Shown: positions 1-64,000 of the stretch, piece by piece
How the letters are laid out: every line of letters begins with the position of its first letter
How positions within the stretch are numbered: the first letter of the stretch is position 1
From: Klebsiella aerogenes KCTC 2190
GTDB lineage: Bacteria; Pseudomonadota; Gammaproteobacteria; Enterobacterales; Enterobacteriaceae
Assembly (NCBI RefSeq): GCF_000215745.1
Contig: NC_015663.1
Location: forward strand, 2,914,001-2,978,000
DNA length: 64,000 bases
Direction: 5' to 3'
Notes under the pieces: model-generated
What the model was told of the DNA's origin: nothing
Seen by the model: the letters and a program-made list of their open reading frames with translations, nothing else
Database searches by the model: none
Program-made: the position numbers and the translations under genes

Positions 1-3
1 CGA

Positions 4-1071
4 TTAGCTGGAGGTGGCGCCGTTCGGCGGGATGGCGGCCAGCTTCTCTTCATGGCGGCGCATCAGGATGACTTTGTTCTGCAGCTTCTGCTGGAACTGG
101 TCGACGACAACGGCGGTGACGATCACCAGGCCCTTAATGACCATCTGCCAGAAGTCGCTAACGCCCATCATCACCATGCCGTCGGCAAGGAAGACGATCA
201 CGAAGGCGCCGATAATCGAGCCGGTCACCCGGCCGCGGCCTCCTGCCAGCGCGGTTCCGCCGAGCACGGTGGCGCCGATGGCGTCCATCTCAAACATGTT
301 GCCGGTCATCGGGTGGGCGGTTTGTAGCTGAGAGGCGACGATCAAGCCGACGAAGGCGGCGCACAGGCCGGAGAAGGCGTAGACGAAAATTTTGGCTTTG
401 ACGATCGGTACGCCGGCGAGGCGAGCGGCGGATTCGTTGCCGCCAATAGCGTAGATGTAGCGACCAAGCGGCGTTTTGGTCGTCAGCCAGTAGCCCAATA
501 CCAGGAAGCCGATCATCAACCAGATCGGCAGATAAACGCCAAGCAGCGTACCGGAGCCCAGCGTGGCGAAACCGGTATTGCCCAGAGCTTCCATGCCGTT
601 GAGGTTCGGGTAGGTGCTGCCGTTGTTAAACAGCAGCGCGGAGCCGCGGGCGACGTACATCATCCCTAAGGTGCAGATAAACGGCGCGACGCCGAAGCGG
701 GTAATCACCGCGCCGTTAACCAGCCCCACCAGCACGCCGAAGACCGCGACGCAAAGGATCACTTCCGGGACGTTAAAGAAGATGATGTCGCCGTTCCATA
801 GCGGTAGCCCGTTGGTCAGCAACGCGCCCGCGACCATCCCGCAGATACCCGCCACCGCGCCGACGGACAGGTCAATGCCGCCGGTGAGGATCACCAGCGT
901 CATACCGATGGCCAACAGGCCGGTAATCGCCACGTGCTGGGTCATGATCAGCAGGTTAGAGGCGGTCAGGAAGTTCGGTACCATCACGCTGAAGAATGCG
1001 ATCACCAGCAGCAGGGCGATGAAGGTTCTGGCCTTCAGCAGGTACATATAAATCATATATTTCTGGTTCAT
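4..1071 (-). CDS. Sugar ABC transporter permease (RbsC/MglC family)
   Basis: Inner-membrane permease of a ribose/galactose-type ABC importer, 355 residues, about the usual family length. It is strongly hydrophobic with roughly eight to ten membrane segments and carries the family signature LVILTGGIDLSVGAV near residue 65 and the cytoplasmic-loop motif AIGGNESAARLAGV near residue 210, where the ATPase couples. It is the last visible gene of the leftward kinase-SBP-lipoprotein-ATPase-permease unit and follows the ATPase stop by 17 bases. Its stop lies three bases from the window edge, so the operon may continue to the left. The substrate cannot be read from the sequence. Confidence 0.9.
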   Translation of the reverse strand: MNQKYMIYMYLLKARTFIALLLVIAFFSVMVPNFLTASNLLIMTQHVAITGLLAIGMTLVILTGGIDLSVGAVAGICGMVAGALLTNGLPLWNGDIIFFNVPEVILCVAVFGVLVGLVNGAVITRFGVAPFICTLGMMYVARGSALLFNNGSTYPNLNGMEALGNTGFATLGSGTLLGVYLPIWLMIGFLVLGYWLTTKTPLGRYIYAIGGNESAARLAGVPIVKAKIFVYAFSGLCAAFVGLIVASQLQTAHPMTGNMFEMDAIGATVLGGTALAGGRGRVTGSIIGAFVIVFLADGMVMMGVSDFWQMVIKGLVIVTAVVVDQFQQKLQNKVILMRRHEEKLAAIPPNGATSS

Positions 1072-1088
1072 GATGGATTCCAGCCTGA

Positions 1089-2633
1089 TTAATCTTGAGG
1101 TGTTGAAGCCGCGATTAACTTTTCGCGGGTCACCGCATGGCGCGGTAAATCGGCGGTAATGCGGCCATCGGCCATCACCAGGATGCGGTCGGCCAGCGCC
1201 ATCACTTCATCCAGCTCCGAAGAGGAGAACATAACCGCCAGCCCCTGCTGGGCCATTTTGCCGATCAGGTGATAGACATCGGTTTTTGCGCCGACGTCGA
1301 TACCGCGCGTCGGTTCGTCAAGGAAGACCACCTGCGGCTGGGTCATCAGCGCCTTACCCAGCACCACTTTTTGTTGATTGCCGCCGCTCAGCGAGGTGAT
1401 GGGCAAATTGGCGTCGCTCACCTTGATAGCCAATTGCTGAATCATCTCTTTTACGCAGGACTCTTCTTTCTGCGGATTCAGCCACCGCCAGGCGCGGCGA
1501 AAACCCTGCAGGCTAAAATCAGAGAGCGTCATGTTGGATTGAATTGACATCATCTGCACCACGCCTTCGCCCTGACGGTCTTCCGGCACCAGCGCCAGGC
1601 CCTTTTTCAGGCGGTGTTGAAAGCGAGATTTGCCGATGCTTTCGCCGTTAAGATGTACCTCGCCGTTCTGGCAGGGCATCAAGCCAACCAGCCCTTTAAA
1701 CAGCTCGGTGCGCCCGGCGCCCAGCAGGCCGTAAATGCCGATCACTTCGCCTTTGCTGAGGGTAAAGGTGACATCATTGAGTTTGTAGCCGCCGCTCGGA
1801 TGCAGCGCGGTCAGCCCCTTAACGTCAAGCACCGCGTTGCCTTTTGGCGCGGGCTGATAATCAAAGTGCTTTTTCTTATCGCCGACCATCTGCTCAATGA
1901 TCCACGGCACGCTGGCGTCGCTGACGTTGCGTTCGCTGATAAAGCGACCGTCGCGGAAAATGGTGATATTGTCGCCAATCTCCATCAGCTCTTCGAGGCG
2001 ATGCGAAATATAGATAATGGTGACGCCGCGGCGCTTAAGCTGCTCGATGACCTTAAACAGCACTTTGACCTCGGACTGGCTCAGCGCCGAGGTGGGTTCA
2101 TCCATAATCAGCACGCGGGTGTCTTTTGATAGCGCACGGGCGATTTCAACCAACTGCTGATGGCCAATCCCCAGTTCGCCCAGCTGCGTGTAGGGATCGA
2201 CGTCGAGCTCCAGCCGCTCCAGTAGCGATTTAGCTAACGCATATTGATATTTCTCGTTGATGCGTCCTTTCTGAAAGAATTCATTAGCCATGAATATGTT
2301 GTCCATCACATTCATATTGGGGAATAAATTCAGTTCCTGGAAAATAATGCTGATGCCGAGTTTCTCTGCCTGATGGGTAGAGTTTAAAGTCACCGCCTCG
2401 CCACCGAGAATAATTTGACCGGAGGAGGGCGTTTCAACGCCGGCAAGCATTTTCATCATGGTGGATTTACCCGCACCATTTTCTCCGATCAGAACGTTAA
2501 CCTTATTTCGATAGACCCGGTAATTCACGTTATCCAGCGCGGTCACGCCGGGATAAATGCGCGAAAGGCCGCGGGTTTCGATAATCACTTCAGATTCGAC
2601 TGGTTGGGGAGCGACGATATCTTGCGGCGTCAT
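1089..2633 (-). CDS. Sugar ABC transporter ATP-binding protein, two-domain (RbsA/MglA family)
   Basis: Tandem ATPase energising the adjacent permease. The first domain has an intact Walker A (GENGAGKST) and Walker B (VLIMDEPTSA). The second has the degenerate P-loop GLLGAGRTEL normal for this family, plus a good signature SLSGGNQQK and Walker B (VVFLDEPTRG). The open frame extends 28 codons further upstream, but I chose the ATG at 2633 because a strong GGAGGT precedes it and the N-terminus then fits the family (514 residues). That ribosome site lies inside the end of the DUF2291 gene, whose stop is one base away, so the two are probably translationally coupled. Confidence 0.92.
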   Translation of the reverse strand: MTPQDIVAPQPVESEVIIETRGLSRIYPGVTALDNVNYRVYRNKVNVLIGENGAGKSTMMKMLAGVETPSSGQIILGGEAVTLNSTHQAEKLGISIIFQELNLFPNMNVMDNIFMANEFFQKGRINEKYQYALAKSLLERLELDVDPYTQLGELGIGHQQLVEIARALSKDTRVLIMDEPTSALSQSEVKVLFKVIEQLKRRGVTIIYISHRLEELMEIGDNITIFRDGRFISERNVSDASVPWIIEQMVGDKKKHFDYQPAPKGNAVLDVKGLTALHPSGGYKLNDVTFTLSKGEVIGIYGLLGAGRTELFKGLVGLMPCQNGEVHLNGESIGKSRFQHRLKKGLALVPEDRQGEGVVQMMSIQSNMTLSDFSLQGFRRAWRWLNPQKEESCVKEMIQQLAIKVSDANLPITSLSGGNQQKVVLGKALMTQPQVVFLDEPTRGIDVGAKTDVYHLIGKMAQQGLAVMFSSSELDEVMALADRILVMADGRITADLPRHAVTREKLIAASTPQD

Positions 2634-2634
2634 A

Positions 2635-3255
2635 TTATTGACCTCCCGGATGAACGATTTTCGCCGGGGTGATTTCCGGAATAGTTTGTGGAATATCCCA
2701 GGCCGAGAAAACGCCATACACTTCTACGTTGTCGCCGGTTTTCAGGTTGGCCGCCTGAATCATCTTGACCGCCTGACTGTTAATATTTTTGCTGTATTCG
2801 CCAAACAGCACCTGGTCGTTAAAGTCCTGGTAGCTGGCGTCGCGGTAACCGTCGCGCAGCAGGGTGCCGCGCAGGGTAGGGCCAATCTGCACCACCACAT
2901 TACCGATGCTGCCATCGGCAAGGGTCATTTTGCCGCTGCGCGAGGCGCTATCCAGCTTGCTGACGGCGCCCACCACCTTAACGTAAAAGATGCACGGGTT
3001 TTCGTCCTGGGCGCGGTAGCCCAGCGCTTTGCAGGCGCTATCGATATCTTTTTGCGCCTTCAGCGCGCTCATTAACTCCGCCGCCGGGCGGGCGTTAGCG
3101 ACCACCTGCGGCACGATGCTCTGCTGCCAGGTTTTATCGATGTTCGCCATATGCGGATTGGGCGGGGATTTCAGGTCTGCCAGCTCCTGCTGCGAGACGA
3201 TGCGGCAGCCGCCAAGCGCCAGAACGGCCAGCGCGAGACAGGTTTTCTTGTACAT
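2635..3255 (-). CDS. DUF2291 family periplasmic lipoprotein
   Basis: About 206 residues, starting at the ATG at 3255, preceded by AGGAGAG; the open frame runs 11 codons further without a better ribosome site. The N-terminus is a lipoprotein signal with lipobox LGGC at residues 14-17, so the mature protein should be lipid-anchored in the periplasm. The rest is soluble and resembles the DUF2291 family, which is typically found beside RbsABC-like importers; its biochemical role is not established. Its place between the binding protein and the ATPase suggests an accessory part in sugar capture or delivery. That role is inference from gene order only. Confidence 0.8.
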   Translation of the reverse strand: MYKKTCLALAVLALGGCRIVSQQELADLKSPPNPHMANIDKTWQQSIVPQVVANARPAAELMSALKAQKDIDSACKALGYRAQDENPCIFYVKVVGAVSKLDSASRSGKMTLADGSIGNVVVQIGPTLRGTLLRDGYRDASYQDFNDQVLFGEYSKNINSQAVKMIQAANLKTGDNVEVYGVFSAWDIPQTIPEITPAKIVHPGGQ

Positions 3256-3298
3256 AATGCTCTCCTCTGCGCCCCCGCAGGGGCGCAACCACCCGAAC

Positions 3299-4234
3299 TC
3301 AGGACTTGATGTTGAAGTCCTGAACTTTATCTGCGTTATCCTGGGTAATCAGAATGCCGCGGAACATCACGCGCTGCTTCGCCGGCTTCTCGCCTTTTTG
3401 CAGGTAGTTATCCAGATCGGTAACGCCCTGGGCGGCGATGGCCTGCGCCTGGAGCATCACGGTCGCCTGTAGCGTACCGGCCTTCACCGCATCGCGTTCG
3501 TCGTTGCTACCGTCGATACCGACGACGATCACATCGTTACGATTGGCCGCTTTTAGCGCCGCGATGGCGCCAAGGGCCACCGGGCCGTTACCGCAGATCA
3601 CCCCTTTGACATCCGGGTGAGCCTGGAGAATGCTATCCATTATGCGTTTGCCGTCGATCAGGGTGCCTTTGGCATCCTGTTTTGCCACGCTGACCATATC
3701 CGGGTACTGGTCAATCACCTGGTGGAAGGATTTAGAACGGGTGACGCAGTTATTATCGGCGAGGTTGCAGGTCAGTTCGGCGTATTTGCCTTTTTCCGCC
3801 ATTTTCTCAACAAATACGTTGGCGACTTCTGAACCTGCCTGGAAGTTATTATGGGTAATTTGTTCCAGCGCAACATCATCAACCGGAATTTCACGGTTAA
3901 TTAATACCACCGGAATGCCCGCTTTTTTGGCTTTTTCAATGGCGGCGACGCTGGCGGTGGAGTCGGCGTTATCGAGAATAATCCCCTGCACCTTTTTACC
4001 AATGGCGGTATCAATCAGCTCATTTTGCTTTTTGACATCTTCGCCATGCGAGAGCACGGTCGTTTTATAGCCGAGGGCTTGCGCTTTTTCGCTGGCGCCT
4101 TTGGCTTCCGAGGCGTAATAAGGATTATCCAGCGAGTTAACCATTATCATAATGGTGCCTTTTTCGGCGCTATGCGCGGCAAAGGAAAAGGCAGTCAGGG
4201 TCGCAGCGGTTAAAAGAGTTAAACGTAATTTCAT
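3299..4234 (-). CDS. Periplasmic sugar-binding protein of ABC importer (RbsB-like)
   Basis: A 311-residue periplasmic binding protein with a Sec signal peptide (cleavage probably after AAHSA, near residue 23). It has the type I fold pattern of ribose-like proteins: MVNSLDNPYYASEAKGA at the start of the mature protein, the middle segment PVVLINREIP, and VVGIDGSNDERDAVKAG in the second lobe, where the Asp contacts sugar hydroxyls in RbsB. Two cysteines near residue 155 (LTCNLADNNC) may form a disulphide. It is separated by 170 bases from the kinase gene upstream and may also have its own promoter. The ligand is unknown; a pentose or ketose is likely from the neighbours. Confidence 0.9.
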   Translation of the reverse strand: MKLRLTLLTAATLTAFSFAAHSAEKGTIMIMVNSLDNPYYASEAKGASEKAQALGYKTTVLSHGEDVKKQNELIDTAIGKKVQGIILDNADSTASVAAIEKAKKAGIPVVLINREIPVDDVALEQITHNNFQAGSEVANVFVEKMAEKGKYAELTCNLADNNCVTRSKSFHQVIDQYPDMVSVAKQDAKGTLIDGKRIMDSILQAHPDVKGVICGNGPVALGAIAALKAANRNDVIVVGIDGSNDERDAVKAGTLQATVMLQAQAIAAQGVTDLDNYLQKGEKPAKQRVMFRGILITQDNADKVQDFNIKS

Positions 4235-4404
4235 GACTCTGTTCCTATATTTTTATATTCGAACAAATGAGCCCCTGAGCGGGCAGGATTTTACGGTCTG
4301 AAATTTCCCCAGAATAAATTCGGGGGTGCGATACATCGTTATGGGCCGGGGTTCTCCTGTAGTGGGTTAATAAGGTTCGTCGCTCAATCTGACGCCGATG
4401 GGCA

Positions 4405-5925
4405 TCAGGCTGGCGAATCCGGTTTCCATAATGTTCTGTTTACCGCATGGCGCCACTCCCGCCAGCGCTGCTGTAGTCGCTGGTGGCGGGCCATGTCGGG
4501 TTGAAAAGCGCTGTGTTCGGTTAAAAAGGCTTGCAGGTCGGCGGTTTCACCCGGAGTGAGGGCTTTGCGGGCGAGTAGCGCCGCGCCGATGGCGGACAAC
4601 TCCGGGATATCGCTGCGCATCACCGGGCAGCCGAGCAGGTCGGCCTGATATTGCATCAGCCAGTCGTTGTTGGTTGGGCCGCCGTCGACCATTAACGCCG
4701 TCAGGGTGAATTCAGCGTGCTGGCGCATCGCCGCCACCACGTCGGCAATTTGATAGGTAATGGATTCCAGCGCCGCGCGGATCAGGTGTGCGCGCTTGAC
4801 GCCGCGGCTGAGGCCGCAGATCACCCCGCGGGCGCTGTCATCCCACCAGGGGGCGCCGAGCCCGGTCAGCGCCGGCACGAAGTAGACCCCTAAGGTCGAA
4901 TCGACGGAGGCGGGCAGGGTATTCAGCTCGTGGGCCAAATCGGCTGCTGAGAGTTCGCTCAGCCCGGTGCTGTCAGCCATCCATGCTACCGCATCGCCGG
5001 TATGAGGAATGTTGCCTTCCAGTCCCCACACCAGCTGGTCGCCATCGTGCCAGGCGACGGTGGTCGCCAGGGCGGCAATATCGCACTGGGCCGATTTTAC
5101 CGGCGCCATCACCGAGGAGCCTGTGCCGTAAGTGGCTTTCACACAGCCAGCTTCGCCAAGCGCGTGGCCGAAGAGCGCGGCGTGGGAGTCGCCAATCATC
5201 GCCATCACCGGAATACCGTCGGGGATCGCCGCCAGCCCTTTGGTGTAGCCGAACAGACCACTCGACGGTTTAATCTCCGGCAGCGCCGCGCGCGGAATAC
5301 CAAACAGCGTCAGCATCTCGTCATCCCACTCGCCGCGGTGCAGATTCAGCAATTGGGTGCGGGCGGCGTTGGAATAATCGCAGAAGAAGGATTGTCCGCC
5401 GGTTAAATTCCACAGCAGCCAGCTGTCGATAGTGCCGAGGCAAATCTCGCCGCGTGCGGCAAGCTGATAGCCATCGGGAGTGGCGTCCAGCAGCCAGCGC
5501 ATTTTGGAGGCGGAAAACAGCGGCGCAATCGGCAGGCCCGTGGCGTGTTTAATGCGCTGCTCCTGACGATCGCGACGCAGCGTGTCGCAGAACGCGGCGC
5601 TGCGGGTGCACTGCCAGGTGATGGCGGCGTTAATGGGTTCGCCGCTGGCGCGATACCAGCCGATGGCGGTTTCGCGTTGATTGCTGATAGCCAGCGCCGC
5701 AACGTTTTCCGCGCCGACGTGAGCCACCGCTTTGGCGATCACCGCCAGCGAGGCCGCCATCAGCGCCTCGCCGGATTGTTCCACCCAACCTTCGCGCGGG
5801 GTTTGGATCGCCAGAGGCTGCGAGAACTTGACGCTAACCTTGCCTTTGCTGTCCAGCACCACGGCTTTCGCGTTGGTGGTGCCTTCATCCAGCGCAATGA
5901 TGAACTCTTTGGCTGTCGCCTGCAT
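4405..5925 (-). CDS. FGGY-family carbohydrate kinase, glycerol-kinase-like
   Basis: 506 residues from the ATG at 5925, which has GAGGAGAG in front; the frame is open 21 codons further but without a ribosome site. The phosphate-binding motif DEGTTNAK (13-20), NQRET (82-86), ITWQCTRS (102-109), GDSHAALFG (245-253, with the probable catalytic base D246) and GGPTNNDW (415-422) place it in the FGGY family close to glycerol kinases. The Asp-Gln pair of GlpK is Asp-Ser here and the tyrosine of its glycerol pocket is not kept, so glycerol is probably not the substrate. It presumably phosphorylates the imported sugar to feed the divergent split transketolase. Ketopentulose or apulose are candidates, but not shown. 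Confidence 0.88.
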   Translation of the reverse strand: MQATAKEFIIALDEGTTNAKAVVLDSKGKVSVKFSQPLAIQTPREGWVEQSGEALMAASLAVIAKAVAHVGAENVAALAISNQRETAIGWYRASGEPINAAITWQCTRSAAFCDTLRRDRQEQRIKHATGLPIAPLFSASKMRWLLDATPDGYQLAARGEICLGTIDSWLLWNLTGGQSFFCDYSNAARTQLLNLHRGEWDDEMLTLFGIPRAALPEIKPSSGLFGYTKGLAAIPDGIPVMAMIGDSHAALFGHALGEAGCVKATYGTGSSVMAPVKSAQCDIAALATTVAWHDGDQLVWGLEGNIPHTGDAVAWMADSTGLSELSAADLAHELNTLPASVDSTLGVYFVPALTGLGAPWWDDSARGVICGLSRGVKRAHLIRAALESITYQIADVVAAMRQHAEFTLTALMVDGGPTNNDWLMQYQADLLGCPVMRSDIPELSAIGAALLARKALTPGETADLQAFLTEHSAFQPDMARHQRLQQRWREWRHAVNRTLWKPDSPA

Positions 5926-6273
5926 ATGATGCTCTCCTCGGTCACCCATTGTCCTGGAACGGCGGAAACAGACATGGTCTCCGGCCATTGCATGCGTCTA
6001 TGCAGGCCATGATGTGACATATCGTTATCGCTTTTTAATCACTGAATATATATTCGATAGTGATTATTTATTTGATACCTTAAGCCACAAACCCAGTGAT
6101 GGGCTACCTGAAAAATCATCAATTGTGCTGGCAATCACATTTCACAGATTGGGAATATGACACGAAGGCGGGGAGGATGGTTGTTTAATGTATTGAATTA
6201 TAATGAGTTATTTTGAAATCCCTGTTGCTGAAAAACAGCCTCAGGGATTGACGAGGCATAAAACTGCGGAGGA
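5926..6273 (-). promoter_or_regulatory. Control region of the kinase/transporter operon: palindromic operator and CRP-like site
   Basis: This 348-base gap between the regulator stop and the kinase start holds no gene. At 6044-6055 is the palindrome GAATATATATTC, matching a longer copy in front of the transketolase operon (7413-7428), so it is the best candidate operator for the adjacent SorC-type regulator. About 80 bases further upstream (6124-6139) is TGTGC-N6-TCACA, nine of ten positions of the CRP half-sites. The arrangement, an activator site upstream of a repressor site near the probable start, fits a catabolite-controlled inducible sugar operon. Sites were read by eye and are not tested. 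Confidence 0.6.
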
Positions 6274-7224
6274 TTAGTCGCTAACCAGTAATCTGGCGGT
6301 AGGGTAATCGGTGATTAAAACATCGATATAGCCGCCGGTAAGCGCGCCTTTAATTGCCGCGACTTTGTCGGTGCCGCCGGCCAGCGCGACCACGTTCGGG
6401 CATTTTTTGACTTTCTCCAGCGCCATGCCGATCACCGGATCTTCATCTTCGCGTAACACCGGCTGGCCATATTTGTCGTAGTAGTGCAGGCAGATATCGC
6501 CAACCGCGCCGCGCGCCGCCAGCACCTGCAGCATATCTTCGTGATAATAGTTACCCGACGTTTTCAGCAACTGGGAAGGTTCGAGAATTCCAATGCCGAC
6601 AATGGCGATATCGACCTCGTCAAAGCGTGAAACCACGTCGGCGACATCTTTGCTGGCCAGCAGGCGATTGCGCTCTTCCATGGAGCCTTCGATGCTCTGC
6701 GACGGCAGCAGCCAGGCATCGCAGTTAAGACGCTGGGCCAGCGTCTGGGTGAGGATCGTCGCCTGCACGTTGCCGTTGGGCCCGACACCGCCAAGCAGTT
6801 GGATGACGCCGCTGGCCTTCAGGTTTTGCGCGTGGACCTCATCAACCATCGCGCGGATGGTCGAACTCCATGAAGAGACGCCAATCAGATCTTTTGGCCG
6901 CAGGCGGGTTTCCAGGTAGTGCGCGGCGGCGGAGCCAATCGCCCGCTTGATGGTATGGTCGCTGGCCTCTTCTTCGGTATCGACCACCACCGCCTGTTTA
7001 AGCCCGTAGCGATCCTCAAGCCCCTTTTCGAGATTGAGAAAGATATTCGATGGCTGCACGACGCTGATTTTGACGACGCCCTCTTTTTGGCAGCGGGTAA
7101 TCGCACGAGAGACAAATGACTGAGACAGCGAGAGAAGTTGGGCGATATCAGACTGCTTTCGTCCTTCCAGATAGTAAAGCGTGGCAATCTTCACCAATAG
7201 CCGTTGTTCATCCTGCTTAGCCAT
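6274..7224 (-). CDS. SorC-family sugar-binding transcriptional regulator
   Basis: 316 residues. An N-terminal helix-turn-helix (about residues 18-50, GRKQSDIAQLLSLSQSFVSRAI) is followed by the phosphosugar-binding effector domain of SorC/DeoR-type regulators (GVSSWSSTIRAMVDEV near 115, VGIGILEPSQLLKTSGNYYHEDM, and VVALAGGTDKVAAIKGAL near the C-terminus). Such proteins usually bind a phosphorylated sugar and leave or re-arrange on their operator. It lies between the two operons it probably controls and is transcribed with the kinase direction. The most likely inducer is the kinase product; whether it represses or activates cannot be told from the sequence. Confidence 0.88.
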   Translation of the reverse strand: MAKQDEQRLLVKIATLYYLEGRKQSDIAQLLSLSQSFVSRAITRCQKEGVVKISVVQPSNIFLNLEKGLEDRYGLKQAVVVDTEEEASDHTIKRAIGSAAAHYLETRLRPKDLIGVSSWSSTIRAMVDEVHAQNLKASGVIQLLGGVGPNGNVQATILTQTLAQRLNCDAWLLPSQSIEGSMEERNRLLASKDVADVVSRFDEVDIAIVGIGILEPSQLLKTSGNYYHEDMLQVLAARGAVGDICLHYYDKYGQPVLREDEDPVIGMALEKVKKCPNVVALAGGTDKVAAIKGALTGGYIDVLITDYPTARLLVSD

Positions 7225-7596
7225 ATTTATCCTCGAAAATCATTTATCGCCTTTCTTCAGGCGTTTAGCTGCAGCCATTATCGTAGTGACTTCTATCATA
7301 CGCGAAAAAAAATCACACTTAAGTGTGATGGTGGTCAAATTTTTACCACTCATCAAAATCGACTATGGACAAAAACAAAACAGCCAGGCCATAATCGAAT
7401 AAAGAATCATCATTGAATATATATTCAAGATGGCTTTGAGTCAACGAGTTTATCCGGGCTTGCCTGGAGCGGGAGGCAGAATGTTCCTGAGTACGGCGCA
7501 GTGGTGTAAGGCTAACCACCGACATGGGGATATCTGGTTTTTTTAGTTCCTGTTGGAATAAATATTCCATATTGAAAATAAATTCAGAGGTATTAA
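7225..7596 (+). promoter_or_regulatory. Divergent control region between regulator and split transketolase
   Basis: This 372-base gap has no gene. It contains the perfect 16-base palindrome TTGAATATATATTCAA at 7413-7428, identical in its 12-base core to the site at 6044-6055. Two looser relatives lie near the transketolase start: GGAATAAATATTCC at 7555-7568 and TGAAAATAAATTCA at 7573-7586, the last touching the ribosome site. A separate perfect 18-base palindrome, ATCACACTTAAGTGTGAT, is at 7312-7329. A CRP-like site TGTGA-N6-TCAAA overlaps its right arm (7324-7339). Together they suggest joint control of both transcription units. Confidence 0.6.
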
Positions 7597-8427
7597 ATGA
7601 ATCCCTACAGATTTGATATCCAGACGCTTGAGCGCAAAGCGCGCGCCGTGCGCCGCCACATTGTCCGCTTAAACGCCAATAGTCCGGCTGGCGGTCACAC
7701 CGGGGCTGACCTGTCGCAGGTCGAATTGTTAACCGCGCTCTATTTCCGCGTACTCAATGCGGCGCCCGATCGTCTTGACGACCCGCAGCGCGATATCTAT
7801 ATCCAGTCGAAAGGCCATGCGGTGGGCTGCTACTACTGCGTACTGGCGGAAGCCGGTTTCTTCCCGAACGATTGGCTGGAGACCTACCAGCACGCGAACT
7901 CGCACCTTCCCGGTCATCCGGTGCGGCAGAAAACGCCGGGCATTGAGCTTAACACCGGCGCGCTGGGCCACGGTTTGCCTGTTGCGGTGGGGCTGGCGCT
8001 GGCCGCAAAGAAAAGCAACAGCCCCCGCCGCATCTTTTTAATCACCGGCGACGGCGAACTGGCAGAAGGCAGTAACTGGGAGGCGGCGCTGGCGGCGGCC
8101 CATTATGGCCTCGATAACCTGGTCATTATTAATGATAAGAACAATCTTCAGCTGGCCGGGCCAACCCGTGAAATTATGAATACCGATCCGCTGGCCGATA
8201 AATGGCGCGCCTTCGGCATGGAGGTCAGCGAATGCGACGGCAACGATATGGCTTCGGTGGTCGCGGCTATCGAAGGGCTGCAGCAGAACGGTAAACCTAA
8301 CGTCATTATTGCCAACACCACGAAGGGCGCGGGCATCTCCTTTATCCAGGGGCGCCCGGAGTGGCACCACCGGGTGCCGAAAGGCGAGGAAATCGCACTG
8401 GCGCTGGAGGAACTGAAAGATGAGTAA
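7597..8427 (+). CDS. Split transketolase, N-terminal (TPP-binding) subunit
   Basis: 276 residues, corresponding to the first half of a transketolase. It has the substrate/TPP histidines (GGHTG near 29, SKGHAVGCYY near 70), GALGHGLPVAVGLA, and the thiamin-diphosphate motif GDGELAEGSNWEAALAAAHY with the trailing NDKN. The next gene starts eight bases before this one stops, so the two halves are coupled and should assemble as alpha2-beta2. Split transketolases of this size are known from several sugar pathways, including the apulose-4-phosphate transketolase AptA/AptB. The probable role is moving a two-carbon unit from the phosphorylated sugar made by the neighbouring kinase; the exact donor is not known. 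Confidence 0.9.
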   Translation: MNPYRFDIQTLERKARAVRRHIVRLNANSPAGGHTGADLSQVELLTALYFRVLNAAPDRLDDPQRDIYIQSKGHAVGCYYCVLAEAGFFPNDWLETYQHANSHLPGHPVRQKTPGIELNTGALGHGLPVAVGLALAAKKSNSPRRIFLITGDGELAEGSNWEAALAAAHYGLDNLVIINDKNNLQLAGPTREIMNTDPLADKWRAFGMEVSECDGNDMASVVAAIEGLQQNGKPNVIIANTTKGAGISFIQGRPEWHHRVPKGEEIALALEELKDE

Positions 8428-9361
8428 TGCAGAACACCTGGCGAACGTGATGGTCGAGGCGTTTATCGCCGCGGTGGAAAAGGGCGTCGATCTGGTGCCG
8501 GTGGTCGCGGACTCCACCTCAACGGCCAAGATCGCTCCCTTTATTAAGCAGTTCCCCGGACGGCTGGTTAACGTCGGTATCGCCGAGCAGAGCATGGTCG
8601 GCACCGCCGCGGGGCTGGCGCTCGGCGGTAAAGTGGCGGTGACCTGTAACGCCGCGCCGTTCCTTGTCTCCCGCGCTAACGAGCAGATTAAAGTCGATGT
8701 CTGCTACAACAACACCAACGTCAAGCTCTTTGGCCTTAACGCCGGGGCCAGCTATGGCCCATTGGCCAGTACCCACCATGCTATTGACGACCTGGCGGTA
8801 ATGCGCGGTTTCGGCAATATCCAGATTTTCGCCCCCTCCACGCCGCGCGAATGTCGGCAGATTATCGACTACGCCCTGGCGTATCAGGGGCCGGTTTATA
8901 TCCGCCTTGACGGCAAGGCGCTGCCGGAGTTGCATGACGAAGCGTACCGTTTTGTGCCCGGCGCGGTGCTGACCCTGCGCGAAGGCGCTGCGGTGGCGCT
9001 GGTGGCGACCGGTTCAACCGTGCACGAAGTGGTGGAGGCGGCGCAGCAGCTTGCCGACCTTGGTATTGAGGCGAAAGTGGTCAGCGTGCCGTCGATTCGT
9101 CCCTGTGATACCGCGGCGCTGCTGGCGGCGCTGCGGTCATGCCGTTCAGTTATTACCGTCGAAGAGCATAACGTCAACGGCGGTCTGGGGAGCCTGGTCG
9201 CCGAAGTGCTGGCGGAAGCGGGCGCGGGGATTGCCTTGCAGCGTCTGGGGATCCCGGATGGCGAGTATGCGGCGGCCGCCGATCGCGGATGGCTGCGTCA
9301 ACATCACGGTTTTGACGCAGCGTCGATTGTCGCGCGGGTACAGAAAATAGCGCAGGGTTGA
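8420..9361 (+). CDS. Split transketolase, C-terminal (pyrimidine-binding) subunit
   Basis: 313 residues, the second half of the split enzyme. The conserved segment GRLVNVGIAEQSMVGTAAGLAL near residue 50 carries the glutamate that activates the TPP aminopyrimidine ring. Further on are the substrate-pocket stretch GASYGPLASTHHAIDDLAVMRG and the C-terminal domain with TVEEHNVNGGLGSLVAEVLAEAG. It overlaps the N-terminal subunit gene by eight bases and is followed at once by a hairpin facing the other way that ends fepA transcription. It has no counterpart here outside the sugar locus, which suggests a dedicated pathway enzyme rather than the housekeeping TktA/TktB. Confidence 0.9.
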   Translation: MSNAEHLANVMVEAFIAAVEKGVDLVPVVADSTSTAKIAPFIKQFPGRLVNVGIAEQSMVGTAAGLALGGKVAVTCNAAPFLVSRANEQIKVDVCYNNTNVKLFGLNAGASYGPLASTHHAIDDLAVMRGFGNIQIFAPSTPRECRQIIDYALAYQGPVYIRLDGKALPELHDEAYRFVPGAVLTLREGAAVALVATGSTVHEVVEAAQQLADLGIEAKVVSVPSIRPCDTAALLAALRSCRSVITVEEHNVNGGLGSLVAEVLAEAGAGIALQRLGIPDGEYAAAADRGWLRQHHGFDAASIVARVQKIAQG

Positions 9362-9390
9362 AAAAACGCCCTCCCGGGGGGGAGGGCGTC
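9362..9390 (-). terminator. Rho-independent terminator of fepA
   Basis: On the minus strand a perfect CGCCCTCCC/GGGAGGGCG hairpin is followed by six T residues, directly after the fepA stop. The plus strand lacks a T-tract, so it primarily ends fepA, though the stem may also slow transcripts from the convergent transketolase genes. Confidence 0.85.
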
Positions 9391-9404
9391 AGACACTAAT
9401 ATTA

Positions 9405-11633
9405 TCAGAAGTGGGTGTTGACGCTCATATACCAGGTACGGCCGGATTCGTTATAGGTCTCCGCGCCAGCGCCGTACATATAACCCTTGTCGCCGCCGGT
9501 GGTTTGGGCGTTACCCGCGCGCCAGTGGCGCTTGTCGAAGACGTTATCCACGCCGCCGGTCAGGCTGACGTTTTTGGTCACGTCCCAGGTCGCGCTCAGG
9601 CCGAGGATGCTATACGGGCTGACCTCGTTCTTCTCGCTGCCGGAGACCGGCTGGCCTTTGTAGTTGTACTTCTTCGGTTCCTGCTTGCCGTACCAGGTGA
9701 AGGTCGATTGCACAGAAACGTCCTGATAAACCTGCCAGCTCAGCGTTGAGTTCAGCGTGTATTCCGGAATAATCGACAGGCGATCGCCGGTCTCTTTGTT
9801 CTTACTCTGCAGCATGTAGGTGATGTTGTTGGTCCAGTTCACCGTCTCGCTGACCGGCACGTTCAACGTGCCTTCCAGCCCTTCAACTACCGCTTTCGGC
9901 ACGTTTTCCCATTTGTACAGATCGGTGCCTTTGCCGTTGGTATAAACCGGAGCATAGCCTGCTTCAATCTTGTTGCGGTAATCGTTACGGAACCAGGTGA
10001 CGCCCGCCAGCCAGCCGTCGCGTTTGAATTCCAGGCCGATCTCTTTGTTGATGCTGGTCTCTGCTTTTAAGTCATCATTCCCTTGCAGATAGCAGCCGGA
10101 TTTACTCGCATAGCAGCCCTGGCCTTTACTGTAGAGAATATAGTTGGGGTTGGTTTGATACAGGCTCGGCGCTTTATAGGCGCGAGCGATACCCATTTTC
10201 AGGGTAAAGTCGTCGCCCAGACCCTGCGACAGGTTCAGCGACGGGCTCCAGTTATTACCGACGATGCTGTGGTGATCGAAACGCAGCGCCGGCGTCAGCA
10301 TGGTGGTATCGGTCACTTCCATGTTGTTCTCGGCGAACAGCGAGAAGATTTCCGCTTTTGAATAGGGGCTGCGGCCGGTGCTGTCGTAGCCCGGGATTTC
10401 ACCGCCGGAGAGTTCCTGGGTATTAGAGGCGTTGTCCTTCATGCGCTGCTGGTTCCATTCGGTACCCAGCGTCAGATTCTGGTTAACCCACAGATCGAAC
10501 GGAATATTGACTTCGCTGTGCAGCATCACGTCGGAGAGATCGATATCCGAGAACTGGTTGCTGCTGAAGATCCCCTCGGTGCCGCCCGCCAGGCCTTCGC
10601 CTTTACGCGAGTTGCGGGTGTGTTCGTACTGCGCCCAGTTGCTGGTGGTCACGCCGTTATCCCAGCCGCCGTTCCAGGTCACGGAGTAAGTATTGCGATA
10701 GAGACGGTTGGTCTCTTTACCGTAGTTCTCTTTCACCAGATCGTTGCTGTTGGTGTTTTGCGTATCACCGGCATACAGGTTGCCCTGGCGGCTATAGCCA
10801 GCTTCAAACTCCAGCGACTGCATCGGCGCGAAATCCCAGCGCACCACGCCGTTGATGTTTTTGTTTTCTACCCCTTCACGCCCGGCGGGCAGGGTATCGG
10901 CGTAAATGCCGGTACGTTCAGACTGGTGGCCCTGGTTGATATCCCAGGCGTCAGCCTGGGTTTTATCGAGATTACCGTACATGCGGAAGCTGAAATCGCC
11001 GCCCAGCGGGCCGCTGAGGCTAAAGTCGGTACGCTTGGTCGCGCCTTCGTCTTTATGCTCCGGCATGTTCATGTAGGCGTTCCACGAACCATGCCACTGG
11101 TTGTCGAATTTTTTCGTAATGATGTTGACCACGCCGCCCGCCGCGCCGTTACCGTAACGCGCCGCCGCCGGGCCGCGGATAACGTCTATACGTTCGATCA
11201 TTTCCGGCGGTACCCAGCTGGTATCGCCGCGGGTGTCGCGTTCGCCGCGCCAGCCGAGACGAACAGAGTTACGGCTGGTCACGGGCTTACCATCAATCAG
11301 GATTAAAGTGTTTTCCGGGCCCATACCGCGAATATCAATCTGGCGATTGTTGCCGCGCTGGCCGCTGGTGGAGTTGCCGGTCAGGTTGACGCCCGGCATG
11401 GTACGGATGATTTCAGAGACGTCGCGCGCCGGCGGACGTTTGCGAATTTCATCGGCGGTAATGGTGGAAACGCCCGGCGCCTGTAGGTTTTGCACCTCGG
11501 CGGTGACCACCATCGTTTCTTCACCGGCGGCTTGTTTACTGTCGGTGGTTTCTTCCGCCGCGCACAGCGGGAATGCCACCCCGTAGATACCCAGATTGAC
11601 CATTAAGGCCAGGGACTTAATCCTGTTATTCAT
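9405..11633 (-). CDS. fepA: Outer-membrane ferric enterobactin receptor FepA
   Basis: TonB-dependent 22-strand barrel that imports ferric enterobactin across the outer membrane, 742 residues (E. coli 746). It has a signal peptide of about 25 residues (GIYGVAFPLCAAE), a TonB box (ETMVVTA, about 39-45), a plug domain with RGMGPENTLILIDGKPV, and the C-terminal aromatic ending TWYMSVNTHF recognised by the Bam machinery. Long stretches agree with E. coli FepA as recalled. It is divergent from fes with a Fur-box-like site between them, so iron starvation should induce it. entD, which neighbours fepA in E. coli, is not present on this side. Confidence 0.97.
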   Translation of the reverse strand: MNNRIKSLALMVNLGIYGVAFPLCAAEETTDSKQAAGEETMVVTAEVQNLQAPGVSTITADEIRKRPPARDVSEIIRTMPGVNLTGNSTSGQRGNNRQIDIRGMGPENTLILIDGKPVTSRNSVRLGWRGERDTRGDTSWVPPEMIERIDVIRGPAAARYGNGAAGGVVNIITKKFDNQWHGSWNAYMNMPEHKDEGATKRTDFSLSGPLGGDFSFRMYGNLDKTQADAWDINQGHQSERTGIYADTLPAGREGVENKNINGVVRWDFAPMQSLEFEAGYSRQGNLYAGDTQNTNSNDLVKENYGKETNRLYRNTYSVTWNGGWDNGVTTSNWAQYEHTRNSRKGEGLAGGTEGIFSSNQFSDIDLSDVMLHSEVNIPFDLWVNQNLTLGTEWNQQRMKDNASNTQELSGGEIPGYDSTGRSPYSKAEIFSLFAENNMEVTDTTMLTPALRFDHHSIVGNNWSPSLNLSQGLGDDFTLKMGIARAYKAPSLYQTNPNYILYSKGQGCYASKSGCYLQGNDDLKAETSINKEIGLEFKRDGWLAGVTWFRNDYRNKIEAGYAPVYTNGKGTDLYKWENVPKAVVEGLEGTLNVPVSETVNWTNNITYMLQSKNKETGDRLSIIPEYTLNSTLSWQVYQDVSVQSTFTWYGKQEPKKYNYKGQPVSGSEKNEVSPYSILGLSATWDVTKNVSLTGGVDNVFDKRHWRAGNAQTTGGDKGYMYGAGAETYNESGRTWYMSVNTHF

Positions 11634-11830
11634 TGTAAGTCAGTTCCGCTTTTCTTTGCCGCTTTCCCCAGAAGCCCCTTCCCACCGGGAGAGGAGGCGG
11701 CATAAATGTAGCCAGTAGAAGGTGAACGCTTTCCGTAGCCGACCGAGCCAAACGCTCTGAAAAGACCCTCTCTGACCTTGATTTAATGTAATGAGAAGAC
11801 GCGCTACCCATAGGCGCGTTAATACGCTAT

Positions 11831-11869
11831 TGCAAATGCAAATAGTTATCAATAATATTATCAATAAAT
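11831..11869. promoter_or_regulatory. Fur-box-like region of the divergent fepA/fes promoters
   Basis: An AT-rich stretch in the 284-base fepA-fes gap contains overlapping Fur-like hexamers (AAATGCAAATAGTTATCAA, then TAATATTATCAATAA). It corresponds in place and sequence to the known E. coli fepA-fes operator. Repression by Fur-Fe2+ of both directions is inferred from that similarity. Confidence 0.65.
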
Positions 11870-11917
11870 ATTACCTTTGTTGATAAAAATCACGGTAAAC
11901 ATAGGGTTACTGACGGA

Positions 11918-13138
11918 ATGCAAATAACGGGAAGTGACGACTGGTGGCGGGGGATCGCCGGCCCGCAGACAGAGGCGCTGGGCGACGCATATCGGGTGAC
12001 CTTCTGGTGGCGCGATCCGGCAGGCAGCGAAACCACGTCGCCGATTCGGCGGGTGTGGATTTACATTACCGGCGTCACCGATCATCACCACAACGCGGCG
12101 CCGCAAACCCTGCACCGCATCCCAGGTACCGATGCCTGGTGCTGGCAAACCACGCTCCCCGCCAGCTGGCGCGGCAGCTACTGTTTTATTCCCTCCGAAC
12201 GCGACGACGATTTTTCCCCGCAGCTCTTTAACGGTGAAGCGCCGGACCGCGCGCTGCTGCGCGAAGGCTGGCGCAAACTGCTGCCGCGGGCGGTTGCCGA
12301 TCCCCGCAATCCGCAAAGCTGGAAGGGGGGGCGCGGCCACGCGGTCTCAGCGCTGGAACTGCCGCAGGCGCCGGAACAGCCGGGTTGGCATTATCGCGAG
12401 CCGGTTTCGCCAGCGCCGCGCTGTATTGAATGGCGCAGCCAGCGATTAGGAAACCAGCGACGAGTGTGGATTTACACCACCGGCAGTGGGGCGGATCGCC
12501 CGCTGGCGGTCCTGCTTGACGGCCAGTTCTGGGCCGAAAGCATGCCTGTCTTTGCGCCGCTGGCGGGGCTGACGCGGGAAGGCCGCCTGCCGCCGGCGGT
12601 CTATGTGCTGATCGACGTTATCGACAATCAACACCGCGGCGTGGAGCTGCCCTGCAATCGTGATTTCTGGCTGGCGGTACAGGAAGAACTGCTGCCGCTG
12701 GTGCAGGCCGTGGCGCCATTCAGCGATCGCGCCGACAGGACGGTAGTTGCGGGGCAGAGCTTCGGCGGTCTGGCGGCGATGTATGCCGCGCTCCACTGGC
12801 CGCAGCGTTTTGGCTGCGTTCTGAGCCAGTCGGGGTCGTACTGGTGGCCGCAGCGCGGCAGTAGCCAGCCGGGAGTGATACTTGAACAACTGCAGCGCGG
12901 CGAGCTTCGACCGCAGGGGCTGCGTATCTGGCTGGAAGCCGGCGTGCGCGAGCCGATTATTTTTCGCGCCAACCAGGCGCTTTTCGCGCAACTACGGCAG
13001 ACCACGCCGTCCGTTTTCTGGCGCCAGGTTGACGGCGGTCATGACGCGCTATGCTGGCGCGGCGGGCTGACGTCCGGGCTTATCCAGCTGTGGCAGCCTT
13101 TGCGCCGCGGGCAACAACACGCGCTTAATGAGGAGTGA
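11918..13138 (+). CDS. fes: Enterochelin (ferric enterobactin) esterase Fes
   Basis: Cytoplasmic esterase that hydrolyses the trilactone of ferric enterobactin to release iron, 406 residues (E. coli 400). The N-terminal lid domain (residues 1-150, DDWWRGIAGPQ, CFIPSERDDDF) is followed by an alpha/beta hydrolase with the nucleophile elbow VVAGQSFGGLAAMYAAL near residue 285 and a late His in VDGGHDALCWRGGL. It opens the plus-strand fes-ybdZ-entF unit. The ATG at 11918 gives the expected N-terminus. ybdZ begins three bases after its stop. Confidence 0.95.
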   Translation: MQITGSDDWWRGIAGPQTEALGDAYRVTFWWRDPAGSETTSPIRRVWIYITGVTDHHHNAAPQTLHRIPGTDAWCWQTTLPASWRGSYCFIPSERDDDFSPQLFNGEAPDRALLREGWRKLLPRAVADPRNPQSWKGGRGHAVSALELPQAPEQPGWHYREPVSPAPRCIEWRSQRLGNQRRVWIYTTGSGADRPLAVLLDGQFWAESMPVFAPLAGLTREGRLPPAVYVLIDVIDNQHRGVELPCNRDFWLAVQEELLPLVQAVAPFSDRADRTVVAGQSFGGLAAMYAALHWPQRFGCVLSQSGSYWWPQRGSSQPGVILEQLQRGELRPQGLRIWLEAGVREPIIFRANQALFAQLRQTTPSVFWRQVDGGHDALCWRGGLTSGLIQLWQPLRRGQQHALNEE

Positions 13139-13141
13139 GAG

Positions 13142-13345
13142 ATGCAATTCAGCAACCCCTTCGACAATCCGCAAGGGCAGTTTTACATTCTGCGCAACGC
13201 ACAGGGGCAATATAGTTTGTGGCCGCATCACTGCGCGCTGCCGACAGGCTGGACGGTGGAGTGTCCGCCGCAGTCATTAGAGGCCTGTAACGCCTGGCTT
13301 GCCGCCAACTGGTCAACCCTTATCCCAGCGCACTACGCCTCCTGA
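13142..13345 (+). CDS. ybdZ: MbtH-like protein YbdZ
   Basis: A 67-residue MbtH-family protein, recognisable from NPFDN near the N-terminus, the YSLWP motif and the paired tryptophans (GWTVEC, NAWLAANW). Members bind the adenylation domain of nonribosomal peptide synthetases and help folding and serine activation, here of EntF. It lies between fes and entF, with AATGAGGAG before the start. Its stop is ten bases before the entF ATG, so expression is tightly linked to its partner. Confidence 0.93.
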   Translation: MQFSNPFDNPQGQFYILRNAQGQYSLWPHHCALPTGWTVECPPQSLEACNAWLAANWSTLIPAHYAS

Positions 13346-13355
13346 GGAGCTTTCG

Positions 13356-16300
13356 ATGAGTACACGTTTACCGCTGGTTGCGGCGCAGCCGGGAATTTGG
13401 ATGGCTGAACGCCTCTCCACGCTACCCGGCGCCTGGAGCGTTGCCCACTATGTTGAACTGCGCGGCAATCTTGATCCGGCGCTGCTGAGTAAGGCGATCG
13501 TCGCCGGGCTTAAGCAGGCCGATACCCTGAGCATGCGCTTTTGCGAAGATAATGGCGAAGCGTGGCAGTGGGTTGATGACGCGCGCGAGTTTGCCGAGCC
13601 GCAAAGCGTTGACCTGCGCCAGCAGGCCGATCCGCATATGTCCGCGCTGACGCTGATGCAAAGCGATCTCGGGCAGAATCTGCGCGTCGACAGCGGTAAT
13701 CCGCTGGTCTGCCATCAGCTCATGCGCGTTGGCGACGACTGCTGGTACTGGTATCAGCGCTATCACCATTTACTGGTCGATGGTTTTAGTTTCCCGGCCA
13801 TTACCCGCCAGATCGCCGCTATTTATCGTGCCTGGCAACGCGGCGAAGAGACGCCGGATTCACCGTTTACGCCGTTCGCCGAAGTGGTGGAAGAGTATCA
13901 GCGCTACTACGGCAGCGAGGCGTGGCAGCGCGATAAAGCCTTCTGGCAGGCGCAGCGTCAGGCGTTGCCGTCTCCGGCCTCGCTATCAGACGCGCCGCTG
14001 GCCGGGCGGGCGACCAGCAGCGATATCTGGCGCCTGAAACTGGAGGCCGATCCGGCTGTCTTCAGCCAGCTCGCGGCCAGCGCGCCGCAGTGCCAGCGCG
14101 CCGATCTGGCGTTGGCGCTGACGACGTTGTGGCTGGGGCGGTTGTGCGGCCGAATGGATTACGCGGCTGGCTTTATCTTTATGCGCCGCATGGGATCGGC
14201 GGCGCTGACCGCCACCGGCCCGGTACTCAACGTACTGCCGCTGGCGGTGAATATCGACGCGCAGGAGACGCTGGCGCAACTGGCGACGCGTCTCTCCGGA
14301 CAACTGAAAAAAATGCGCCGCCATCAGCGCTACGATGCCGAGCAAATTGTCCGCGATAGCGGTAAAGCGGCGGGCGACGAACCGCTGTTTGGCCCGGTGC
14401 TGAACATCAAAGTCTTTGATTACCAGTTGGATATCGACGACGTGCAGGCGCAGACGCATACTCTCGCCACCGGCCCGGTGAATGACCTCGAGCTGGCACT
14501 GTTCCCGGACGAACGCGGCGGTCTGTCGCTGGAGATCCTCGCCAATAAAGCGCGTTATGATGAGGCGACGCTGAACCGCCACGTGTCGCGGCTGACCGCG
14601 CTGCTGGCGCAGTTCGCCGCCAACCCGGCGCTACGCTGCGGCGAGGCGGAGATGCTGTCGGCGGAAGAAGGCGCGCAGCTGGCATTGATCAACAATACCG
14701 CGATGCCACTGCCGACCACTACCCTCAGCGCGCTGGTAGCGGAACAGGCGCGGAAAACGCCGGATGCCCCGGCGCTGGCGGATGCCAACTGGCGCTTTAG
14801 CTACCGCGAAATGCGCCAACAGGTGGTGGCGCTGGCCAACCTGCTGCGGCAACGCGGCGTGAAGCCGGGGGATAGCGTGGCGGTTGCCTTACCGCGTTCG
14901 GTGTTCCTGACGCTGGCGCTGCACGGCATTGTCGAAGCCGGCGCCGCCTGGCTGCCGCTGGACACCGGCTACCCGGATGATCGTCTGCGGATGATGCTGG
15001 AAGATGCGCGGCCTTCGCTGCTGATTACCTCTGACGATCAACTGGCCCGTTTTAGCGATATTCCTGGGCTGAGCAGCTTGTGTTATCAGCAGCCGCTGGC
15101 TGCTGAAGATGATACGCCGCTGGCGCTGTCAAAACCGGAACATACCGCATATATCATCTTCACCTCCGGTTCCACCGGACGGCCGAAAGGGGTGATGGTC
15201 GGGCAGACCGCCATCGTGAACCGCCTGCTGTGGATGCAAAATCACTATCCGTTAACCGCCGCCGATGTGGTGGCGCAGAAGACGCCGTGCAGCTTTGATG
15301 TCTCGGTATGGGAGTTCTGGTGGCCGTTTATGACCGGCGCCCAGCTGGTGATGGCGGCGCCGGAGGCGCATCGCGATCCACAGGCGATGCAGCGGTTCTT
15401 CACGGATTATGGCGTGACCACCACCCACTTTGTTCCGTCGATGCTGGCGGCGTTTGTCGCCTCGCTGGATAGCGATAATGTGTCGTCCTGCCGGACGCTA
15501 AAACGCGTTTTCTGTAGCGGCGAAGCGCTGCCGACGGAACTGTGTCGCGAATGGGAGCGCTTAACCGGCGCGCCATTGCATAACCTGTACGGGCCGACGG
15601 AAGCGGCGGTGGATGTCAGCTGGTATCCCGCCTGCGGGCCAGAGCTGGCGGCGGTAACCGGCAATAGCGTGCCTATCGGCTGGCCGGTATGGAACACCGG
15701 ATTACGTATTCTTGATGCCGCCATGCGCCCGGTGCCGCCGGGCGTGGCGGGTGATTTGTACTTAACGGGCATTCAGCTGGCACAGGGTTATATGGGGCGA
15801 CCTGATCTCACCGCCAGCCGCTTTATTGCCGACCCGTTTGCCCCCGGCGAGCGCATGTACCGCACCGGCGATGTGGCGCGCTGGCTGGATAACGGGGCGG
15901 TAGAGTATCTTGGCCGCAGCGACGATCAGTTGAAAATTCGCGGCCAGCGCATTGAGCTTGGCGAGATCGACCGGGTGATGGCGGCGTTGCCGGACGTCGC
16001 GCAGGCGGTGTGCCACGCCTGCGTCTTCAATCAGGCGGCGGCCACCGGCGGCGATGCCCGCCAGCTCGTCGGTTATCTGGTGAGCGAGTCCGGCCAGCCG
16101 CTGGACGTGGCGGCGCTGAAAGCCCGTCTTAGCGAACAGCTGCCGCCGCACATGGTGCCGGTGGTGTTAATCCAGCTGGAATCCTTCCCGCTCAGCGCCA
16201 ACGGTAAGCTGGATCGTAAAGCGCTACCGCTCCCCTCCTTAAGCAGCGAGCGCAGCGGTCGCCCGCCGCAATCGGCTACCGAAATGACCGTTGCCGCGGC

Positions 16301-17237
16301 GTTCAGCCAGCTGCTGGGCTGCGAGGTAAATGACATCGACGCCGATTTCTTCGCCCTCGGCGGCCATTCGCTGCTGGCGATGCGGCTGGCGGCGCAGCTT
16401 AGCCGCGAGCTGGCGCGGCAGGTGACGCCGGGGCAGGTGATGGTCGCTTCGACGGTCGGCAAGCTGAGCGCGCTGCTGGCTTCCGACCTGAGCGACGAGC
16501 AGGCGCAGCGCCTGGGCTTCGATGCGCTGTTGCCGCTGCGCGAGAGCGACGGTCCGACGCTGTTCTGCTTCCATCCGGCCTCCGGTTTTGCCTGGCAGTT
16601 CAGCGTGCTGGCGCGTTATCTTAACCCGCGCTGGTCAATTACCGGTATTCAGTCGCCGCGTCCGACGGGGCCAATGGCCTCCGCCGCCAACCTCGACGAA
16701 GTCTGCGAGCACCATCTGCGCACGCTTTTAGCGCAGCAGCCGCATGGGCCTTACTATCTGTTTGGTTATTCGCTCGGTGGAACGCTGGCGCAGGGGATTG
16801 CCGCCCGTTTACGCCAGCGCGGCGAAGAGGTGGCATTCCTCGGCCTGCTCGATACCTGGCCGCCGGAGACGCAAAACTGGGCGGAGAAAGAGGCGAACGG
16901 CCTGGATCCCGAAGTGCTGGCGGAAATCGCCCGCGAGCGCGAAGCGTTTCTCGCTGCTCAGCAGGGGCAGGCTTCCGGCGAGCTGTTCAGCGCGATCGAA
17001 GGTAACTACGCCGATGCGGTGCGCCTGTTGACGACCGCGCACAGCGCGAAGTTTGACGGCAAGGCAACGCTATTTGTGGCGGAGAAAACGCGTCAGAAAG
17101 GGATGGATCCGCAGGTCGCATGGGGGCCATGGGTTGGCGAGCTGGAGGTGTTCAGCCAGAACTGCGCCCACGTCGAGATTATCTCACCGCAGGCCTTTGA
17201 AGCGATAGGCCCGGTAGTGCGGGAGATTCTGGGGTAA
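13356..17237 (+). CDS. entF: Enterobactin synthetase component F (NRPS)
   Basis: Four-domain nonribosomal peptide synthetase of 1293 residues, the same as E. coli EntF when started at the ATG at 13356 (GAGGAG in front; the frame is open 19 codons further into ybdZ). In order it has a condensation domain (YHHLLVDGFSF), a serine-activating adenylation domain (FTSGSTGRPKG, GEIDRV), a carrier domain with the phosphopantetheine serine in FFALGGHSLLAMRL, and a thioesterase with GYSLGGTLAQ. It links three DHB-Ser units and cyclises them. The carrier needs a phosphopantetheinyl transferase (EntD), which is not encoded in this window. Confidence 0.97.
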   Translation: MSTRLPLVAAQPGIWMAERLSTLPGAWSVAHYVELRGNLDPALLSKAIVAGLKQADTLSMRFCEDNGEAWQWVDDAREFAEPQSVDLRQQADPHMSALTLMQSDLGQNLRVDSGNPLVCHQLMRVGDDCWYWYQRYHHLLVDGFSFPAITRQIAAIYRAWQRGEETPDSPFTPFAEVVEEYQRYYGSEAWQRDKAFWQAQRQALPSPASLSDAPLAGRATSSDIWRLKLEADPAVFSQLAASAPQCQRADLALALTTLWLGRLCGRMDYAAGFIFMRRMGSAALTATGPVLNVLPLAVNIDAQETLAQLATRLSGQLKKMRRHQRYDAEQIVRDSGKAAGDEPLFGPVLNIKVFDYQLDIDDVQAQTHTLATGPVNDLELALFPDERGGLSLEILANKARYDEATLNRHVSRLTALLAQFAANPALRCGEAEMLSAEEGAQLALINNTAMPLPTTTLSALVAEQARKTPDAPALADANWRFSYREMRQQVVALANLLRQRGVKPGDSVAVALPRSVFLTLALHGIVEAGAAWLPLDTGYPDDRLRMMLEDARPSLLITSDDQLARFSDIPGLSSLCYQQPLAAEDDTPLALSKPEHTAYIIFTSGSTGRPKGVMVGQTAIVNRLLWMQNHYPLTAADVVAQKTPCSFDVSVWEFWWPFMTGAQLVMAAPEAHRDPQAMQRFFTDYGVTTTHFVPSMLAAFVASLDSDNVSSCRTLKRVFCSGEALPTELCREWERLTGAPLHNLYGPTEAAVDVSWYPACGPELAAVTGNSVPIGWPVWNTGLRILDAAMRPVPPGVAGDLYLTGIQLAQGYMGRPDLTASRFIADPFAPGERMYRTGDVARWLDNGAVEYLGRSDDQLKIRGQRIELGEIDRVMAALPDVAQAVCHACVFNQAAATGGDARQLVGYLVSESGQPLDVAALKARLSEQLPPHMVPVVLIQLESFPLSANGKLDRKALPLPSLSSERSGRPPQSATEMTVAAAFSQLLGCEVNDIDADFFALGGHSLLAMRLAAQLSRELARQVTPGQVMVASTVGKLSALLASDLSDEQAQRLGFDALLPLRESDGPTLFCFHPASGFAWQFSVLARYLNPRWSITGIQSPRPTGPMASAANLDEVCEHHLRTLLAQQPHGPYYLFGYSLGGTLAQGIAARLRQRGEEVAFLGLLDTWPPETQNWAEKEANGLDPEVLAEIAREREAFLAAQQGQASGELFSAIEGNYADAVRLLTTAHSAKFDGKATLFVAEKTRQKGMDPQVAWGPWVGELEVFSQNCAHVEIISPQAFEAIGPVVREILG

Positions 17238-17242
17238 CGGTA

Positions 17243-17294
17243 GAGCCCGGGCTACCCGTTTTGGGTAGCCCGGCTCAGCGCAGCGCAAGCCGGG
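17243..17294. repeat. Strong hairpin plus REP-like repeat between entF and fepC
   Basis: A 15/14-base near-perfect hairpin (GAGCCCGGGCTACCC, loop GTTTT, then its complement) lies just after entF. Its right arm runs into a 30-base element at 17265-17294, found exactly, in reverse orientation, at 29874-29903 after entH. It probably acts as a bidirectional terminator or mRNA-stabilising REP element between convergent genes. In E. coli fepE occupies this gap; here only about 90 bases remain. Confidence 0.75.
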
Positions 17295-17324
17295 AATGCG
17301 ATGGTTGAGATGGTATAGAAAAGA

Positions 17325-18119
17325 TTATCGGCGACCCAGCGGCACTACCAGCGGCGTATGCGCCACCGGATCGTCGATGATCGTGCAGCGCAGACCGTAG
17401 ATACGCTCAATTAGATCCGCCGTGACGATCTCTTTCGGCGCGCCTTCGGCAACGATCTTACCGTCGCGCAGGGCGATCAGATGGGTGGCGTAACGACAGG
17501 CCTGATTGAGATCGTGCAGTACCGCCGCCAGCGTATATCCCTTCTCGCGATTCAGCTCGCTTAACAGTTCCAGCAGGTCGATCTGATGGCTGATATCCAG
17601 CCAGGTCGTCGGCTCATCAAGCAGCATAATCGCCGTCTCCTGCGCCAGTACCATCGCAATCCACGCCCGCTGGCGCTGGCCGCCGGAGAGGGTATCCACG
17701 CTCTGCAGCGCGAGGTCGACAATCCCCGTCGCCCGCATCGCGTTATTTACCGCTGCTTCGTCTTCTTTACGCCAACGGGTAAACATCGGCTGGTGCGGAT
17801 AGCGCCCGCGCGCCACCAGTTCCTGTACGGTGATATCGCCGGGCGTGGTGGCATTCTGCGCCAGCAGGCCAATCCGCTTTGCCACCTCTTTGCTGGCGTA
17901 GTGCTGGATCTGCTCGCCATCGAGATAAACGTGGCCGCTGGACGGGGTCATCAGGCGGCTGAGGGTGCGAAGCAGGGTTGATTTACCACAGCCGTTGGGG
18001 CCGATAATCGCCGTGAAATGGCCGTCAGGAATCGTGACGTTCAGCGATTCGGCGATGGTCTTTTTGCCGTAGGCCAGGGTCAACTGGTCGCCGCGCAAAC
18101 GGGAAGTTACAGCGGTCAT
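17325..18119 (-). CDS. fepC: Ferric enterobactin ABC transporter ATPase FepC
   Basis: ATPase powering ferric enterobactin uptake through FepD/FepG, 264 residues from the ATG at 18119. The frame is open about 150 codons further but that part lies inside fepG. It has Walker A GPNGCGKST, Q-loop LLAQNATTPGD, signature LSGGQRQRAWIAMVLAQ and Walker B IMLLDEPTTWLD, as in siderophore-type ATPases. Its start overlaps the fepG stop (ATGA). It is the last gene of the leftward fepDGC unit. Confidence 0.95.
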   Translation of the reverse strand: MTAVTSRLRGDQLTLAYGKKTIAESLNVTIPDGHFTAIIGPNGCGKSTLLRTLSRLMTPSSGHVYLDGEQIQHYASKEVAKRIGLLAQNATTPGDITVQELVARGRYPHQPMFTRWRKEDEAAVNNAMRATGIVDLALQSVDTLSGGQRQRAWIAMVLAQETAIMLLDEPTTWLDISHQIDLLELLSELNREKGYTLAAVLHDLNQACRYATHLIALRDGKIVAEGAPKEIVTADLIERIYGLRCTIIDDPVAHTPLVVPLGRR

Positions 18120-19108
18120 TTTTTGCGGGACTCCTGAATTAATAACGCGATGAGGTAGATACCGCCAAGACTGACGGTGACCACCCCTACCGGTAACTGA
18201 TAAGGCATGAACAGGCGCTGGGCGCAGTAATCGGCCAGCGCCAGCAGCAGCGCGCCGCACAGCGCCGACTGGGTTAACCCCCAGCGTGCGGTGCCGCTTA
18301 TCCGTCGGGCGATATGCGGGGCTACCAGCGCGACGAAAGAAATAGGCCCGGCCAGCGCGGTGGCGGAAGCGGTCAGCAGCACCGCCACCAGCATCAGCAG
18401 CAGGCGTGAACGTTCGACTCGAACCCCCAGCGCGCAGGCGGTATCGTCGCCCATCTCCAGCAGCCGCATCCGCCGCGCCAGCAGCGCGCCGCACGCTAAC
18501 ATCAGCAGGATCAGCGGCGCCGATGGCCAGGTTTTGCCCCACGTCAGGCCGTTGAGCGAACCGGCATTCCACAACCCGGCGGAAAGGGCAGTCTCAAGCG
18601 ACGCGCGCAGCAGCAGCCAGGTATTGAATGCCACCAGCATGGCGCGCACGCCGATGCCGATAATGATCAGGCGGAAGGTTTCAATGCCGTTGCGCCACGC
18701 CAGCAGCCACACCACCAGCGAGGTCAGCACGCCGCCAAGCATCGCCGCCAGCGCGATGGCGGTCAGGTTCTGGCCGAACATCACCATCGCCACCAGCACG
18801 CCGCTCCAGGCGCCGGTGTTGAAGCCCATCACGTCCGGGCTACCCAGCGGGTTACGCATCAATGACTGAAAAATGGCGCCGCTGACGCCAAGCCCGGCGC
18901 CGATCAGCAGCGCCATCAGCACGCGCGGCAAGCGCCATTCGGTGACCACCATGCTGACGTTGCGCGGCGCGTCGCCGAGCAGCGCGGAAACCACCTGTTC
19001 AATGCTGAGCGGCACCAGGCCATTACCCAGACCGAGCAGGGACACCAGCAGACTGGCGGCGATCAGCAGCAGGCAGCAGAACATCAGGCGGCGGGAGGGA
19101 GCCATCAC
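18116..19108 (-). CDS. fepG: Ferric enterobactin ABC transporter permease FepG
   Basis: 330-residue inner-membrane permease of the FecCD family with about nine to ten membrane segments. It shows the family loops GAIFQSLMRNPLGSPDVMGFNTGA and GPISFVALVAPHIARRI, the coupling site for FepC. It pairs with FepD to form the channel. The start overlaps the fepD stop by four bases (ATGA) and its own stop overlaps fepC, so fepD-fepG-fepC is one tightly coupled unit. The second Met (19105) is an equally possible start. Confidence 0.95.
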   Translation of the reverse strand: MMAPSRRLMFCCLLLIAASLLVSLLGLGNGLVPLSIEQVVSALLGDAPRNVSMVVTEWRLPRVLMALLIGAGLGVSGAIFQSLMRNPLGSPDVMGFNTGAWSGVLVAMVMFGQNLTAIALAAMLGGVLTSLVVWLLAWRNGIETFRLIIIGIGVRAMLVAFNTWLLLRASLETALSAGLWNAGSLNGLTWGKTWPSAPLILLMLACGALLARRMRLLEMGDDTACALGVRVERSRLLLMLVAVLLTASATALAGPISFVALVAPHIARRISGTARWGLTQSALCGALLLALADYCAQRLFMPYQLPVGVVTVSLGGIYLIALLIQESRKK

Positions 19109-20112
19109 AGCGCACCTCCTCGCGGCTGACGGCGAACCAGCCAGATCAACACCGGCGCGCCGATAAAGGCGCTGACCACCGAAACGCGCAATTCACCAGG
19201 CACCAACAGGCGGCCAAGCACGTCGGCAAACAGCAACAGGGCGGGGGTGGCGAGCAGCGTAACCGGCAATGACCAGCGGTGATCCGCCCCCACCAGCCAG
19301 CGCGCCATATGCGGCATCATCAGGCCGATAAAGGCGATAGGGCCGACCAGCGCCGTCGCGCTGCCGCACAGGACGGTTATCGCCAGCAGGCCGATTAACT
19401 GGGTGCGCGCGACCCGGCTGCCGAGCGCGGTGGCGGTGTCGGCGCCGAGACTCAGGCTGTTCAGCGCCCGGCTGAGAAAAAGGGTTACCACGGCGGCAAT
19501 CAGCACCGGTAGCAGGACGATTTTCAGCGTTTGCAGGGTGCGAATATCCAGCGAGCCGGCTTGCCAGAAGCGCAGTTGGTCATACACGTCCGGGTTGAGC
19601 AGGGCGATGCCGTTAGATAAGCCTTCCAGGACCGCCGCCAGCGCCACGCCCGCGAGGGTCAGGCGCACCGGGCTAAGCTGGCCGCCGCCCTGGCTGCCGG
19701 TAAACGCGACCAGTAGCGACGCGGCGAAGGCGCCGCAAAAGGCCATCAGCAACTGCTCCTGCGGCGAAGTGATGCCCAACAGCGCCGCACCGAGCACGAT
19801 GGCGAAGCTGGCGCCGGAGTTGACGCCGAGCAGGCCCGGGTCGGCCAACGGGTTACGGGTGAGGGTTTGCATTAGCGCGCCGGCGAGGCCAAGCGCGCAG
19901 CCGGCCAGCAATCCGGCCAGCGTACGCGGCAGGCGGGCATCCAGTACGATAGTGCAGTCGGCGCTCTGACAGCTGCCGGAGAAGGCATCGACAATCACCG
20001 AAGGCGGCAGAGGTTTGGCGCCGATAAGCAGGCTGAGCGCAATCGCGAGAGCTAAAAGTAACAAGAGACCAGGCACGGCGACGGCGCGCACCGTGGTCGT
20101 AGAAAACGACAT
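19105..20112 (-). CDS. fepD: Ferric enterobactin ABC transporter permease FepD
   Basis: 335 residues (E. coli FepD 334). FecCD-family permease with the paired motifs GALMQTLTRNPLADPGLLGVNSGA near residue 80 and GPIAFIGLMMPHMARWLVG near 265. The extracytoplasmic loop NPDVYDQLRFWQAGSLDIRT is typical. It is first in fepDGC and divergent from entS across a near-consensus Fur box, so it should be expressed under iron limitation. Confidence 0.95.
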   Translation of the reverse strand: MSFSTTTVRAVAVPGLLLLLALAIALSLLIGAKPLPPSVIVDAFSGSCQSADCTIVLDARLPRTLAGLLAGCALGLAGALMQTLTRNPLADPGLLGVNSGASFAIVLGAALLGITSPQEQLLMAFCGAFAASLLVAFTGSQGGGQLSPVRLTLAGVALAAVLEGLSNGIALLNPDVYDQLRFWQAGSLDIRTLQTLKIVLLPVLIAAVVTLFLSRALNSLSLGADTATALGSRVARTQLIGLLAITVLCGSATALVGPIAFIGLMMPHMARWLVGADHRWSLPVTLLATPALLLFADVLGRLLVPGELRVSVVSAFIGAPVLIWLVRRQPRGGAL

Positions 20113-20130
20113 AGTTCAAATCCCTGATAT

Positions 20131-20149
20131 GATAATGATATTAATTATC
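20131..20149. promoter_or_regulatory. Fur box between fepD and entS
   Basis: GATAATGATATTAATTATC matches the 19-base Fur consensus at 17 of 19 positions. It lies in the 112-base divergent promoter of fepDGC and entS, so both should be repressed by Fur with iron. This is the clearest Fur site in the window. Confidence 0.88.
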
Positions 20150-20224
20150 GTTATCGATTTTATTCAGGTATGTTACCATGAGAAACCATAAAAATGGTAT
20201 GAAAAATAACGACAAGGCCCTTGC

Positions 20225-21466
20225 ATGAACCGACCTTCCCGGCTGCTTGATGTCAGCCTCCTGCGCACCCATCCGGCGTTCCGCGCCGTCTTTATCGCTC
20301 GCTTTATTTCTATCCTGTCGCTTGGCCTGCTAGGCGTGGCGATCCCGGTACAAATCCAGATGATGACCCATTCGACCTGGCAGGTGGGGCTCTCGGTGAT
20401 GCTGACCGGCTGTTCGATGTTCATTGGGCTGATGGTCGGCGGCGTGCTGGCCGACCGTTATGAACGCAAACGCCTGATCCTGCTGGCGCGTGGCACCTGC
20501 GGCGTGGGCTTCGTCGGCCTGTGCCTGAACGCTATGCTACCGGAACCCTCGCTGGCGGCAATTTACCTGCTGGGGATCTGGGATGGCTTCTTCGCCTCTT
20601 TGGGCGTGACCGCGCTTCTGGCGGCAACGCCGGCTTTAGTCGGCCGCGAAAACCTGATGCAGGCCGGAGCGATCACCATGCTGACCGTGCGTCTCGGTTC
20701 GGTGATATCGCCGATGATCGGCGGGCTATTGCTGGCGACCGGCGGCGTGGCCTGGAACTATGGCCTGGCGGCGGCGGGGACGTTCATTACCACCCTGACG
20801 CTGCTACGCCTGCCGCGGCTGCCGCCACCGCCGCAGCCGCGCGAGCATCCGCTGAAATCGTTGCTGGCGGGGCTGAAATTTCTCTTTAATAGCCCGCTTA
20901 TTGGCGGCATTGCGCTGCTCGGCGGCCTGTTGACGATGGCCAGCGCGGTGCGGGTGCTTTATCCGGCGCTGGCGGAAGGCTGGCAGATGTCAAATTCGCA
21001 GATTGGCCTGTTGTATGCCGCCATTCCGCTTGGCGCGGCGCTGGGGGCGTTAACCAGCGGACAACTGGCGCATACCGCGAAGCCGGGGGCGCTGATGCTG
21101 ATAACGACGGTAGGGTCGTTTGTGGCGATTGCGCTGTTCAGCGTGATGCCGTTCTGGGCGCTGGGCGCGCTCTGTCTGGCGCTGTTTGGTTGGCTGAGCG
21201 CGATAAGCTCGCTGCTACAGTACACGTTGATCCAAACGCAAACGCCGGAAAATATGCTGGGGCGCATTAATGGCCTGTGGACCGCGCAGAACGTGACCGG
21301 CGATGCTATTGGCGCGGCGCTGTTGGGTGGATTAGGGGCGGTAATGACCCCGGTGGCTTCAGCCAGCGCCAGCGGCTGGGCGCTGGTGATTGTTGGCGTA
21401 TTACTGATTGGCTTATTGCGCGAGCTACGCCGTTTTCAGCGTCCGGAGCAGGCCTGCGAAAGTTAA
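20225..21466 (+). CDS. entS: Enterobactin exporter EntS
   Basis: Major-facilitator transporter of 413 residues (E. coli 416) that exports newly made enterobactin across the inner membrane. It has twelve predicted membrane segments and the MFS loop motif [13 protein letters not shown] near residue 75. The N-terminal part ([28 protein letters not shown]) is almost identical to EntS as recalled. It is divergent from fepD under the shared Fur box. It is followed by a hairpin whose T-tract faces the other way, serving the convergent chitinase gene. Confidence 0.94.
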
Positions 21467-21479
21467 GCGCGACAACAGC

Positions 21480-21506
21480 AAAAAGGCCCCGGATTGCTCC
21501 GGGGCC
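21480..21506 (-). terminator. Terminator between entS and chitinase gene
   Basis: GGCCCCGG/CCGGGGCC hairpin followed by five T residues on the minus strand, just past the chitinase stop. The plus-strand tail (TGGCTTCATTT) is a poor T-tract, so termination of entS here would be weaker. Confidence 0.8.
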
Positions 21507-21524
21507 TGGCTTCATTTATAACCC

Positions 21525-23657
21525 TTAGTACGCGCCGAGATCTTTCCAGACGTCGAACTGGCCGCAGTACAGGTCAGGCTGTTTGCCCTGAGACCACCAT
21601 TTCACCTGATAGTTGTGGCCTTTCCAACTCACGGTTTCAAAGGTACCCCAGTTGCCGCCATAAACGGTTTTGGCATCCCACAGCGGGTAAGGCGTGGCGT
21701 CGTCAGATGGTACCACGTCATCATCCTGCGCAGGCGTGGTGTCATCAGTCTCTTTTTCTTCGTCAGCAGGTTCATCTGCCGGCTCATCGGCTGGCTTGTC
21801 ATCACTCTGACCGTCCCCGGAAGCCACGACAACGGAGAGGATAAAGCGCTGCTGGGTTGACGGTTCGCCCCAGGTATCGCGAACGAACAGCGTGAAAGTG
21901 AACTCGGTATCCGCGGTGACTTCCGGTACATCGAACTCAATAACCGCGGCGGTTTTATCCGCAACATCAATGGCTGCCGGCACGCCCCAGCTGTAGCTCA
22001 GCTCGTCGCTATCTTCATCAGACGATTTTTCCCCGGACAGGCGTACGCGGGAGCCGCCTACGACCATCATTTCAATTGCCGCTTCCGGCGCATGGTTTAC
22101 CGTCGGTTCAGTTGGCTCATCTTCTGACTTATCGTCTTCTTGTTCATCAGCAGGCACAACGTTAATGCCTTCGAAATAGAACGGGTCCATATCGATAACT
22201 TCAGAGGCGATTTCGTAGCCCAGACCTTCACGGGCGGCGTTAACCAGCACGCCGTTATCATGGTCGATAGTCCAGGTAAACAGACCGCCCAGCCCCAGGC
22301 TGGCAGCGTATTCCCCTTTGGCTTTGACGGTGCGCGGGGTATCCAGCGACATAAACAGTTTGGATTCAGGATTGTAGAGGAAATCAGCGTCAGCCACCTG
22401 GTCGGTATAAACGTTAAAGCCGTTACGCCCTTTCTGGTTTTCCAGATCCAGGTAGTTATAAATGACGTCATACCATTCGTTGGTACCGGATTCAAAGGTA
22501 CCGACGGTGGTGCCGTTACCCGGGTTATAGGTGCCTTTCAGCGGAGACAGCGATTCCAGCTCGGCGTTGCGGCCGTTACGGGTATAGCCGGCGTAACCGA
22601 TGTTGATGCGCTCAGCCGGGAAACCTTCCGCCAGCAGATGTTCAACGATGGTGTTAATCGCCCAGCCGCCTTGCTCAATGGCTTTCAGATTGGTGTGGTG
22701 GGTGATGCTTTCCGCCCACGGGGTGCCGAAGAAGTCATAGGTCATGACGTTGATGCCGTACAGACCGGCATTCATCAGCGCTTTGACGTTGGAATAATCA
22801 AAGGTCTTCACCACGGCGGAGCTGGCGATAGAGATTTTGACATCGCTCAGGCCGGCAGAATCCAGCTGCTTACGCAGTTCGGCAATAAGTAACGCATAGT
22901 TTTCACCATCTTCCGGGCCGTAGGGGTTGCCGGCGCCTTCGGCGTTCGGGTATTCCCAGTCGATATCCACTTCGCTGAACATCGGGAACTGTTTGAACAG
23001 CTTCACCACGCCTTTAGCGAAGATTTTACGCGAGGAATCAGATGCCGCGGTTTCATGAAAACCGTTGCTCATGCTCCAGCCGCCGATGCTCATGGACAGC
23101 ACCAGGTTGTGGCCCTGTTGTTTGGCTTTCGCTTGCAGGTCGCGCAGACCGCCGAGCAGGCCTTTGGTGTTTGTCTGGGTTACGGTTTTCGGATCGACAT
23201 CCCAGCCGCTGACGCTGTGGCCAACGTTAACGTAAGACTGGAAGTCGCCCCACGGGTCGAGGAAGGTCGGTTCATATTTGACTTTGCCGCACTGCTCAGC
23301 CCCTTCGGCTACCACATCGCGATACAGACCATCCACTTTATGGAAGCCGGTTACGCCGACGAAGCCAACGATGATTTTATCGTAAGCGGTAGGGGAGACG
23401 TTGGTCAGGTCGTAGCCGCGTCCGCGGTTATCTTTCGCATCGCTGCCCTGCAGGCGGCCATCGTACTGAGACCAGTCGGTGTAGTAACCGAAGACCTTTG
23501 GTTTGTTGGTCGCGCTTTTGTATTTGTTATAGACCGGTTTAGCGACGCGGTCTGACGTATAGCTGTAGTTGCTGACTTCAGTTGCCGGGTTAAAACCATC
23601 TGCCGCATTGCTGGTTTCGGTCAGGGTATCGCCCTTGATCAATTTGCTAGTGGTCAC
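21525..23657 (-). CDS. Modular GH18 chitinase with C-terminal chitin-binding domain
   Basis: 710 residues from a GTG start with AAGGAAC in front. The GH18 catalytic domain is about residues 54-485: VFGYYTDW, the SxGG motif MSIGGWSMS (189-197), DIDWEYP with catalytic E235 (231-237), and MTYDFFG (305-311). Then comes a PKD/Ig-like module (about 521-612), an acidic Asp/Glu/Pro linker (about 614-655) and a CBM5/12 ending (YPLWDAKTVYGGNW, WWSQG). No ordinary Sec signal is visible, so export may use a non-Sec route, as reported for some Serratia chitinases. It interrupts the E. coli-type entS-fepB neighbourhood and no Fur box is seen nearby, so its link to iron is doubtful. Confidence 0.93.
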   Translation of the reverse strand: MTTSKLIKGDTLTETSNAADGFNPATEVSNYSYTSDRVAKPVYNKYKSATNKPKVFGYYTDWSQYDGRLQGSDAKDNRGRGYDLTNVSPTAYDKIIVGFVGVTGFHKVDGLYRDVVAEGAEQCGKVKYEPTFLDPWGDFQSYVNVGHSVSGWDVDPKTVTQTNTKGLLGGLRDLQAKAKQQGHNLVLSMSIGGWSMSNGFHETAASDSSRKIFAKGVVKLFKQFPMFSEVDIDWEYPNAEGAGNPYGPEDGENYALLIAELRKQLDSAGLSDVKISIASSAVVKTFDYSNVKALMNAGLYGINVMTYDFFGTPWAESITHHTNLKAIEQGGWAINTIVEHLLAEGFPAERINIGYAGYTRNGRNAELESLSPLKGTYNPGNGTTVGTFESGTNEWYDVIYNYLDLENQKGRNGFNVYTDQVADADFLYNPESKLFMSLDTPRTVKAKGEYAASLGLGGLFTWTIDHDNGVLVNAAREGLGYEIASEVIDMDPFYFEGINVVPADEQEDDKSEDEPTEPTVNHAPEAAIEMMVVGGSRVRLSGEKSSDEDSDELSYSWGVPAAIDVADKTAAVIEFDVPEVTADTEFTFTLFVRDTWGEPSTQQRFILSVVVASGDGQSDDKPADEPADEPADEEKETDDTTPAQDDDVVPSDDATPYPLWDAKTVYGGNWGTFETVSWKGHNYQVKWWSQGKQPDLYCGQFDVWKDLGAY

Positions 23658-23859
23658 GGTAAGTTCCTTCTGAGTTGAATGTCCACCTCAAGTGGTGTGG
23701 GGCAGATATTCAGGGAAGGCGGCGACGATGGCTAATCACAAAACAACACCTGAAACGATGATGATTCGCGTGAGGCGCCGATGAGGTATCAAGAGAGGAA
23801 AGAAATAAAAAATTCTTTTATAACAACAGGATGGTGTGAGTTATGATGTGAAATGAGAT

Positions 23860-23878
23860 CCCGGCGCAGGGCGCCGGG
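23860..23878 (-). terminator. Hairpin after fepB
   Basis: CCCGGCGC/GCGCCGGG stem with a three-base loop seven bases beyond the fepB stop. The T-tract on the minus strand is poor (ATCTCATTT), so termination is likely but may be incomplete. The rest of the 228-base gap up to the chitinase start shows nothing else clear. Confidence 0.55.
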
Positions 23879-23885
23879 GAGAGAA

Positions 23886-24845
23886 TCAGGCAAAGAGCGC
23901 TGATAAACGCTGCAGCACCAGCATGGCGCTGTAGTAGTCCAGACGGAAGGTTTCGGTCCCCAGCGGATAAACGCGTTTAGCGGCAACCGACGGTAGGTGC
24001 GCCAGTAGCGGGTTGGCGTAAATGGCCTCGGCGTCTTTCTGGTCGCCGGCGAACAGGAACAGGCTTTCGCCGTTGATACCCGCCGCCAGATTCTCGCCGC
24101 CTAACTGTACGATGTCGTGACGCTTACCCTGGCTCTGGCTGGCGTGCAGGTTACCCGGCAGCGTCGCCAGCTTAAAGCCTAACTGTTCCAGCATCTGACC
24201 CTGCGCTGATTCCGGCGTCCAGATATTGGCGCTGTGCGCCGCGGCGGTATAAACCAGCGCGGTGACCGGCTGCGGCGGCAACTTTAGTTTCTCTTTTAAC
24301 GAAACGAGCTGTTTATTGAACTCGGCAATGCGTGCGTCCGCCTGCTTTTCGTGACCGGTAATATGCCCTAATTGGGTAAGAAGCGTCTGCCAGCTTTTAT
24401 CGTCGTAGTTGATGATAAGGGTCGGCGCGATAGTCGACAGCTGGTCGTACAGCGCCAGCGCGGAATCGCCGCCGGTGGCGCTTATCAGAATCAGATCCGG
24501 CATCTGCGCCGCCACCGCTTCGGCGCTGGGTTCGCCAATATAGAGTCGCGCCAGGTTGCGCTTTTTAGCGACATCGCCCCACTGGCGCAGAAAGCCCTGC
24601 GCGTCTGCCACGCGGTTATTCGGCGTGGTCGCGCCGCTGGCGACCACCGGCGCATCAATAGCCAGCAACGATCCGGTGAGGGTGACGCTGGTCGAGACGA
24701 TGCGCTGCGGTTTGCTCTCCAGCGTATGAGTGCCGCGGCTATCGACGATCTGACGCGGCCAGTCTGCCGCCAGCGCTGAGTTAATTCCTAAAAGGCACAG
24801 CCCGCTGGCGAGTAAAGTACGACGGCAAAAAGTGGCAAAATTCAC
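23886..24845 (-). CDS. fepB: Periplasmic ferric enterobactin-binding protein FepB
   Basis: 319 residues (E. coli 318), starting with GTG at 24845. A signal peptide ([17 protein letters not shown]) leads into the mature start [26 protein letters not shown], which agrees with FepB. It captures ferric enterobactin delivered by FepA and passes it to FepDGC. Conserved segments include [20 protein letters not shown] and [11 protein letters not shown] at the end. It is divergent from entC across a Fur-box-like site. Confidence 0.96.
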
Positions 24846-24985
24846 GAATTCGCATCCTGAGTCAGTTGTAGTAAATACGTCTCATTTTCAACATTGTACT
24901 GTACGGATGCAAGTGTAAGTCGCATAACCTGCTGTTTGTGCGGTTGACAAGGAGAGCAATACCTTTTAGGTTAGCCAACAAAAAT

Positions 24986-25004
24986 ATAAATGATAATTAT
25001 TCTT
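24986..25004. promoter_or_regulatory. Fur-box-like site between fepB and entC
   Basis: ATAAATGATAATTATTCTT matches the Fur consensus at about 13 of 19 positions with an intact TGATAAT core. It lies 28 bases before the entC start, in the divergent fepB/entCEBAH promoter, where Fur control is known in E. coli. Confidence 0.65.
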
Positions 25005-25032
25005 AATATCTTTATCGTTTTTGGAGGATGAT

Positions 25033-26208
25033 ATGGAAACGTCACTGGCTGAGGATGTACAGGAAAAAACGCAGACCCTGTCGCCGCAAAGCTTCTTCTT
25101 TATGTCGCCGTACCGCAGCTTCAGTACCACCGGCTGTTTTAGCCGTTTTTCCCAGCCTGCCGTCGGCGGTGATTCGCTGAACGGCGAGTTCCAGCAGAAA
25201 ATGGCAGCCGCTTTTGCCGAAGCCCGCGCGGCGGGGATCCGCAAGCCGGTCATGGTCGGGGCGATTCCGTTCGACACCAATCAGCCTTCCGAGCTCTATA
25301 TTCCCGAACGCTGGGAAACCTTCTCCCGTACCGACAAACAGCAGTCCGCGCGTTACGCGGCGCCGCTCAAGGCGATGGATGTTGTCGATCGTCAGGAGAT
25401 CCCGGAACAGGACGAGTTTTTGGCGATGGTGGAACGCGCCGCCGCGCTGACGGCGACTCCGGAAGTCGACAAAGTGGTGCTCTCAAGGCTGATTGATATC
25501 ACGACCCGCGACCGGGTCGATAGCGGCGCGCTGCTGGAGCGGCTGATCGCCCAGAACCCGGCGAGCTTTAACTTCCATGTTCCACTGTCCAATGGTGATG
25601 TGCTGCTGGGCGCCAGCCCGGAACTGCTACTGCGTAAAGAAGGACTGCACTTCAGTTCGCTGCCGCTGGCCGGCTCCGCCCGCCGCCAGCCTGACGATGT
25701 GCTGGACCGGGAAGCGGGTAACAAGCTACTGGCGTCGAGCAAAGATCGCCATGAGCACGAGCTGGTGACGCAGGCGATGAAGAGCGTGCTTGGCCCGCGC
25801 AGCAGTCATCTGTCGCTACCAGAGTCGCCGCAGCTGATTACCACCCCGACGCTCTGGCATCTGGCGACGCCAATCGAAGGTACGGCGCTGGCGGAAGAAA
25901 ACGCCATGTCGCTGGCCTGTCTGCTGCATCCGACTCCGGCGCTGAGCGGCTTCCCGCACCAGGTGGCGAAGCGGCTGATTGCCGAGCTCGAACCGTTCGA
26001 TCGCCAGCTGTTTGGCGGCATTGTCGGCTGGTGCGATGACGAAGGCAACGGCGAATGGGTGGTGACCATCCGCTGCGCGCGCTTACATCAACGCTCGCTG
26101 CGCCTGTTTGCCGGCGCGGGTATCGTCCCGGCCTCTTCGCCGCTGGGCGAATGGCGTGAAACCGGCGTCAAACTCACCACCATGCTCAACGTATTTGGCT
26201 TGAATTAA
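25033..26208 (+). CDS. entC: Isochorismate synthase EntC
   Basis: 391 residues, identical in length to E. coli EntC when started at the ATG at 25033 with TTGGAGGATG in front (an in-frame TTG lies four codons earlier). It converts chorismate to isochorismate, the first step of 2,3-dihydroxybenzoate synthesis. The chorismate-binding core is clear: PLAGSARRQPDDVLDREAGNKLL, KDRHEHELVTQAM, HLATPIEGTA, HPTPALSGFP and the C-terminal FAGAGIVPASSPLGEWRETG. First gene of entC-entE-entB-entA-entH. Confidence 0.97.
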   Translation: METSLAEDVQEKTQTLSPQSFFFMSPYRSFSTTGCFSRFSQPAVGGDSLNGEFQQKMAAAFAEARAAGIRKPVMVGAIPFDTNQPSELYIPERWETFSRTDKQQSARYAAPLKAMDVVDRQEIPEQDEFLAMVERAAALTATPEVDKVVLSRLIDITTRDRVDSGALLERLIAQNPASFNFHVPLSNGDVLLGASPELLLRKEGLHFSSLPLAGSARRQPDDVLDREAGNKLLASSKDRHEHELVTQAMKSVLGPRSSHLSLPESPQLITTPTLWHLATPIEGTALAEENAMSLACLLHPTPALSGFPHQVAKRLIAELEPFDRQLFGGIVGWCDDEGNGEWVVTIRCARLHQRSLRLFAGAGIVPASSPLGEWRETGVKLTTMLNVFGLN

Positions 26209-26217
26209 GAGGCAAGG

Positions 26218-27825
26218 ATGATTGCATTTACCCGTTGGCCGGAAGAGTTTGCGGCCCGCTATCGTCAAAAAGGCTACTGGCAGGATCTGCCGTTAACCAA
26301 TCTGATTACTCGTCATGCGGACAATGACGCCGTGGCGATTATCGACGGCGAGCGGCAGATTAGCTACCGCCAGTTTAACCAACTGGTGGATAACCTCGCG
26401 TCCTCCCTGCAGCATCAGGGACTCAAGCGCGGAGAAACCGCGCTGGTGCAGCTTGGCAACGTCGCCGAGTTCTACATTACTTTCTTTGCGCTGCTGCGCA
26501 TCGGCGTCGCACCGGTTAACGCTTTGTTTAGCCATCAGCGCAGCGAACTCAACGCCTATGCCGCGCAGATTAAACCGGTGCTGCTGATTGCCGATCGCGA
26601 GCACGCGCTGTTTGCTGACGATAGTTTCCTTAATGGTTTTATCGCTGAGCATCCTTCGCTGCGTGTCGCGCTGCTGCGTAACGATGGCGGCGAGCGCGAC
26701 CTGGCAACGGAAATTAACCGCACGGCGGATAACTTTGTCGCCAATCCGACGCCGGCTGACGAAGTGGCTTTTTTCCAGCTCTCCGGCGGCAGCACCGGGA
26801 CGCCGAAGCTTATTCCGCGAACCCATAACGATTACGACTACAGTATCCGCCGCAGCAACGAGATCTGCGGTATTAACGCCGACACGCGCTATCTCAACGC
26901 GCTGCCGGCGGCGCACAACTATGCGATGAGCTCGCCGGGATCGCTGGGCGTCTTTCTCGCCGGCGGCCGGGTGATCCTCGCCGCTGACCCGAGCGCCACG
27001 TTGTGTTTCCCGCTGATCGAAAAACATCAGATTAACGTCGCGTCGCTGGTGCCGCCGGCGGTCAGCCTGTGGCTGCAGGCTATTCATGAATGGGGCAGCA
27101 ACGCGCAACTGCAATCGCTGCAGCTGCTGCAGGTTGGCGGAGCGCGCCTGTCCGCGACGCTCGCCGCGCGTATCCCGGCGGAAATCGGCTGCCAGCTGCA
27201 GCAGGTGTTCGGCATGGCGGAAGGGCTGGTTAACTACACCCGCCTCAACGATAGCCCGCAGCGAATTATCAACACCCAGGGTTGCCCGATGTGTCCTGAC
27301 GACGAAGTGTGGGTGGCGGATGCCGACGGTAACCCGCTGCCGCGCGGCGAAGTGGGCCGTCTGATGACCCGCGGCCCTTATACCTTCCGCGGCTATTACA
27401 ACAGTCCGCAACATAACGCTGAAGCCTTTGATGCCGATGGATTTTACTGCTCCGGCGATCTGATTTCGATCGATGAAGATGGCTATATCACCGTCCAGGG
27501 CCGGGAAAAAGATCAGATCAACCGCGGCGGCGAGAAGATCGCCGCTGAAGAGATAGAAAACCTGCTGCTGCGCCATGAGGCGGTGATCCACGCCGCGCTG
27601 GTTAGCATTGAAGACAATCTGCTGGGCGAGAAGAGCTGCGCTTATCTGGTGGTGACATCGCCGCTGCGCGCCGTCGCGGTGCGCCGTTTCCTGCGCGAGC
27701 AGGGCGTGGCGGAATTTAAATTGCCGGATCGCGTGGAGTGCGTTGCCGCGCTGCCGCTGACGCCGGTGGGCAAAGTCGATAAAAAACAATTACGTCAGTG
27801 GCTGGCCGAAGGCAAGCTGGGCTGA
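26218..27825 (+). CDS. entE: 2,3-dihydroxybenzoate-AMP ligase EntE
   Basis: 535 residues (E. coli 536). Adenylates 2,3-dihydroxybenzoate and loads it on the aryl carrier domain of EntB. ANL-family motifs are [21 protein letters not shown] (phosphate loop), the aryl-binding stretch [54 protein letters not shown] (hinge), and the catalytic lysine region [17 protein letters not shown]. It starts nine bases after entC and is followed 13 bases later by entB. Confidence 0.97.
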
Positions 27826-27838
27826 AGGAGAACAGAAA

Positions 27839-28690
27839 ATGGCAATCCCTAAATTACAGGCTTACGCGCTGCCGGAAGCCAGCGATATTCCGGCCAACAA
27901 AGTTAACTGGGCCTTTGAGCCGTCGCGCGCCGCGCTGCTGATCCACGATATGCAGGAGTATTTCCTCAACTTCTGGGGCGAAAACAGCGCGATGATGGAA
28001 AAAGTGGTGGCCAATATCGCCGCCCTGCGCGACTTCTGCAAACAAAACGGCATTCCGGTGTACTACACCGCCCAGCCGAAAGAGCAGAGCGATGAAGACC
28101 GCGCCCTGCTGAATGATATGTGGGGACCGGGGTTGACCCGATCGCCGGAGCAGCAGCAGGTGATTGCCGCGCTGGCGCCGGATGAACAGGATACGGTGCT
28201 GGTGAAATGGCGCTACAGCGCGTTTCATCGCTCACCGCTTGAAGAGATGCTGAAAGAGACCGGCCGCGACCAGCTGATCATCACCGGCGTTTACGCCCAT
28301 ATCGGCTGCATGACCACCGCCACCGACGCTTTTATGCGCGATATCAAACCGTTCTTTGTCGCCGACGCGCTGGCAGATTTCAGCCGCGAAGAGCATTTGA
28401 TGGCGCTTAAATACGTCGCCGGCCGTTCTGGACGCGTGGTGATGACCGAAGAATTGTTGCCGCTGCCGGCCTCCAAAGCGGCGCTGCGCGCGCTAATTCT
28501 GCCGCTGCTCGACGAATCCGACGAACCGCTGGATGATGAAAACCTGATCGACTACGGTCTGGATTCGGTGCGTATGATGGCGCTGGCCGCCCGTTGGCGC
28601 AAAGTACACGGCGATATCGACTTCGTGATGCTGGCGAAAAACCCGACCATCGACGCCTGGTGGGCGCTGCTCTCCCGCGAGGTGAAATAA
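27839..28690 (+). CDS. entB: Isochorismatase / aryl carrier protein EntB
   Basis: Bifunctional 283-residue protein (E. coli 285). The N-terminal isochorismatase domain (ALLIHDMQEYFLNFW, the KWRYSAFHRSPLEEML lysine region, ITGVYAHIGCMTTATDAFMRDI) makes 2,3-dihydro-2,3-dihydroxybenzoate. The C-terminal aryl carrier domain (from about residue 210) has the phosphopantetheine serine in IDYGLDSVRMMAL. It carries DHB from EntE to EntF. Its TAA stop overlaps the entA ATG by one base (TAATG). Confidence 0.97.
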   Translation: MAIPKLQAYALPEASDIPANKVNWAFEPSRAALLIHDMQEYFLNFWGENSAMMEKVVANIAALRDFCKQNGIPVYYTAQPKEQSDEDRALLNDMWGPGLTRSPEQQQVIAALAPDEQDTVLVKWRYSAFHRSPLEEMLKETGRDQLIITGVYAHIGCMTTATDAFMRDIKPFFVADALADFSREEHLMALKYVAGRSGRVVMTEELLPLPASKAALRALILPLLDESDEPLDDENLIDYGLDSVRMMALAARWRKVHGDIDFVMLAKNPTIDAWWALLSREVK

Positions 28691-29445
28691 TGGCGGCGCT
28701 GGATTTTCACGGCCAGACCGTGTGGGTGACTGGCGCAGGTAAAGGCATTGGCTATGCCACCGCGTTGGCTTTCGTCGAGGCCGGGGCCAACGTCACCGGT
28801 TTCGACCTTGCCTTTGACGGCGAAGGTTATCCGTTTGCCACCGAAATGCTGGACGTCGCCGATGCCGACCAGGTACGCGACGTTTGCGCGCGTCTGCTCA
28901 ACGATATCGAACGACTGGACGTGCTGGTGAATGCCGCCGGGATCCTGCGCATGGGGGCGACCGATCAATTGAGCGCGGAGGACTGGCAGCAGACTTTCGC
29001 GGTGAACGTCGGCGGCGCGTTTAATCTGTTTCAGCAGACGATGGCGCAGTTCCGCCGTCAGCGGGGCGGGGCGATCGTCACCGTCGCCTCCGATGCCGCG
29101 CATACGCCGCGTATCGGCATGAGCGCCTATGGCGCCTCGAAAGCGGCGCTGAAAAGCCTGGCGTTGACCGTCGGGCTTGAGCTGGCAGGCAGCGGCGTGC
29201 GCTGCAACCTGGTATCGCCGGGCTCCACCGACACCGATATGCAACGTACCCTGTGGGTCAATGAAGATGCTGAACAGCAGCGGATCCGCGGATTTGGCGA
29301 GCAGTTTAAGCTTGGCATCCCGCTGGGCAAAATCGCCCGACCGCAGGAGATCGCCAATACCATTTTGTTCCTCGCCTCTTCTCACGCCAGCCATATTACG
29401 CTGCAGGATATTGTGGTCGATGGCGGCTCGACGCTGGGGGCGTAG
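28690..29445 (+). CDS. entA: 2,3-dihydro-2,3-dihydroxybenzoate dehydrogenase EntA
   Basis: 251 residues from the ATG at 28690 that overlaps the entB stop; the frame is open 32 codons further but inside entB. NAD-dependent short-chain dehydrogenase making 2,3-dihydroxybenzoate: Rossmann motif TGAGKGIGYATALAFVEAG, NAAGI, catalytic SDAAHTPRIGMSAYGASKAALKSL with Tyr-x3-Lys. The C-terminal ITLQDIVVDGGSTLGA matches E. coli EntA. entH starts on the next base after its stop. Confidence 0.97.
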   Translation: MAALDFHGQTVWVTGAGKGIGYATALAFVEAGANVTGFDLAFDGEGYPFATEMLDVADADQVRDVCARLLNDIERLDVLVNAAGILRMGATDQLSAEDWQQTFAVNVGGAFNLFQQTMAQFRRQRGGAIVTVASDAAHTPRIGMSAYGASKAALKSLALTVGLELAGSGVRCNLVSPGSTDTDMQRTLWVNEDAEQQRIRGFGEQFKLGIPLGKIARPQEIANTILFLASSHASHITLQDIVVDGGSTLGA

Positions 29446-29859
29446 ATGGCCTGGAAACGAGAGCTCACGCTTGCGGCGCTGAACGCCAGTAGCGAAAACA
29501 CCATGGTGGCGCATCTGGGTATTGTCTACACCCGGCTGGAGGAGGCGCTGCTGGAGGCGGAGATGCCGGTGGATGCGCGCACGCATCAGCCGTTTGGTCT
29601 GCTGCACGGCGGCGCTTCCGCGGCGCTGGCGGAGACGCTGGGCTCGATGGCCGGTTGGCTGATGACCGAAGAAGGGCAATGTGTGGTGGGCACCGAGCTT
29701 AACGCTACCCACCATCGTCCGGTCTCCAGCGGTAAAGTGCGCGGCGAATGCCGACCGCTGCATCTTGGCCGCCAGAGTCAGAGCTGGGAAATTGTGGTGT
29801 ATGACGAAAAAGGGCGGCGCTGCTGCACCTGTCGTCTGGGAACCGCGGTGCTTGGCTAA
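29446..29859 (+). CDS. entH: Proofreading thioesterase EntH (YbdB)
   Basis: 137 residues, the E. coli length. Hot-dog-fold thioesterase that removes wrongly loaded aryl groups from the EntB carrier domain. The catalytic region [24 protein letters not shown] contains the Glu/Asp-type active-site helix of the family. It begins directly after the entA TAG and ends the entCEBAH operon. REP-like repeats follow. Confidence 0.95.
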
Positions 29860-29873
29860 GACGCTGCTATTTC

Positions 29874-29942
29874 CCCGGCTTGCGCTGCGCTGAGCCGGGC
29901 TACGGATCTGTAGGTCGGGTAAGGCGTTAGCCGCCACCCGAC
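29874..29942. repeat. REP/BIME-like repeats after entH
   Basis: The 30-base element at 29874-29903 is an exact reverse copy of 17265-17294 and can fold (CCCGGCT/AGCCGGG). A second REP-like hairpin (GTCGGGT at 29914-29920, ACCCGAC at 29936-29942) follows and runs into seven A residues. They probably stabilise or end the ent mRNA. The remainder of the gap to cstA is its promoter/leader, with a weak half CRP site (TGTGA at 30010-30014). Confidence 0.75.
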
Positions 29943-30127
29943 AAAAAAACGGCACCGTTCACGGTAATCCTTTCATTTATTTTCCTGCCTTAAGTGATCT
30001 CGCTAGCAATGTGAGACAAATCTCCGCCGCGGCATGGCATCTGCGCTGTTTCGAAGTTGTTAAACTCTGCGTTGTGTTCTAGAAACAAACTGTAACATCC
30101 TGATTACCCTACCGGTGGACCACAACA

Positions 30128-32233
30128 ATGAATAATTCAGGGAAATACCTTATCTGGACACTGCTCTCCGTGATCGGAGCCTTTGCCCTCGGCTATATCG
30201 CCTTAAACCGGGGTGAGCAGATAAATGCGCTGTGGATTGTCGTCGCGGCGGTCTGCGTTTATCTGATCGCGTATCGTTTCTACGGCCTGTATATCGCCAA
30301 AACCGTCCTCGGCGTTGACCCAACGCGGATGACGCCGGCGGTACGACATAACGACGGCCTCGATTATGTTCCGACTGACAAAAAAGTGCTGTTCGGTCAC
30401 CATTTTGCGGCGATTGCCGGCGCAGGGCCGCTGGTTGGCCCGGTGCTTGCCGCGCAGATGGGCTACCTGCCGGGGATGATCTGGATCCTCGCCGGCGTGG
30501 TGCTGGCCGGCGCCGTGCAGGACTTTATGGTGCTGTTTGTTTCGACCCGTCGCGATGGCCGTTCGCTTGGCGAACTGGTTAAAGAGGAGATGGGGCCAAC
30601 CGCTGGCGTACTGGCGCTGGTGGCCTGTTTTATGATCATGGTGATCATCCTCGCGGTACTGGCGATGATCGTGGTGAAAGCATTGACCCACAGTCCGTGG
30701 GGGACATACACCGTCGCCTTTACCATCCCGCTGGCGATTTTTATGGGCATCTATATTCGCTATCTGCGCCCGGGGCGCATCGGCGAGGTGTCGGTGATAG
30801 GCCTGGTGATGCTGGTGTTCGCGATCATTTCCGGCGGCTGGGTGGCGGAAAGCCCGACCTGGGCGCCGTGGTTTGATTACACCGGCGTACAGCTGACCTG
30901 GATTCTGGTGGGTTACGGCTTTGTGGCTGCGGTACTGCCAGTCTGGCTGCTGCTGGCGCCGCGCGACTATCTCTCCACGTTCCTGAAAATCGGCACCATC
31001 GTTGGGCTGGCGATTGGCATCCTGATTATGCGCCCGACGTTGACCATGCCGGCGCTGACGAAGTTCGTTGACGGCACCGGCCCGGTATGGACCGGCAACC
31101 TGTTCCCGTTCCTGTTTATCACCATCGCCTGCGGCGCGGTTTCCGGCTTCCACGCGCTGATCTCCTCCGGCACCACGCCGAAAATGTTGGCCAACGAAGG
31201 GCAAGCCTGCTTTATCGGCTACGGCGGCATGTTGATGGAATCCTTCGTCGCCATTATGGCGCTGGTGGCGGCTTGTATTATCGATCCGGGCGTCTACTTC
31301 GCGATGAACAGCCCGATGGCGGTGCTGGCGCCGGCGGGAACCACCGATGTTGTGGCCTCGGCGGCGCAGGTGGTGAGCGGCTGGGGCTTTAGCATAACCC
31401 CGGATACGCTGCGCCAGATTGCCAGCGAGGTCGGCGAACAGTCGATTATTTCACGCGCCGGCGGCGCGCCGACGCTGGCGGTGGGGATGGCTTACATTCT
31501 GCACGGCTCGCTGGGCGGGCTGATGGATGTCTCTTTCTGGTACCACTTCGCCATTCTGTTTGAGGCGCTGTTTATCCTGACGGCGGTTGATGCCGGCACC
31601 CGCGCGGCGCGATTCATGCTGCAGGATCTGCTGGGCGTGGTGAGTCCGGGGTTGAAAAAAACCAGCTCGCTGCCAGCTAACCTGCTGGCGACCGCGCTGT
31701 GCGTCCTGGCGTGGGGCTACTTCCTGCATCAGGGGGTGGTCGATCCGTTGGGCGGCATCAATACCCTGTGGCCGCTGTTCGGTATCGCCAACCAGATGCT
31801 GGCGGGGATGGCGCTGATGCTGTGCGCGGTGGTACTGTTCAAGATGAAACGCCAGCGCTATGCGTGGGTGGCGCTGCTGCCGACAAGCTGGCTGCTGATT
31901 TGTACGTTGACCGCTGGCTGGCAGAAGTCGTTTAGCCCGGATACCAAAGTCGGTTTCCTGGCCATCGCCAATAAATTCCAGGCGATGATCGACAGCGGCG
32001 CCATTCCGCCGCAGTATACGGAATCGCAGCTGGCGCAGCTGGTGTTTAATAACCGTCTTGATGCCGGGCTGACTATCTTCTTTATGATTGTGGTGGTGGT
32101 TCTGGCGCTGTTCTCGATTAAAACCGCGCTGGCGGCGCTGAAAGAGGATAAACCGACGGCGAAAGAGACGCCGTATGAAGCGATGCCCGCGGATGCGCAG
32201 GGCTTAACGGCGCAGGCAAAACGCGCGCATTAA
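30128..32233 (+). CDS. cstA: CstA carbon-starvation transporter (pyruvate/peptide)
   Basis: 701 residues, the same as E. coli CstA. A large inner-membrane protein with about 16-18 membrane segments and family stretches [36 protein letters not shown] and [19 protein letters not shown]. In E. coli it is induced on carbon starvation, works with YbdD as a low-affinity pyruvate transporter, and has been linked to peptide use. The leader contains GGA motifs (GGTGGACC just before the start) where CsrA represses cstA in E. coli; the same could apply here. ybdD follows after 79 bases. Confidence 0.96.
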
Positions 32234-32261
32234 CCTGATTGGCCTACCTTTCTTCTCCTCT

Positions 32262-32281
32262 CTCTCCCTGTGGGAGAGGGA
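32262..32281 (+). repeat. Hairpin between cstA and ybdD
   Basis: CTCTCCC-tgt-GGGAGAG stem inside a pyrimidine/purine-rich element of the kind scattered in enterobacterial genomes. It could reduce read-through from cstA into ybdD; there is no T-tract, so it is not a classical terminator. Confidence 0.5.
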
Positions 32282-32312
32282 TGGGGTGAGGGAAATAAGC
32301 GAGAAACTCATT

Positions 32313-32510
32313 ATGTTCGACACCCTTTCAAAAGCAGGAAAATATTTAGGCCAGGCGGCGAAGATGATGATCGGCGTGCCGGATTACGATAACTACGTCG
32401 AACACATGCGGATCACGCATCCGGACCAGACGCCGATGACCTATGAAGAGTTCTTTCGCGAACGCCAGGACGCGCGCTATGGCGGTAAGGGCGGGGCGAA
32501 GTGCTGCTAG
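32313..32510 (+). CDS. ybdD: YbdD/YjiX small protein, CstA partner
   Basis: 65 residues from the ATG at 32313, matching E. coli YbdD nearly throughout ([43 protein letters not shown]) and ending with Cys-Cys. The open frame begins nine codons earlier within the hairpin region, which I did not use. The family (DUF466) is a required small partner of CstA/BtsT pyruvate transporters. It ends four bases into the convergent antitoxin stop region. Confidence 0.92.
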
Positions 32511-32911
32511 CCTTCTTTCGGTAAGTAGAGGCTGATTTGCTCCTGGGTACAGCCGTAAATCGCCGCCAGTTTTTCGCGGGTCCGCTTCTGCGGACGGGAG
32601 TCCAGCGCTTCCAGCTGTGACACCGCGGACTGGCTGATGCCGAGTTTAGCCGCGACCTCCCGCTGTGAGAGTCCGCGCAGGATACGCCACGCGGCCTGCA
32701 GGCTGACGTTTTCTTTATGCATCACGTCGCAGACATCCCCTGGCAGCATTACGTTATCATAGATATCTGATTCATAAGAAATATCTTCCCAATTGTTTTC
32801 ATCCTCGTCGTCGTACTCCAGCAGAGCCAGGCGCATACGAAAGTAATCACTGTAAGGAATGACGACATACTGGTCTTTTCCTTCTTCATCCTTGATGTAC
32901 TGAATAGTCAT
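32507..32911 (-). CDS. HTH-domain antitoxin of a type II toxin-antitoxin pair
   Basis: 134 residues from the ATG at 32911 (AGGAA upstream; an ATG at 32929 has no ribosome site). The N-terminal half is acidic ([18 protein letters not shown]) and could bind the toxin. The C-terminal half is a Cro/C1-type helix-turn-helix ([24 protein letters not shown]). Its start lies inside the 3' end of the toxin gene (26-base overlap), giving the toxin-first order of HigBA-like modules. It probably represses its own operon. It lies convergent to ybdD with a four-base overlap. Confidence 0.8.
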
Positions 32912-33188
32912 ATTCGGTATGTTCCTCATGAAGGTAGGTGGTGGTGGTTCGGCGTTTAACCGCCACTACGTAGCAGGTATCGTCCGGCGGATCCCCAAAG
33001 GTGTAGATGACTCTGTAATCACCTAATCGCAGCCTGTAGTGGTTTTCGGGAAAGGACAATTTTTTGATATCCGAGATAGGTGAAGCTTTATCATTCATCT
33101 TCTCCAGCCTGGATTTAATGCGGTTCTTATACCGATTATCGATTTTAGAAAATTGCTTATTTGCCGTTTTTGACCAGACAATCTTCAT
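32886..33188 (-). CDS. RelE/ParE-superfamily toxin
   Basis: 100 residues from the ATG at 33188 with GGAGGT in front; the nine earlier codons lack a ribosome site. The protein is basic and small, with the RelE-fold pattern SKTANKQFSKIDNRYKNRIKSRLEKM and HYRLRLGDYRVIYTFGDPPDDTCYVVAVKRRTT. Family members are ribosome-dependent mRNA endonucleases, or gyrase poisons in the ParE branch; which applies cannot be told. The C-terminal tail ([14 protein letters not shown]) is acidic and unusual. Confidence 0.8.
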   Translation of the reverse strand: MKIVWSKTANKQFSKIDNRYKNRIKSRLEKMNDKASPISDIKKLSFPENHYRLRLGDYRVIYTFGDPPDDTCYVVAVKRRTTTTYLHEEHTEYDYSVHQG

Positions 33189-33332
33189 CCGTACCTCCAC
33201 TGTACGCCCACACAAAAGATAAGGAAATAATAAGACTATTAGATAAATTCCGAATTTCTTATGGAGTACAGTAGAGCGGAGAAAAAACGCAGGTAAGAGG
33301 CAAAGCGTAACCCGTCGAGGCGGCGCGGGAAG

Positions 33333-33354
33333 GCCTCTGCCGGGCGACAGAGGC
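33333..33354 (-). terminator. Hairpin after SDR gene
   Basis: GCCTCTG/CAGAGGC stem with an eight-base loop located 18 bases past the SDR stop. There is no clear T-tract on either strand, so it is a weak terminator candidate. Confidence 0.4.
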
Positions 33355-33371
33355 TTGCAGAAAATATGCGA

Positions 33372-34115
33372 TCAGGCGTTCAGGCCGCCATCCACGTCGA
33401 GCCCCGTACCGGAGATCTGCCCGGCGGCCGGGCTGGCCAGGAAGGTGACCGCCGCGGCGATGTCTTGCGGCTGGCCGTAGTGACCGACCGCAATCATCTG
33501 GCGCTGGGCTTCCGCCTGTTCCCCATCCTCCGGGTTCATATCGCTGTTGGTCGGCCCTGGATGGACAAGGTTAACGGTGATCCCGCGAGGGCCTAAATCA
33601 CGCGCCAGCCCACGGGTCAGGGAGTTGAGGGCGGACTTGGTCATGGCGTAAACCGCGATGCCCGGCATGGCTACGCGGTTGGCCAGACAGCTGCCGATGT
33701 TGATGATCCGTCCGCCATCGGACATATGCACCAGCGCTTCCTGGATAGCGATGACCACCCCACGAATATTGACGTTGATAAGGTCGTCAATGTCCGCCAG
33801 CGTCATGGATTCCAGTGGACCGCCGCGGGCGATGCCAGCGTTGTTGACCAGAATGTCCAGCCCGCCGAGGGCCCGGGCCGCATGGGTGACGGCATCCTGA
33901 ATGGCCTGCGCGCTGGCGCTGTCGGCCTGCACCGCTTCGCCGTACCGACCCAGCGCCTTAATTTCATCGGCGACCGCCTGGGCTTTATCGGCCGATTTTT
34001 CATACGTAATAACCACATCGGCGCCGGCGCGCGCCAGCGACAGCGCAATAGCGCGACCCAACCCACGGCTGGCGCCGGTAACCAGCGCCTTCTTACCTGT
34101 TAAATCGATCTGCAT
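33372..34115 (-). CDS. SDR-family oxidoreductase (BdcA-like)
   Basis: 247 residues with the classical short-chain dehydrogenase motifs: TGASRGLGRAIALSLA (NAD(P) binding), NNAGIA, IGSCLANRVAMPGIAVYAMTKSALNSL with Tyr-x3-Lys, and a C-terminal GLDVDGGLNA. ARDLGPRGITVNLVHPGPTNSDMNPEDG resembles the E. coli protein BdcA, though identity is moderate. The substrate is unknown. It lies divergent from the methylthioribose-type ABC operon and is not obviously part of salvage. Confidence 0.82.
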   Translation of the reverse strand: MQIDLTGKKALVTGASRGLGRAIALSLARAGADVVITYEKSADKAQAVADEIKALGRYGEAVQADSASAQAIQDAVTHAARALGGLDILVNNAGIARGGPLESMTLADIDDLINVNIRGVVIAIQEALVHMSDGGRIINIGSCLANRVAMPGIAVYAMTKSALNSLTRGLARDLGPRGITVNLVHPGPTNSDMNPEDGEQAEAQRQMIAVGHYGQPQDIAAAVTFLASPAAGQISGTGLDVDGGLNA

Positions 34116-34172
34116 GATGACCTCGTTACGAGAGTGGTGAGAATCATCATTAGGTATAGATGGTCTGGGTGA

Positions 34173-34286
34173 TTAACGGCTGAAGTATTCCACCTTCTCA
34201 AACGTCGCGCGCAAAGCGTCAGGGGTTAACGTCGCCGGTAGGCTAAAGCGCTGCCAGGGCGGGAAGCGCTCCTTATGGGTGTTGGG
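34173..34286 (-). pseudogene. Possible 3' remnant of a lost gene
   Basis: Reading leftward, 37 sense codons (…ERFPPWQRFSLPATLTPDAL… ending …EYFSR) run to a TAA at 34173-34175 after an in-frame TAG at 34287-34289. The composition looks protein-like (amphipathic C-terminal helix), yet no start codon or ribosome site is present. I read it as the surviving end of a decayed gene between the SDR gene and the ABC operon. It could also be chance. Confidence 0.35.
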
Positions 34287-34297
34287 CTAACCTGATG

Positions 34298-34321
34298 TTA
34301 TGTCTGGACATCCAGATGGCT
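34298..34321 (+). promoter_or_regulatory. MetJ-box-like array before the ABC operon
   Basis: Three tandem octamers TTATGTCT, GGACATCC and AGATGGCT match the MetJ box AGACGTCT at 5, 5 and 6 of 8 positions. They lie about 100 bases before the ATPase start. The array is weaker than the two mtn operators but sits in the right place for methionine-repressed expression. The rest of the 306-base gap (34116-34421) shows only the possible gene remnant. Confidence 0.5.
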
Positions 34322-34421
34322 AATATTATTTGGTTTTAGCTTATGCTTTTTACGCAGTTGTCAGGCATCGGCGGCTGTGAAAAATTCGTTAAATCAGAAT
34401 ATTAATTGCCTGGGGAGGGTG

Positions 34422-35924
34422 ATGAGCGTGAATCGCCTTGAGATGCATAACATTAGCCTGGCCTTTTCCGGCTTTCAGGCGCTGAGCAAGGTGGCGTTTA
34501 CCCTTAAGGGCGGAACGGTGCATGCGCTGACCGGCGCCAACGGCGCAGGCAAATCGACGCTGATGGCGGTGTTGTGCGGGACGCATGCCGATTACGAAGG
34601 TGAAGTGGTGATCAATAACCAGCCGGTTAGCATTCGTTCGCCGCGCGATGCAAAGCAACTGGGGATTCATCTGGTGCAGCAGGAGGTGGATGTTGCGCTG
34701 GTTCCGGGGCTGAGCATTGCGGAAAACATCATGCTGGACAGGCTGGCTGAACCGGGTGCGGTTTTTCGCTGGTCGCGGGTGCGTCAGCAGGCGCGCGAAG
34801 CGCTGGCGCAGCTTGATATTGCGCTGGACGTTCGACGTTCAATCGATAGCTGTACCCTTGCCGAAAAGCAGCAAATTCTGCTGGCTCGCGCACTGTCGCA
34901 CCACTGCCGTTTTTTGATTCTTGATGAACCCACCGCGCCCTTGGATCAGCACGAAAGCGAACGCTTATTTGCGGTGGTTCGTCGTCTGCAGCAGCAGGGG
35001 ATCGGCGTGGTCTTTATTTCGCATCGTATTCATGAACTGAAAGCGATTTGCGACACCCTGACGGTGCTGCGCGATGGCCGTTTAATCGAAAGCGGGCCGA
35101 TGGCCGAACTCAGCGGCGAACAGATCGTCGAAAAAATGCTCGGCCACGAGTTGAGCGATATTTTCCCGCCTGCGCGTCCGCCGCATGGCGAAGAGGTGCT
35201 GTTAAAGGTTGACGGTTTGCATGACGAAGCGCTGTTGCAGGATATCTCGCTACGCCTGCATAAGGGGGAAATTCTCGGTATCGCCGGCTTGGCGGGCGCG
35301 GGGAAAACTGAACTCTGCAAAGCCTTATTCGGCGCCAGCAAAAGCCGACTGCGCTACGGCGAACTTAACGGCCAGCCGTGGCGGCCGCGCGATCCGGCCG
35401 ATTCCGTCCTCCAGGGGCTGGCGCTGGTGCCGGAAGAGCGGCGCAAAGAGGGGATATTCATCGATGAGGCGATCGCCATGAATCTGGCGGTCAGCGCCGA
35501 TAACAGCTTTTCGCGCTGGAACCTGTTCGGCCATCGGCAGGCGTGGCGGTGGGCGCAGGAGGTTATTGCCCGTATCGGCGTGCGCGCCACCGGGCCGGGG
35601 CAGACGCTACGTCGGCTTTCCGGCGGTAATCAGCAAAAAGTAGCCATCGGTAAATGGCTGCGCGGCAGCGCAAACGTGCTGATTTTCGACGAGCCGACGA
35701 AAGGGGTGGACGTGAAAGCGAAAACCGATCTGTTTCAGTTAATTGATGGCCTGGCGCGGGAGGGGCGGGGCGTGATTTACGCCTCCGGCGAATTTTCCGA
35801 GCTGGTGGGCCTGTGCGATCGCATCTGCGTGTTATGGGATGGGCGCATTGTGGCGGAAATTCCCGGCACCGAAGCGCGGGAAGAGACGATTCTTTATTAC
35901 TCCACCGGAGGAGCGGCAGCGTGA
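34422..35924 (+). CDS. ABC transporter ATPase, two-domain, probable methylthioribose import
   Basis: 500 residues from the ATG at 34422 with GGGGAGGG in front (a GTG 15 codons earlier lacks one). The RbsA-like tandem ATPase has Walker A GANGAGKST, Walker B FLILDEPTAPLD, a second degenerate P-loop GLAGAGKTEL, signature RLSGGNQQK and Walker B VLIFDEPTKG. It heads an ATPase-permease-binding-protein unit ending eight bases from mtnK, tail to tail. That context plus a MetJ-like array suggests uptake of 5-methylthioribose; substrate not proven. Confidence 0.88.
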   Translation: MSVNRLEMHNISLAFSGFQALSKVAFTLKGGTVHALTGANGAGKSTLMAVLCGTHADYEGEVVINNQPVSIRSPRDAKQLGIHLVQQEVDVALVPGLSIAENIMLDRLAEPGAVFRWSRVRQQAREALAQLDIALDVRRSIDSCTLAEKQQILLARALSHHCRFLILDEPTAPLDQHESERLFAVVRRLQQQGIGVVFISHRIHELKAICDTLTVLRDGRLIESGPMAELSGEQIVEKMLGHELSDIFPPARPPHGEEVLLKVDGLHDEALLQDISLRLHKGEILGIAGLAGAGKTELCKALFGASKSRLRYGELNGQPWRPRDPADSVLQGLALVPEERRKEGIFIDEAIAMNLAVSADNSFSRWNLFGHRQAWRWAQEVIARIGVRATGPGQTLRRLSGGNQQKVAIGKWLRGSANVLIFDEPTKGVDVKAKTDLFQLIDGLAREGRGVIYASGEFSELVGLCDRICVLWDGRIVAEIPGTEAREETILYYSTGGAAA

Positions 35925-36919
35925 GCAAGGCCCTGGCAGTCAACGCGACGGTATCGGGCCGTCAGCGGTTTTTCGATTTTCTCTATAAATGGGGCATGTT
36001 GCTGACCGTGGTGCTGCTGGTTGGCGTCTTTGGTTTAGCCTCAGATAACTTTCTTGACCCCTTTAACATCATCAACATTCTGCGCTCCATCGCTATCGTG
36101 ACGGTGATTGCCATTGGGGTGTCGATTTCGCTCACTATCGGCGGTTTCGATCTGTCGGTGGGGTCGACGGCGTCGCTGGCGAATGCGTTAGTGATTTCGT
36201 TGTTTGTCTGGCACGGCCTGAACACCACTGAAGCCATTCTGATTACCCTCGCGCTCTGTACGCTGGTGGGGTTATTCAACGCGTTTCTGATCGTGGTGCT
36301 GCGCATTCCTGACATGCTCGCCACGCTTGCCAGCCTGTTTGTGATTCAGGGGGTGGCGATGACCTACAGCTACGGCGGCTCGATCACCGAAAATATGGTG
36401 TTGCCGAGCGGCGATATGGCTGAAGGCACGATTCCGGCGGCGTTTGGCGCGCTGGGGCAGGTACCGACCATCGTCATTATCATGCTGGTGGTAACGCTAA
36501 TCGCGCAGCTGGCGCTGTCGTTCACCACCCACGGGCGGCGGATGTACGCCATCGGCGGCAACCCGGAGGCGGCGAGACTCTCCGGCCTGCGGATCACGCG
36601 CTATAAAGTGGCGGCCTACGTGATTGCCTCGCTGCTGGCCGGGCTGGGCGGCATTCTGCTGGCATCAAGGATTGGTTCTTCCCAGGTGAACGCCGGCGGC
36701 GGTTACCTGATGGACGCGGTCGCGGCGGCGTGGATCGGCTTTTCGCTGGCGGGCTCCGGCAAGCCGAATGCGCTGGGAACGCTGGTGGGAGCGGTTATCC
36801 TTGGCGTGCTTTCCAATGGCCTGGTGATGCTGTCGGTGCCCTATTACGCGATGGACATTATTAAAGGGCTGGTGCTGGCTGGCGCGCTGGCACTGACCTA
36901 TTTTCAGCGCCGTACCTAA
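35921..36919 (+). CDS. ABC transporter permease, probable methylthioribose import
   Basis: 332 residues from a GTG at 35921 whose bases overlap the ATPase stop (GTGA), with GGAGGAG in front. An alternative upstream frame lies inside the ATPase gene. RbsC-type permease with about eight to ten membrane segments, SLTIGGFDLSVGSTASLANAL near residue 70 and the coupling loop YAIGGNPEAARLSGL near 210. It works with the flanking ATPase and binding protein. Confidence 0.88.
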   Translation: MSKALAVNATVSGRQRFFDFLYKWGMLLTVVLLVGVFGLASDNFLDPFNIINILRSIAIVTVIAIGVSISLTIGGFDLSVGSTASLANALVISLFVWHGLNTTEAILITLALCTLVGLFNAFLIVVLRIPDMLATLASLFVIQGVAMTYSYGGSITENMVLPSGDMAEGTIPAAFGALGQVPTIVIIMLVVTLIAQLALSFTTHGRRMYAIGGNPEAARLSGLRITRYKVAAYVIASLLAGLGGILLASRIGSSQVNAGGGYLMDAVAAAWIGFSLAGSGKPNALGTLVGAVILGVLSNGLVMLSVPYYAMDIIKGLVLAGALALTYFQRRT

Positions 36920-36939
36920 CACTTTACAGGGTAAACAAA

Positions 36940-38004
36940 ATGAAAAAGATAGCACTTTCTCTTATGGCGCTGGGCCTGCTGCAGTCGATGGCAGCGTTGG
37001 CGCAGACCCCGACGCCGGTTCCGGCGGCGATTGCTGAGCATAACGGCCCGATCCGCATCGCGGTGATTCGCAATCTCGGTTCTGACGATAACACTACCCA
37101 GTTTGTCGCCGGGGCGATTCAGGAAGGTAAAAAGCTCGGTTTTAAAGTCAGCGCCTTCCTGAGCAACGGTGATGACGCCAAATTCCAGGACTTCGTCAAT
37201 CAGGCCATTAGCCAAAAATATGACGGTATTATTCTTTCCCAGGGGCGCGATCCCTACTCGACCGCGCTGGTGAAAAAAGCGGTCGATGCCGGGATCAAAG
37301 TGGCGGTGTTCGATACCGCGGTGCAGGGATCCGTCCCCGGCGTGACGGTTAGCCAGCAGGATGACGCCTCGTTGACCGAGCTCTCTTTTGGCCAACTGGT
37401 AAAAGACTTCAACGGCAAGGCCAACATTATCAAGCTATGGGTGGCAGGCTTCCCGCCAATGGAGCGCCGCCAGGCAGCCTACCAGACGCTGCTTAAACAA
37501 AATCCGGGGATTAAAGAGCTGGAGTCTATCGGCGCCGTATCATCCGACGTGCAGGGCGACACGGCCAACAAAGTTGGCGCGATTCTGGCTAAGTATCCTA
37601 AAGGTAAAATTGACGCCATCTGGGGGACATGGGATGCCTTTAGCCAGGGAGCCTATAAGGCGCTGAAAGAAAATGGGCGCAGCGAAATCAAACTCTACAG
37701 CATCGATATTTCCAATCAGGATTTACAGCTGATGCGGGAGGCAGATAGTCCGTGGAAGGTTAGCGTGGCGGTCGACCCGAAACTCATTGGCGCCACCAAC
37801 GTACGCTTGATTGCCAATAAGATTGCCGGGGAAAGCACCCCGGCTACCTACGATTTCAAAGCGGCGGCCATTCCGCAGGCGCTGCTGGCGGCACAGCCGG
37901 GGGCGGTCAACGTGGCGTCGCTGGGGAAAATCATCCCAGGCTGGGGGCAGACCGAAGATTTTATTGCCCCGTGGTTTGCCACGCTGGAAGCCCAACATAA
38001 ATAA
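36940..38004 (+). CDS. Periplasmic sugar-binding protein, probable methylthioribose receptor
   Basis: 354 residues with a Sec signal peptide (MKKIALSLMALGLLQSMAALAQ). The mature protein has the type I sugar-binding fold: IRIAVIRNLGSDDNTTQFVAGAIQEGKKLG, DGIILSQGRDPYSTALVKKAVDAGIKVAVFDTAV, then AIWGTWDAFSQGAYKAL and IDISNQDLQLM. It is longer than RbsB and only distantly like the binding protein of the first sugar locus. It ends eight bases from the mtnK stop (convergent). Confidence 0.87.
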   Translation: MKKIALSLMALGLLQSMAALAQTPTPVPAAIAEHNGPIRIAVIRNLGSDDNTTQFVAGAIQEGKKLGFKVSAFLSNGDDAKFQDFVNQAISQKYDGIILSQGRDPYSTALVKKAVDAGIKVAVFDTAVQGSVPGVTVSQQDDASLTELSFGQLVKDFNGKANIIKLWVAGFPPMERRQAAYQTLLKQNPGIKELESIGAVSSDVQGDTANKVGAILAKYPKGKIDAIWGTWDAFSQGAYKALKENGRSEIKLYSIDISNQDLQLMREADSPWKVSVAVDPKLIGATNVRLIANKIAGESTPATYDFKAAAIPQALLAAQPGAVNVASLGKIIPGWGQTEDFIAPWFATLEAQHK

Positions 38005-38012
38005 TCACGCGG

Positions 38013-39212
38013 TTAGCTGTACTGACGTACGCGGGCGATAAGTTCGTCCACGCTATCGATACGCTCGGCGATGACGATCAGCGCTTTGCCGAGCGTAATT
38101 GCATGGCGCAGGCATTCGTGGCGCATGGCCGTGTCCGGAATCGAATCGATATCGGCGACGTGTGAAAGCCCGACGCTGCGGCGTATCAGTTCAGTTCCGC
38201 AGAATCCAATGGCATCGCACCATACTTTTTTGAGGAATACTGAGGCGTAACCGGGGCAGGCCAGCGCCGCATCGCGTGTTTTCTCCGTTGCTAACGCCTG
38301 GAAACGCTCGCTGAAAGTGTGCCACAAGGTCTGTATATCGTTGAGCCGCTGTTCGCGCGCGGCGGCGGCATCGCGAATGCCGAGATGGCCAGGTAGACCG
38401 CAATAGTTAAGCAACAAATTGCCAATGGCGGTGCCGACGTCAAAACCGATAGGGCCGAAATAGCCAAATTCGGCATCGATGGCTTTAAGGCTATTTTCAG
38501 CGACGAAGATGGAGCCGCTATGAATATCGCCGTGCAGCAGGGCTTCGGCCTGTGAGAAAAAGCGGTGCTTCAGCGCCGCGACCGCCAGTTTAAGCTGAGC
38601 GTCCTCACGCAGGGCGGCAACCTCTTCTTCCAGCTCCGCCGGATAGTTATTGCGCTCGTGGATCTGATACGGATCGTTAAAAAACAGATCCTCGGTGATC
38701 TCGCACATTTCCGGATTGATAAATTGCGCCACCTGCGCTTTTTTCTCATGCGGATGGAGATAGAAATCGCTGGTGTGGAACAGCGTCTGCGCCAGATATT
38801 CGCCCAACTGGCCTGCCGCCTGCGGATAGTAGACGTTGCCGATAAGCTCGCCGCGCCAGATACGGTGATCGGAAAGGTCCTCCATTATCATCACCGCCAG
38901 AGCGGGATCGAAATGAAGAATGTGTACCGTATGCTGCGGGCTGTGCTGATAGTGGGCGACCAGGGTCTGTGCTTCGAGGCGCGCGCGGTCGAGGGTCAGT
39001 GGCCAGGATTCGCCGACGCAGCGCACGTAGGGCAGCGCCTGCTTAACAATAATCCGGCTCACGCCCTGAGCATCGAAAATTTTGAACACCAGATTGAGAT
39101 TGCCGTCGCCTACCTCCTGCGCCGACACCAGCTCAGACGGATCGTCGAGCCCGCCAAATTGTTGTGCGTAAGCCACCGCATCGCTGGCCGTGAAGGTATG
39201 GTATTGCGACAT
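38013..39212 (-). CDS. mtnK: 5-methylthioribose kinase MtnK
   Basis: 399 residues from the ATG at 39212, the length of Klebsiella MtnK and nearly the same sequence as recalled ([65 protein letters not shown]). It phosphorylates 5-methylthioribose to the 1-phosphate with ATP. Catalytic HGDIHSGS and the metal-binding DAEFG are present. It is divergent from mtnA across a MetJ operator and convergent with the putative methylthioribose ABC genes. Confidence 0.97.
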
Positions 39213-39248
39213 TGCCTCGATCCTCAAAAGTGCTGAATTAAGCCGTTC

Positions 39249-39264
39249 AGACGTCTATACATCT
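39249..39264. promoter_or_regulatory. MetJ operator between mtnK and mtnA
   Basis: AGACGTCT (perfect MetJ box) followed directly by ATACATCT (6 of 8) in the 104-base divergent promoter of mtnK and mtnAB. Repression by MetJ-SAM is expected when methionine is plentiful. Confidence 0.85.
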
Positions 39265-39316
39265 GGATTTCATCCTGACACAATGTGATACAACAACGCA
39301 ACAGGGATTTAACGAT

Positions 39317-40342
39317 ATGCAGACACTACAGACCACCAGCCTGCGGGTAAGCGAAAATCAGCTTTTTATTCTCGATCAACAGGCATTGCCGCAGGAAAAA
39401 CGCTGGCTGGCGGCGGATAACGTTGCGCTGCTGGTGGACCATATTCATGCTTTGCGGGTGCGCGGCGCGCCGTTGATTGGTCTCTCCGCCAGTCTGCTGC
39501 TGGCGCTGTTGGCGCAGCGCGGCTTATCCCGCGACGAGCTCACTCAGGCGCTGGAAACCCTGCGCGCGGCGCGGCCGACGGCGGTCAATCTAATGAATAA
39601 TCTCGATCGTATGAAGCAGGCGCTGGCGCAGGAAGACTATCCGCAGGCGCTGGAGAGCGAAGCGCTGCGCCTGATTGCGGAAGATAAACAGCTGTGCGCC
39701 AGCATTGCCGAAGCTGGCGATGCGCTGGTAACGCCGGGTAGCCGTTTGTTGACCCACTGTAATACCGGTGGCCTGGCGACGGCGGGGGTTGGCACCGCGC
39801 TGGGGGTTATCGCTTTGGCCTATGAACAGGGCAAGGTGGTTAACGTCTGGGTCGATGAGACGCGGCCGCTGCTGCAGGGCGGGCGCCTGACCGCCTGGGA
39901 ATTGGGGGAGCTGGGTGTGCCGTATCAGCTTATTACCGACTCGATGGCCGCCAGCCTGATGGCGCAGGGGCAGGTTGATGCGGTATGGGTCGGCGCGGAT
40001 CGTATCGCCGCCAATGGCGACGTGGCGAATAAAATTGGGACCTATTCGCTGGCGGTGCTGGCTCACTATCATCGTATTCCTTTCTACGTGGCGGCGCCGC
40101 AAACCACTCTCGATCGCTACTGCCCGAACGGCGCGGCGATCCCGATTGAACAGCGTGCGGCGCAAGAGGTGACCGGCGTAAAAGGCAGCTTTGGCGCCGT
40201 GCAGTGGGCGCCAGAAAACGCGCCGGTTTATAACCCGGCCTTTGACGTGACGCCAGCTGCGTTAATCAGCGGTTGGGTGCTGGATAGCGGCGTGGTCACG
40301 CCACAGCAGGTGGCGGACGGTATTTTTGCGCCGCTGGCGTAA
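39317..40342 (+). CDS. mtnA: Methylthioribose-1-phosphate isomerase MtnA
   Basis: 341 residues. Converts methylthioribose 1-phosphate to methylthioribulose 1-phosphate. It belongs to the eIF2B-like isomerase family: [53 protein letters not shown] with the catalytic Cys, and [27 protein letters not shown] with the catalytic Asp. It is followed 25 bases later by mtnB with AAGGAACG before the start, so the two form one operon. Confidence 0.96.
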
Positions 40343-40367
40343 CGGTTAACAGTGATAAGGAACGATT

Positions 40368-40973
40368 ATGTGGCAAGAGCGACTCGCACAACTGGTGACC
40401 ACCTGTCACTGGATTGGCGCAAAAGGGTGGGCGCCGGCGACCGGCGGCAATATGTCAGTACGCGAGGATGCGCGCTGGTGTTGGTTAAGTGAATCGGGGC
40501 GCGATAAGGGCAGCCTGACCAGCGACGATTTTTTACAGGTGGACATCGCCAGCAATCGCGCGCCGTCGGGCCGTAAACCGTCGGCGGAGACCGGCTTGCA
40601 TACGCTGGTTTATCGCCTGTTTCCTGAAGCGAACGTCGTGCTGCACGTGCATACCGTGCACGCTACGGTGCTCTCACGTCTTGAAACCAGCGATACCCTG
40701 CAGCTGCAGGGCTATGAAATGCAAAAAACGCTGAGCGGGCAGCATAGCCATCTCGATAGCGTACCGGTGGCGATTTTTGATAACGATCAGGATATTGAGG
40801 CGCTGGCGGAGCGGGTTGAAGCGTATGCCCGTAGCCATCCTTTGCGTTATGGATTTTTGATCCGCGGCCACGGCTTAACCTGCTGGGGCAGGGATGTTAG
40901 CGAGGCGCGGCGTCAGCTGGAAGGGCTCGAGTTTCTCTTCGAATGCGAGCTGCTGCGCCGCCGCTATGCATAA
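40368..40973 (+). CDS. mtnB: Methylthioribulose-1-phosphate dehydratase MtnB
   Basis: 201 residues, class II aldolase/adducin fold. Dehydrates methylthioribulose 1-phosphate to the diketone phosphate. Zinc ligands are in VVLHVHTVHATVLSRL and the late FLIRGHGLTCWGRDV; the start has ATGGNMSVR and KPSAETGLHTLVYR. It is convergent with mtnD: the two stops are only three bases apart, so all salvage enzymes lie in one compact block. Confidence 0.95.
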   Translation: MWQERLAQLVTTCHWIGAKGWAPATGGNMSVREDARWCWLSESGRDKGSLTSDDFLQVDIASNRAPSGRKPSAETGLHTLVYRLFPEANVVLHVHTVHATVLSRLETSDTLQLQGYEMQKTLSGQHSHLDSVPVAIFDNDQDIEALAERVEAYARSHPLRYGFLIRGHGLTCWGRDVSEARRQLEGLEFLFECELLRRRYA

Positions 40974-40976
40974 AGG

Positions 40977-41519
40977 TTAGGGTAAGCGCGGATAGGCATC
41001 GGCGATAGCATCGCCGGTGAATTGCGCTATCCAGCCTTCCGGATTGTCAAAAATACGAATGGCGGTGAAATTCGGCTCCGAACCCATATCGAACCAGTGC
41101 GGCGTATGCGCCGGGACGGAGATCAGATCGTTCTTTTCGCACAGCACCTGAAAGACTTCATCGCCGATATGCAGGCAAAACAGCCCGGCGCCTTCGACAA
41201 AGAAGCGTACTTCATCTTCGCCATGGGTATGCTCATTGAGGAATTTAGCCCGCAGCGCCTCTTTCTGCGGATTATCCGCCCGCAGGCTAATGACATCCCA
41301 GCTCTGGTAGCCCTTTTCAGCCACCAGTTTATCAATCGCGTGCTGATAGGCCGCAATAACGGTTTCAGCGGTTGGCGCCGGGCCCAGGTAGCGATCGGCC
41401 TGCCAGCGCTCGAAGCGCACCCCTTTTGCGCGCAATTGCTGCTGGATCTCATCGGCGTTGCTGCTGTGCCAGCGTGGATGGCTGGCGTCGTTAACGGAAA
41501 AAATAGTTAATTCGCTCAT
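40977..41519 (-). CDS. mtnD: Acireductone dioxygenase MtnD
   Basis: 180 residues, the known Klebsiella length. Cupin dioxygenase with metal ligands H97, H99, E103 ([13 protein letters not shown]) and H141 (AHTPHWFD). With Fe it makes the 2-keto-4-methylthiobutyrate precursor of methionine plus formate. With Ni the Klebsiella enzyme is known to make methylthiopropionate, formate and CO instead. Its start overlaps the mtnC stop by four bases, giving an mtnC-mtnD operon. Confidence 0.97.
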
Positions 41520-42205
41520 GCGGGAAGTTGCTCCGGGTCGATGTCGTCAAAACGCTGAACCTGTGGATGATGGCTGGCCGGGTCGCGGTCGCCGCGTACC
41601 AGCTGCAGGGTGCGTAAACCTGCCGCTTCGGCGGCGTCCAGTTCCTGATGGATATCAGAGAGGAACAGAATGCTCGCCGGGCTATGCCCCAGTTGTTCGG
41701 CGATAGTGCGATAGGATTGAACTTCGCGTTTGGCGCCGACCAGGGTATCGAAATAGCCGCTGAAGAGATGAGTAATATCACCTTCGTCGCTGTAGCCAAA
41801 TAACAATTTCTGCGCGGCGACCGAGCCTGAGGAATATACATATAAATCAATGCCCATCGCCTTCCACTTCTCCAGCGCCGGGAGTACATCGGGATAAAGA
41901 TGGCCGGTAAAGTCGCCGTTCAGATAGCCCTCGCGCCAGATAATGCCCTGCAGCGCTTTCAGCGCCGTGGATTTACGATCTTCGTCCATGAAGCGGAATA
42001 GCGTCTCGATAAGCGCTGCGGTACTGGCTTCGGGAGCGGCGATTTCTGTACGCAGATTGTCGAGAATGGTACTGACCGGCTCGACATACTGCTGCGCGCT
42101 GACAAAAGCGGCCAGCCGCTCGCGGGCGTAGGGGAATAAGACGTTATGGACGAAGCGAATGTCGCTGGTGGTGCCTTCAATATCGGTCACGATAGCGCGG
42201 ATCAT
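41516..42205 (-). CDS. mtnC: Enolase-phosphatase MtnC (E1)
   Basis: 229 residues from the ATG at 42205, the length of the Klebsiella E1 enzyme; an open extension of 28 codons covers the promoter and is not used. HAD-family enzyme that enolises and dephosphorylates the diketone phosphate to acireductone. It shows the DxE/HAD start [27 protein letters not shown] and [18 protein letters not shown] and [17 protein letters not shown]. It leads the minus-strand mtnC-mtnD unit, divergent from ybdL. Confidence 0.96.
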
Positions 42206-42291
42206 GGTATCTCCAGAGTGGATAGTGCGCCGTGCTGCCGGTGGCGTCGGTTTGCCGCCTGCCTGCGGCAAGCGAAATAACGTTAGCATTT

Positions 42292-42307
42292 AGACGTCTA
42301 AGCGTCT
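42292..42307. promoter_or_regulatory. MetJ operator between mtnC and ybdL
   Basis: AGACGTCT (8 of 8) followed by AAGCGTCT (6 of 8), located between the divergent mtnCD and ybdL genes. It implies that the aminotransferase is under the same methionine control as the salvage enzymes. Confidence 0.85.
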
Positions 42308-42374
42308 TGATTGCCAAATATTAACATCGTGTTATAGTGGCTTCAACAACAGCATTACAATCGGAACAAAGAGA

Positions 42375-43535
42375 ATGAGCAATAAGCCACTGATTCCTGA
42401 GAGTAAACTCCCTGCATTAGGCACCACCATTTTTACCCAGATGAGCGCGCTGGCGCAGCAGCATCAGGCCATCAATCTATCACAAGGTTTCCCGGATTTT
42501 GACGGCCCGCGGTACCTACAGGAACGGTTGGCCTGGCACGTCGCCCAGGGGTCTAACCAGTACGCTCCGATGACCGGCGTACCGGCGCTGCGCGAAGCCA
42601 TTGCCGATAAAACCGCTGAGCTGTATGGCTATCGCCCGGATGCGAATAGCGATGTCACCGTCACCGCGGGGGCGACCGAAGCGCTGTATGCGGCGATCAC
42701 CGCGCTGGTCAGAGCCGGCGATGAGGTGATCTGCTTTGACCCGAGCTATGACAGCTACGCGCCGGCGGTAGAACTTTCCGGCGGGGTGCTGAAACGTATT
42801 GCTCTGCAGCCGCCGCATTTCCGCGTTGACTGGCAGCAGTTTGCCGCCACGTTAAGCGACCGCACCCGTTTGGTCATTCTTAATACGCCGCATAATCCAT
42901 CAGCCACGGTCTGGCAGCGGGAAGATTTTGCCGCGCTGTGGCAGGCGATCTCTGAACGGGAAATCTACGTTATTAGCGACGAAGTGTATGAACATATCTG
43001 TTTTGCAGAGCAGGGCCATACCAGCGTGCTGGCCCATCCGCAGCTGCGCGAGCGGGCGGTAGCGGTCTCTTCTTTCGGTAAAACCTTTCACATGACCGGC
43101 TGGAAAGTGGGGTATTGCGTGGCGCCTGCCGCCATCAGCGCCGAGCTGCGTAAGGTGCACCAGTATTTGACGTTTGCCGTCAATACGCCCGCTCAATTGG
43201 CGCTGGCGGATATGCTGCGCGCGCAGCCGGAGCACTACCGCGAGCTGCCTGCGTTTTATCGGCAGCGTCGGGATCTGTTTATCGATGCGCTGCGTGATAG
43301 CCGGCTGGAGATTTTGCCTTGTGAAGGGACCTACTTCTTGCTGGCCGACTATAGCGCGATCTCTGACCTTGATGACGTCAGCTTCTGTCGCTGGCTGACC
43401 ACTGAAGTCGGCGTGGCGGCGATCCCGCTGTCGGTATTCTGTGCCGATCCGTTCCCGCATAAGCTGATTCGCCTGTGCTTCGCCAAGCAGCCGGAGACCC
43501 TGCAGGCGGCAGCAGAGCGGCTGCGTCGCCTGTAG
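42375..43535 (+). CDS. ybdL: Methionine aminotransferase YbdL (MtnE role)
   Basis: 386 residues, the E. coli length. Fold-type I PLP aminotransferase that converts 2-keto-4-methylthiobutyrate to methionine, the last salvage step. It has NLSQGFPDFDGP at the start, GATEALYAAITALV, NTPHNPSATVW, ISDEVYEH and the PLP lysine in SSFGKTFHMTGWKVGY. Shared MetJ control supports the salvage role. Its TAG stop abuts the ybdM stop with no gap (TAGCTA), tail to tail. Confidence 0.95.
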   Translation: MSNKPLIPESKLPALGTTIFTQMSALAQQHQAINLSQGFPDFDGPRYLQERLAWHVAQGSNQYAPMTGVPALREAIADKTAELYGYRPDANSDVTVTAGATEALYAAITALVRAGDEVICFDPSYDSYAPAVELSGGVLKRIALQPPHFRVDWQQFAATLSDRTRLVILNTPHNPSATVWQREDFAALWQAISEREIYVISDEVYEHICFAEQGHTSVLAHPQLRERAVAVSSFGKTFHMTGWKVGYCVAPAAISAELRKVHQYLTFAVNTPAQLALADMLRAQPEHYRELPAFYRQRRDLFIDALRDSRLEILPCEGTYFLLADYSAISDLDDVSFCRWLTTEVGVAAIPLSVFCADPFPHKLIRLCFAKQPETLQAAAERLRRL

Positions 43536-44162
43536 CTATTTCACCGTCCATGCCTGAGAAAATTGACGGTCGGCGAACATCTCGGCCAGGCCGTTAATTT
43601 GCTTCAGGCGCAGCACTTCATCGGCATCCATCCCCAGCTCTTTGCTGATTTTGCTATTGCTCCAGCCGAGATTGGCCAGCTCGCGGACAATTTCCGACAT
43701 CGCGTGGATCTGATGGCGCCCGCGCGCCCGGTTGTGGCGGATAGTAGCGGCCATCAGGGCATCGCGCGGGGGGCTGTTCGCCGACAGACAGGTTACCGGC
43801 AAATATCCCTTGAGCTGTTTTTTCAGCGACAGCTTGCTGCCCGCCAGTTCGTAGCGGTGAAAACCGTCAACGATGGTATAGCGTTTTGACTGTTGATTCT
43901 GCACCACGATCGGTTGCGTGAAACCATTGGCCTCCAGCGAAGTTAATAACAGCCGCTTTTCCGGCGGCGCAAGGTTATTAGGGTTGTAATCGTTGGGAAC
44001 CACCTCTTCCTCTTTAACCCATAGCACGCAGTCAACCGGCTGGTTGTGAAAGGGGCTATGGCGGTGCAGAGCCTGGCGAAAGTGATTCAGCGCGTCGATT
44101 TTTTCCTCTTCCGGCAGCGCTGCCAGATACTCTTCTATTTGGGTAATTAGTCGTTGTTGCAT
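43536..44162 (-). CDS. ybdM: ParB/Srx-like protein YbdM
   Basis: 208 residues starting at the ATG at 44162. A ParB-like nucleotide/DNA-binding core is visible around VVPNDYNPNNLAPPEKRLLLTSLEANGFTQPIVV and the pocket motif VDGFHRYELAG. A helix-turn-helix-like segment (LGWSNSKISKELGMDADEVLRLKQING) follows. The gene begins inside the end of ybdN (16-base overlap), so the two are co-expressed. Homologues include IbrB of E. coli, implicated in expression of immunoglobulin-binding proteins. Molecular function is not established. Confidence 0.85.
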   Translation of the reverse strand: MQQRLITQIEEYLAALPEEEKIDALNHFRQALHRHSPFHNQPVDCVLWVKEEEVVPNDYNPNNLAPPEKRLLLTSLEANGFTQPIVVQNQQSKRYTIVDGFHRYELAGSKLSLKKQLKGYLPVTCLSANSPPRDALMAATIRHNRARGRHQIHAMSEIVRELANLGWSNSKISKELGMDADEVLRLKQINGLAEMFADRQFSQAWTVK

Positions 44163-45370
44163 AGCAGTCCCCATTGTTGGCGTTTTTTACTTATGCGCTT
44201 GCAGTAGCTTTTATAGCGGGTGGCTTTAGTTGGGCTAAATGAGAGCTGGCGACACCAGTAATCATTGTTTAATAACACTTTGCAGACGCGCCGCCATGAA
44301 GGGATATCCCGGGTGCCGATGTCGCTCTCCTGGCTATCGGGGATATCCTCCATTCCCTGTTTTTGATACCAATGCAGATAGACCGCGATTTTATTACGAT
44401 AATGCTCGGCGGTTGGCCGCGGCATGCTATCCAGCAGGAACAGGGCGTAACTCTTCCAGCTGTGGTGCCCGGGTTTATCGAGTTTGCGGTGGCCATAAAA
44501 TTTGTTGTCGTACCCTGCGTAAATACCACCGCTGTGCACGCCGTTTACGCGCTGGCAAATGGCTGCCCAACGTTCTGGCTCCAGCACATGATACAGCCAG
44601 AGACCCTGGCGCTGCTCCGGGCCAAAGGGTTCGCAGATGCGCATATAGCGCAGCGGCACCCCGGCCTGATACATCAGATCGTAAAGGGGGTTATAGGTAT
44701 GACCGCTTTTGCTAAACCACGTCCAGATATCGGCGGTTTTCCAGTCATAAATCGGGTAGATGTACCAGGTATGGCCGCCCGGCGCCGATGTCGTCCATGG
44801 CTTATCATCGGCAAAGCGCAGTTTGCGCTGAGATGAGATGGTCATAAACCGATTAAGCGATTCATCTGCCCGGATACCCACCATCATCGCCGCCGGACGG
44901 TTTTGTGAAAACCAGTCGGCGAAATCACGGACGAACTCTTCGAAGCTCATTCCGCTGCTATAAAACGGGAAATAGCCGGGATCGGTAATGGCGTCAGCGG
45001 GCGGCTGGCGTACCCAGTTGACACCCGGCTCCCAGCATTGCCACTCCGGCGAAAACTGAGTCAGTGAATTTTGCGTGGTGAGTGGTAGGGCGACCCAATA
45101 AAATTTCTCAATAACATCCTGGTATTCGGTACGGATATTTTCGCAATGCTGAATGGTGCAGGAAAATTGCGCCTCCCAATCAATAAACAACACGTTGAAT
45201 TTTTTTCCCATTTGCCGGGCGCAAAGCGCCGCCAGGTGCAGCATGGTGGTGGAGTCTTTTCCGCCGGAGAAAGAGATGCAAATGCGTGAAAAATTTTCTA
45301 ATACCCACTGTATCCGCTGCTGGCTAGCCTGAAGAACGGACTCGGGTAATGGAATTTTTACCAAAGACAT
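44147..45370 (-). CDS. ybdN: PP-loop (PAPS-reductase-like) ATPase YbdN
   Basis: 407 residues from the ATG at 45370, chosen over 45376 for its spacing from AAAGGA. The PP-loop SFSGGKDSTT (about 34-43) is the ATP-pyrophosphatase motif seen in PAPS reductase, DndC and tRNA thiolases. Later segments include FIDWEAQFSC, GIRADESLNRF, YPIYDWKTADIWTWF and IRNK-type basic ends. Cysteines are scattered, with no obvious FeS cluster motif. It is the IbrA-like partner of YbdM. A nucleic-acid or signalling role is possible; it is unlikely to reduce sulphate here, as no sulphur genes adjoin. Confidence 0.85.
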   Translation of the reverse strand: MSLVKIPLPESVLQASQQRIQWVLENFSRICISFSGGKDSTTMLHLAALCARQMGKKFNVLFIDWEAQFSCTIQHCENIRTEYQDVIEKFYWVALPLTTQNSLTQFSPEWQCWEPGVNWVRQPPADAITDPGYFPFYSSGMSFEEFVRDFADWFSQNRPAAMMVGIRADESLNRFMTISSQRKLRFADDKPWTTSAPGGHTWYIYPIYDWKTADIWTWFSKSGHTYNPLYDLMYQAGVPLRYMRICEPFGPEQRQGLWLYHVLEPERWAAICQRVNGVHSGGIYAGYDNKFYGHRKLDKPGHHSWKSYALFLLDSMPRPTAEHYRNKIAVYLHWYQKQGMEDIPDSQESDIGTRDIPSWRRVCKVLLNNDYWCRQLSFSPTKATRYKSYCKRISKKRQQWGLLCNND

Positions 45371-45520
45371 TACCATTAATCCTTTAATGTGATGGATGCG
45401 CTTTCACGGTAGTGTAGAACACATTAAGGGTAAGGTTAATATGAAATGGTAATGTTTTAAGTGGGAGAAATGTAATTCACATAAACATATTCACAGAGAG
45501 AATATGTTTATGATGACAAA

Positions 45521-46423
45521 TCAATTAATAGCCGCGTTCTGAGATATAAAGTCAGCGAATTTGGGGTTATTCAAGGATGAACGATTATAAATCATATAGG
45601 CCATTACCGGAGGGACGGGGTCGGGTAATGTGATTTCACGAAATTTAAATGATGCGCCAAAATAATTCAAAGCATGCTTCGGGATAAAGCCAATAAGATC
45701 GCTTTGATTAATTGTCGTTAAAATAGCGATCAGAGAGTTGCTGCGAAACGCGACTCTCCGTTCTGGCATGAGTTCACTTTTGTGCTGCTGGAATGCTTTT
45801 ACATTCGGATCGGTTGAGACATAAAGCGTAAATCCCTCGCGGGAAATATTTTCGTATGAATTAAGCAATTCCGCCCGCGGATGGTTCTCCCGACAAACCA
45901 GCGCAATTTCTAGTTCCTGAAAAGGCTGACAAATCGTGCTGTGGTTTGAGAGTGGCGTAATGCTATAGATCAGATCCGCTTTACGGTAGGCCATCAGATC
46001 TTCAACGCTTTCTGGCGACAGGAGTAGATCGCGGTGATCGATTTGCAGATTCGGGTCCATGTGCAATTTATTAATTAAATCCATGGTTGCTGGTGATATA
46101 AGAAGTTGCGGGCTGTAAATTACAAATCGTTTACTTAATTCAGAATGATTGGCGATATTAATTGTTTTTTCTAATTGGTTGAGGTTTTTTTCCAGGTGAT
46201 GATGTAAGTTCATGCCCACGGTCGTCGGGGTAATTCCTTTACCGGAACGCACAAATAGCGGATCGTTTAATTGATTACGTAACCGCTGCAGTGACTGGCT
46301 TACCGCGGAAGGAGTAATAAACAGCGTTTCCGCCGCTTTACTGATACTAAGATGTTGATAAATGCACTCGAAGATAACCAACAGGTTTAGATCGAATTTT
46401 TTTAAATCATAAAGGTTGGCCAT
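45521..46423 (-). CDS. ybdO: LysR-family transcriptional regulator YbdO (CitR)
   Basis: 300 residues. N-terminal winged helix (DLNLLVIFECIYQHLSISKAAETLFITPSAVSQSLQRLRNQLNDPLFVR) and a LysR effector domain. It matches E. coli YbdO in position, between ybdN and dsbG. The gene is richer in A+T than its neighbours. E. coli YbdO has been linked to control of citrate genes, but no cit cluster is found in this window, so its targets here are unclear. Confidence 0.85.
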   Translation of the reverse strand: MANLYDLKKFDLNLLVIFECIYQHLSISKAAETLFITPSAVSQSLQRLRNQLNDPLFVRSGKGITPTTVGMNLHHHLEKNLNQLEKTINIANHSELSKRFVIYSPQLLISPATMDLINKLHMDPNLQIDHRDLLLSPESVEDLMAYRKADLIYSITPLSNHSTICQPFQELEIALVCRENHPRAELLNSYENISREGFTLYVSTDPNVKAFQQHKSELMPERRVAFRSNSLIAILTTINQSDLIGFIPKHALNYFGASFKFREITLPDPVPPVMAYMIYNRSSLNNPKFADFISQNAAIN

Positions 46424-46616
46424 GCTTAACGTCCTGTTTATGTTGCAGCGAGGCGAACGGATTATTATTTCTTACCGTTATACATTTGTGGCGATGCTAT
46501 CAAATATCATTATTATAGCTAAATATACAATTAATCCCTACTAAATGTATACCAACCAATCGCTTTCCGCCAGATCCTTTTTTGTCCTTAAGTACCTGGC
46601 GGAAATGCGTTATTTT

Positions 46617-47369
46617 TTACTGCTGCTTTTCACCCATCATCACCTGCAGTTTCTCTTTATCGGGTAGTCCCACTACCTGCTGCAACATGTTATCTTTATT
46701 CATATAGTAAATAGCCGGCGTGGCGTTAGCGCCAAGGTCATCCATCAGCTGCTGGTTGATATTCAGGGTCCTCATCAAGGCCGCAGGGATATCTGTCGGT
46801 ACGTTCAGCTTCAGTTTGCCGTTGGACTGTTCGTAATCATGCCAGGTTTGCGCCGGGTCTTTGCTGGCCAGAATCGCTGCCGCGGTGGCCGGGCTCTCTG
46901 GTTTAATCACGCCGACCAATAAGGTGCGTAGTTGCACCTTACCGGATTCAACCCACGGCCTCGCCTGTTGCCAGAACTGTTTACAGTAGGGGCAGAAAGG
47001 GTCGGCAAACACATAAAGGACGATGGGCGCCTCTTTTTTACCTTCCCGTAGCCAGTCAGCGGACTCGAGTTTTTTCCACATCGCCTGTCCGGCCGGGGTA
47101 TAGAGTTCTTTCTGGAAAAGCTGTTCGCTCAGATTGTTGCCTTTTTCGTCGTACATGTAGCCGGAAATGGCGTGCTTACCGTCGGGGGTGAGATAAATAG
47201 CAACGCCCATATCCTGATACTTTCCGAGCCAGCCTTTGACGCCGCCGGGGGCTTCAAAGGGCTTAATGATAGTAATACCCTGTTTTTCTATTGCTTTTAC
47301 GGGGGCGGGGAGGTCTTCGGCATAGCTACACAACGGCAGCAGGCTCAGAAAAAGCAGTCGTTTTAACAT
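46617..47369 (-). CDS. dsbG: Periplasmic thiol:disulphide isomerase/reductase DsbG
   Basis: 250 residues (E. coli 248) with a signal peptide ending about residue 17. The thioredoxin-fold domain holds the active site C126-P-Y-C129 ([14 protein letters not shown]), preceded by the N-terminal dimerisation domain; the cis-proline loop is ANATPAIYY. It protects single cysteines from sulphenylation in the periplasm. Divergent from ahpC; in E. coli both respond to OxyR. I could not place the OxyR site confidently. Confidence 0.95.
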
Positions 47370-47771
47370 GAGTATTCCTTTTAAATCAGAAGCTAATGTG
47401 AAGTGGTGGTGAAACCTATCGCAGCCATAGATAACACCTGCCGGGCGTTTGGTTGCCCTTTAGTTCGGCGAATGATGTAATCCTTCATGCTGTTACATTA
47501 AGGTGTAGAGCGCAACATATTGCCAGCCATTCTGGCGCTGAAGCTACCTGCGGGTATTTCAGGTAACGGGGCCGCCTGAGAGGGCGGCCTTTTTACTTTC
47601 AGCGAAATGAGGCGAAACACGGGGAAAAACCGCGATCGCGACGGCAGGTTCACAAAGTTGTCTTGTTACGGTTGTTAGATAACGCTTATTGATTTGATAA
47701 TGCAAACGCATTGGTCGAGTCAGGAAAAATTCGTTAACTTAGACCTCAACAAAAACACGGAGGAAGTATCG
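47370..47771 (+). promoter_or_regulatory. dsbG-ahpC intergenic region
   Basis: 402 bases without a protein gene. It must hold the divergent dsbG and ahpC promoters. It also contains a plus-strand terminator at 47570-47595, preceded by several short inverted repeats, that no annotated gene explains; this is entered separately. An OxyR site is expected from E. coli but I did not find a match good enough to mark. Confidence 0.6.
47460..47595 (+). ncRNA. Candidate small RNA ending at a rho-independent terminator
   Basis: Plus-strand GGCCGCC/GGCGGCC hairpin with TTTTTA (47570-47595) is a good terminator with no gene upstream on that strand. Before it lie smaller inverted repeats: ATGTAA/TTACAT, GCCAG/CTGGC and TACCTG/CAGGTA. 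This looks like a stable short transcript, or a terminated leader of an upstream ahpC promoter. The 5' end is a guess; no open frame of note lies in it. Confidence 0.4.
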
Positions 47772-48335
47772 ATGTCTTTAATTAATACCAAAATCAAACC
47801 TTTCAAAAACCAGGCATTCAAAAACGGTGAATTCATCGAAGTTACCGAAAAAGACACTGAAGGCCGCTGGAGCGTCTTCTTCTTCTACCCGGCCGACTTC
47901 ACTTTCGTTTGCCCGACCGAACTGGGCGACGTGGCTGACCATTACGAAGAGCTGCAGAAACTGGGCGTAGACGTTTACTCTGTTTCTACCGACACCCACT
48001 TTACCCACAAAGCGTGGCACAGCAGCTCTGACACCATCGCTAAAATCAAATACGCGATGATCGGCGACCCGACTGGCGCCCTGACCCGTAACTTCGACAA
48101 TATGCGTGAAGATGAAGGTCTGGCTGACCGCGCGACCTTCGTCGTTGACCCGCAGGGTATCATCCAGGCAATCGAAGTTACCGCTGAAGGTATCGGCCGT
48201 GATGCGTCTGACCTGCTGCGTAAAATCAAAGCCGCTCAGTACGTTGCTTCCCACCCAGGTGAAGTGTGCCCGGCTAAGTGGAAAGAAGGCGAAGCGACGC
48301 TGGCTCCTTCTTTAGATCTGGTTGGTAAGATCTAA
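47772..48335 (+). CDS. ahpC: Alkyl hydroperoxide reductase subunit C AhpC
   Basis: 187 residues, the E. coli length, from the ATG at 47772 with GGAGG in front; a 26-codon upstream extension is not used. Typical 2-Cys peroxiredoxin with peroxidatic C47 (TFVCPTE) and resolving C166 (EVCPAKW). It reduces hydrogen peroxide and organic peroxides in the cytoplasm using electrons from AhpF. Codon choice is that of a highly expressed gene. It is followed by a hairpin-terminator before ahpF. Confidence 0.98.
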
Positions 48336-48357
48336 TTCGTTTTATTCCCGCTAATTA

Positions 48358-48381
48358 ACGGGCGCACCAGCGCCCGTTTTA
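48358..48381 (+). terminator. Terminator/attenuator between ahpC and ahpF
   Basis: ACGGGCG/CGCCCGT hairpin followed by TTTATT, 23 bases after ahpC. It would let much ahpC mRNA end early and give less AhpF than AhpC. A nine-base inverted repeat (ATGCAAGCG at 48395-48403, CGCTTGCAT at 48427-48435) follows before ahpF. Confidence 0.75.
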
Positions 48382-48463
48382 TTCCAACACCATGATGCAA
48401 GCGCATTCAGGCTGCCTGACTAAGGCCGCTTGCATGATGATGTTTTAAGCCCAGGAGATAAAA

Positions 48464-50029
48464 ATGCTCGACACCAACATGAAAACCCAGCTCAAGGCCT
48501 ATCTTGAGAAGCTGACCAAACCTGTTGAGCTGATTGCCACGCTGGATGACAGCGCTAAATCGGCAGAGATCAAGGAACTGTTGGCTGAAATCGCTGAACT
48601 GTCAGACAAAGTTACCTTTAAAGAAGACAACACGCTGGCGGTACGTAAGCCATCGTTCCTGATTACTAACCCAGGTTCCAACCAGGGGCCGCGTTTTGCT
48701 GGTTCTCCCCTGGGACATGAGTTCACCTCATTAGTGCTGGCGCTACTGTGGACCGGCGGTCATCCGTCGAAAGAAGCGCAGTCGCTGCTGGAGCAGATCC
48801 GCAACCTTGACGGTGATTTTGAATTCGAGACTTACTACTCGCTCTCTTGCCACAACTGCCCGGACGTGGTGCAGGCGCTGAACCTGATGGCGGTGCTGAA
48901 CCCGCGCATCAAACACACGGCGATTGATGGTGGAACCTTCCAGAATGAAATCACCGATCGCAACGTGATGGGCGTACCGGCGGTGTTTGTGAATGGTCAG
49001 GAGTTTGGTCAAGGTCGTATGACGCTGACTGAAATCGTCGCCAAAGTGGATACCGGCGCGGAAAAACGCGCGGCGGAAGAGCTGAACAAACGCGATGCTT
49101 ATGATGCTCTGATCGTCGGTTCCGGCCCGTCTGGTGCCGCGGCGGCGGTATACTCCGCGCGTAAAGGCATTCGTACCGGCCTGATGGGCGAACGTTTCGG
49201 CGGCCAGGTGCTGGATACCGTAGATATCGAAAACTATATTTCCGTACCGAAAACCGAAGGCCAAAAACTGGCTGGCGCCCTGAAAGCGCACGTCAGTGAA
49301 TATGATGTTGATGTGATTGATTCACAAAGCGCGGCAAAACTGATCCCGGCAGCCGTCGAAGGCGGCCTGCATCAGATCGAAACCGCCTCCGGCGCGGTGC
49401 TGAAAGCGCGCAGCGTGATCATCGCAACCGGCGCCAAATGGCGTAACATGAACGTACCTGGTGAAGACCAATACCGCACTAAGGGCGTAACCTACTGCCC
49501 GCACTGCGACGGCCCGCTGTTCAAAGGTAAACGCGTGGCGGTGATTGGCGGCGGTAACTCTGGCGTTGAAGCGGCAATTGATTTGGCGGGCGTCGTTGAA
49601 CACGTGACGTTGCTGGAGTTCGCGCCAGGAATGAAAGCCGACCAGGTGCTGCAGGATAAAGTACGCAGCCTGAAAAATGTCGATATTATTCTCAACGCCC
49701 AGACCACTGAAGTGGTTGGCGACGGTAGTAAGGTGACGGGGCTACAGTACCGCGACCGCGTCAGCGGCGATGAGCATCATGTCGCGTTAGCCGGTATTTT
49801 TGTCCAGATCGGCCTGTTGCCGAATACCAACTGGCTGGAAGGTACGGTTGAGCGTAACCGCATGGGTGAAATCATCATTGATGCCAAATGTGAAACCAAC
49901 GTGAAGGGCGTGTTTGCCGCCGGCGACTGCACTACCGTGCCGTACAAACAAATTATTATCGCCACTGGCGAAGGTGCGAAGGCTTCTTTGAGCTCATTTG
50001 ATTATCTGATTCGCACCAAAACCGCATAA
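48464..50029 (+). CDS. ahpF: Alkyl hydroperoxide reductase subunit F AhpF
   Basis: 521 residues, equal to E. coli. FAD- and NADH-dependent disulphide reductase that recharges AhpC. The N-terminal thioredoxin-like domains carry the CHNC centre (C129, C132). The thioredoxin-reductase-like part has [18 protein letters not shown] (FAD), the CPHC centre (C345-C348), [17 protein letters not shown] (NADH) and the final [32 protein letters not shown]. Confidence 0.98.
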
Positions 50030-50060
50030 AAAGTCGTAAGACAATACCTGCACACAGCAA

Positions 50061-50090
50061 AGAGGCGACCCTGGGGTCGCCTCTTTTTTT
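50061..50090 (+). terminator. Terminator of ahpF
   Basis: AGAGGCGACC-ctg-GGGTCGCCTCT hairpin followed by seven T residues, 31 bases after the ahpF stop. On the minus strand it may also serve the convergent uspG gene, though with only a short A/T tail. Confidence 0.9.
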
Positions 50091-50108
50091 GCTTATTGCA
50101 CCGTTCCG

Positions 50109-50537
50109 TTATCTCACGACCATTACCGGAATATGGGCATGACGAATCACGCTTGAGGCGTTTGAACCCAGCAAATGGGTGCTGATCGACGGATTACGTG
50201 AACCAATGACTACCACGTCAGCTTTGATTTCATTGGCCAGTTCATTAACCATATCGCGGACGTTGCCGAAACGCACATGGCTCTTGATGCGTGAAGGGTC
50301 GATGCTGAAGTGGCCGACCATGGTCTGCAAGCGGGTTTCCGCTTCATGCTGCAAATGCTCTTCAAAGCGGCGCAGATCGGCGGTAAAACGGCTCATGGTG
50401 AAGCTGGATGAACCGGGTAAGACGTGAAGTAAATGAATAATACCGTCCTGTTGGGCGAGAAACTCTGCATGGCGGACAGCCTTGTCGCTCAGCTCCATTT
50501 CAAAGACATCAACCGGCATAATGATAGTTTTATACAT
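50109..50537 (-). CDS. uspG: Universal stress protein UspG
   Basis: 142 residues from the ATG at 50537, as in E. coli UspG (an ATG two codons earlier is possible). UspA-fold nucleotide-binding protein: [28 protein letters not shown] at the start and the ATP-binding [31 protein letters not shown] at the end. E. coli UspG can be autophosphorylated and autoadenylated and is implicated in adhesion and stress survival. It is convergent with ahpF. E. coli ybdR, its usual neighbour towards rnk, is absent. Confidence 0.95.
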
Positions 50538-50669
50538 ATGCATTTCTCCTTGTTTGTCTGTTTCTATATCAACATATTATACAAGGATATTGTGGCATTC
50601 AGGTCGCAAAACTGTATACGCCGTCACGGGATGAGGTAAAAATTTGTCACAGAGGGTGGGGAAACAGAA

Positions 50670-50691
50670 AGAGGATGACGACGCATCCTCT
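50670..50691 (-). terminator. Probable terminator of rnk
   Basis: AGAGGATG/CATCCTCT hairpin with a six-base loop, followed on the minus strand by TTCTGTTTC. It lies 35 bases past the rnk stop. The T-tract is interrupted, so strength is moderate. Confidence 0.55.
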
Positions 50692-50726
50692 GAATAAAGC
50701 GTGAAACGCCTCAGGCAGCGGGGTAC

Positions 50727-51137
50727 TTAGCGGTGGAATTCGCCTGCGGCTTCCGGCTGGTACAGCAGTTCCAGCACTTCCAGATGCGCCGATGCGCCGC
50801 CGGGTAACTCCCAATGAATGGAGGTCCCGACTTTCAGCCCGAGCAGCGCTGCGCCAACCGGCGCCAGAACCGAAAGCTGAGTGGCGCTATCGGTCGCCTG
50901 CGCCGGGAAAACCAGAGTCCGCACGCGTTCTTCACCGCTGGTTAAGTCGCGGAAGCGGACTTTGCTGTTCATGCTGACGACGTCGTGCGGCATTGCTTCC
51001 GGCGCCAGCATTTGCGCGCGGTCCAGTTCGTCGTTCAGGGCATCGGCGACCGGCGAATTCGCGTATGCCGGCTGTTCAAGCAGTCTATCGATACGTTCAG
51101 CATCGAATTCATTAATAATGATTGCGGGTCTGGTCAT
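50727..51137 (-). CDS. rnk: Regulator of nucleoside diphosphate kinase Rnk
   Basis: 136 residues from the ATG at 51137, the E. coli length. It has a short N-terminal coiled-coil-like part ([35 protein letters not shown]) and a GreA/FKBP-like C-terminal domain (STAT-type motif [27 protein letters not shown]). It binds RNA polymerase near the Gre site in E. coli, without clear cleavage activity. It is followed by a hairpin and uspG. Confidence 0.93.
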
Positions 51138-51172
51138 TGCATACTCCATGTTATCCAGGAACCTTTTCCGTA

Positions 51173-51204
51173 AAAGAAAACCCTCGCCGAAAGGGGCAAG
51201 GGTT
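51173..51204 (-). terminator. Terminator of rna
   Basis: AACCCTTGCC/GGCGAGGGTT stem (with G-T pairs) followed by TTCTTTT on the minus strand, about 105 bases past the rna stop and just upstream of rnk. It would separate rna from rnk transcription. Confidence 0.65.
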
Positions 51205-51309
51205 AATGTCCCTTCATCATACTGAGACTTGCCTGATGTTTGAAGTGATTAAGCGCACATTCAGCGCATCGTTAGCAAAAGCAGATGAAATGGGCGCATC
51301 GCTCTGTTA

Positions 51310-52107
51310 TCAAGAACCGACTTTGTCCAGCACAAACTGCTTAGCGCAGTTGCCCGGATGCGGCTGCGGCAGGAACGAATCTGCGCCCAGCGGAGCATTG
51401 ATCGCGCTAGCTTTGATGGAGATTTGCATTTCCGTTAAATAAGCGGGATTGCCGTCACAGGTTAATTTAAAGGCTTTCACGTTTTGCGCGCCATAGGCTT
51501 TGGCGACGGCGGCATCAAAATCGCTACGGCTAACGGTTTGTCCGTAATGTTTCGCCAGAAAATCGCCGATTGCGCTTTGCTTCACTTCGCCATTCAGGCG
51601 CACCATCGTGCCGAAGTAGCTATCCGGATCGAAGCCGAAACAGACGCCATGTTTGGCATACTCATAGCGTTCCAGGCAGGAGTTGCCGCCGGACCCCGGC
51701 ATCACGCTATTCAGCTTATTGGCCATTTCCAGCGATAGCCCGGTTTCCGCGGCCTGGCATTTACGCCCGGCTCTGACTTCCGGCATATTGGGGATAGGGC
51801 GCGTCGCGCAGCCGTAGCGCATCCAGCGGCGCTCATCGACGCCGCGCGAGGCGATCGACTTCGGCAGGCCCGGCCACAGGCCGTGTACCGTCAGAAAATC
51901 GGCTTTGTTGCGTTCTTCCTGCTGTAGCCGGCACTCCTCTGGTTCATTACGATTTCTATCCAGCATGCTCTGACAAAAACCGGTTTGCCAGGACAATGCC
52001 AGCACGTAACGATCGAAATCACCGTATTTCGTCGCGGTAAGCGGTTCTGCGCCAACCTGTGTTGCGCCGAGTAAAAGGGCAATGGCGACGACATCCTTCC
52101 TGAACAT
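51310..52107 (-). CDS. rna: Ribonuclease I, periplasmic T2-family RNase
   Basis: 265 residues (E. coli 268) with a signal peptide (VVAIALLLGATQVGA). The two conserved active-site segments of T2 RNases are present: FLTVHGLWPGLP (His) and LERYEYAKHGVCFGF (Glu, Lys, His). Eight or more cysteines suggest disulphides. It degrades RNA non-specifically in the periplasm. In E. coli citT-citB separate rna from dcuC; here dcuC is adjacent. Confidence 0.96.
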   Translation of the reverse strand: MFRKDVVAIALLLGATQVGAEPLTATKYGDFDRYVLALSWQTGFCQSMLDRNRNEPEECRLQQEERNKADFLTVHGLWPGLPKSIASRGVDERRWMRYGCATRPIPNMPEVRAGRKCQAAETGLSLEMANKLNSVMPGSGGNSCLERYEYAKHGVCFGFDPDSYFGTMVRLNGEVKQSAIGDFLAKHYGQTVSRSDFDAAVAKAYGAQNVKAFKLTCDGNPAYLTEMQISIKASAINAPLGADSFLPQPHPGNCAKQFVLDKVGS

Positions 52108-52159
52108 TTTTATTCCTGATAGTGGGAGATGATTAATTGCTGGGATTTATTAAAGCATA

Positions 52160-52183
52160 AAAAAGGCGCCTGCTGGCGCCTTT
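52160..52183 (-). terminator. Terminator between dcuC and rna
   Basis: AAAGGCGCC/GGCGCCTTT hairpin flanked by A and T runs, so it can work in both directions. On the minus strand, with six Ts, it ends dcuC, 18 bases past its stop. Confidence 0.85.
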
Positions 52184-52200
52184 TCACTGCGGTTTGTGGT

Positions 52201-53574
52201 TTATTGAATCGCGGCGCCGGGGACCAGAATCTCGGTGGCGATGATCACCACTAACAGGCCGACGATAACGGGAACCGAGGTGCGTTTAACAACTTCGAAC
52301 GGAGAAATCTTCGCCATTCCCGCCACCGCCACCACCACGCCGGAAACCGGTGAAATGGTGCGTCCCAGATTCGATGCCTGCAACATAGGGATCGACAGAT
52401 AGGCCGGGTTGATGCCGGAAGAGTGGGCAAGCTTCGGGATCATCTCAACGAAGGCGTAAAACGGCGCGTTGCCGGAACCGGTGGTCATCGCCGCCAGCAT
52501 GGTCAGGACGACTAATACCAACATCAGGATGATGCTGGCGGATCCGAACGAGGTCGCAATAGAGATAAGACCGTCGATAAAACCGATAGTGCTCAGACCC
52601 TGGGCAAATACGCCCGCCGCGACCAACAGCATGACGACGCTGGCGAAGGCGTCCGCCATGCCGCGATAGGCGGCTTCCAGCCCGGTGAAGACCTTTTTAG
52701 TGTCAAAACTGCGCAGGAATTCCAGTACTGAAGCCAGCACCATACAGATCACCAGAATCGTGATGATGTGTAACTCCGGCCCCCATTTGCCGTCAAAAAT
52801 CAGCACGCCGATAATCGGTGTGAAAGGCAGAATGGCGTACAGCGCCGGGGCGGTGGTGGTTATCTCATTGACGTCGAGCATCTCGTGCGAGGCGTTCTCT
52901 TTTTTATCGAGGTAGCGCTGCCAGAAGAAGTGAGCGATGGCCATACAGACGATAGCGGCAATCGAGATAGGTAAAGTGGTTTTGAAAGCGAAATCAATCA
53001 GCGGCATTTCGGCAGCTTTGGCCGCCAGCACTACGTCACCGGAGGTTGGTGACAGGATCAACGCGGCAGGGGAGGCGCAAATCGCCGCCGCGGCGCCGCG
53101 GCTGATGCCGACATTGACCATTACCGGAAATAGCGTCGCCATCAGCAGCACCCCAAGGCCAGTTGCCGAGGAGACCGCCAGCGACATCAGGCAGGCGAGG
53201 AAGTAGGCGGCAATCATCAACAGATAAGGCGAGTTAATATATTGCAGCGGCTTAGAGGCCAGTTTAACCACCATATCGTTGGCGCCGATATGGGTCATAT
53301 AGGTGGCGAAACCGCAGAGCATCATAATCATCATGCCGAGGTCGCCGCCGCGGCTCATGAGCAGTATTTTAATATATTCAAAGATGTCGGTTGCGGTGTA
53401 ACCCGTACTGGCGGCGCTGGCAGGGAGAACTTTATGCCCCATAATGGCGCTGGCGATAAGCAAGATTAAACCGCCGACAAACAGCACTCCTGTCGCGGAA
53501 TAACCTTTTATAATGTAGCGGGCGACGCCCACAATAACCACGACCCCGATAAGGATCTCAACAAGCGTAAGCAT
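52201..53574 (-). CDS. dcuC: Anaerobic C4-dicarboxylate transporter DcuC
   Basis: 457 residues (E. coli 461; the last few residues are missing). Inner-membrane carrier with about twelve membrane segments that mainly exports succinate during fermentation. The sequence agrees with E. coli along its length (RYIIKGYSATGVLFVGG, GFATYMTHIGANDMVVKLASKPL, SPTSGDVVLAAKAAEMPLIDFAFK). An FNR-like site lies about 100 bases upstream, fitting anaerobic induction. Confidence 0.95.
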   Translation of the reverse strand: MLTLVEILIGVVVIVGVARYIIKGYSATGVLFVGGLILLIASAIMGHKVLPASAASTGYTATDIFEYIKILLMSRGGDLGMMIMMLCGFATYMTHIGANDMVVKLASKPLQYINSPYLLMIAAYFLACLMSLAVSSATGLGVLLMATLFPVMVNVGISRGAAAAICASPAALILSPTSGDVVLAAKAAEMPLIDFAFKTTLPISIAAIVCMAIAHFFWQRYLDKKENASHEMLDVNEITTTAPALYAILPFTPIIGVLIFDGKWGPELHIITILVICMVLASVLEFLRSFDTKKVFTGLEAAYRGMADAFASVVMLLVAAGVFAQGLSTIGFIDGLISIATSFGSASIILMLVLVVLTMLAAMTTGSGNAPFYAFVEMIPKLAHSSGINPAYLSIPMLQASNLGRTISPVSGVVVAVAGMAKISPFEVVKRTSVPVIVGLLVVIIATEILVPGAAIQ

Positions 53575-53671
53575 ACTTTACCCCTAAACCATTAACCCAA
53601 AGAATCTGCTGATATCTAAAGCACTACAAAAATTAAGTGATGGAATGTGCCCAAAAAACGGACAGAACTTG

Positions 53672-53685
53672 CTGACCCAAATCAA
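53672..53685 (-). promoter_or_regulatory. FNR-like site upstream of dcuC
   Basis: CTGAC-CCAA-ATCAA matches the FNR consensus TTGAT-N4-ATCAA at 8 of 10 positions. It lies about 98 bases before the dcuC start. Known anaerobic control of dcuC in E. coli supports it, but the match is imperfect. Confidence 0.45.
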
Positions 53686-53865
53686 TAAACTACTGAGAAT
53701 TGACTAATCAGAACCCGTGGCACGGCTAACATCACAAAAGTTGTCTACCAGCATGAGCTTTTTGCTATGGCGCAATTCAGGATTTTGCCTTATTCCGTTA
53801 ACAGTCTATTAAGATTACATTTGTTACTTTACTTCGTTTTTAAAATTGCAATCGGTAATAGAGAA

Positions 53866-54441
53866 GTGTTTAAACTACGTCAATTTACATTATTTATGCT
53901 TGCGCTGTCCGGCCTGCTGCTGTCGTCCGGCTATGCTAACGCCTCGTTCTCGTCAACGCTCCGCGATGGCTACAATACGCTGACGGACAATGTCGCGCAA
54001 ACCTGGAACGAGCCTGAGCACTACGATCTCTACATCCCGGCGATCACCTGGCACGCGCGCTTTGCCTATGACAAAGAGAAAACCGATAAGTATAACGAAC
54101 GCCCATGGGGCGCGGGATTTGGCATGTCGCGTTGGGACGATAAAGGTAACTGGCACGGCCTTTATCTGATGGCGTTTAAAGATTCCTTTAATAAGTGGGA
54201 GCCGATTGGCGGCTATGGCTGGGAAAAAACCTGGCGCCCGCTGGCCGACGACAACTTCCATCTTGGCCTTGGTTACACCCTTGGCGTAACGGCGCGCGAC
54301 AACTGGAACTATATCCCGATCCCAGTGGTGCTGCCGCTGGCATCGATTGGCTACGGCCCGGCGACGTTCCAGATGACCTACATCCCCGGCACTTATAACA
54401 ACGGCAACGTTTATTTTGCCTGGGCACGCATTCAGTTTTAA
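53866..54441 (+). CDS. pagP: Lipid A palmitoyltransferase PagP
   Basis: Outer-membrane eight-strand barrel enzyme that adds palmitate to lipid A. The open frame begins at 53767, but I place the start at the GTG at 53866 (AGAGAA before it). This gives 191 residues with a signal peptide ([20 protein letters not shown]). Mature segments [23 protein letters not shown] (catalytic His), [19 protein letters not shown] (Asp-Ser) and [25 protein letters not shown] match E. coli. The start is less certain than the rest. Confidence 0.93.
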
Positions 54442-54633
54442 TCGTTATAACGTAGTGACAAAAGTGATAAGTTCTTTGTCTTGTTGAAAAACAATGACTA
54501 ACGTAACTGTCGGCTATAAAGATAGAGACTTTTATCACTTTTTAAGAAAGTTACGCTGGACAAAAGGCATCACAATTGATGTACTGGTATCCGACACAGC
54601 ATTAGTGTCGTTTTTAATTTAAAGGTAATTTTG

Positions 54634-54843
54634 ATGTCTAAGATTAAAGGTAACGTTAAGTGGTTTAATGAGTCCAAAGGATTCGGTTTCATTACTCCGG
54701 AAGATGGCAGCAAAGATGTATTCGTACACTTCTCTGCAATCCAGTCCAACGGTTTCAAAACTCTGGCTGAAGGTCAGCGCGTAGAGTTCGAAATCACTAA
54801 CGGTGCCAAAGGCCCTTCTGCTGCAAACGTAATGGCTATCTAA
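54634..54843 (+). CDS. cspE: Cold-shock-family RNA chaperone CspE
   Basis: 69 residues, essentially identical to E. coli Csp[37 protein letters not shown], with RNP1 (KGFGFIT) and RNP2 (VFVHF). It binds single-stranded nucleic acid and melts RNA hairpins, acting as an antiterminator; CspE is expressed at normal temperature. A long AT-rich leader precedes it in the 192-base gap after pagP. The start is the ATG at 54634, not the TTG before it. Confidence 0.97.
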
Positions 54844-54863
54844 CCAACGCGTCAGTAGAATAT

Positions 54864-54892
54864 AAAAACCCGCTTATAGCGGGTTTTTTTTT
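54864..54892. terminator. Bidirectional terminator between cspE and crcB
   Basis: AAAACCCGC-ttat-AGCGGGTTTT hairpin with nine Ts on the plus strand and an A run before it. It ends cspE and, on the other strand, crcB. Confidence 0.9.
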
Positions 54893-54900
54893 GCCTGTCG

Positions 54901-55290
54901 TTAGCGGGCGGCTGACTGTGAGAACAGCCAGAATGCCGTCGCGGTCATGGCGAAAGAACCCAGTAGATTGACCAGCACGTTTAACAATGCCCAACTGAAA
55001 CGCCCCTGCTGGAGCAGGAAGACCACTTCTGCTGAAAAGGTGGAGAAAGTCGTCAGGCCGCCGCAGAAACCGGTAGTGATAAGCAGTTTCCACATCGGAT
55101 CGACATTCGTCAGGCGATTGAACCACGCCAGCCCGGCGCCGATAATAAATGCGCCCAGCAGGTTAGCGATTAGCGTGCCAATGGGAATCGCATGATGCAT
55201 GGGGTTAAATTTCATGCCCAGCCACCAGCGCAACACGCTGCCGGTTCCGCCGCCAACAAAAACGGCTAAAAGGAGTTGTAACACGGTCAT
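54901..55290 (-). CDS. crcB: Fluoride channel CrcB (Fluc)
   Basis: 129 residues with four membrane helices; forms a dual-topology dimeric fluoride exporter. Family motifs are [25 protein letters not shown] (the Asn lining the pore) and [18 protein letters not shown] with the pore phenylalanines. No fluoride riboswitch pattern was seen upstream. It is divergent from ybeM. Confidence 0.95.
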
Positions 55291-55372
55291 TTCCTGCTAT
55301 TTGGTTAGGTATAAGGCCGAGTGTAGCGCGCCAAAGGCGTTTTTGGCTATGGATTCGAAGTGGGAGAAAGAG

Positions 55373-56161
55373 ATGCGGGTAGCAGCAGGGCAATTTGCCG
55401 TCACGGCGCAGTGGCAAACTAATGCGCAGATCTGCGTTGAACTGATGCGTCAGGCGGCAGAATGCGGGGTATCGTTACTGGTCTTACCCGAGGCGTTGCT
55501 GGCGCGGGCCGATAACGATCCTGATATGTCGGTAAAATCAGCGCAGGCGCTGGACGGCGGCTTCATGCAGCAACTGCTGGCCGAAAGCCGGAGTAATGAC
55601 TTAACCACGATATTAACGCTGCACGTGCCCTCTGGCGAAGGGCGCGCGAGCAACACCCTGGTCGCAATACGACAGGGGATGATTAGCGCACAATACCAGA
55701 AACTCCATTTGTACGATGCGTTTAATATGCAGGAGTCGCGGCTGGTGGATGCCGGCGAACAAATTCCGCCGTTAATTGATGTAAATGGGATGCGAATCGG
55801 CTTAATGACCTGCTACGATTTACGCTTTCCCGAATTAGCGCTATCGTTAGCGTTAAAGGGTGCCGATGTGTTGGTGCTTCCTACCGCGTGGGTTCGCGGG
55901 CCATTGAAAGAACATCACTGGGCGACGCTGCTGGCGGCAAGAGCGCTGGATACCACCTGCTACATTATTGCGGCAGGCGAATGTGGAACGCGTAATATCG
56001 GTCAGAGCCGGATTATCGATCCGCTCGGTACCACCATTGCTGGCGCTGCTGCCCAGCCGCAGCTGATTTTTGCTGAGATATCCGCAGATTATATTCGTCA
56101 GGTGCGTGAGAGTTTGCCGGTGCTGCGTAATCGCAGATTTGCGCCACCGCAATTATTGTGA
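55373..56161 (+). CDS. ybeM: Nitrilase-family amidase YbeM (deaminated glutathione amidase)
   Basis: 262 residues from the ATG at 55373 with GGGAGAAAGAG in front; the frame is open 58 codons earlier across crcB, which I exclude. Carbon-nitrogen hydrolase with the Glu-Lys-Cys triad: [20 protein letters not shown] and [15 protein letters not shown]. The family (Nit1) repairs deaminated glutathione made by transaminases. The gene is intact here, whereas the K-12 copy is described as shortened or split. Confidence 0.88.
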
Positions 56162-56299
56162 CGTTTTTTTAAACAAGGCTTGATTCACCTTGTTACAGAT
56201 TGCTATTGTGTCGGCGCGTCAAATAGCCGTTAATTGTATGCGTATATGTGTATGATGGCGTATTCGCAGCTTGAGCTTGTATAGAGAAGAAGGTTAGCT

Positions 56300-56506
56300 A
56301 TGGGTGAGATTAGTATTACCAAACTGCTGGTAGTCGCAGCGCTGATTATTTTAGTGTTTGGTACCAAAAAATTACGCACGCTGGGTGGAGACCTGGGTTC
56401 GGCTATCAAAGGCTTCAAGAAAGCCATGAATGATGACGATGATAGTGCCAAAAAGACCAGCGCTGAGGAAGACGCGCCGGCACAGAAGCTCTCTCATAAA
56501 GAGTAA
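56300..56506 (+). CDS. tatE: Twin-arginine translocase subunit TatE
   Basis: 68 residues (E. coli 67). TatA-family protein with one N-terminal membrane helix ([20 protein letters not shown]), the hinge [21 protein letters not shown] amphipathic helix, and an acidic tail. It helps form the Tat pore that exports folded proteins. It is preceded by AGAAGAAGG and followed by a terminator. Confidence 0.95.
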
Positions 56507-56570
56507 TTAATCACGGGCTCCCGACGAACGGGGGCGCGTCGCGGCCGGGTGTGAAGCTCAGGCGGCAAAG

Positions 56571-56600
56571 AGGCGGCAGCGTATTCGTTGTCGCCTTTTT
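56571..56600 (+). terminator. Terminator of tatE
   Basis: AGGCGGCAGCG/CGTTGTCGCCT stem with two G-T pairs followed by six Ts, about 65 bases past tatE. The 204-base gap up to lipA shows nothing else. Confidence 0.75.
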
Positions 56601-56710
56601 TATGGTTAGCGTTTTGGATATGAAAAAAGATGCAACCAGGTATGACAATGGAAAGGGGGATTAGCCGGTAAATCAGGCCGCCGCGAACGACGGCCAGAGA
56701 AAGACAGGAG

Positions 56711-57676
56711 TTATTTTACTTCCATACCTTTTGCCTGCAGATCGGCATGATAGGAAGAGCGGACGAACGGGCCGCAGGCAGCATGGGTAAAGCCCATCGC
56801 CATGGCTTCAGCTTTCATCTCTTCAAACTCTTCCGGGCTAACATAACGCTGTACCGGAAGGTGGTGACGGCTCGGCTGCAGATACTGACCCAGCGTCAGC
56901 ATGGTGACGCCATGACGGCGCAGATCGCGCATCACTTCGATGATCTCTTCATTGGTTTCGCCAAGACCGACCATCAGACCCGATTTGGTCGGGATTTCCG
57001 GATGCGCTTCTTTAAAGCGCTCCAGCAGTTTCAGCGACCAGTTGTAATCTGCGCCCGGACGCACCTGGCGATACAGACGCGGTACGTTTTCCAGGTTGTG
57101 GTTAAACACATCCGGCGGCGTCACTTTCAGAATATCCAGCGCGCGATCCATACGGCCACGGAAATCCGGCACCAGCGTTTCAATCTTGATATTCGGGCTC
57201 TTCTCGCGGATAGCGCTGATACAGTCAGCGAAGTGTTGCGCGCCGCCGTCACGAAGATCGTCGCGGTCAACGGAAGTCACTACCACGTAGCGCAGACCCA
57301 TATCGGCGATGGTTTGTGCCAGTTTTTGCGGCTCATTGGCATCAGGCGTCACCGGACGACCGTGGGCAACGTCGCAGAACGGACAACGGCGAGTACAGAT
57401 AGCGCCGAGGATCATAAAGGTCGCGGTACCGTGGTTGAAGCACTCGGCAAGGTTCGGGCAAGAGGCTTCTTCGCACACGGAGTGCAGGCCATTCTTACGC
57501 ATCGCTGCCTTGATCCCCTGAATACGGGACGAGTCAGCCGGAAGTTTGATTTTCATCCATTCCGGTTTTCTGAGCAGAGCTTCACGCTCAGTTGCCACGT
57601 TTTTCACCGGGATAAGGGCCATTTTATCGGCGTCGCGGTACTTAACACCGCGTTCCATCACAATGGGTTTACTCAT
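56711..57676 (-). CDS. lipA: Lipoyl synthase LipA
   Basis: 321 residues from the ATG at 57676 (nine extra codons upstream not used), the E. coli length. Radical SAM enzyme that inserts two sulphurs into octanoyl groups on lipoyl domains. The auxiliary 4Fe-4S cluster ligands are in [16 protein letters not shown] and the SAM cluster in CTRRCPFC. The C-terminal SSYHAD serine, which also binds the auxiliary cluster, is present. It lies near lipB as in E. coli, with ybeF between. Confidence 0.97.
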
Positions 57677-57857
57677 AGCGTGCGTGTTCCAGTTGCGAGT
57701 CACGAAGGAAAGCGAATTAATTCAATCAAATGTTGTATTTATCAACTATTTTTGAACTAAGGACAGGCAGTATATCATTGATACGGGGTTGAAAGCAGCC
57801 TGGTTACCCGGCAAATTGTAAAATAGTTGTTGTTTTATCCTTTTCCCTCGCGTGCGG

Positions 57858-58832
57858 TTAGCAGGCATAAGTTTGCACAATGGTGTCGATAATCTCTTTC
57901 AGTAACGGCTCCTGTGCGCTTTGCCGGTTGTAATGGAGCGAAATATCAATACGCTGGTCCTGCAGAGGTGGAAACGAAATCGCTTGTAAAGGCCAGATTT
58001 TCGCCACCAGCGCGAACATACTCTCCGGCGTCAGCCCCAGCAAATCGCTATTATTCATCATTGCCGCCTGGGTCAACAGGTTATAGCTGCTAAAGCCGCA
58101 GCGGCGTTCGCCGACGTACTCTTCTAGCTGGCGATGCAGGGTAGGGTAGCGCTGCCCTTCCGGTAGCAATAGCGCGAACTCACACTGCTGCAGATTTTCC
58201 TTCGTCAGGGGAAGGTGCAAAATGGGGTGATTTTCGCGGCAAAAGATGACAACCGGTTCGGAGAACAGCACCTGGTGTGCAATAGCCAGCCCGCTATGGG
58301 GATAGCTGTCGATCAGTAAGTCAACCTGTCGCTGATTAAGCTGACTGGCGGCATCGGTAATCGCCATATTGTGCAGTAATACCTGAGGAAAGCGCGATTT
58401 CAACGCATTGGCTATTTTCGGTATCACCAGAGCGCCGACGGTCGGCGCGGTGGCAATAGTGAGCACACGCTGCTGATGTGAGCCGCTGCCCAAATCCAGC
58501 GCATTGAGAAAGGCTTCCATCCCCTGGCTGATATATTGATGCAGGTGGGTCGCATAAGCCGTGGGCGTGACTCCCTGACCTTTACGAATAAAGAGCGGGT
58601 CGGGGAATAGAGCCCGTAGTTTATTGATGGACTGGCTTATCGCCGAAGGCGTGATATTTAATACCTTCGCCGCATTGACGATGCCTTTGTGCACGTACAC
58701 GGCTTCGAAGATAGTTAACAGGTTAAGATCGATATTACGCAGAATACGAAAGATCTGCCGATCTTCTGGCTGTTCGTTGCTTTCCAATGGAGGATGATTG
58801 TCGGCCACTCGCGGATCCGGTCGTTGGGTCAT
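57858..58832 (-). CDS. ybeF: LysR-family transcriptional regulator YbeF
   Basis: 324 residues if the ATG at 58832 is used; the frame is open to 58883. Winged helix NIDLNLLTIFEAVYVHKGIVNAAKVLNITPSAISQSINKLRALFPDPLFIRKGQGVTPTA matches E. coli YbeF closely, but the effector domain is more diverged. It resembles YbdO in this window in overall type. Target genes are unknown. The start is uncertain because neither candidate has a strong ribosome site. Confidence 0.85.
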   Translation of the reverse strand: MTQRPDPRVADNHPPLESNEQPEDRQIFRILRNIDLNLLTIFEAVYVHKGIVNAAKVLNITPSAISQSINKLRALFPDPLFIRKGQGVTPTAYATHLHQYISQGMEAFLNALDLGSGSHQQRVLTIATAPTVGALVIPKIANALKSRFPQVLLHNMAITDAASQLNQRQVDLLIDSYPHSGLAIAHQVLFSEPVVIFCRENHPILHLPLTKENLQQCEFALLLPEGQRYPTLHRQLEEYVGERRCGFSSYNLLTQAAMMNNSDLLGLTPESMFALVAKIWPLQAISFPPLQDQRIDISLHYNRQSAQEPLLKEIIDTIVQTYAC

Positions 58833-58936
58833 AGCCTCATTATAGCGGGCGATTATGTGGCGTAGAGTGACAATTGATTGCAAATTTGAAGTATTAATAA
58901 TGAGTTGCGCTCTGAAGGTTCAGAGCGCGGTGCGCA

Positions 58937-59578
58937 TCAAGCGGCGACATATTCATGCGGCGGGTTATTCAGCAGCGCCAGCAGGTTGGCGACCAGCCGC
59001 GGCGCGACGTTTTCCGTAGTGGCCTGCGGCTGCCAGTGGCGCATTTGCGTCATCTCCATGCCTGCATAGCCGCACGGATTAATACGCAGGAATGGCGTCA
59101 AATCCATTGCCACATTCAGCGCCAGTCCGTGGAACGAGCAGCCCTTGCGAATACGCAGCCCCAGTGAACAGATTTTCTGTTCACCAACGTAAACCCCCGG
59201 CGCATTGGCGCGTGGGTGGGATTCAATCTGATACTCTGCGAGAGTATTGACCACGGTCTGCTCCAGTAGCGTCACTAATTCACGTACGCCGAGTTTACGC
59301 CGTTTAAGATTCAGCAATACATACATCACCTGTTGGCCTGGCCCGTGATAGGTCACCTGACCGCCGCGATCGCTCTGAATAACCGGGATATCGCCTGGCA
59401 CCAGCACGTGTTCGGCTTTACCGGCCTGACCCTGAGTAAAGACCGGGTGATGTTCTACCAGCCAGATTTCATCCAGCGTCGTGTCGTCACGACTGTCGGT
59501 AAATTCGTGCATTGCCTGCGAGATGGGTTCGTAAGGTTGCAGGCCGAGTTGTCGAATAAGAATGGTATTGTGCTGCAA
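58937..59578 (-). CDS. lipB: Octanoyltransferase LipB
   Basis: 213 residues starting with TTG at 59578, preceded by GGAGACG at good spacing; a TTG start is also used for E. coli lipB. It transfers octanoate from acyl carrier protein to lipoyl domains, giving the substrate of LipA. The catalytic pair is K135 (GEQKICSLG) and C169 ([10 protein letters not shown]), with the [12 protein letters not shown] signature near residue 71. It follows ybeD in the dacA-ybeD-lipB direction. Confidence 0.96.
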
Positions 59579-59644
59579 AACAACGTCTCCGCCGAGAGGG
59601 ATGACTTAAGTGGGGGAGAGTATATCACAGCGAAAGAAAGAGGA

Positions 59645-59669
59645 TTACCCGGCGCTTGAGGCCGGGTAA
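59645..59669 (-). terminator. Hairpin between ybeD and lipB
   Basis: TTACCCGGC/GCCGGGTAA hairpin nine bases after the ybeD stop, without a long T-tract. It is REP-like and may be a weak terminator or processing site inside a ybeD-lipB transcript. Confidence 0.5.
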
Positions 59670-59678
59670 GGCGAGGGA

Positions 59679-59942
59679 TTACAGCACCATCCGCACGATT
59701 TCGATATTGCCCAGCTCTTCGTACAGGGCTTCGACCTGCTCAATGTGGGTAGCGTTAATGGTGATGGAGACCGAGTGGTAGTTACCTTTGCTGCTCGGTT
59801 TTACTGACGGAGAGTAATCACCAGGCGCATGGCGCTGTACCACTTCCACCACCTGATCAACCAGCTCAGGCAACGCCTGCCCCATTACTTTGTAAGTAAA
59901 TGGAGTAGGGAATTCAAGCAGTTCGTTAAGTTTGGTTTTCAT
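59679..59942 (-). CDS. ybeD: YbeD/DUF493 small regulatory-like protein
   Basis: 87 residues, almost the same as E. coli YbeD ([39 protein letters not shown]). The fold resembles ACT-like regulatory domains, which suggests allosteric or ligand-sensing function, yet its role is not settled. It is conserved between dacA and lipB. Its start has GGAGCTGAC upstream. Confidence 0.93.
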
Positions 59943-59969
59943 GTCAGCTCCGGTGTGACGACTAAAATA

Positions 59970-59996
59970 ATAACTCCCACGTGATGTGGGAGTTAT
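59970..59996 (-). terminator. Terminator of dacA
   Basis: ATAACTCCCAC-atcac-GTGGGAGTTAT hairpin followed on the minus strand by TATTTT, located about 60 bases past dacA and before ybeD. The T-run is interrupted, so part of the transcript may read on. Confidence 0.65.
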
Positions 59997-60055
59997 CAGG
60001 TTTCTTTGATGAATAGTATATGGGGATAGAAATCACACTTTCAAGTGTTCAATTT

Positions 60056-61255
60056 TTAACCAAACCAGTGATGGAACATTAACTTAATGTAATCAATGAT
60101 TTTGCCGAAGAAATTACCTTCCGGAATTTCCTGCAGCACCACTAACGGACGCTGATCGATAGTTTTGCCATCTAACTGGAAGTTGATGGTACCGACTACC
60201 TGGTTTTTCTGCAGCGGCGCGTGCAGCTCGGTGTTATTCAACACATAGCTGGCTTTCAGATCTTTCATGCGCCCGCGTGGGATAGTCAGATAAACATCCT
60301 TATCTACGCCCAGAGAGGCGCGATCGCTATCGCCGAACCAGGCCGGTTCAGAGGCGAACTCTTTACCTGCTTTAATGGGGTTTACGGTTTCGAAGAAGCG
60401 GAAGCCCCAGGTCAGCAGTTTCTTGCTCTCGGATTCACGACCCTTATAGGTACGTCCACCCATAACCGCGGAGATCAGGCGCATCTGGCCTTCGGTAGCA
60501 GAAGCGACCAGGTTGTAACCTGCTTTATCGGTATGGCCGGTTTTAATACCGTCGACGTTGAGGCTGTTATCCCACAGCAGGCCGTTACGGTTCAGCTGGC
60601 GAATACCGTTAAAGGTGAACTCTTTCTCACGGTAGATGGAGTACTCATTCGGTACGTCGCGGATCAGCGCCTGGCCGATCAGCGCCATGTCACGCGCGGA
60701 GCTGTACTGACCGTCGGCATCCAGGCCGTGAACGGTCTGGAAATGGGTGTTTTTCAGGCCCAACGCGTTAACGTAATTGTTCATCAGGCTGACAAATGCG
60801 TCCTGGCTGCCGGCAACGTAGTCGGCCATCGCCACGCAGGCATCGTTACCGGATTGCAGGTTGATGCCGCGGATCAGCTGAGAAACCGGCACCTGCATGC
60901 CCGGTTTCAGGAACATCAGGGAAGAACCTTTAAACACCGGATTACCGGTTGCCCACGCGTCGTTACCCACGGTGACCAGATCGGATTCTTTGAATTTCCC
61001 CGCCTTCATGGCCTGGCCAATGACGTAGCTGGTCATCATTTTGGTCAGGCTCGCCGGATCGCGACGGGCGTCGGCGTTGTTTTCCGCCAGTACTTTACCT
61101 GAGTTGTAATCGATAAGAACCCAGGATTCAGCATCGATCTGCGGAGCGCCTGGGATCATGGTTTTCATATTCAGGTCATCGGCGCGGGCAGCGGTAGACA
61201 GTGCCGCAACGGAGAGGGCCGTAACGAGTAAACGAGCGGTGAAAGAGGTCTTCAT
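60056..61255 (-). CDS. dacA: D-alanyl-D-alanine carboxypeptidase DacA (PBP5)
   Basis: 399 residues (E. coli 403) with a signal peptide ending about A25. Active-site motifs are S69-L-T-K72, S136-G-N and K239-T-G. The C-terminal amphipathic helix ([18 protein letters not shown]) anchors it to the outer face of the inner membrane. It trims the terminal D-Ala of peptidoglycan pentapeptides and keeps cell shape uniform. It lies downstream of rlpA. Confidence 0.97.
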
Positions 61256-61397
61256 GGTTAGAACAACGGCATCCGTGATGAAATTAAAAAAAGTGCCTTA
61301 CTATAACAAATGCATTTCGCAGCGGCACCCGACATTACATATGACTTTGTTAATGATTTTTACATATGCAGTAGCACGGGATGCCGCGGCGTTGCGT

Positions 61398-62534
61398 TTA
61401 GTTGGCGCGAGTAATAAATGATTGCAACTGCGCTTCGTTTTGCAGGCGCTGTTGTACCGTCGACGCTTGCGACTTACTGGCAAATGGCCCCAGTTGGATC
61501 CGCCATACGGCGCCGTTTTGCATCACACGTCCGGGAACGGCGAACTGCTGGCTCAGGCGCTGCTGATATTGCTGGGCACGAGCCTGGTCGCTAACGGCGC
61601 CCACCTGCACGACGAACTCGCCGCTGGTGCTGGCGGCTGGTGCGGCAACAGTCGCGGCTGCTGCTGCGGTCGCGGCAGGCGCAACGCTTCCCTGAATCGA
61701 GCCCGGCGCGGTGACCGGAGCGCTGGGTGTCGCCGGCGTCGCGGCGACGGCGGCAGGCGCAGCAGCAGGTTCGCTGCTTTCCAGCACGCCATTATTCAGC
61801 GGTGTCGGTGCGCCAAGGAATCCACTGCCGTTAACCGGCGCGCCCACATTATCTTCAGGCTTAAGCGTTGAGTTGCTGATGGCGTGAACGTTTGACTGAT
61901 CGGCCGGGGCGATGGCGGCAGAACCATCGCCATCAAGGTTGGGACGTGAAGGCAGGGCATAGGTCTGTTTGGCGACGGTGGTGCATGCCATACCTGGGCC
62001 GGACAAGGCGCCGTCCTGAGAGACGATGATAGGATCGATACGAACTTTAGTATTGTTCGAGGTATTCAGGCGGTCGGCGGAGGCGCGGGACAGGGAAATG
62101 ACCCGGTCATTGCCGTACGGGCCGCGATCGTTAATGCGCACCACGATCATTCGGCCATTAGCCAGGTTCGTGATACGCGCATAGCTTGGGATGGGCAAGG
62201 TCGGATGCGCGGCGGTAAGCTGTGTTGGATCGAACGCTTCGCCAGAGGCGGTCAGGTTGCTGTTCGGCTCGGCGTCATAAATTGCCGCCAGACCGGTCTG
62301 GGTGAAGTTAGCCGGATCCTGGACGATTTTGTAGCTTTTGCCATCGCGTTCATAATCCTGATTGGCCGTGGCGTTCAGCGTTTCGAAACGCGGATCGGCG
62401 CCGCTAATTTCTACCGTCGGACCATTACAGACAGCCGGCTGCGGGACGCTAACCGTCTTCTGCTGAACGTCTTCACCCGAACATGCCGCCAGCAGCCCTG
62501 CTGCTATGCAGATCCCCAGCCATTGCTTACGCAT
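61398..62534 (-). CDS. rlpA: Septal-ring lipoprotein RlpA
   Basis: 378 residues (E. coli 362). Lipoprotein with lipobox LLAAC (Cys18). The double-psi beta-barrel domain (about residues 75-165) includes GLAAIYDAEPNSNLTASGEAFDP and NGRMIVVRINDRGPYGNDRVISLSRASADRL. An Ala/Pro/Thr-rich linker follows. A SPOR domain (about 305-378, FVVQVGAVSDQARAQQYQQRL) binds denuded septal glycan. Some homologues are lytic transglycosylases; the E. coli protein shows no activity. The longer linker explains the extra length. Confidence 0.95.
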   Translation of the reverse strand: MRKQWLGICIAAGLLAACSGEDVQQKTVSVPQPAVCNGPTVEISGADPRFETLNATANQDYERDGKSYKIVQDPANFTQTGLAAIYDAEPNSNLTASGEAFDPTQLTAAHPTLPIPSYARITNLANGRMIVVRINDRGPYGNDRVISLSRASADRLNTSNNTKVRIDPIIVSQDGALSGPGMACTTVAKQTYALPSRPNLDGDGSAAIAPADQSNVHAISNSTLKPEDNVGAPVNGSGFLGAPTPLNNGVLESSEPAAAPAAVAATPATPSAPVTAPGSIQGSVAPAATAAAAATVAAPAASTSGEFVVQVGAVSDQARAQQYQQRLSQQFAVPGRVMQNGAVWRIQLGPFASKSQASTVQQRLQNEAQLQSFITRAN

Positions 62535-62544
62535 TGCGAACCCC

Positions 62545-63657
62545 TTAAACGCTTTTCGACAACATTTTTCTGTGGGTATGGATCGACATTACGATACCAA
62601 ACCCGGCCATCAATACGATTAGGGCTGAGCCCCCGTAGCTGACCAGCGGCAAAGGTACCCCCACCACCGGCAAAATACCACTTACCATACCAATATTTAC
62701 GAAGACATAAACGAATAAAATCAACATTAAACCGCCTGCCATGACGCGGCCAAAGGTGGTTTGTGCCTGGGCGGCGATCCACAGTCCGCGCATGATAAGC
62801 AAAATGTACAATGCCAGCAGGATCAATACCCCGATAAGACCCAGCTCTTCCGCCAGCACGGCGAAGATAAAGTCAGTATGGCGCTCAGGCAGGAATTCGA
62901 GCTGCGACTGAGTACCATGCAACCAGCCTTTACCGCGTAAGCCGCCGGAACCAATAGCGATTTTCGACTGAATAATATGATAGCCCGCGCCCAGCGGATC
63001 GGTCTCTGGATCGAGGAGCATCATGACGCGTTGACGCTGGTAATCGTGCATCAGGAAGAACCATAAAATCGGAATAAAGGCGGCGACCAGCACTACCGCG
63101 ATACCGATTAAACGCCAACTGAGGCCGGAGAGGAACAGGACAAACAGGCCGGAGAGGGCGATCAAAATCGAGGTGCCGAGGTCTGGCTGCGCCGCAACCA
63201 GCAGGGTCGGCAGGAAGATCAGGACCAGTGCGATGGCGGTATTCTTCAATGACGGCGGACAGACATCGCGGTTAATAAACCGCGCCACCATCAGCGGCAC
63301 CGCTATTTTGGCAATCTCCGAGGGCTGAAAGCGTACAATACCGAGATCCAACCAGCGCTGTGCGCCTTTGGATATTGCGCCGAAGGCGTCTACGGCAACC
63401 AGCAAAATAATACAGAAAATATAGAGGTAGGGCGCCCAGCCCTCATATACCCGCGGCGGGATCTGCGCCATCACGATCATTATCACCACGCCCATGGCGA
63501 TTTGGCCGATTTTACGCTCCATCATGCCCACGTCCTGGCCACTGGCGCTCCAGATAACCAGCGCGCTGTAGGTGAGCAGCGCCAGCAGGATGAGCAGCAT
63601 CGTGGGGTCCAGATGGATTTTATCCCATAGTGATTTTTTGTTCGGATTATCGGTCAT
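62545..63657 (-). CDS. mrdB: Peptidoglycan glycosyltransferase RodA
   Basis: 370 residues, the E. coli length. SEDS-family polymerase of the elongasome with ten membrane segments; [15 protein letters not shown] holds the conserved Asp/Glu, and [28 protein letters not shown] is the long extracytoplasmic loop. It works with PBP2 (mrdA), whose stop overlaps this start by one base (TAATG). rlpA follows after ten bases, as in E. coli. Confidence 0.97.
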
Positions 63658-64000
63658 TATTGATCCTCCCCCGCCGTCACCGCCGGGCTTTCACTCGGCA
63701 GATTGGTGTTGTTATCACCCAGCATGATGTGATCGAGGATCTGGCGCATAATGGTACCGACCGCCGGGCCGGCGCCGCCATTCTCCAGGATCATCGCCAC
63801 CGCGACCTGGGGGTTGTTGTAAGGCGCAAACGCCGTCATAAGTTTGTGGTCACGCAGACGTTCGGAAATTCGGTGCGCGTTATAGGTTTCGTTGGCTTTC
63901 AGGCCGAATACCTGCGCGGTACCGGACTTCGCCGCAATCTTATACGGCGCGCTGGCAAAGTATTTGTGCGCGGTGCCATTGCCGCGGTTGGCAACGCCAT
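63657..64000 (-). CDS. mrdA: Penicillin-binding protein 2 MrdA, C-terminal part (cut by window edge)
   Basis: The visible 114 codons are the C-terminal end of the PBP2 transpeptidase; the N-terminal part lies beyond base 64000. The KTG-type motif (KSGTAQVF), then [32 protein letters not shown], matches E. coli. It cross-links the glycan made by RodA. Co-transcribed with mrdB through a one-base overlap. Confidence 0.95.

Follow-up and report, generated by a model that had tools for sequence, protein, structure and literature searches.

A predicted apulose kinase-transketolase regulon of Klebsiella aerogenes with two dehydrogenases in the place of the apiose isomerase

The locus at the left end of the analysed DNA, a 64,000-nucleotide stretch from Klebsiella aerogenes KCTC 2190 (the window), is probably this organism's form of the AplK-AptAB (apulose) regulon, with a front end of two SDR-type dehydrogenases (SDR1 and SDR2) replacing the isomerase. 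We put the probability of this reading at roughly 0.6. The enzyme assignments, the apiitol intermediate, the ligand and the sign of regulation are what we infer from gene content, operon layout, orthology and operator. In this scheme, D-apiose, D-apiitol or both (compounds of the apiose family) would enter through a CUT2 ABC importer. Reduction of apiose at C1 to apiitol, or the reverse reaction, would fall to SDR1, and oxidation of apiitol at C2 to apulose would fall to SDR2. AplK is predicted to phosphorylate the glycerol-like end of apulose and AptAB to transfer a two-carbon ketol group onto glyceraldehyde 3-phosphate, with dihydroxyacetone phosphate and xylulose 5-phosphate as the products. 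Repression of the two divergent operons by the SorC protein may take place at GAATAWATATTC. Gut and plant bacteria use apiose, a sugar of plant cell walls, and Klebsiella and E. coli ST131 have the SDR form of the pathway.

An ORF check and a Pfam profile search found eight intact ORFs with strong Pfam matches at the locus (Table 1). The original prediction had counted seven, and its genes for uptake, phosphorylation, a split transketolase, a SorC regulator and a DUF2291 protein are all confirmed. For the ATPase, the lipoprotein and the kinase, starts were chosen at which the protein lengths agree with the E. coli annotation; the ATPase ORF had previously been begun at 2717. The locus had been called self-contained, with the reservation that genes might be missing to the left because the permease ended at base 4. 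The permease itself is complete, but the operon does extend leftward: directly past the permease, and in its orientation, come two SDR genes. Their presence refutes self-containment and, as read from the DNA, they are part of the kinase-importer operon. This extension has two dehydrogenases and no isomerase; the lack of an isomerase noted at the outset is real. The same gene set is found again in Klebsiella, Raoultella, Citrobacter, Cedecea and E. coli, and hence the clustering is not due to chance. A promoter and terminator scan gave numbers at shuffle level (2 versus a mean of 2.3 and 2 versus 1.5, respectively).

Table 1. Features of the locus. Positions are those of the window except for the two SDR genes, which lie to its left.
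Feature	Position	Strand	Remarks
SDR2	L009 8270-9073 = G000:C1 2912270-2913073	permease strand	left of window
SDR1	L009 9144-9941 = G000:C1 2913144-2913941	permease strand	left of window, directly past permease
CUT2-type ABC importer permease	1071 down to 4	-	complete; PF02653 (BPD_transp_2)
ABC importer ATPase, 514 aa	1089..2633	-	PF00005 (ABC_tran) x2; likely start 2633
DUF2291 lipoprotein, 206 aa	2635..3255	-	PF10054, 140.7 bits; N-terminus MYKKTCLALAVLALGGC; likely start 3255
Substrate-binding protein, 311 aa	3299..4234	-	Peripla_BP_4; SDR-type ligand pocket
AplK-like FGGY kinase (predicted apulose kinase), 506 aa	4405..5925	-	PF00370/PF02782 (FGGY_N/FGGY_C); likely start 5925
Putative operator copy GAATATATATTC	6044..6055	.	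upstream of kinase-importer-SDR operon
SorC-type regulator, 316 aa	6274..7224	-	PF04198 (Sugar-bind), 205.6 bits
Putative operator copy GAATATATATTC	7415..7426	.	between sorC and aptA
Putative operator copy GAATAAATATTC	7556..7567	+	30 bases before aptA start
AptA-like transketolase N-terminal (TPP-binding) subunit	7597..8427	+	PF00456 (Transketolase_N)
AptB-like transketolase C-terminal subunit	8420..9361	+	PF02779/PF02780 (Transket_pyr, Transketolase_C)

The apiose/apulose route had been suggested as a lead for this locus, and the transketolase strengthens it. With their orthologues in two Pectobacterium species (L044, L046), AptA shares 80% and AptB 72% identity, Pectobacterium being the reference genus of the published apiose pathway according to the available part of PMC13001218. 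Identity with the isomerase-type clusters L012, L013 and L016 is 79-80% for AptA and 75-78% for AptB. The kinase is 72-74% identical to kinases of clusters with a FucI-like isomerase and 44% identical to that of Pectobacterium, in a comparison set that holds no characterised AplK sequence; in nine fucose-isomerase-type loci the kinase is closer to the window's than to that of Pectobacterium. Like GlpK, the enzyme has the FGGY fold, and glycerol kinases are its best solved matches, but it stays under the NCBIfam cut-offs (499.4 versus 590.35 and 493.0 versus 498). Its glycerol-kinase-like character had been taken as a doubt about apulose. It is no argument against this substrate, because kinases of such high identity occur in isomerase-type clusters and the end of apulose, C(OH)(CH2OH)2, is itself glycerol-like. 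With the D-apiose isomerase pathway ApsI-AplK-AptAB, reportedly described by Carter et al. in 2018, the K. aerogenes locus has in common AptA, AptB, an FGGY kinase, a CUT2 importer with DUF2291, SorC and the operator GAATAWATATTC, but it carries two SDRs in place of an ApsI-type isomerase. The pathway is listed in MetaCyc as PWY-8089.

Among 80 loci, the kinase/transketolase core was found with one of three front ends: an ApsI-type isomerase, a fucose-isomerase-like protein or the SDR pair. The isomerase slot is filled by a PF01261-type protein (ApsI) in Pectobacterium and by a fucose-isomerase-like protein in Rahnella (L012). An isomerase of either type is absent from the K. aerogenes cluster. 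When the whole K. aerogenes genome was searched, the Pectobacterium ApsI query gave one partial match (25%, E 2.4e-6) and the fucose-isomerase-like query none at E<=0.01. Both queries work elsewhere, with matches in 21 (FucI-like) and 5 (ApsI) of 198 family genomes. A close AptB (71-100%) is encoded in 36 family genomes; 11 of these have SDR2 but no isomerase, 21 an isomerase but no SDR2, four have both, and none lacks both. The Fisher value for SDR2 versus isomerase in these genomes (2.3e-6) and that of a second Fisher test (9.7e-13) overstate the association, since related genomes are treated as independent. The idea that the SDRs are a plain replacement of the isomerase everywhere was weakened, because an isomerase accompanies SDR2 in four of the 15 genomes that have both SDR2 and a close AptB.

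The same kinase and transketolase could be served by an unlinked isomerase of another family acting on D-apiose, with the SDRs catalyzing a side reaction or handling a second substrate. We consider this improbable, even though split arrangements do occur and a non-homologous enzyme would escape both queries. In G105 and G106 an ApsI-type gene, preceded by a copy of the operator, is located outside the cluster (L100, L101), the lone gene of G106 being the weaker evidence because this genome is probably the same MAG as L026. G076 and G197 possess a separate importer plus FucI-like module (L102, L103), and a single AptB serves both import modules. However, the K. aerogenes genome lacks either known isomerase type at the thresholds used, and its GAATAWATATTC sites are confined to this cluster. 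The window holds three sites versus 0.01 matches expected. The operator is common to all three front-end types and lies within 400 bases of aptA at 56 of 76 assessable loci, the aptA upstream region being not assessable in the remaining 4 of 80. Also against an unlinked isomerase, SDR1 is accompanied by SDR2 or GolD in 18 of the 19 loci with a window-type binding protein; the 19th is cut at a contig end.

The catalytic S-Y-K pattern of SDRs is present in 36 of 37 SDR1 and in all 25 SDR2 proteins. The cofactor motif of SDR1 is NADP-like (of the 36 that could be read, 34 carry Arg), and that of SDR2 has the Asp typical of NAD-type motifs, counted in 25 of 25 by eye and in 23 by script. SDR2 belongs to PRK06114 (511.1, cut-off 360), and among its closest relatives of solved structure are galactitol dehydrogenase and a putative polyol dehydrogenase. 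GolD/DthD is likewise an SDR, yet SDR2 scores 211.4 versus a subfamily cut-off of 286. Elsewhere a GolD/DthD-family dehydrogenase (315.8 bits, cut-off 286) occupies the SDR2 slot, namely in 9 of 18 complete loci with a window-type binding protein. The apiose-apiitol reaction needed by the K. aerogenes locus is that of apiose 1-reductase (EC 1.1.1.114), which Neal and Kindel reportedly described in 1970 as an NAD-specific enzyme from Aerobacter aerogenes, which we take to be the old name of K. aerogenes. We know of no gene for this enzyme, and SDR1 or SDR2 is a candidate for the orphan activity; the reported NAD specificity contrasts with the NADP-like motif of SDR1, and the motif of SDR2 is NAD-like. 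Two candidate genes are thus named for the step from apiose to apulose and for the activity reportedly described in 1970. NADH-linked interconversion of apiose and apiitol is KEGG R03577 (available part of PMC1686944).

The importer differs from the ribose importer RbsACB. Its components stay under the NCBIfam cut-offs for RbsB (146 < 337), RbsA (ATPase, 508.5 < 745) and the ribose permease (272.3 < 398), and the permease scores under every equivalog cut-off among the matches listed. The nearest solved relative of the binding protein by sequence is R. etli RHE_PF00037 (49% identity to 5ibq, 48% to 4ry0), in further agreement with the apiose/apulose lead of the original prediction, since 5IBQ is presumably the apiose complex of that protein. 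Identity with the binding protein of Pectobacterium is 45%. The ligand pocket was compared at 14 positions, which we took from E. coli RbsB. These are fixed within each front-end type and eight of them differ between types; in the comparison with R. etli RHE_PF00037 (4RY0, 5IBQ) the pockets read NNYYDNRHRGNIDL versus PNFFDDRSRWNFDQ. The pocket is thus not of the apiose type, 8 of 14 positions differing from 5ibq and from 36 isomerase-type binding proteins. As the pocket departs from the apiose/ribose type to this extent, D-apiose itself may not be the ligand. On the AptB tree there are four front-end changes and two pocket changes, and both independent pairs agree (2/2; sign test p 0.5); with only two such pairs, few independent events underlie the link between pocket and front end. 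The pocket count omits L011, which is of the same species and has many of its frames split, and L079, whose binding protein (44% identity) shows a further pocket variant, SNWFNDRSRFNFDQ. The set of 22 binding proteins excludes L024, a cut locus, and L055, with two adjacent clusters, was omitted from the 18 versus 26 comparison and from the tree.

A tentative extension is that the SDR-type cluster is a dedicated D-apiitol pathway. The importer would bind a non-cyclic polyol, SDR2 or GolD would form apulose, and SDR1 would be the missing EC 1.1.1.114 that feeds D-apiose into the polyol route; isomerase-type clusters would take apiose and SDR-type clusters apiitol, with one kinase/transketolase for both. 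A sharp prediction for the importer ligand follows. Apiitol as the sole ligand was weakened by G105 and G106, which combine ApsI with an SDR-type binding protein only.

A pocket unlike that of the apiose-binding relative would also suit a non-apiose polyol (erythritol, threitol or 2-C-methylerythritol), oxidised to a four-carbon ketose that the glycerol-kinase-like enzyme would phosphorylate and the transketolase would then cleave. In G016 an RbtT/DalT/CsbX-family (ribitol/arabitol-type) transporter lies between SDR2 and SDR1, and the family whose members replace SDR2 includes DthD, which presumably acts on threitol. We nevertheless judge such a substrate unlikely, given the closeness of the kinase and AptAB to those of isomerase-type clusters, the nine fucose-isomerase-type kinases nearer to the window's than to that of Pectobacterium, the single AptB for both modules in G076 and G197, and the ability of strains carrying the sister cluster, described below, to grow on D-apiose.

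This cluster adjoins fepA in E. coli, with 77% DNA identity over 91% of a 5-kb query, and a matching cluster occurs in 628 of 5426 E. coli genomes. The apiose cluster of E. coli STc131/STc14 and E. fergusonii (PMC13001218) resembles that of K. aerogenes in genes, order and fepA-side location, and the two SDRs of the E. coli cluster are 89-94% identical to their K. aerogenes counterparts at the protein level. In E. coli entD lies between aptB and fepA, whereas the K. aerogenes window has no entD there. As far as its available text goes, that 2026 paper reports growth on D-apiose by E. coli strains carrying the cluster and not by K-12, with no deletion, and hypothesises that the two oxidoreductases substitute for the missing isomerase ApsI; it states the step from apiose to apulose without an isomerase as open, and the word apiitol is absent from the examined text. 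The apiose lead is thereby supported once more, and the pathway can no longer be called uncharacterised, as it was at the outset. Our literature search found no paper assigning these genes among the matches listed. The D-apiose cluster of E. coli and the oxidoreductase hypothesis are hence already known (available part of PMC13001218); added here are the three front ends, the binding protein tracking the front end, the common operator and the polyol-type transporter in one SDR cluster.

Oxidative apiose routes offer another role for the SDRs, which might turn apiose into apionate by oxidation or have the phosphorylated product as their substrate. D-apiose oxidation with RuBisCO-like proteins is mentioned in the available part of PMC6302742. 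For the present locus this is very unlikely, as the genes examined in the cluster include neither a lactonase nor a RuBisCO-like protein nor any other gene of an acid route, and the kinase/transketolase pair would be left with no ketose. The locus also shows a kinase/transketolase core that stays under one operator while its entry enzymes and its importer are swapped as modules.

Pseudomonas clusters have a third transporter, the best solved matches of which are ribose-binding proteins.

Checking of the window by ORF and Pfam analysis confirmed the eight genes of the original prediction as unbroken reading frames at the right positions. AptB matches a K. aerogenes record at 100% identity, which places the window in that species. 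Its suspicion that genes to the left may be missing was borne out on the 5.28-Mb genome contig, where the minus-strand operon extends past the window edge, the permease gene being followed by two short-chain dehydrogenase genes, SDR1 and SDR2, in the flanking stretch L009. Left of these come a DUF1852 gene and one resembling methionine synthase (L009 5924-7962), possibly a MesX/MesD folate-independent methionine synthase pair; unrelated genes follow further out.

Genes of the K. aerogenes locus (window coordinates unless marked L009)
Feature	Position	Strand	Remark
SDR2	L009 8270-9073		operon of permease, outside window
SDR1	L009 9144-9941		operon of permease, outside window
permease	4-1071	minus	
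ATPase	1089-2633	minus	
DUF2291 lipoprotein	2635-3255	minus	
binding protein	3299-4234	minus	
kinase	4405-5925	minus	
SorC	6274-7224		between the two operons
aptA + aptB	7597-9361	plus	

E. coli DNA is 77% identical across 91% of a 5-kb query (window 4400-9400), which was matched in 628 of 5426 complete E. coli genomes, with at least 80% of the query covered in 546. The annotated E. coli locus has the same ten genes and adjoins entD and fepA. Between aptB and fepA, both E. coli (L010) and K. pneumoniae (L015) have entD, which is missing from this place in the window (9362-9404); tblastn with K. pneumoniae EntD found no match in the 64-kb window or L009 but did so in the control L010. The pathway had been regarded as possibly uncharacterised, a view that has to be given up: according to a published study, the cluster of STc131 and STc14 E. 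coli is named a D-apiose degradation cluster, its carriers grow with 10 mM D-apiose while K-12 does not (a comparison of strains), and it lacks apsI, for which two oxidoreductases are hypothesised to substitute (PMC13001218). The pathway is thus known in outline, its entry step excepted. The locus is of a known kind, its variation being real and partly published, and it is worth following because the open step is easily assayed.

An AptB alignment scan of species genomes, from which the best 80 of 575 relatives were taken and classed by protein identity, revealed several front ends on the kinase/AptAB core. Among these 80 loci, two (Pectobacterium) carry an ApsI-type isomerase (PF01261), 24 a fucose-isomerase-like (FucI-like, PF02952) protein with the Pectobacterium-type binding protein, 22 SDR1 and SDR2 (nine with the window-type binding protein, 13, mostly Pseudomonas, with a third importer), 10 SDR1 with a GolD/DthD-type SDR (nine with the window-type binding protein), and one, L055 of Vibrio salinus, an isomerase cluster next to an SDR cluster. 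The other 21 comprise four FucI-like loci without the Pectobacterium-type binding protein, one with GolD alone and 16 in which no front end was found within the available flanks. On the V. salinus contig (L042 and L055) each cluster has its own AptAB, and the SDR-type one uses the third importer type. The slot of ApsI in Pectobacterium (L044) is occupied in Yersinia (L043) by the FucI-like gene, an apparent non-orthologous displacement of the PF01261 isomerase by a predicted fucose-isomerase-like enzyme. In Rouxiella, Erwinia, Pantoea and Dickeya (L088-L092, L095) the binding protein is 76-91% and SDR1 84-90% identical to those of K. aerogenes, in contrast to 43-46% for AptB; importer and SDR1 travel together here, while AptAB and the second SDR are swapped.

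Three copies of the palindrome GAATAWATATTC stand in the window, against 0.01 matches expected, and the rest of the 5.28-Mb genome has none; a control pattern matched there once forward and twice reverse. Ten aligned SDR-type loci keep the palindrome, and in 56 of the 76 assessable loci from the best 80 of 575 it is found no more than 400 bases from aptA; the 20 others are L026, L077 and 18 loci whose AptA is at most 57% identical and in which no SorC was seen. Since GAATAWATATTC also precedes isomerase-type operons, SDR and isomerase clusters form one kind of regulon. Presumably GAATAWATATTC is a site of repression relieved by an inducer. Upstream of the kinase operon (6124-6139), TGTGCTGGCAATCACA resembles a CRP site, judged by the CRP consensus; its TGTGC and ATCACA are mostly kept in 10 aligned loci.

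Whole genomes were then considered by searching 198 of the family for AptB, SDR2 and both isomerase types. AptB at 71-100% identity was present in 36, of which 11 had SDR2 alone, 21 an isomerase alone and four both; none lacked all of them (Fisher p 2.3e-6, kinship among genomes ignored). Eight further genomes with AptB at 45-47% gave neither SDR2 nor either isomerase at the thresholds used; SDR2 occurs without AptB in G130, as does a FucI-like gene in G028, a genome 49% complete. In G076 and G197, of one genus, the sole AptB lies in the SDR cluster, and a second module elsewhere (L102, L103, L111) has a Pectobacterium-type importer, SorC and FucI-like isomerase without kinase or transketolase, so that two import modules appear to feed one core. 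G105 and G106 add to the SDR cluster a lone ApsI-type gene (L100, L101), about 190 and 90 bases, respectively, behind a GAATAWATATTC operator. A second apiose-type binding protein was looked for in both and not found, which argues against apiitol as sole ligand. That an isomerase unlinked to the cluster supplies apulose is quite unlikely in our estimate.

Binding-protein pockets were compared at the 14 ligand positions of E. coli RbsB, transferred through K. aerogenes RbsB; the divergent L079 protein, with a third pattern, was left out of the counts. RbsB and the R. etli structure 5ibq are 32% identical overall, yet share 11 of the 14 positions. The pocket reads PNFFDDRSRWNFDQ in 5ibq and all 36 isomerase-type proteins counted and NNYYDNRHRGNIDL in all 22 SDR-type proteins counted, a set that ranges from Klebsiella to Caballeronia at 61-64% overall identity. 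The alignment has 275 gap-free columns; in 36 of them each type has a fixed residue that differs from the other's, and eight of these 36 belong to the pocket (hypergeometric p 6.9e-5). Each of the 18 complete loci whose binding protein has the SDR-type pocket also carries the SDR pair, and each of the 26 single-cluster loci that combine the other pocket with a front end carries an isomerase. Common descent accounts for much of this count, as on the AptB tree the pocket changed twice and the front end four times, both independent pairs (2/2) agreeing. Relative to the isomerase type, Trp164, Phe214 and Gln235 are lost and Asn, Tyr and His gained; such a pocket may suit a polyol or another ligand that lacks a flat ring face, or else a bulkier ligand.

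Apulose is HOCH2-CO-C(OH)(CH2OH)2, and its transketolase step would release dihydroxyacetone phosphate; as intermediate it accounts for the presence of a kinase resembling glycerol kinase as well as for the transketolase. Apiose would reach apulose in two redox steps and apiitol in one. Among the closest solved relatives of SDR2 are galactitol dehydrogenase and a putative polyol dehydrogenase; those of SDR1 are mostly ketoacyl and acetoin reductases. SDR2 has an NAD-like cofactor motif, with Asp following beta-2 in 25/25 by eye and 23/25 by script. The motif of SDR1 is NADP-like: Arg is present in 34 of the 36 that could be read, and the two exceptions are one V. salinus gene present in two overlapping loci. 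These motifs suggest that SDR1 works as a reductase and SDR2 in the oxidising direction, but the Aerobacter aerogenes apiose reductase is reportedly NAD-specific, which does not match SDR1. We favour an apulose route via apiitol with the two SDRs (probability about 0.62); a substrate from beyond the apiose family is unlikely, and an oxidative route very improbable. Within the route via apiitol, a dedicated apiitol pathway containing the gene for EC 1.1.1.114 is a tentative proposal that we hold to be rather doubtful. The reaction of apiose and NADH to apiitol is entered as KEGG R03577 (PMC1686944). An RbtT/DalT/CsbX-family MFS transporter (506 bits, cut-off 375) lies between SDR2 and SDR1 in G016 (L105), the sole such case among the loci compared; members elsewhere in the genome occur in five of 16 SDR2 genomes, G016 included.

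Elsewhere in the window there is an ORF of 710 codons (21525-23657); the matching K. aerogenes record has a chitinase annotated between entS and fepB. In the K. aerogenes NCTC10006 record (L011) the annotation splits many genes of this region into fragments, apparently a result of sequencing error.
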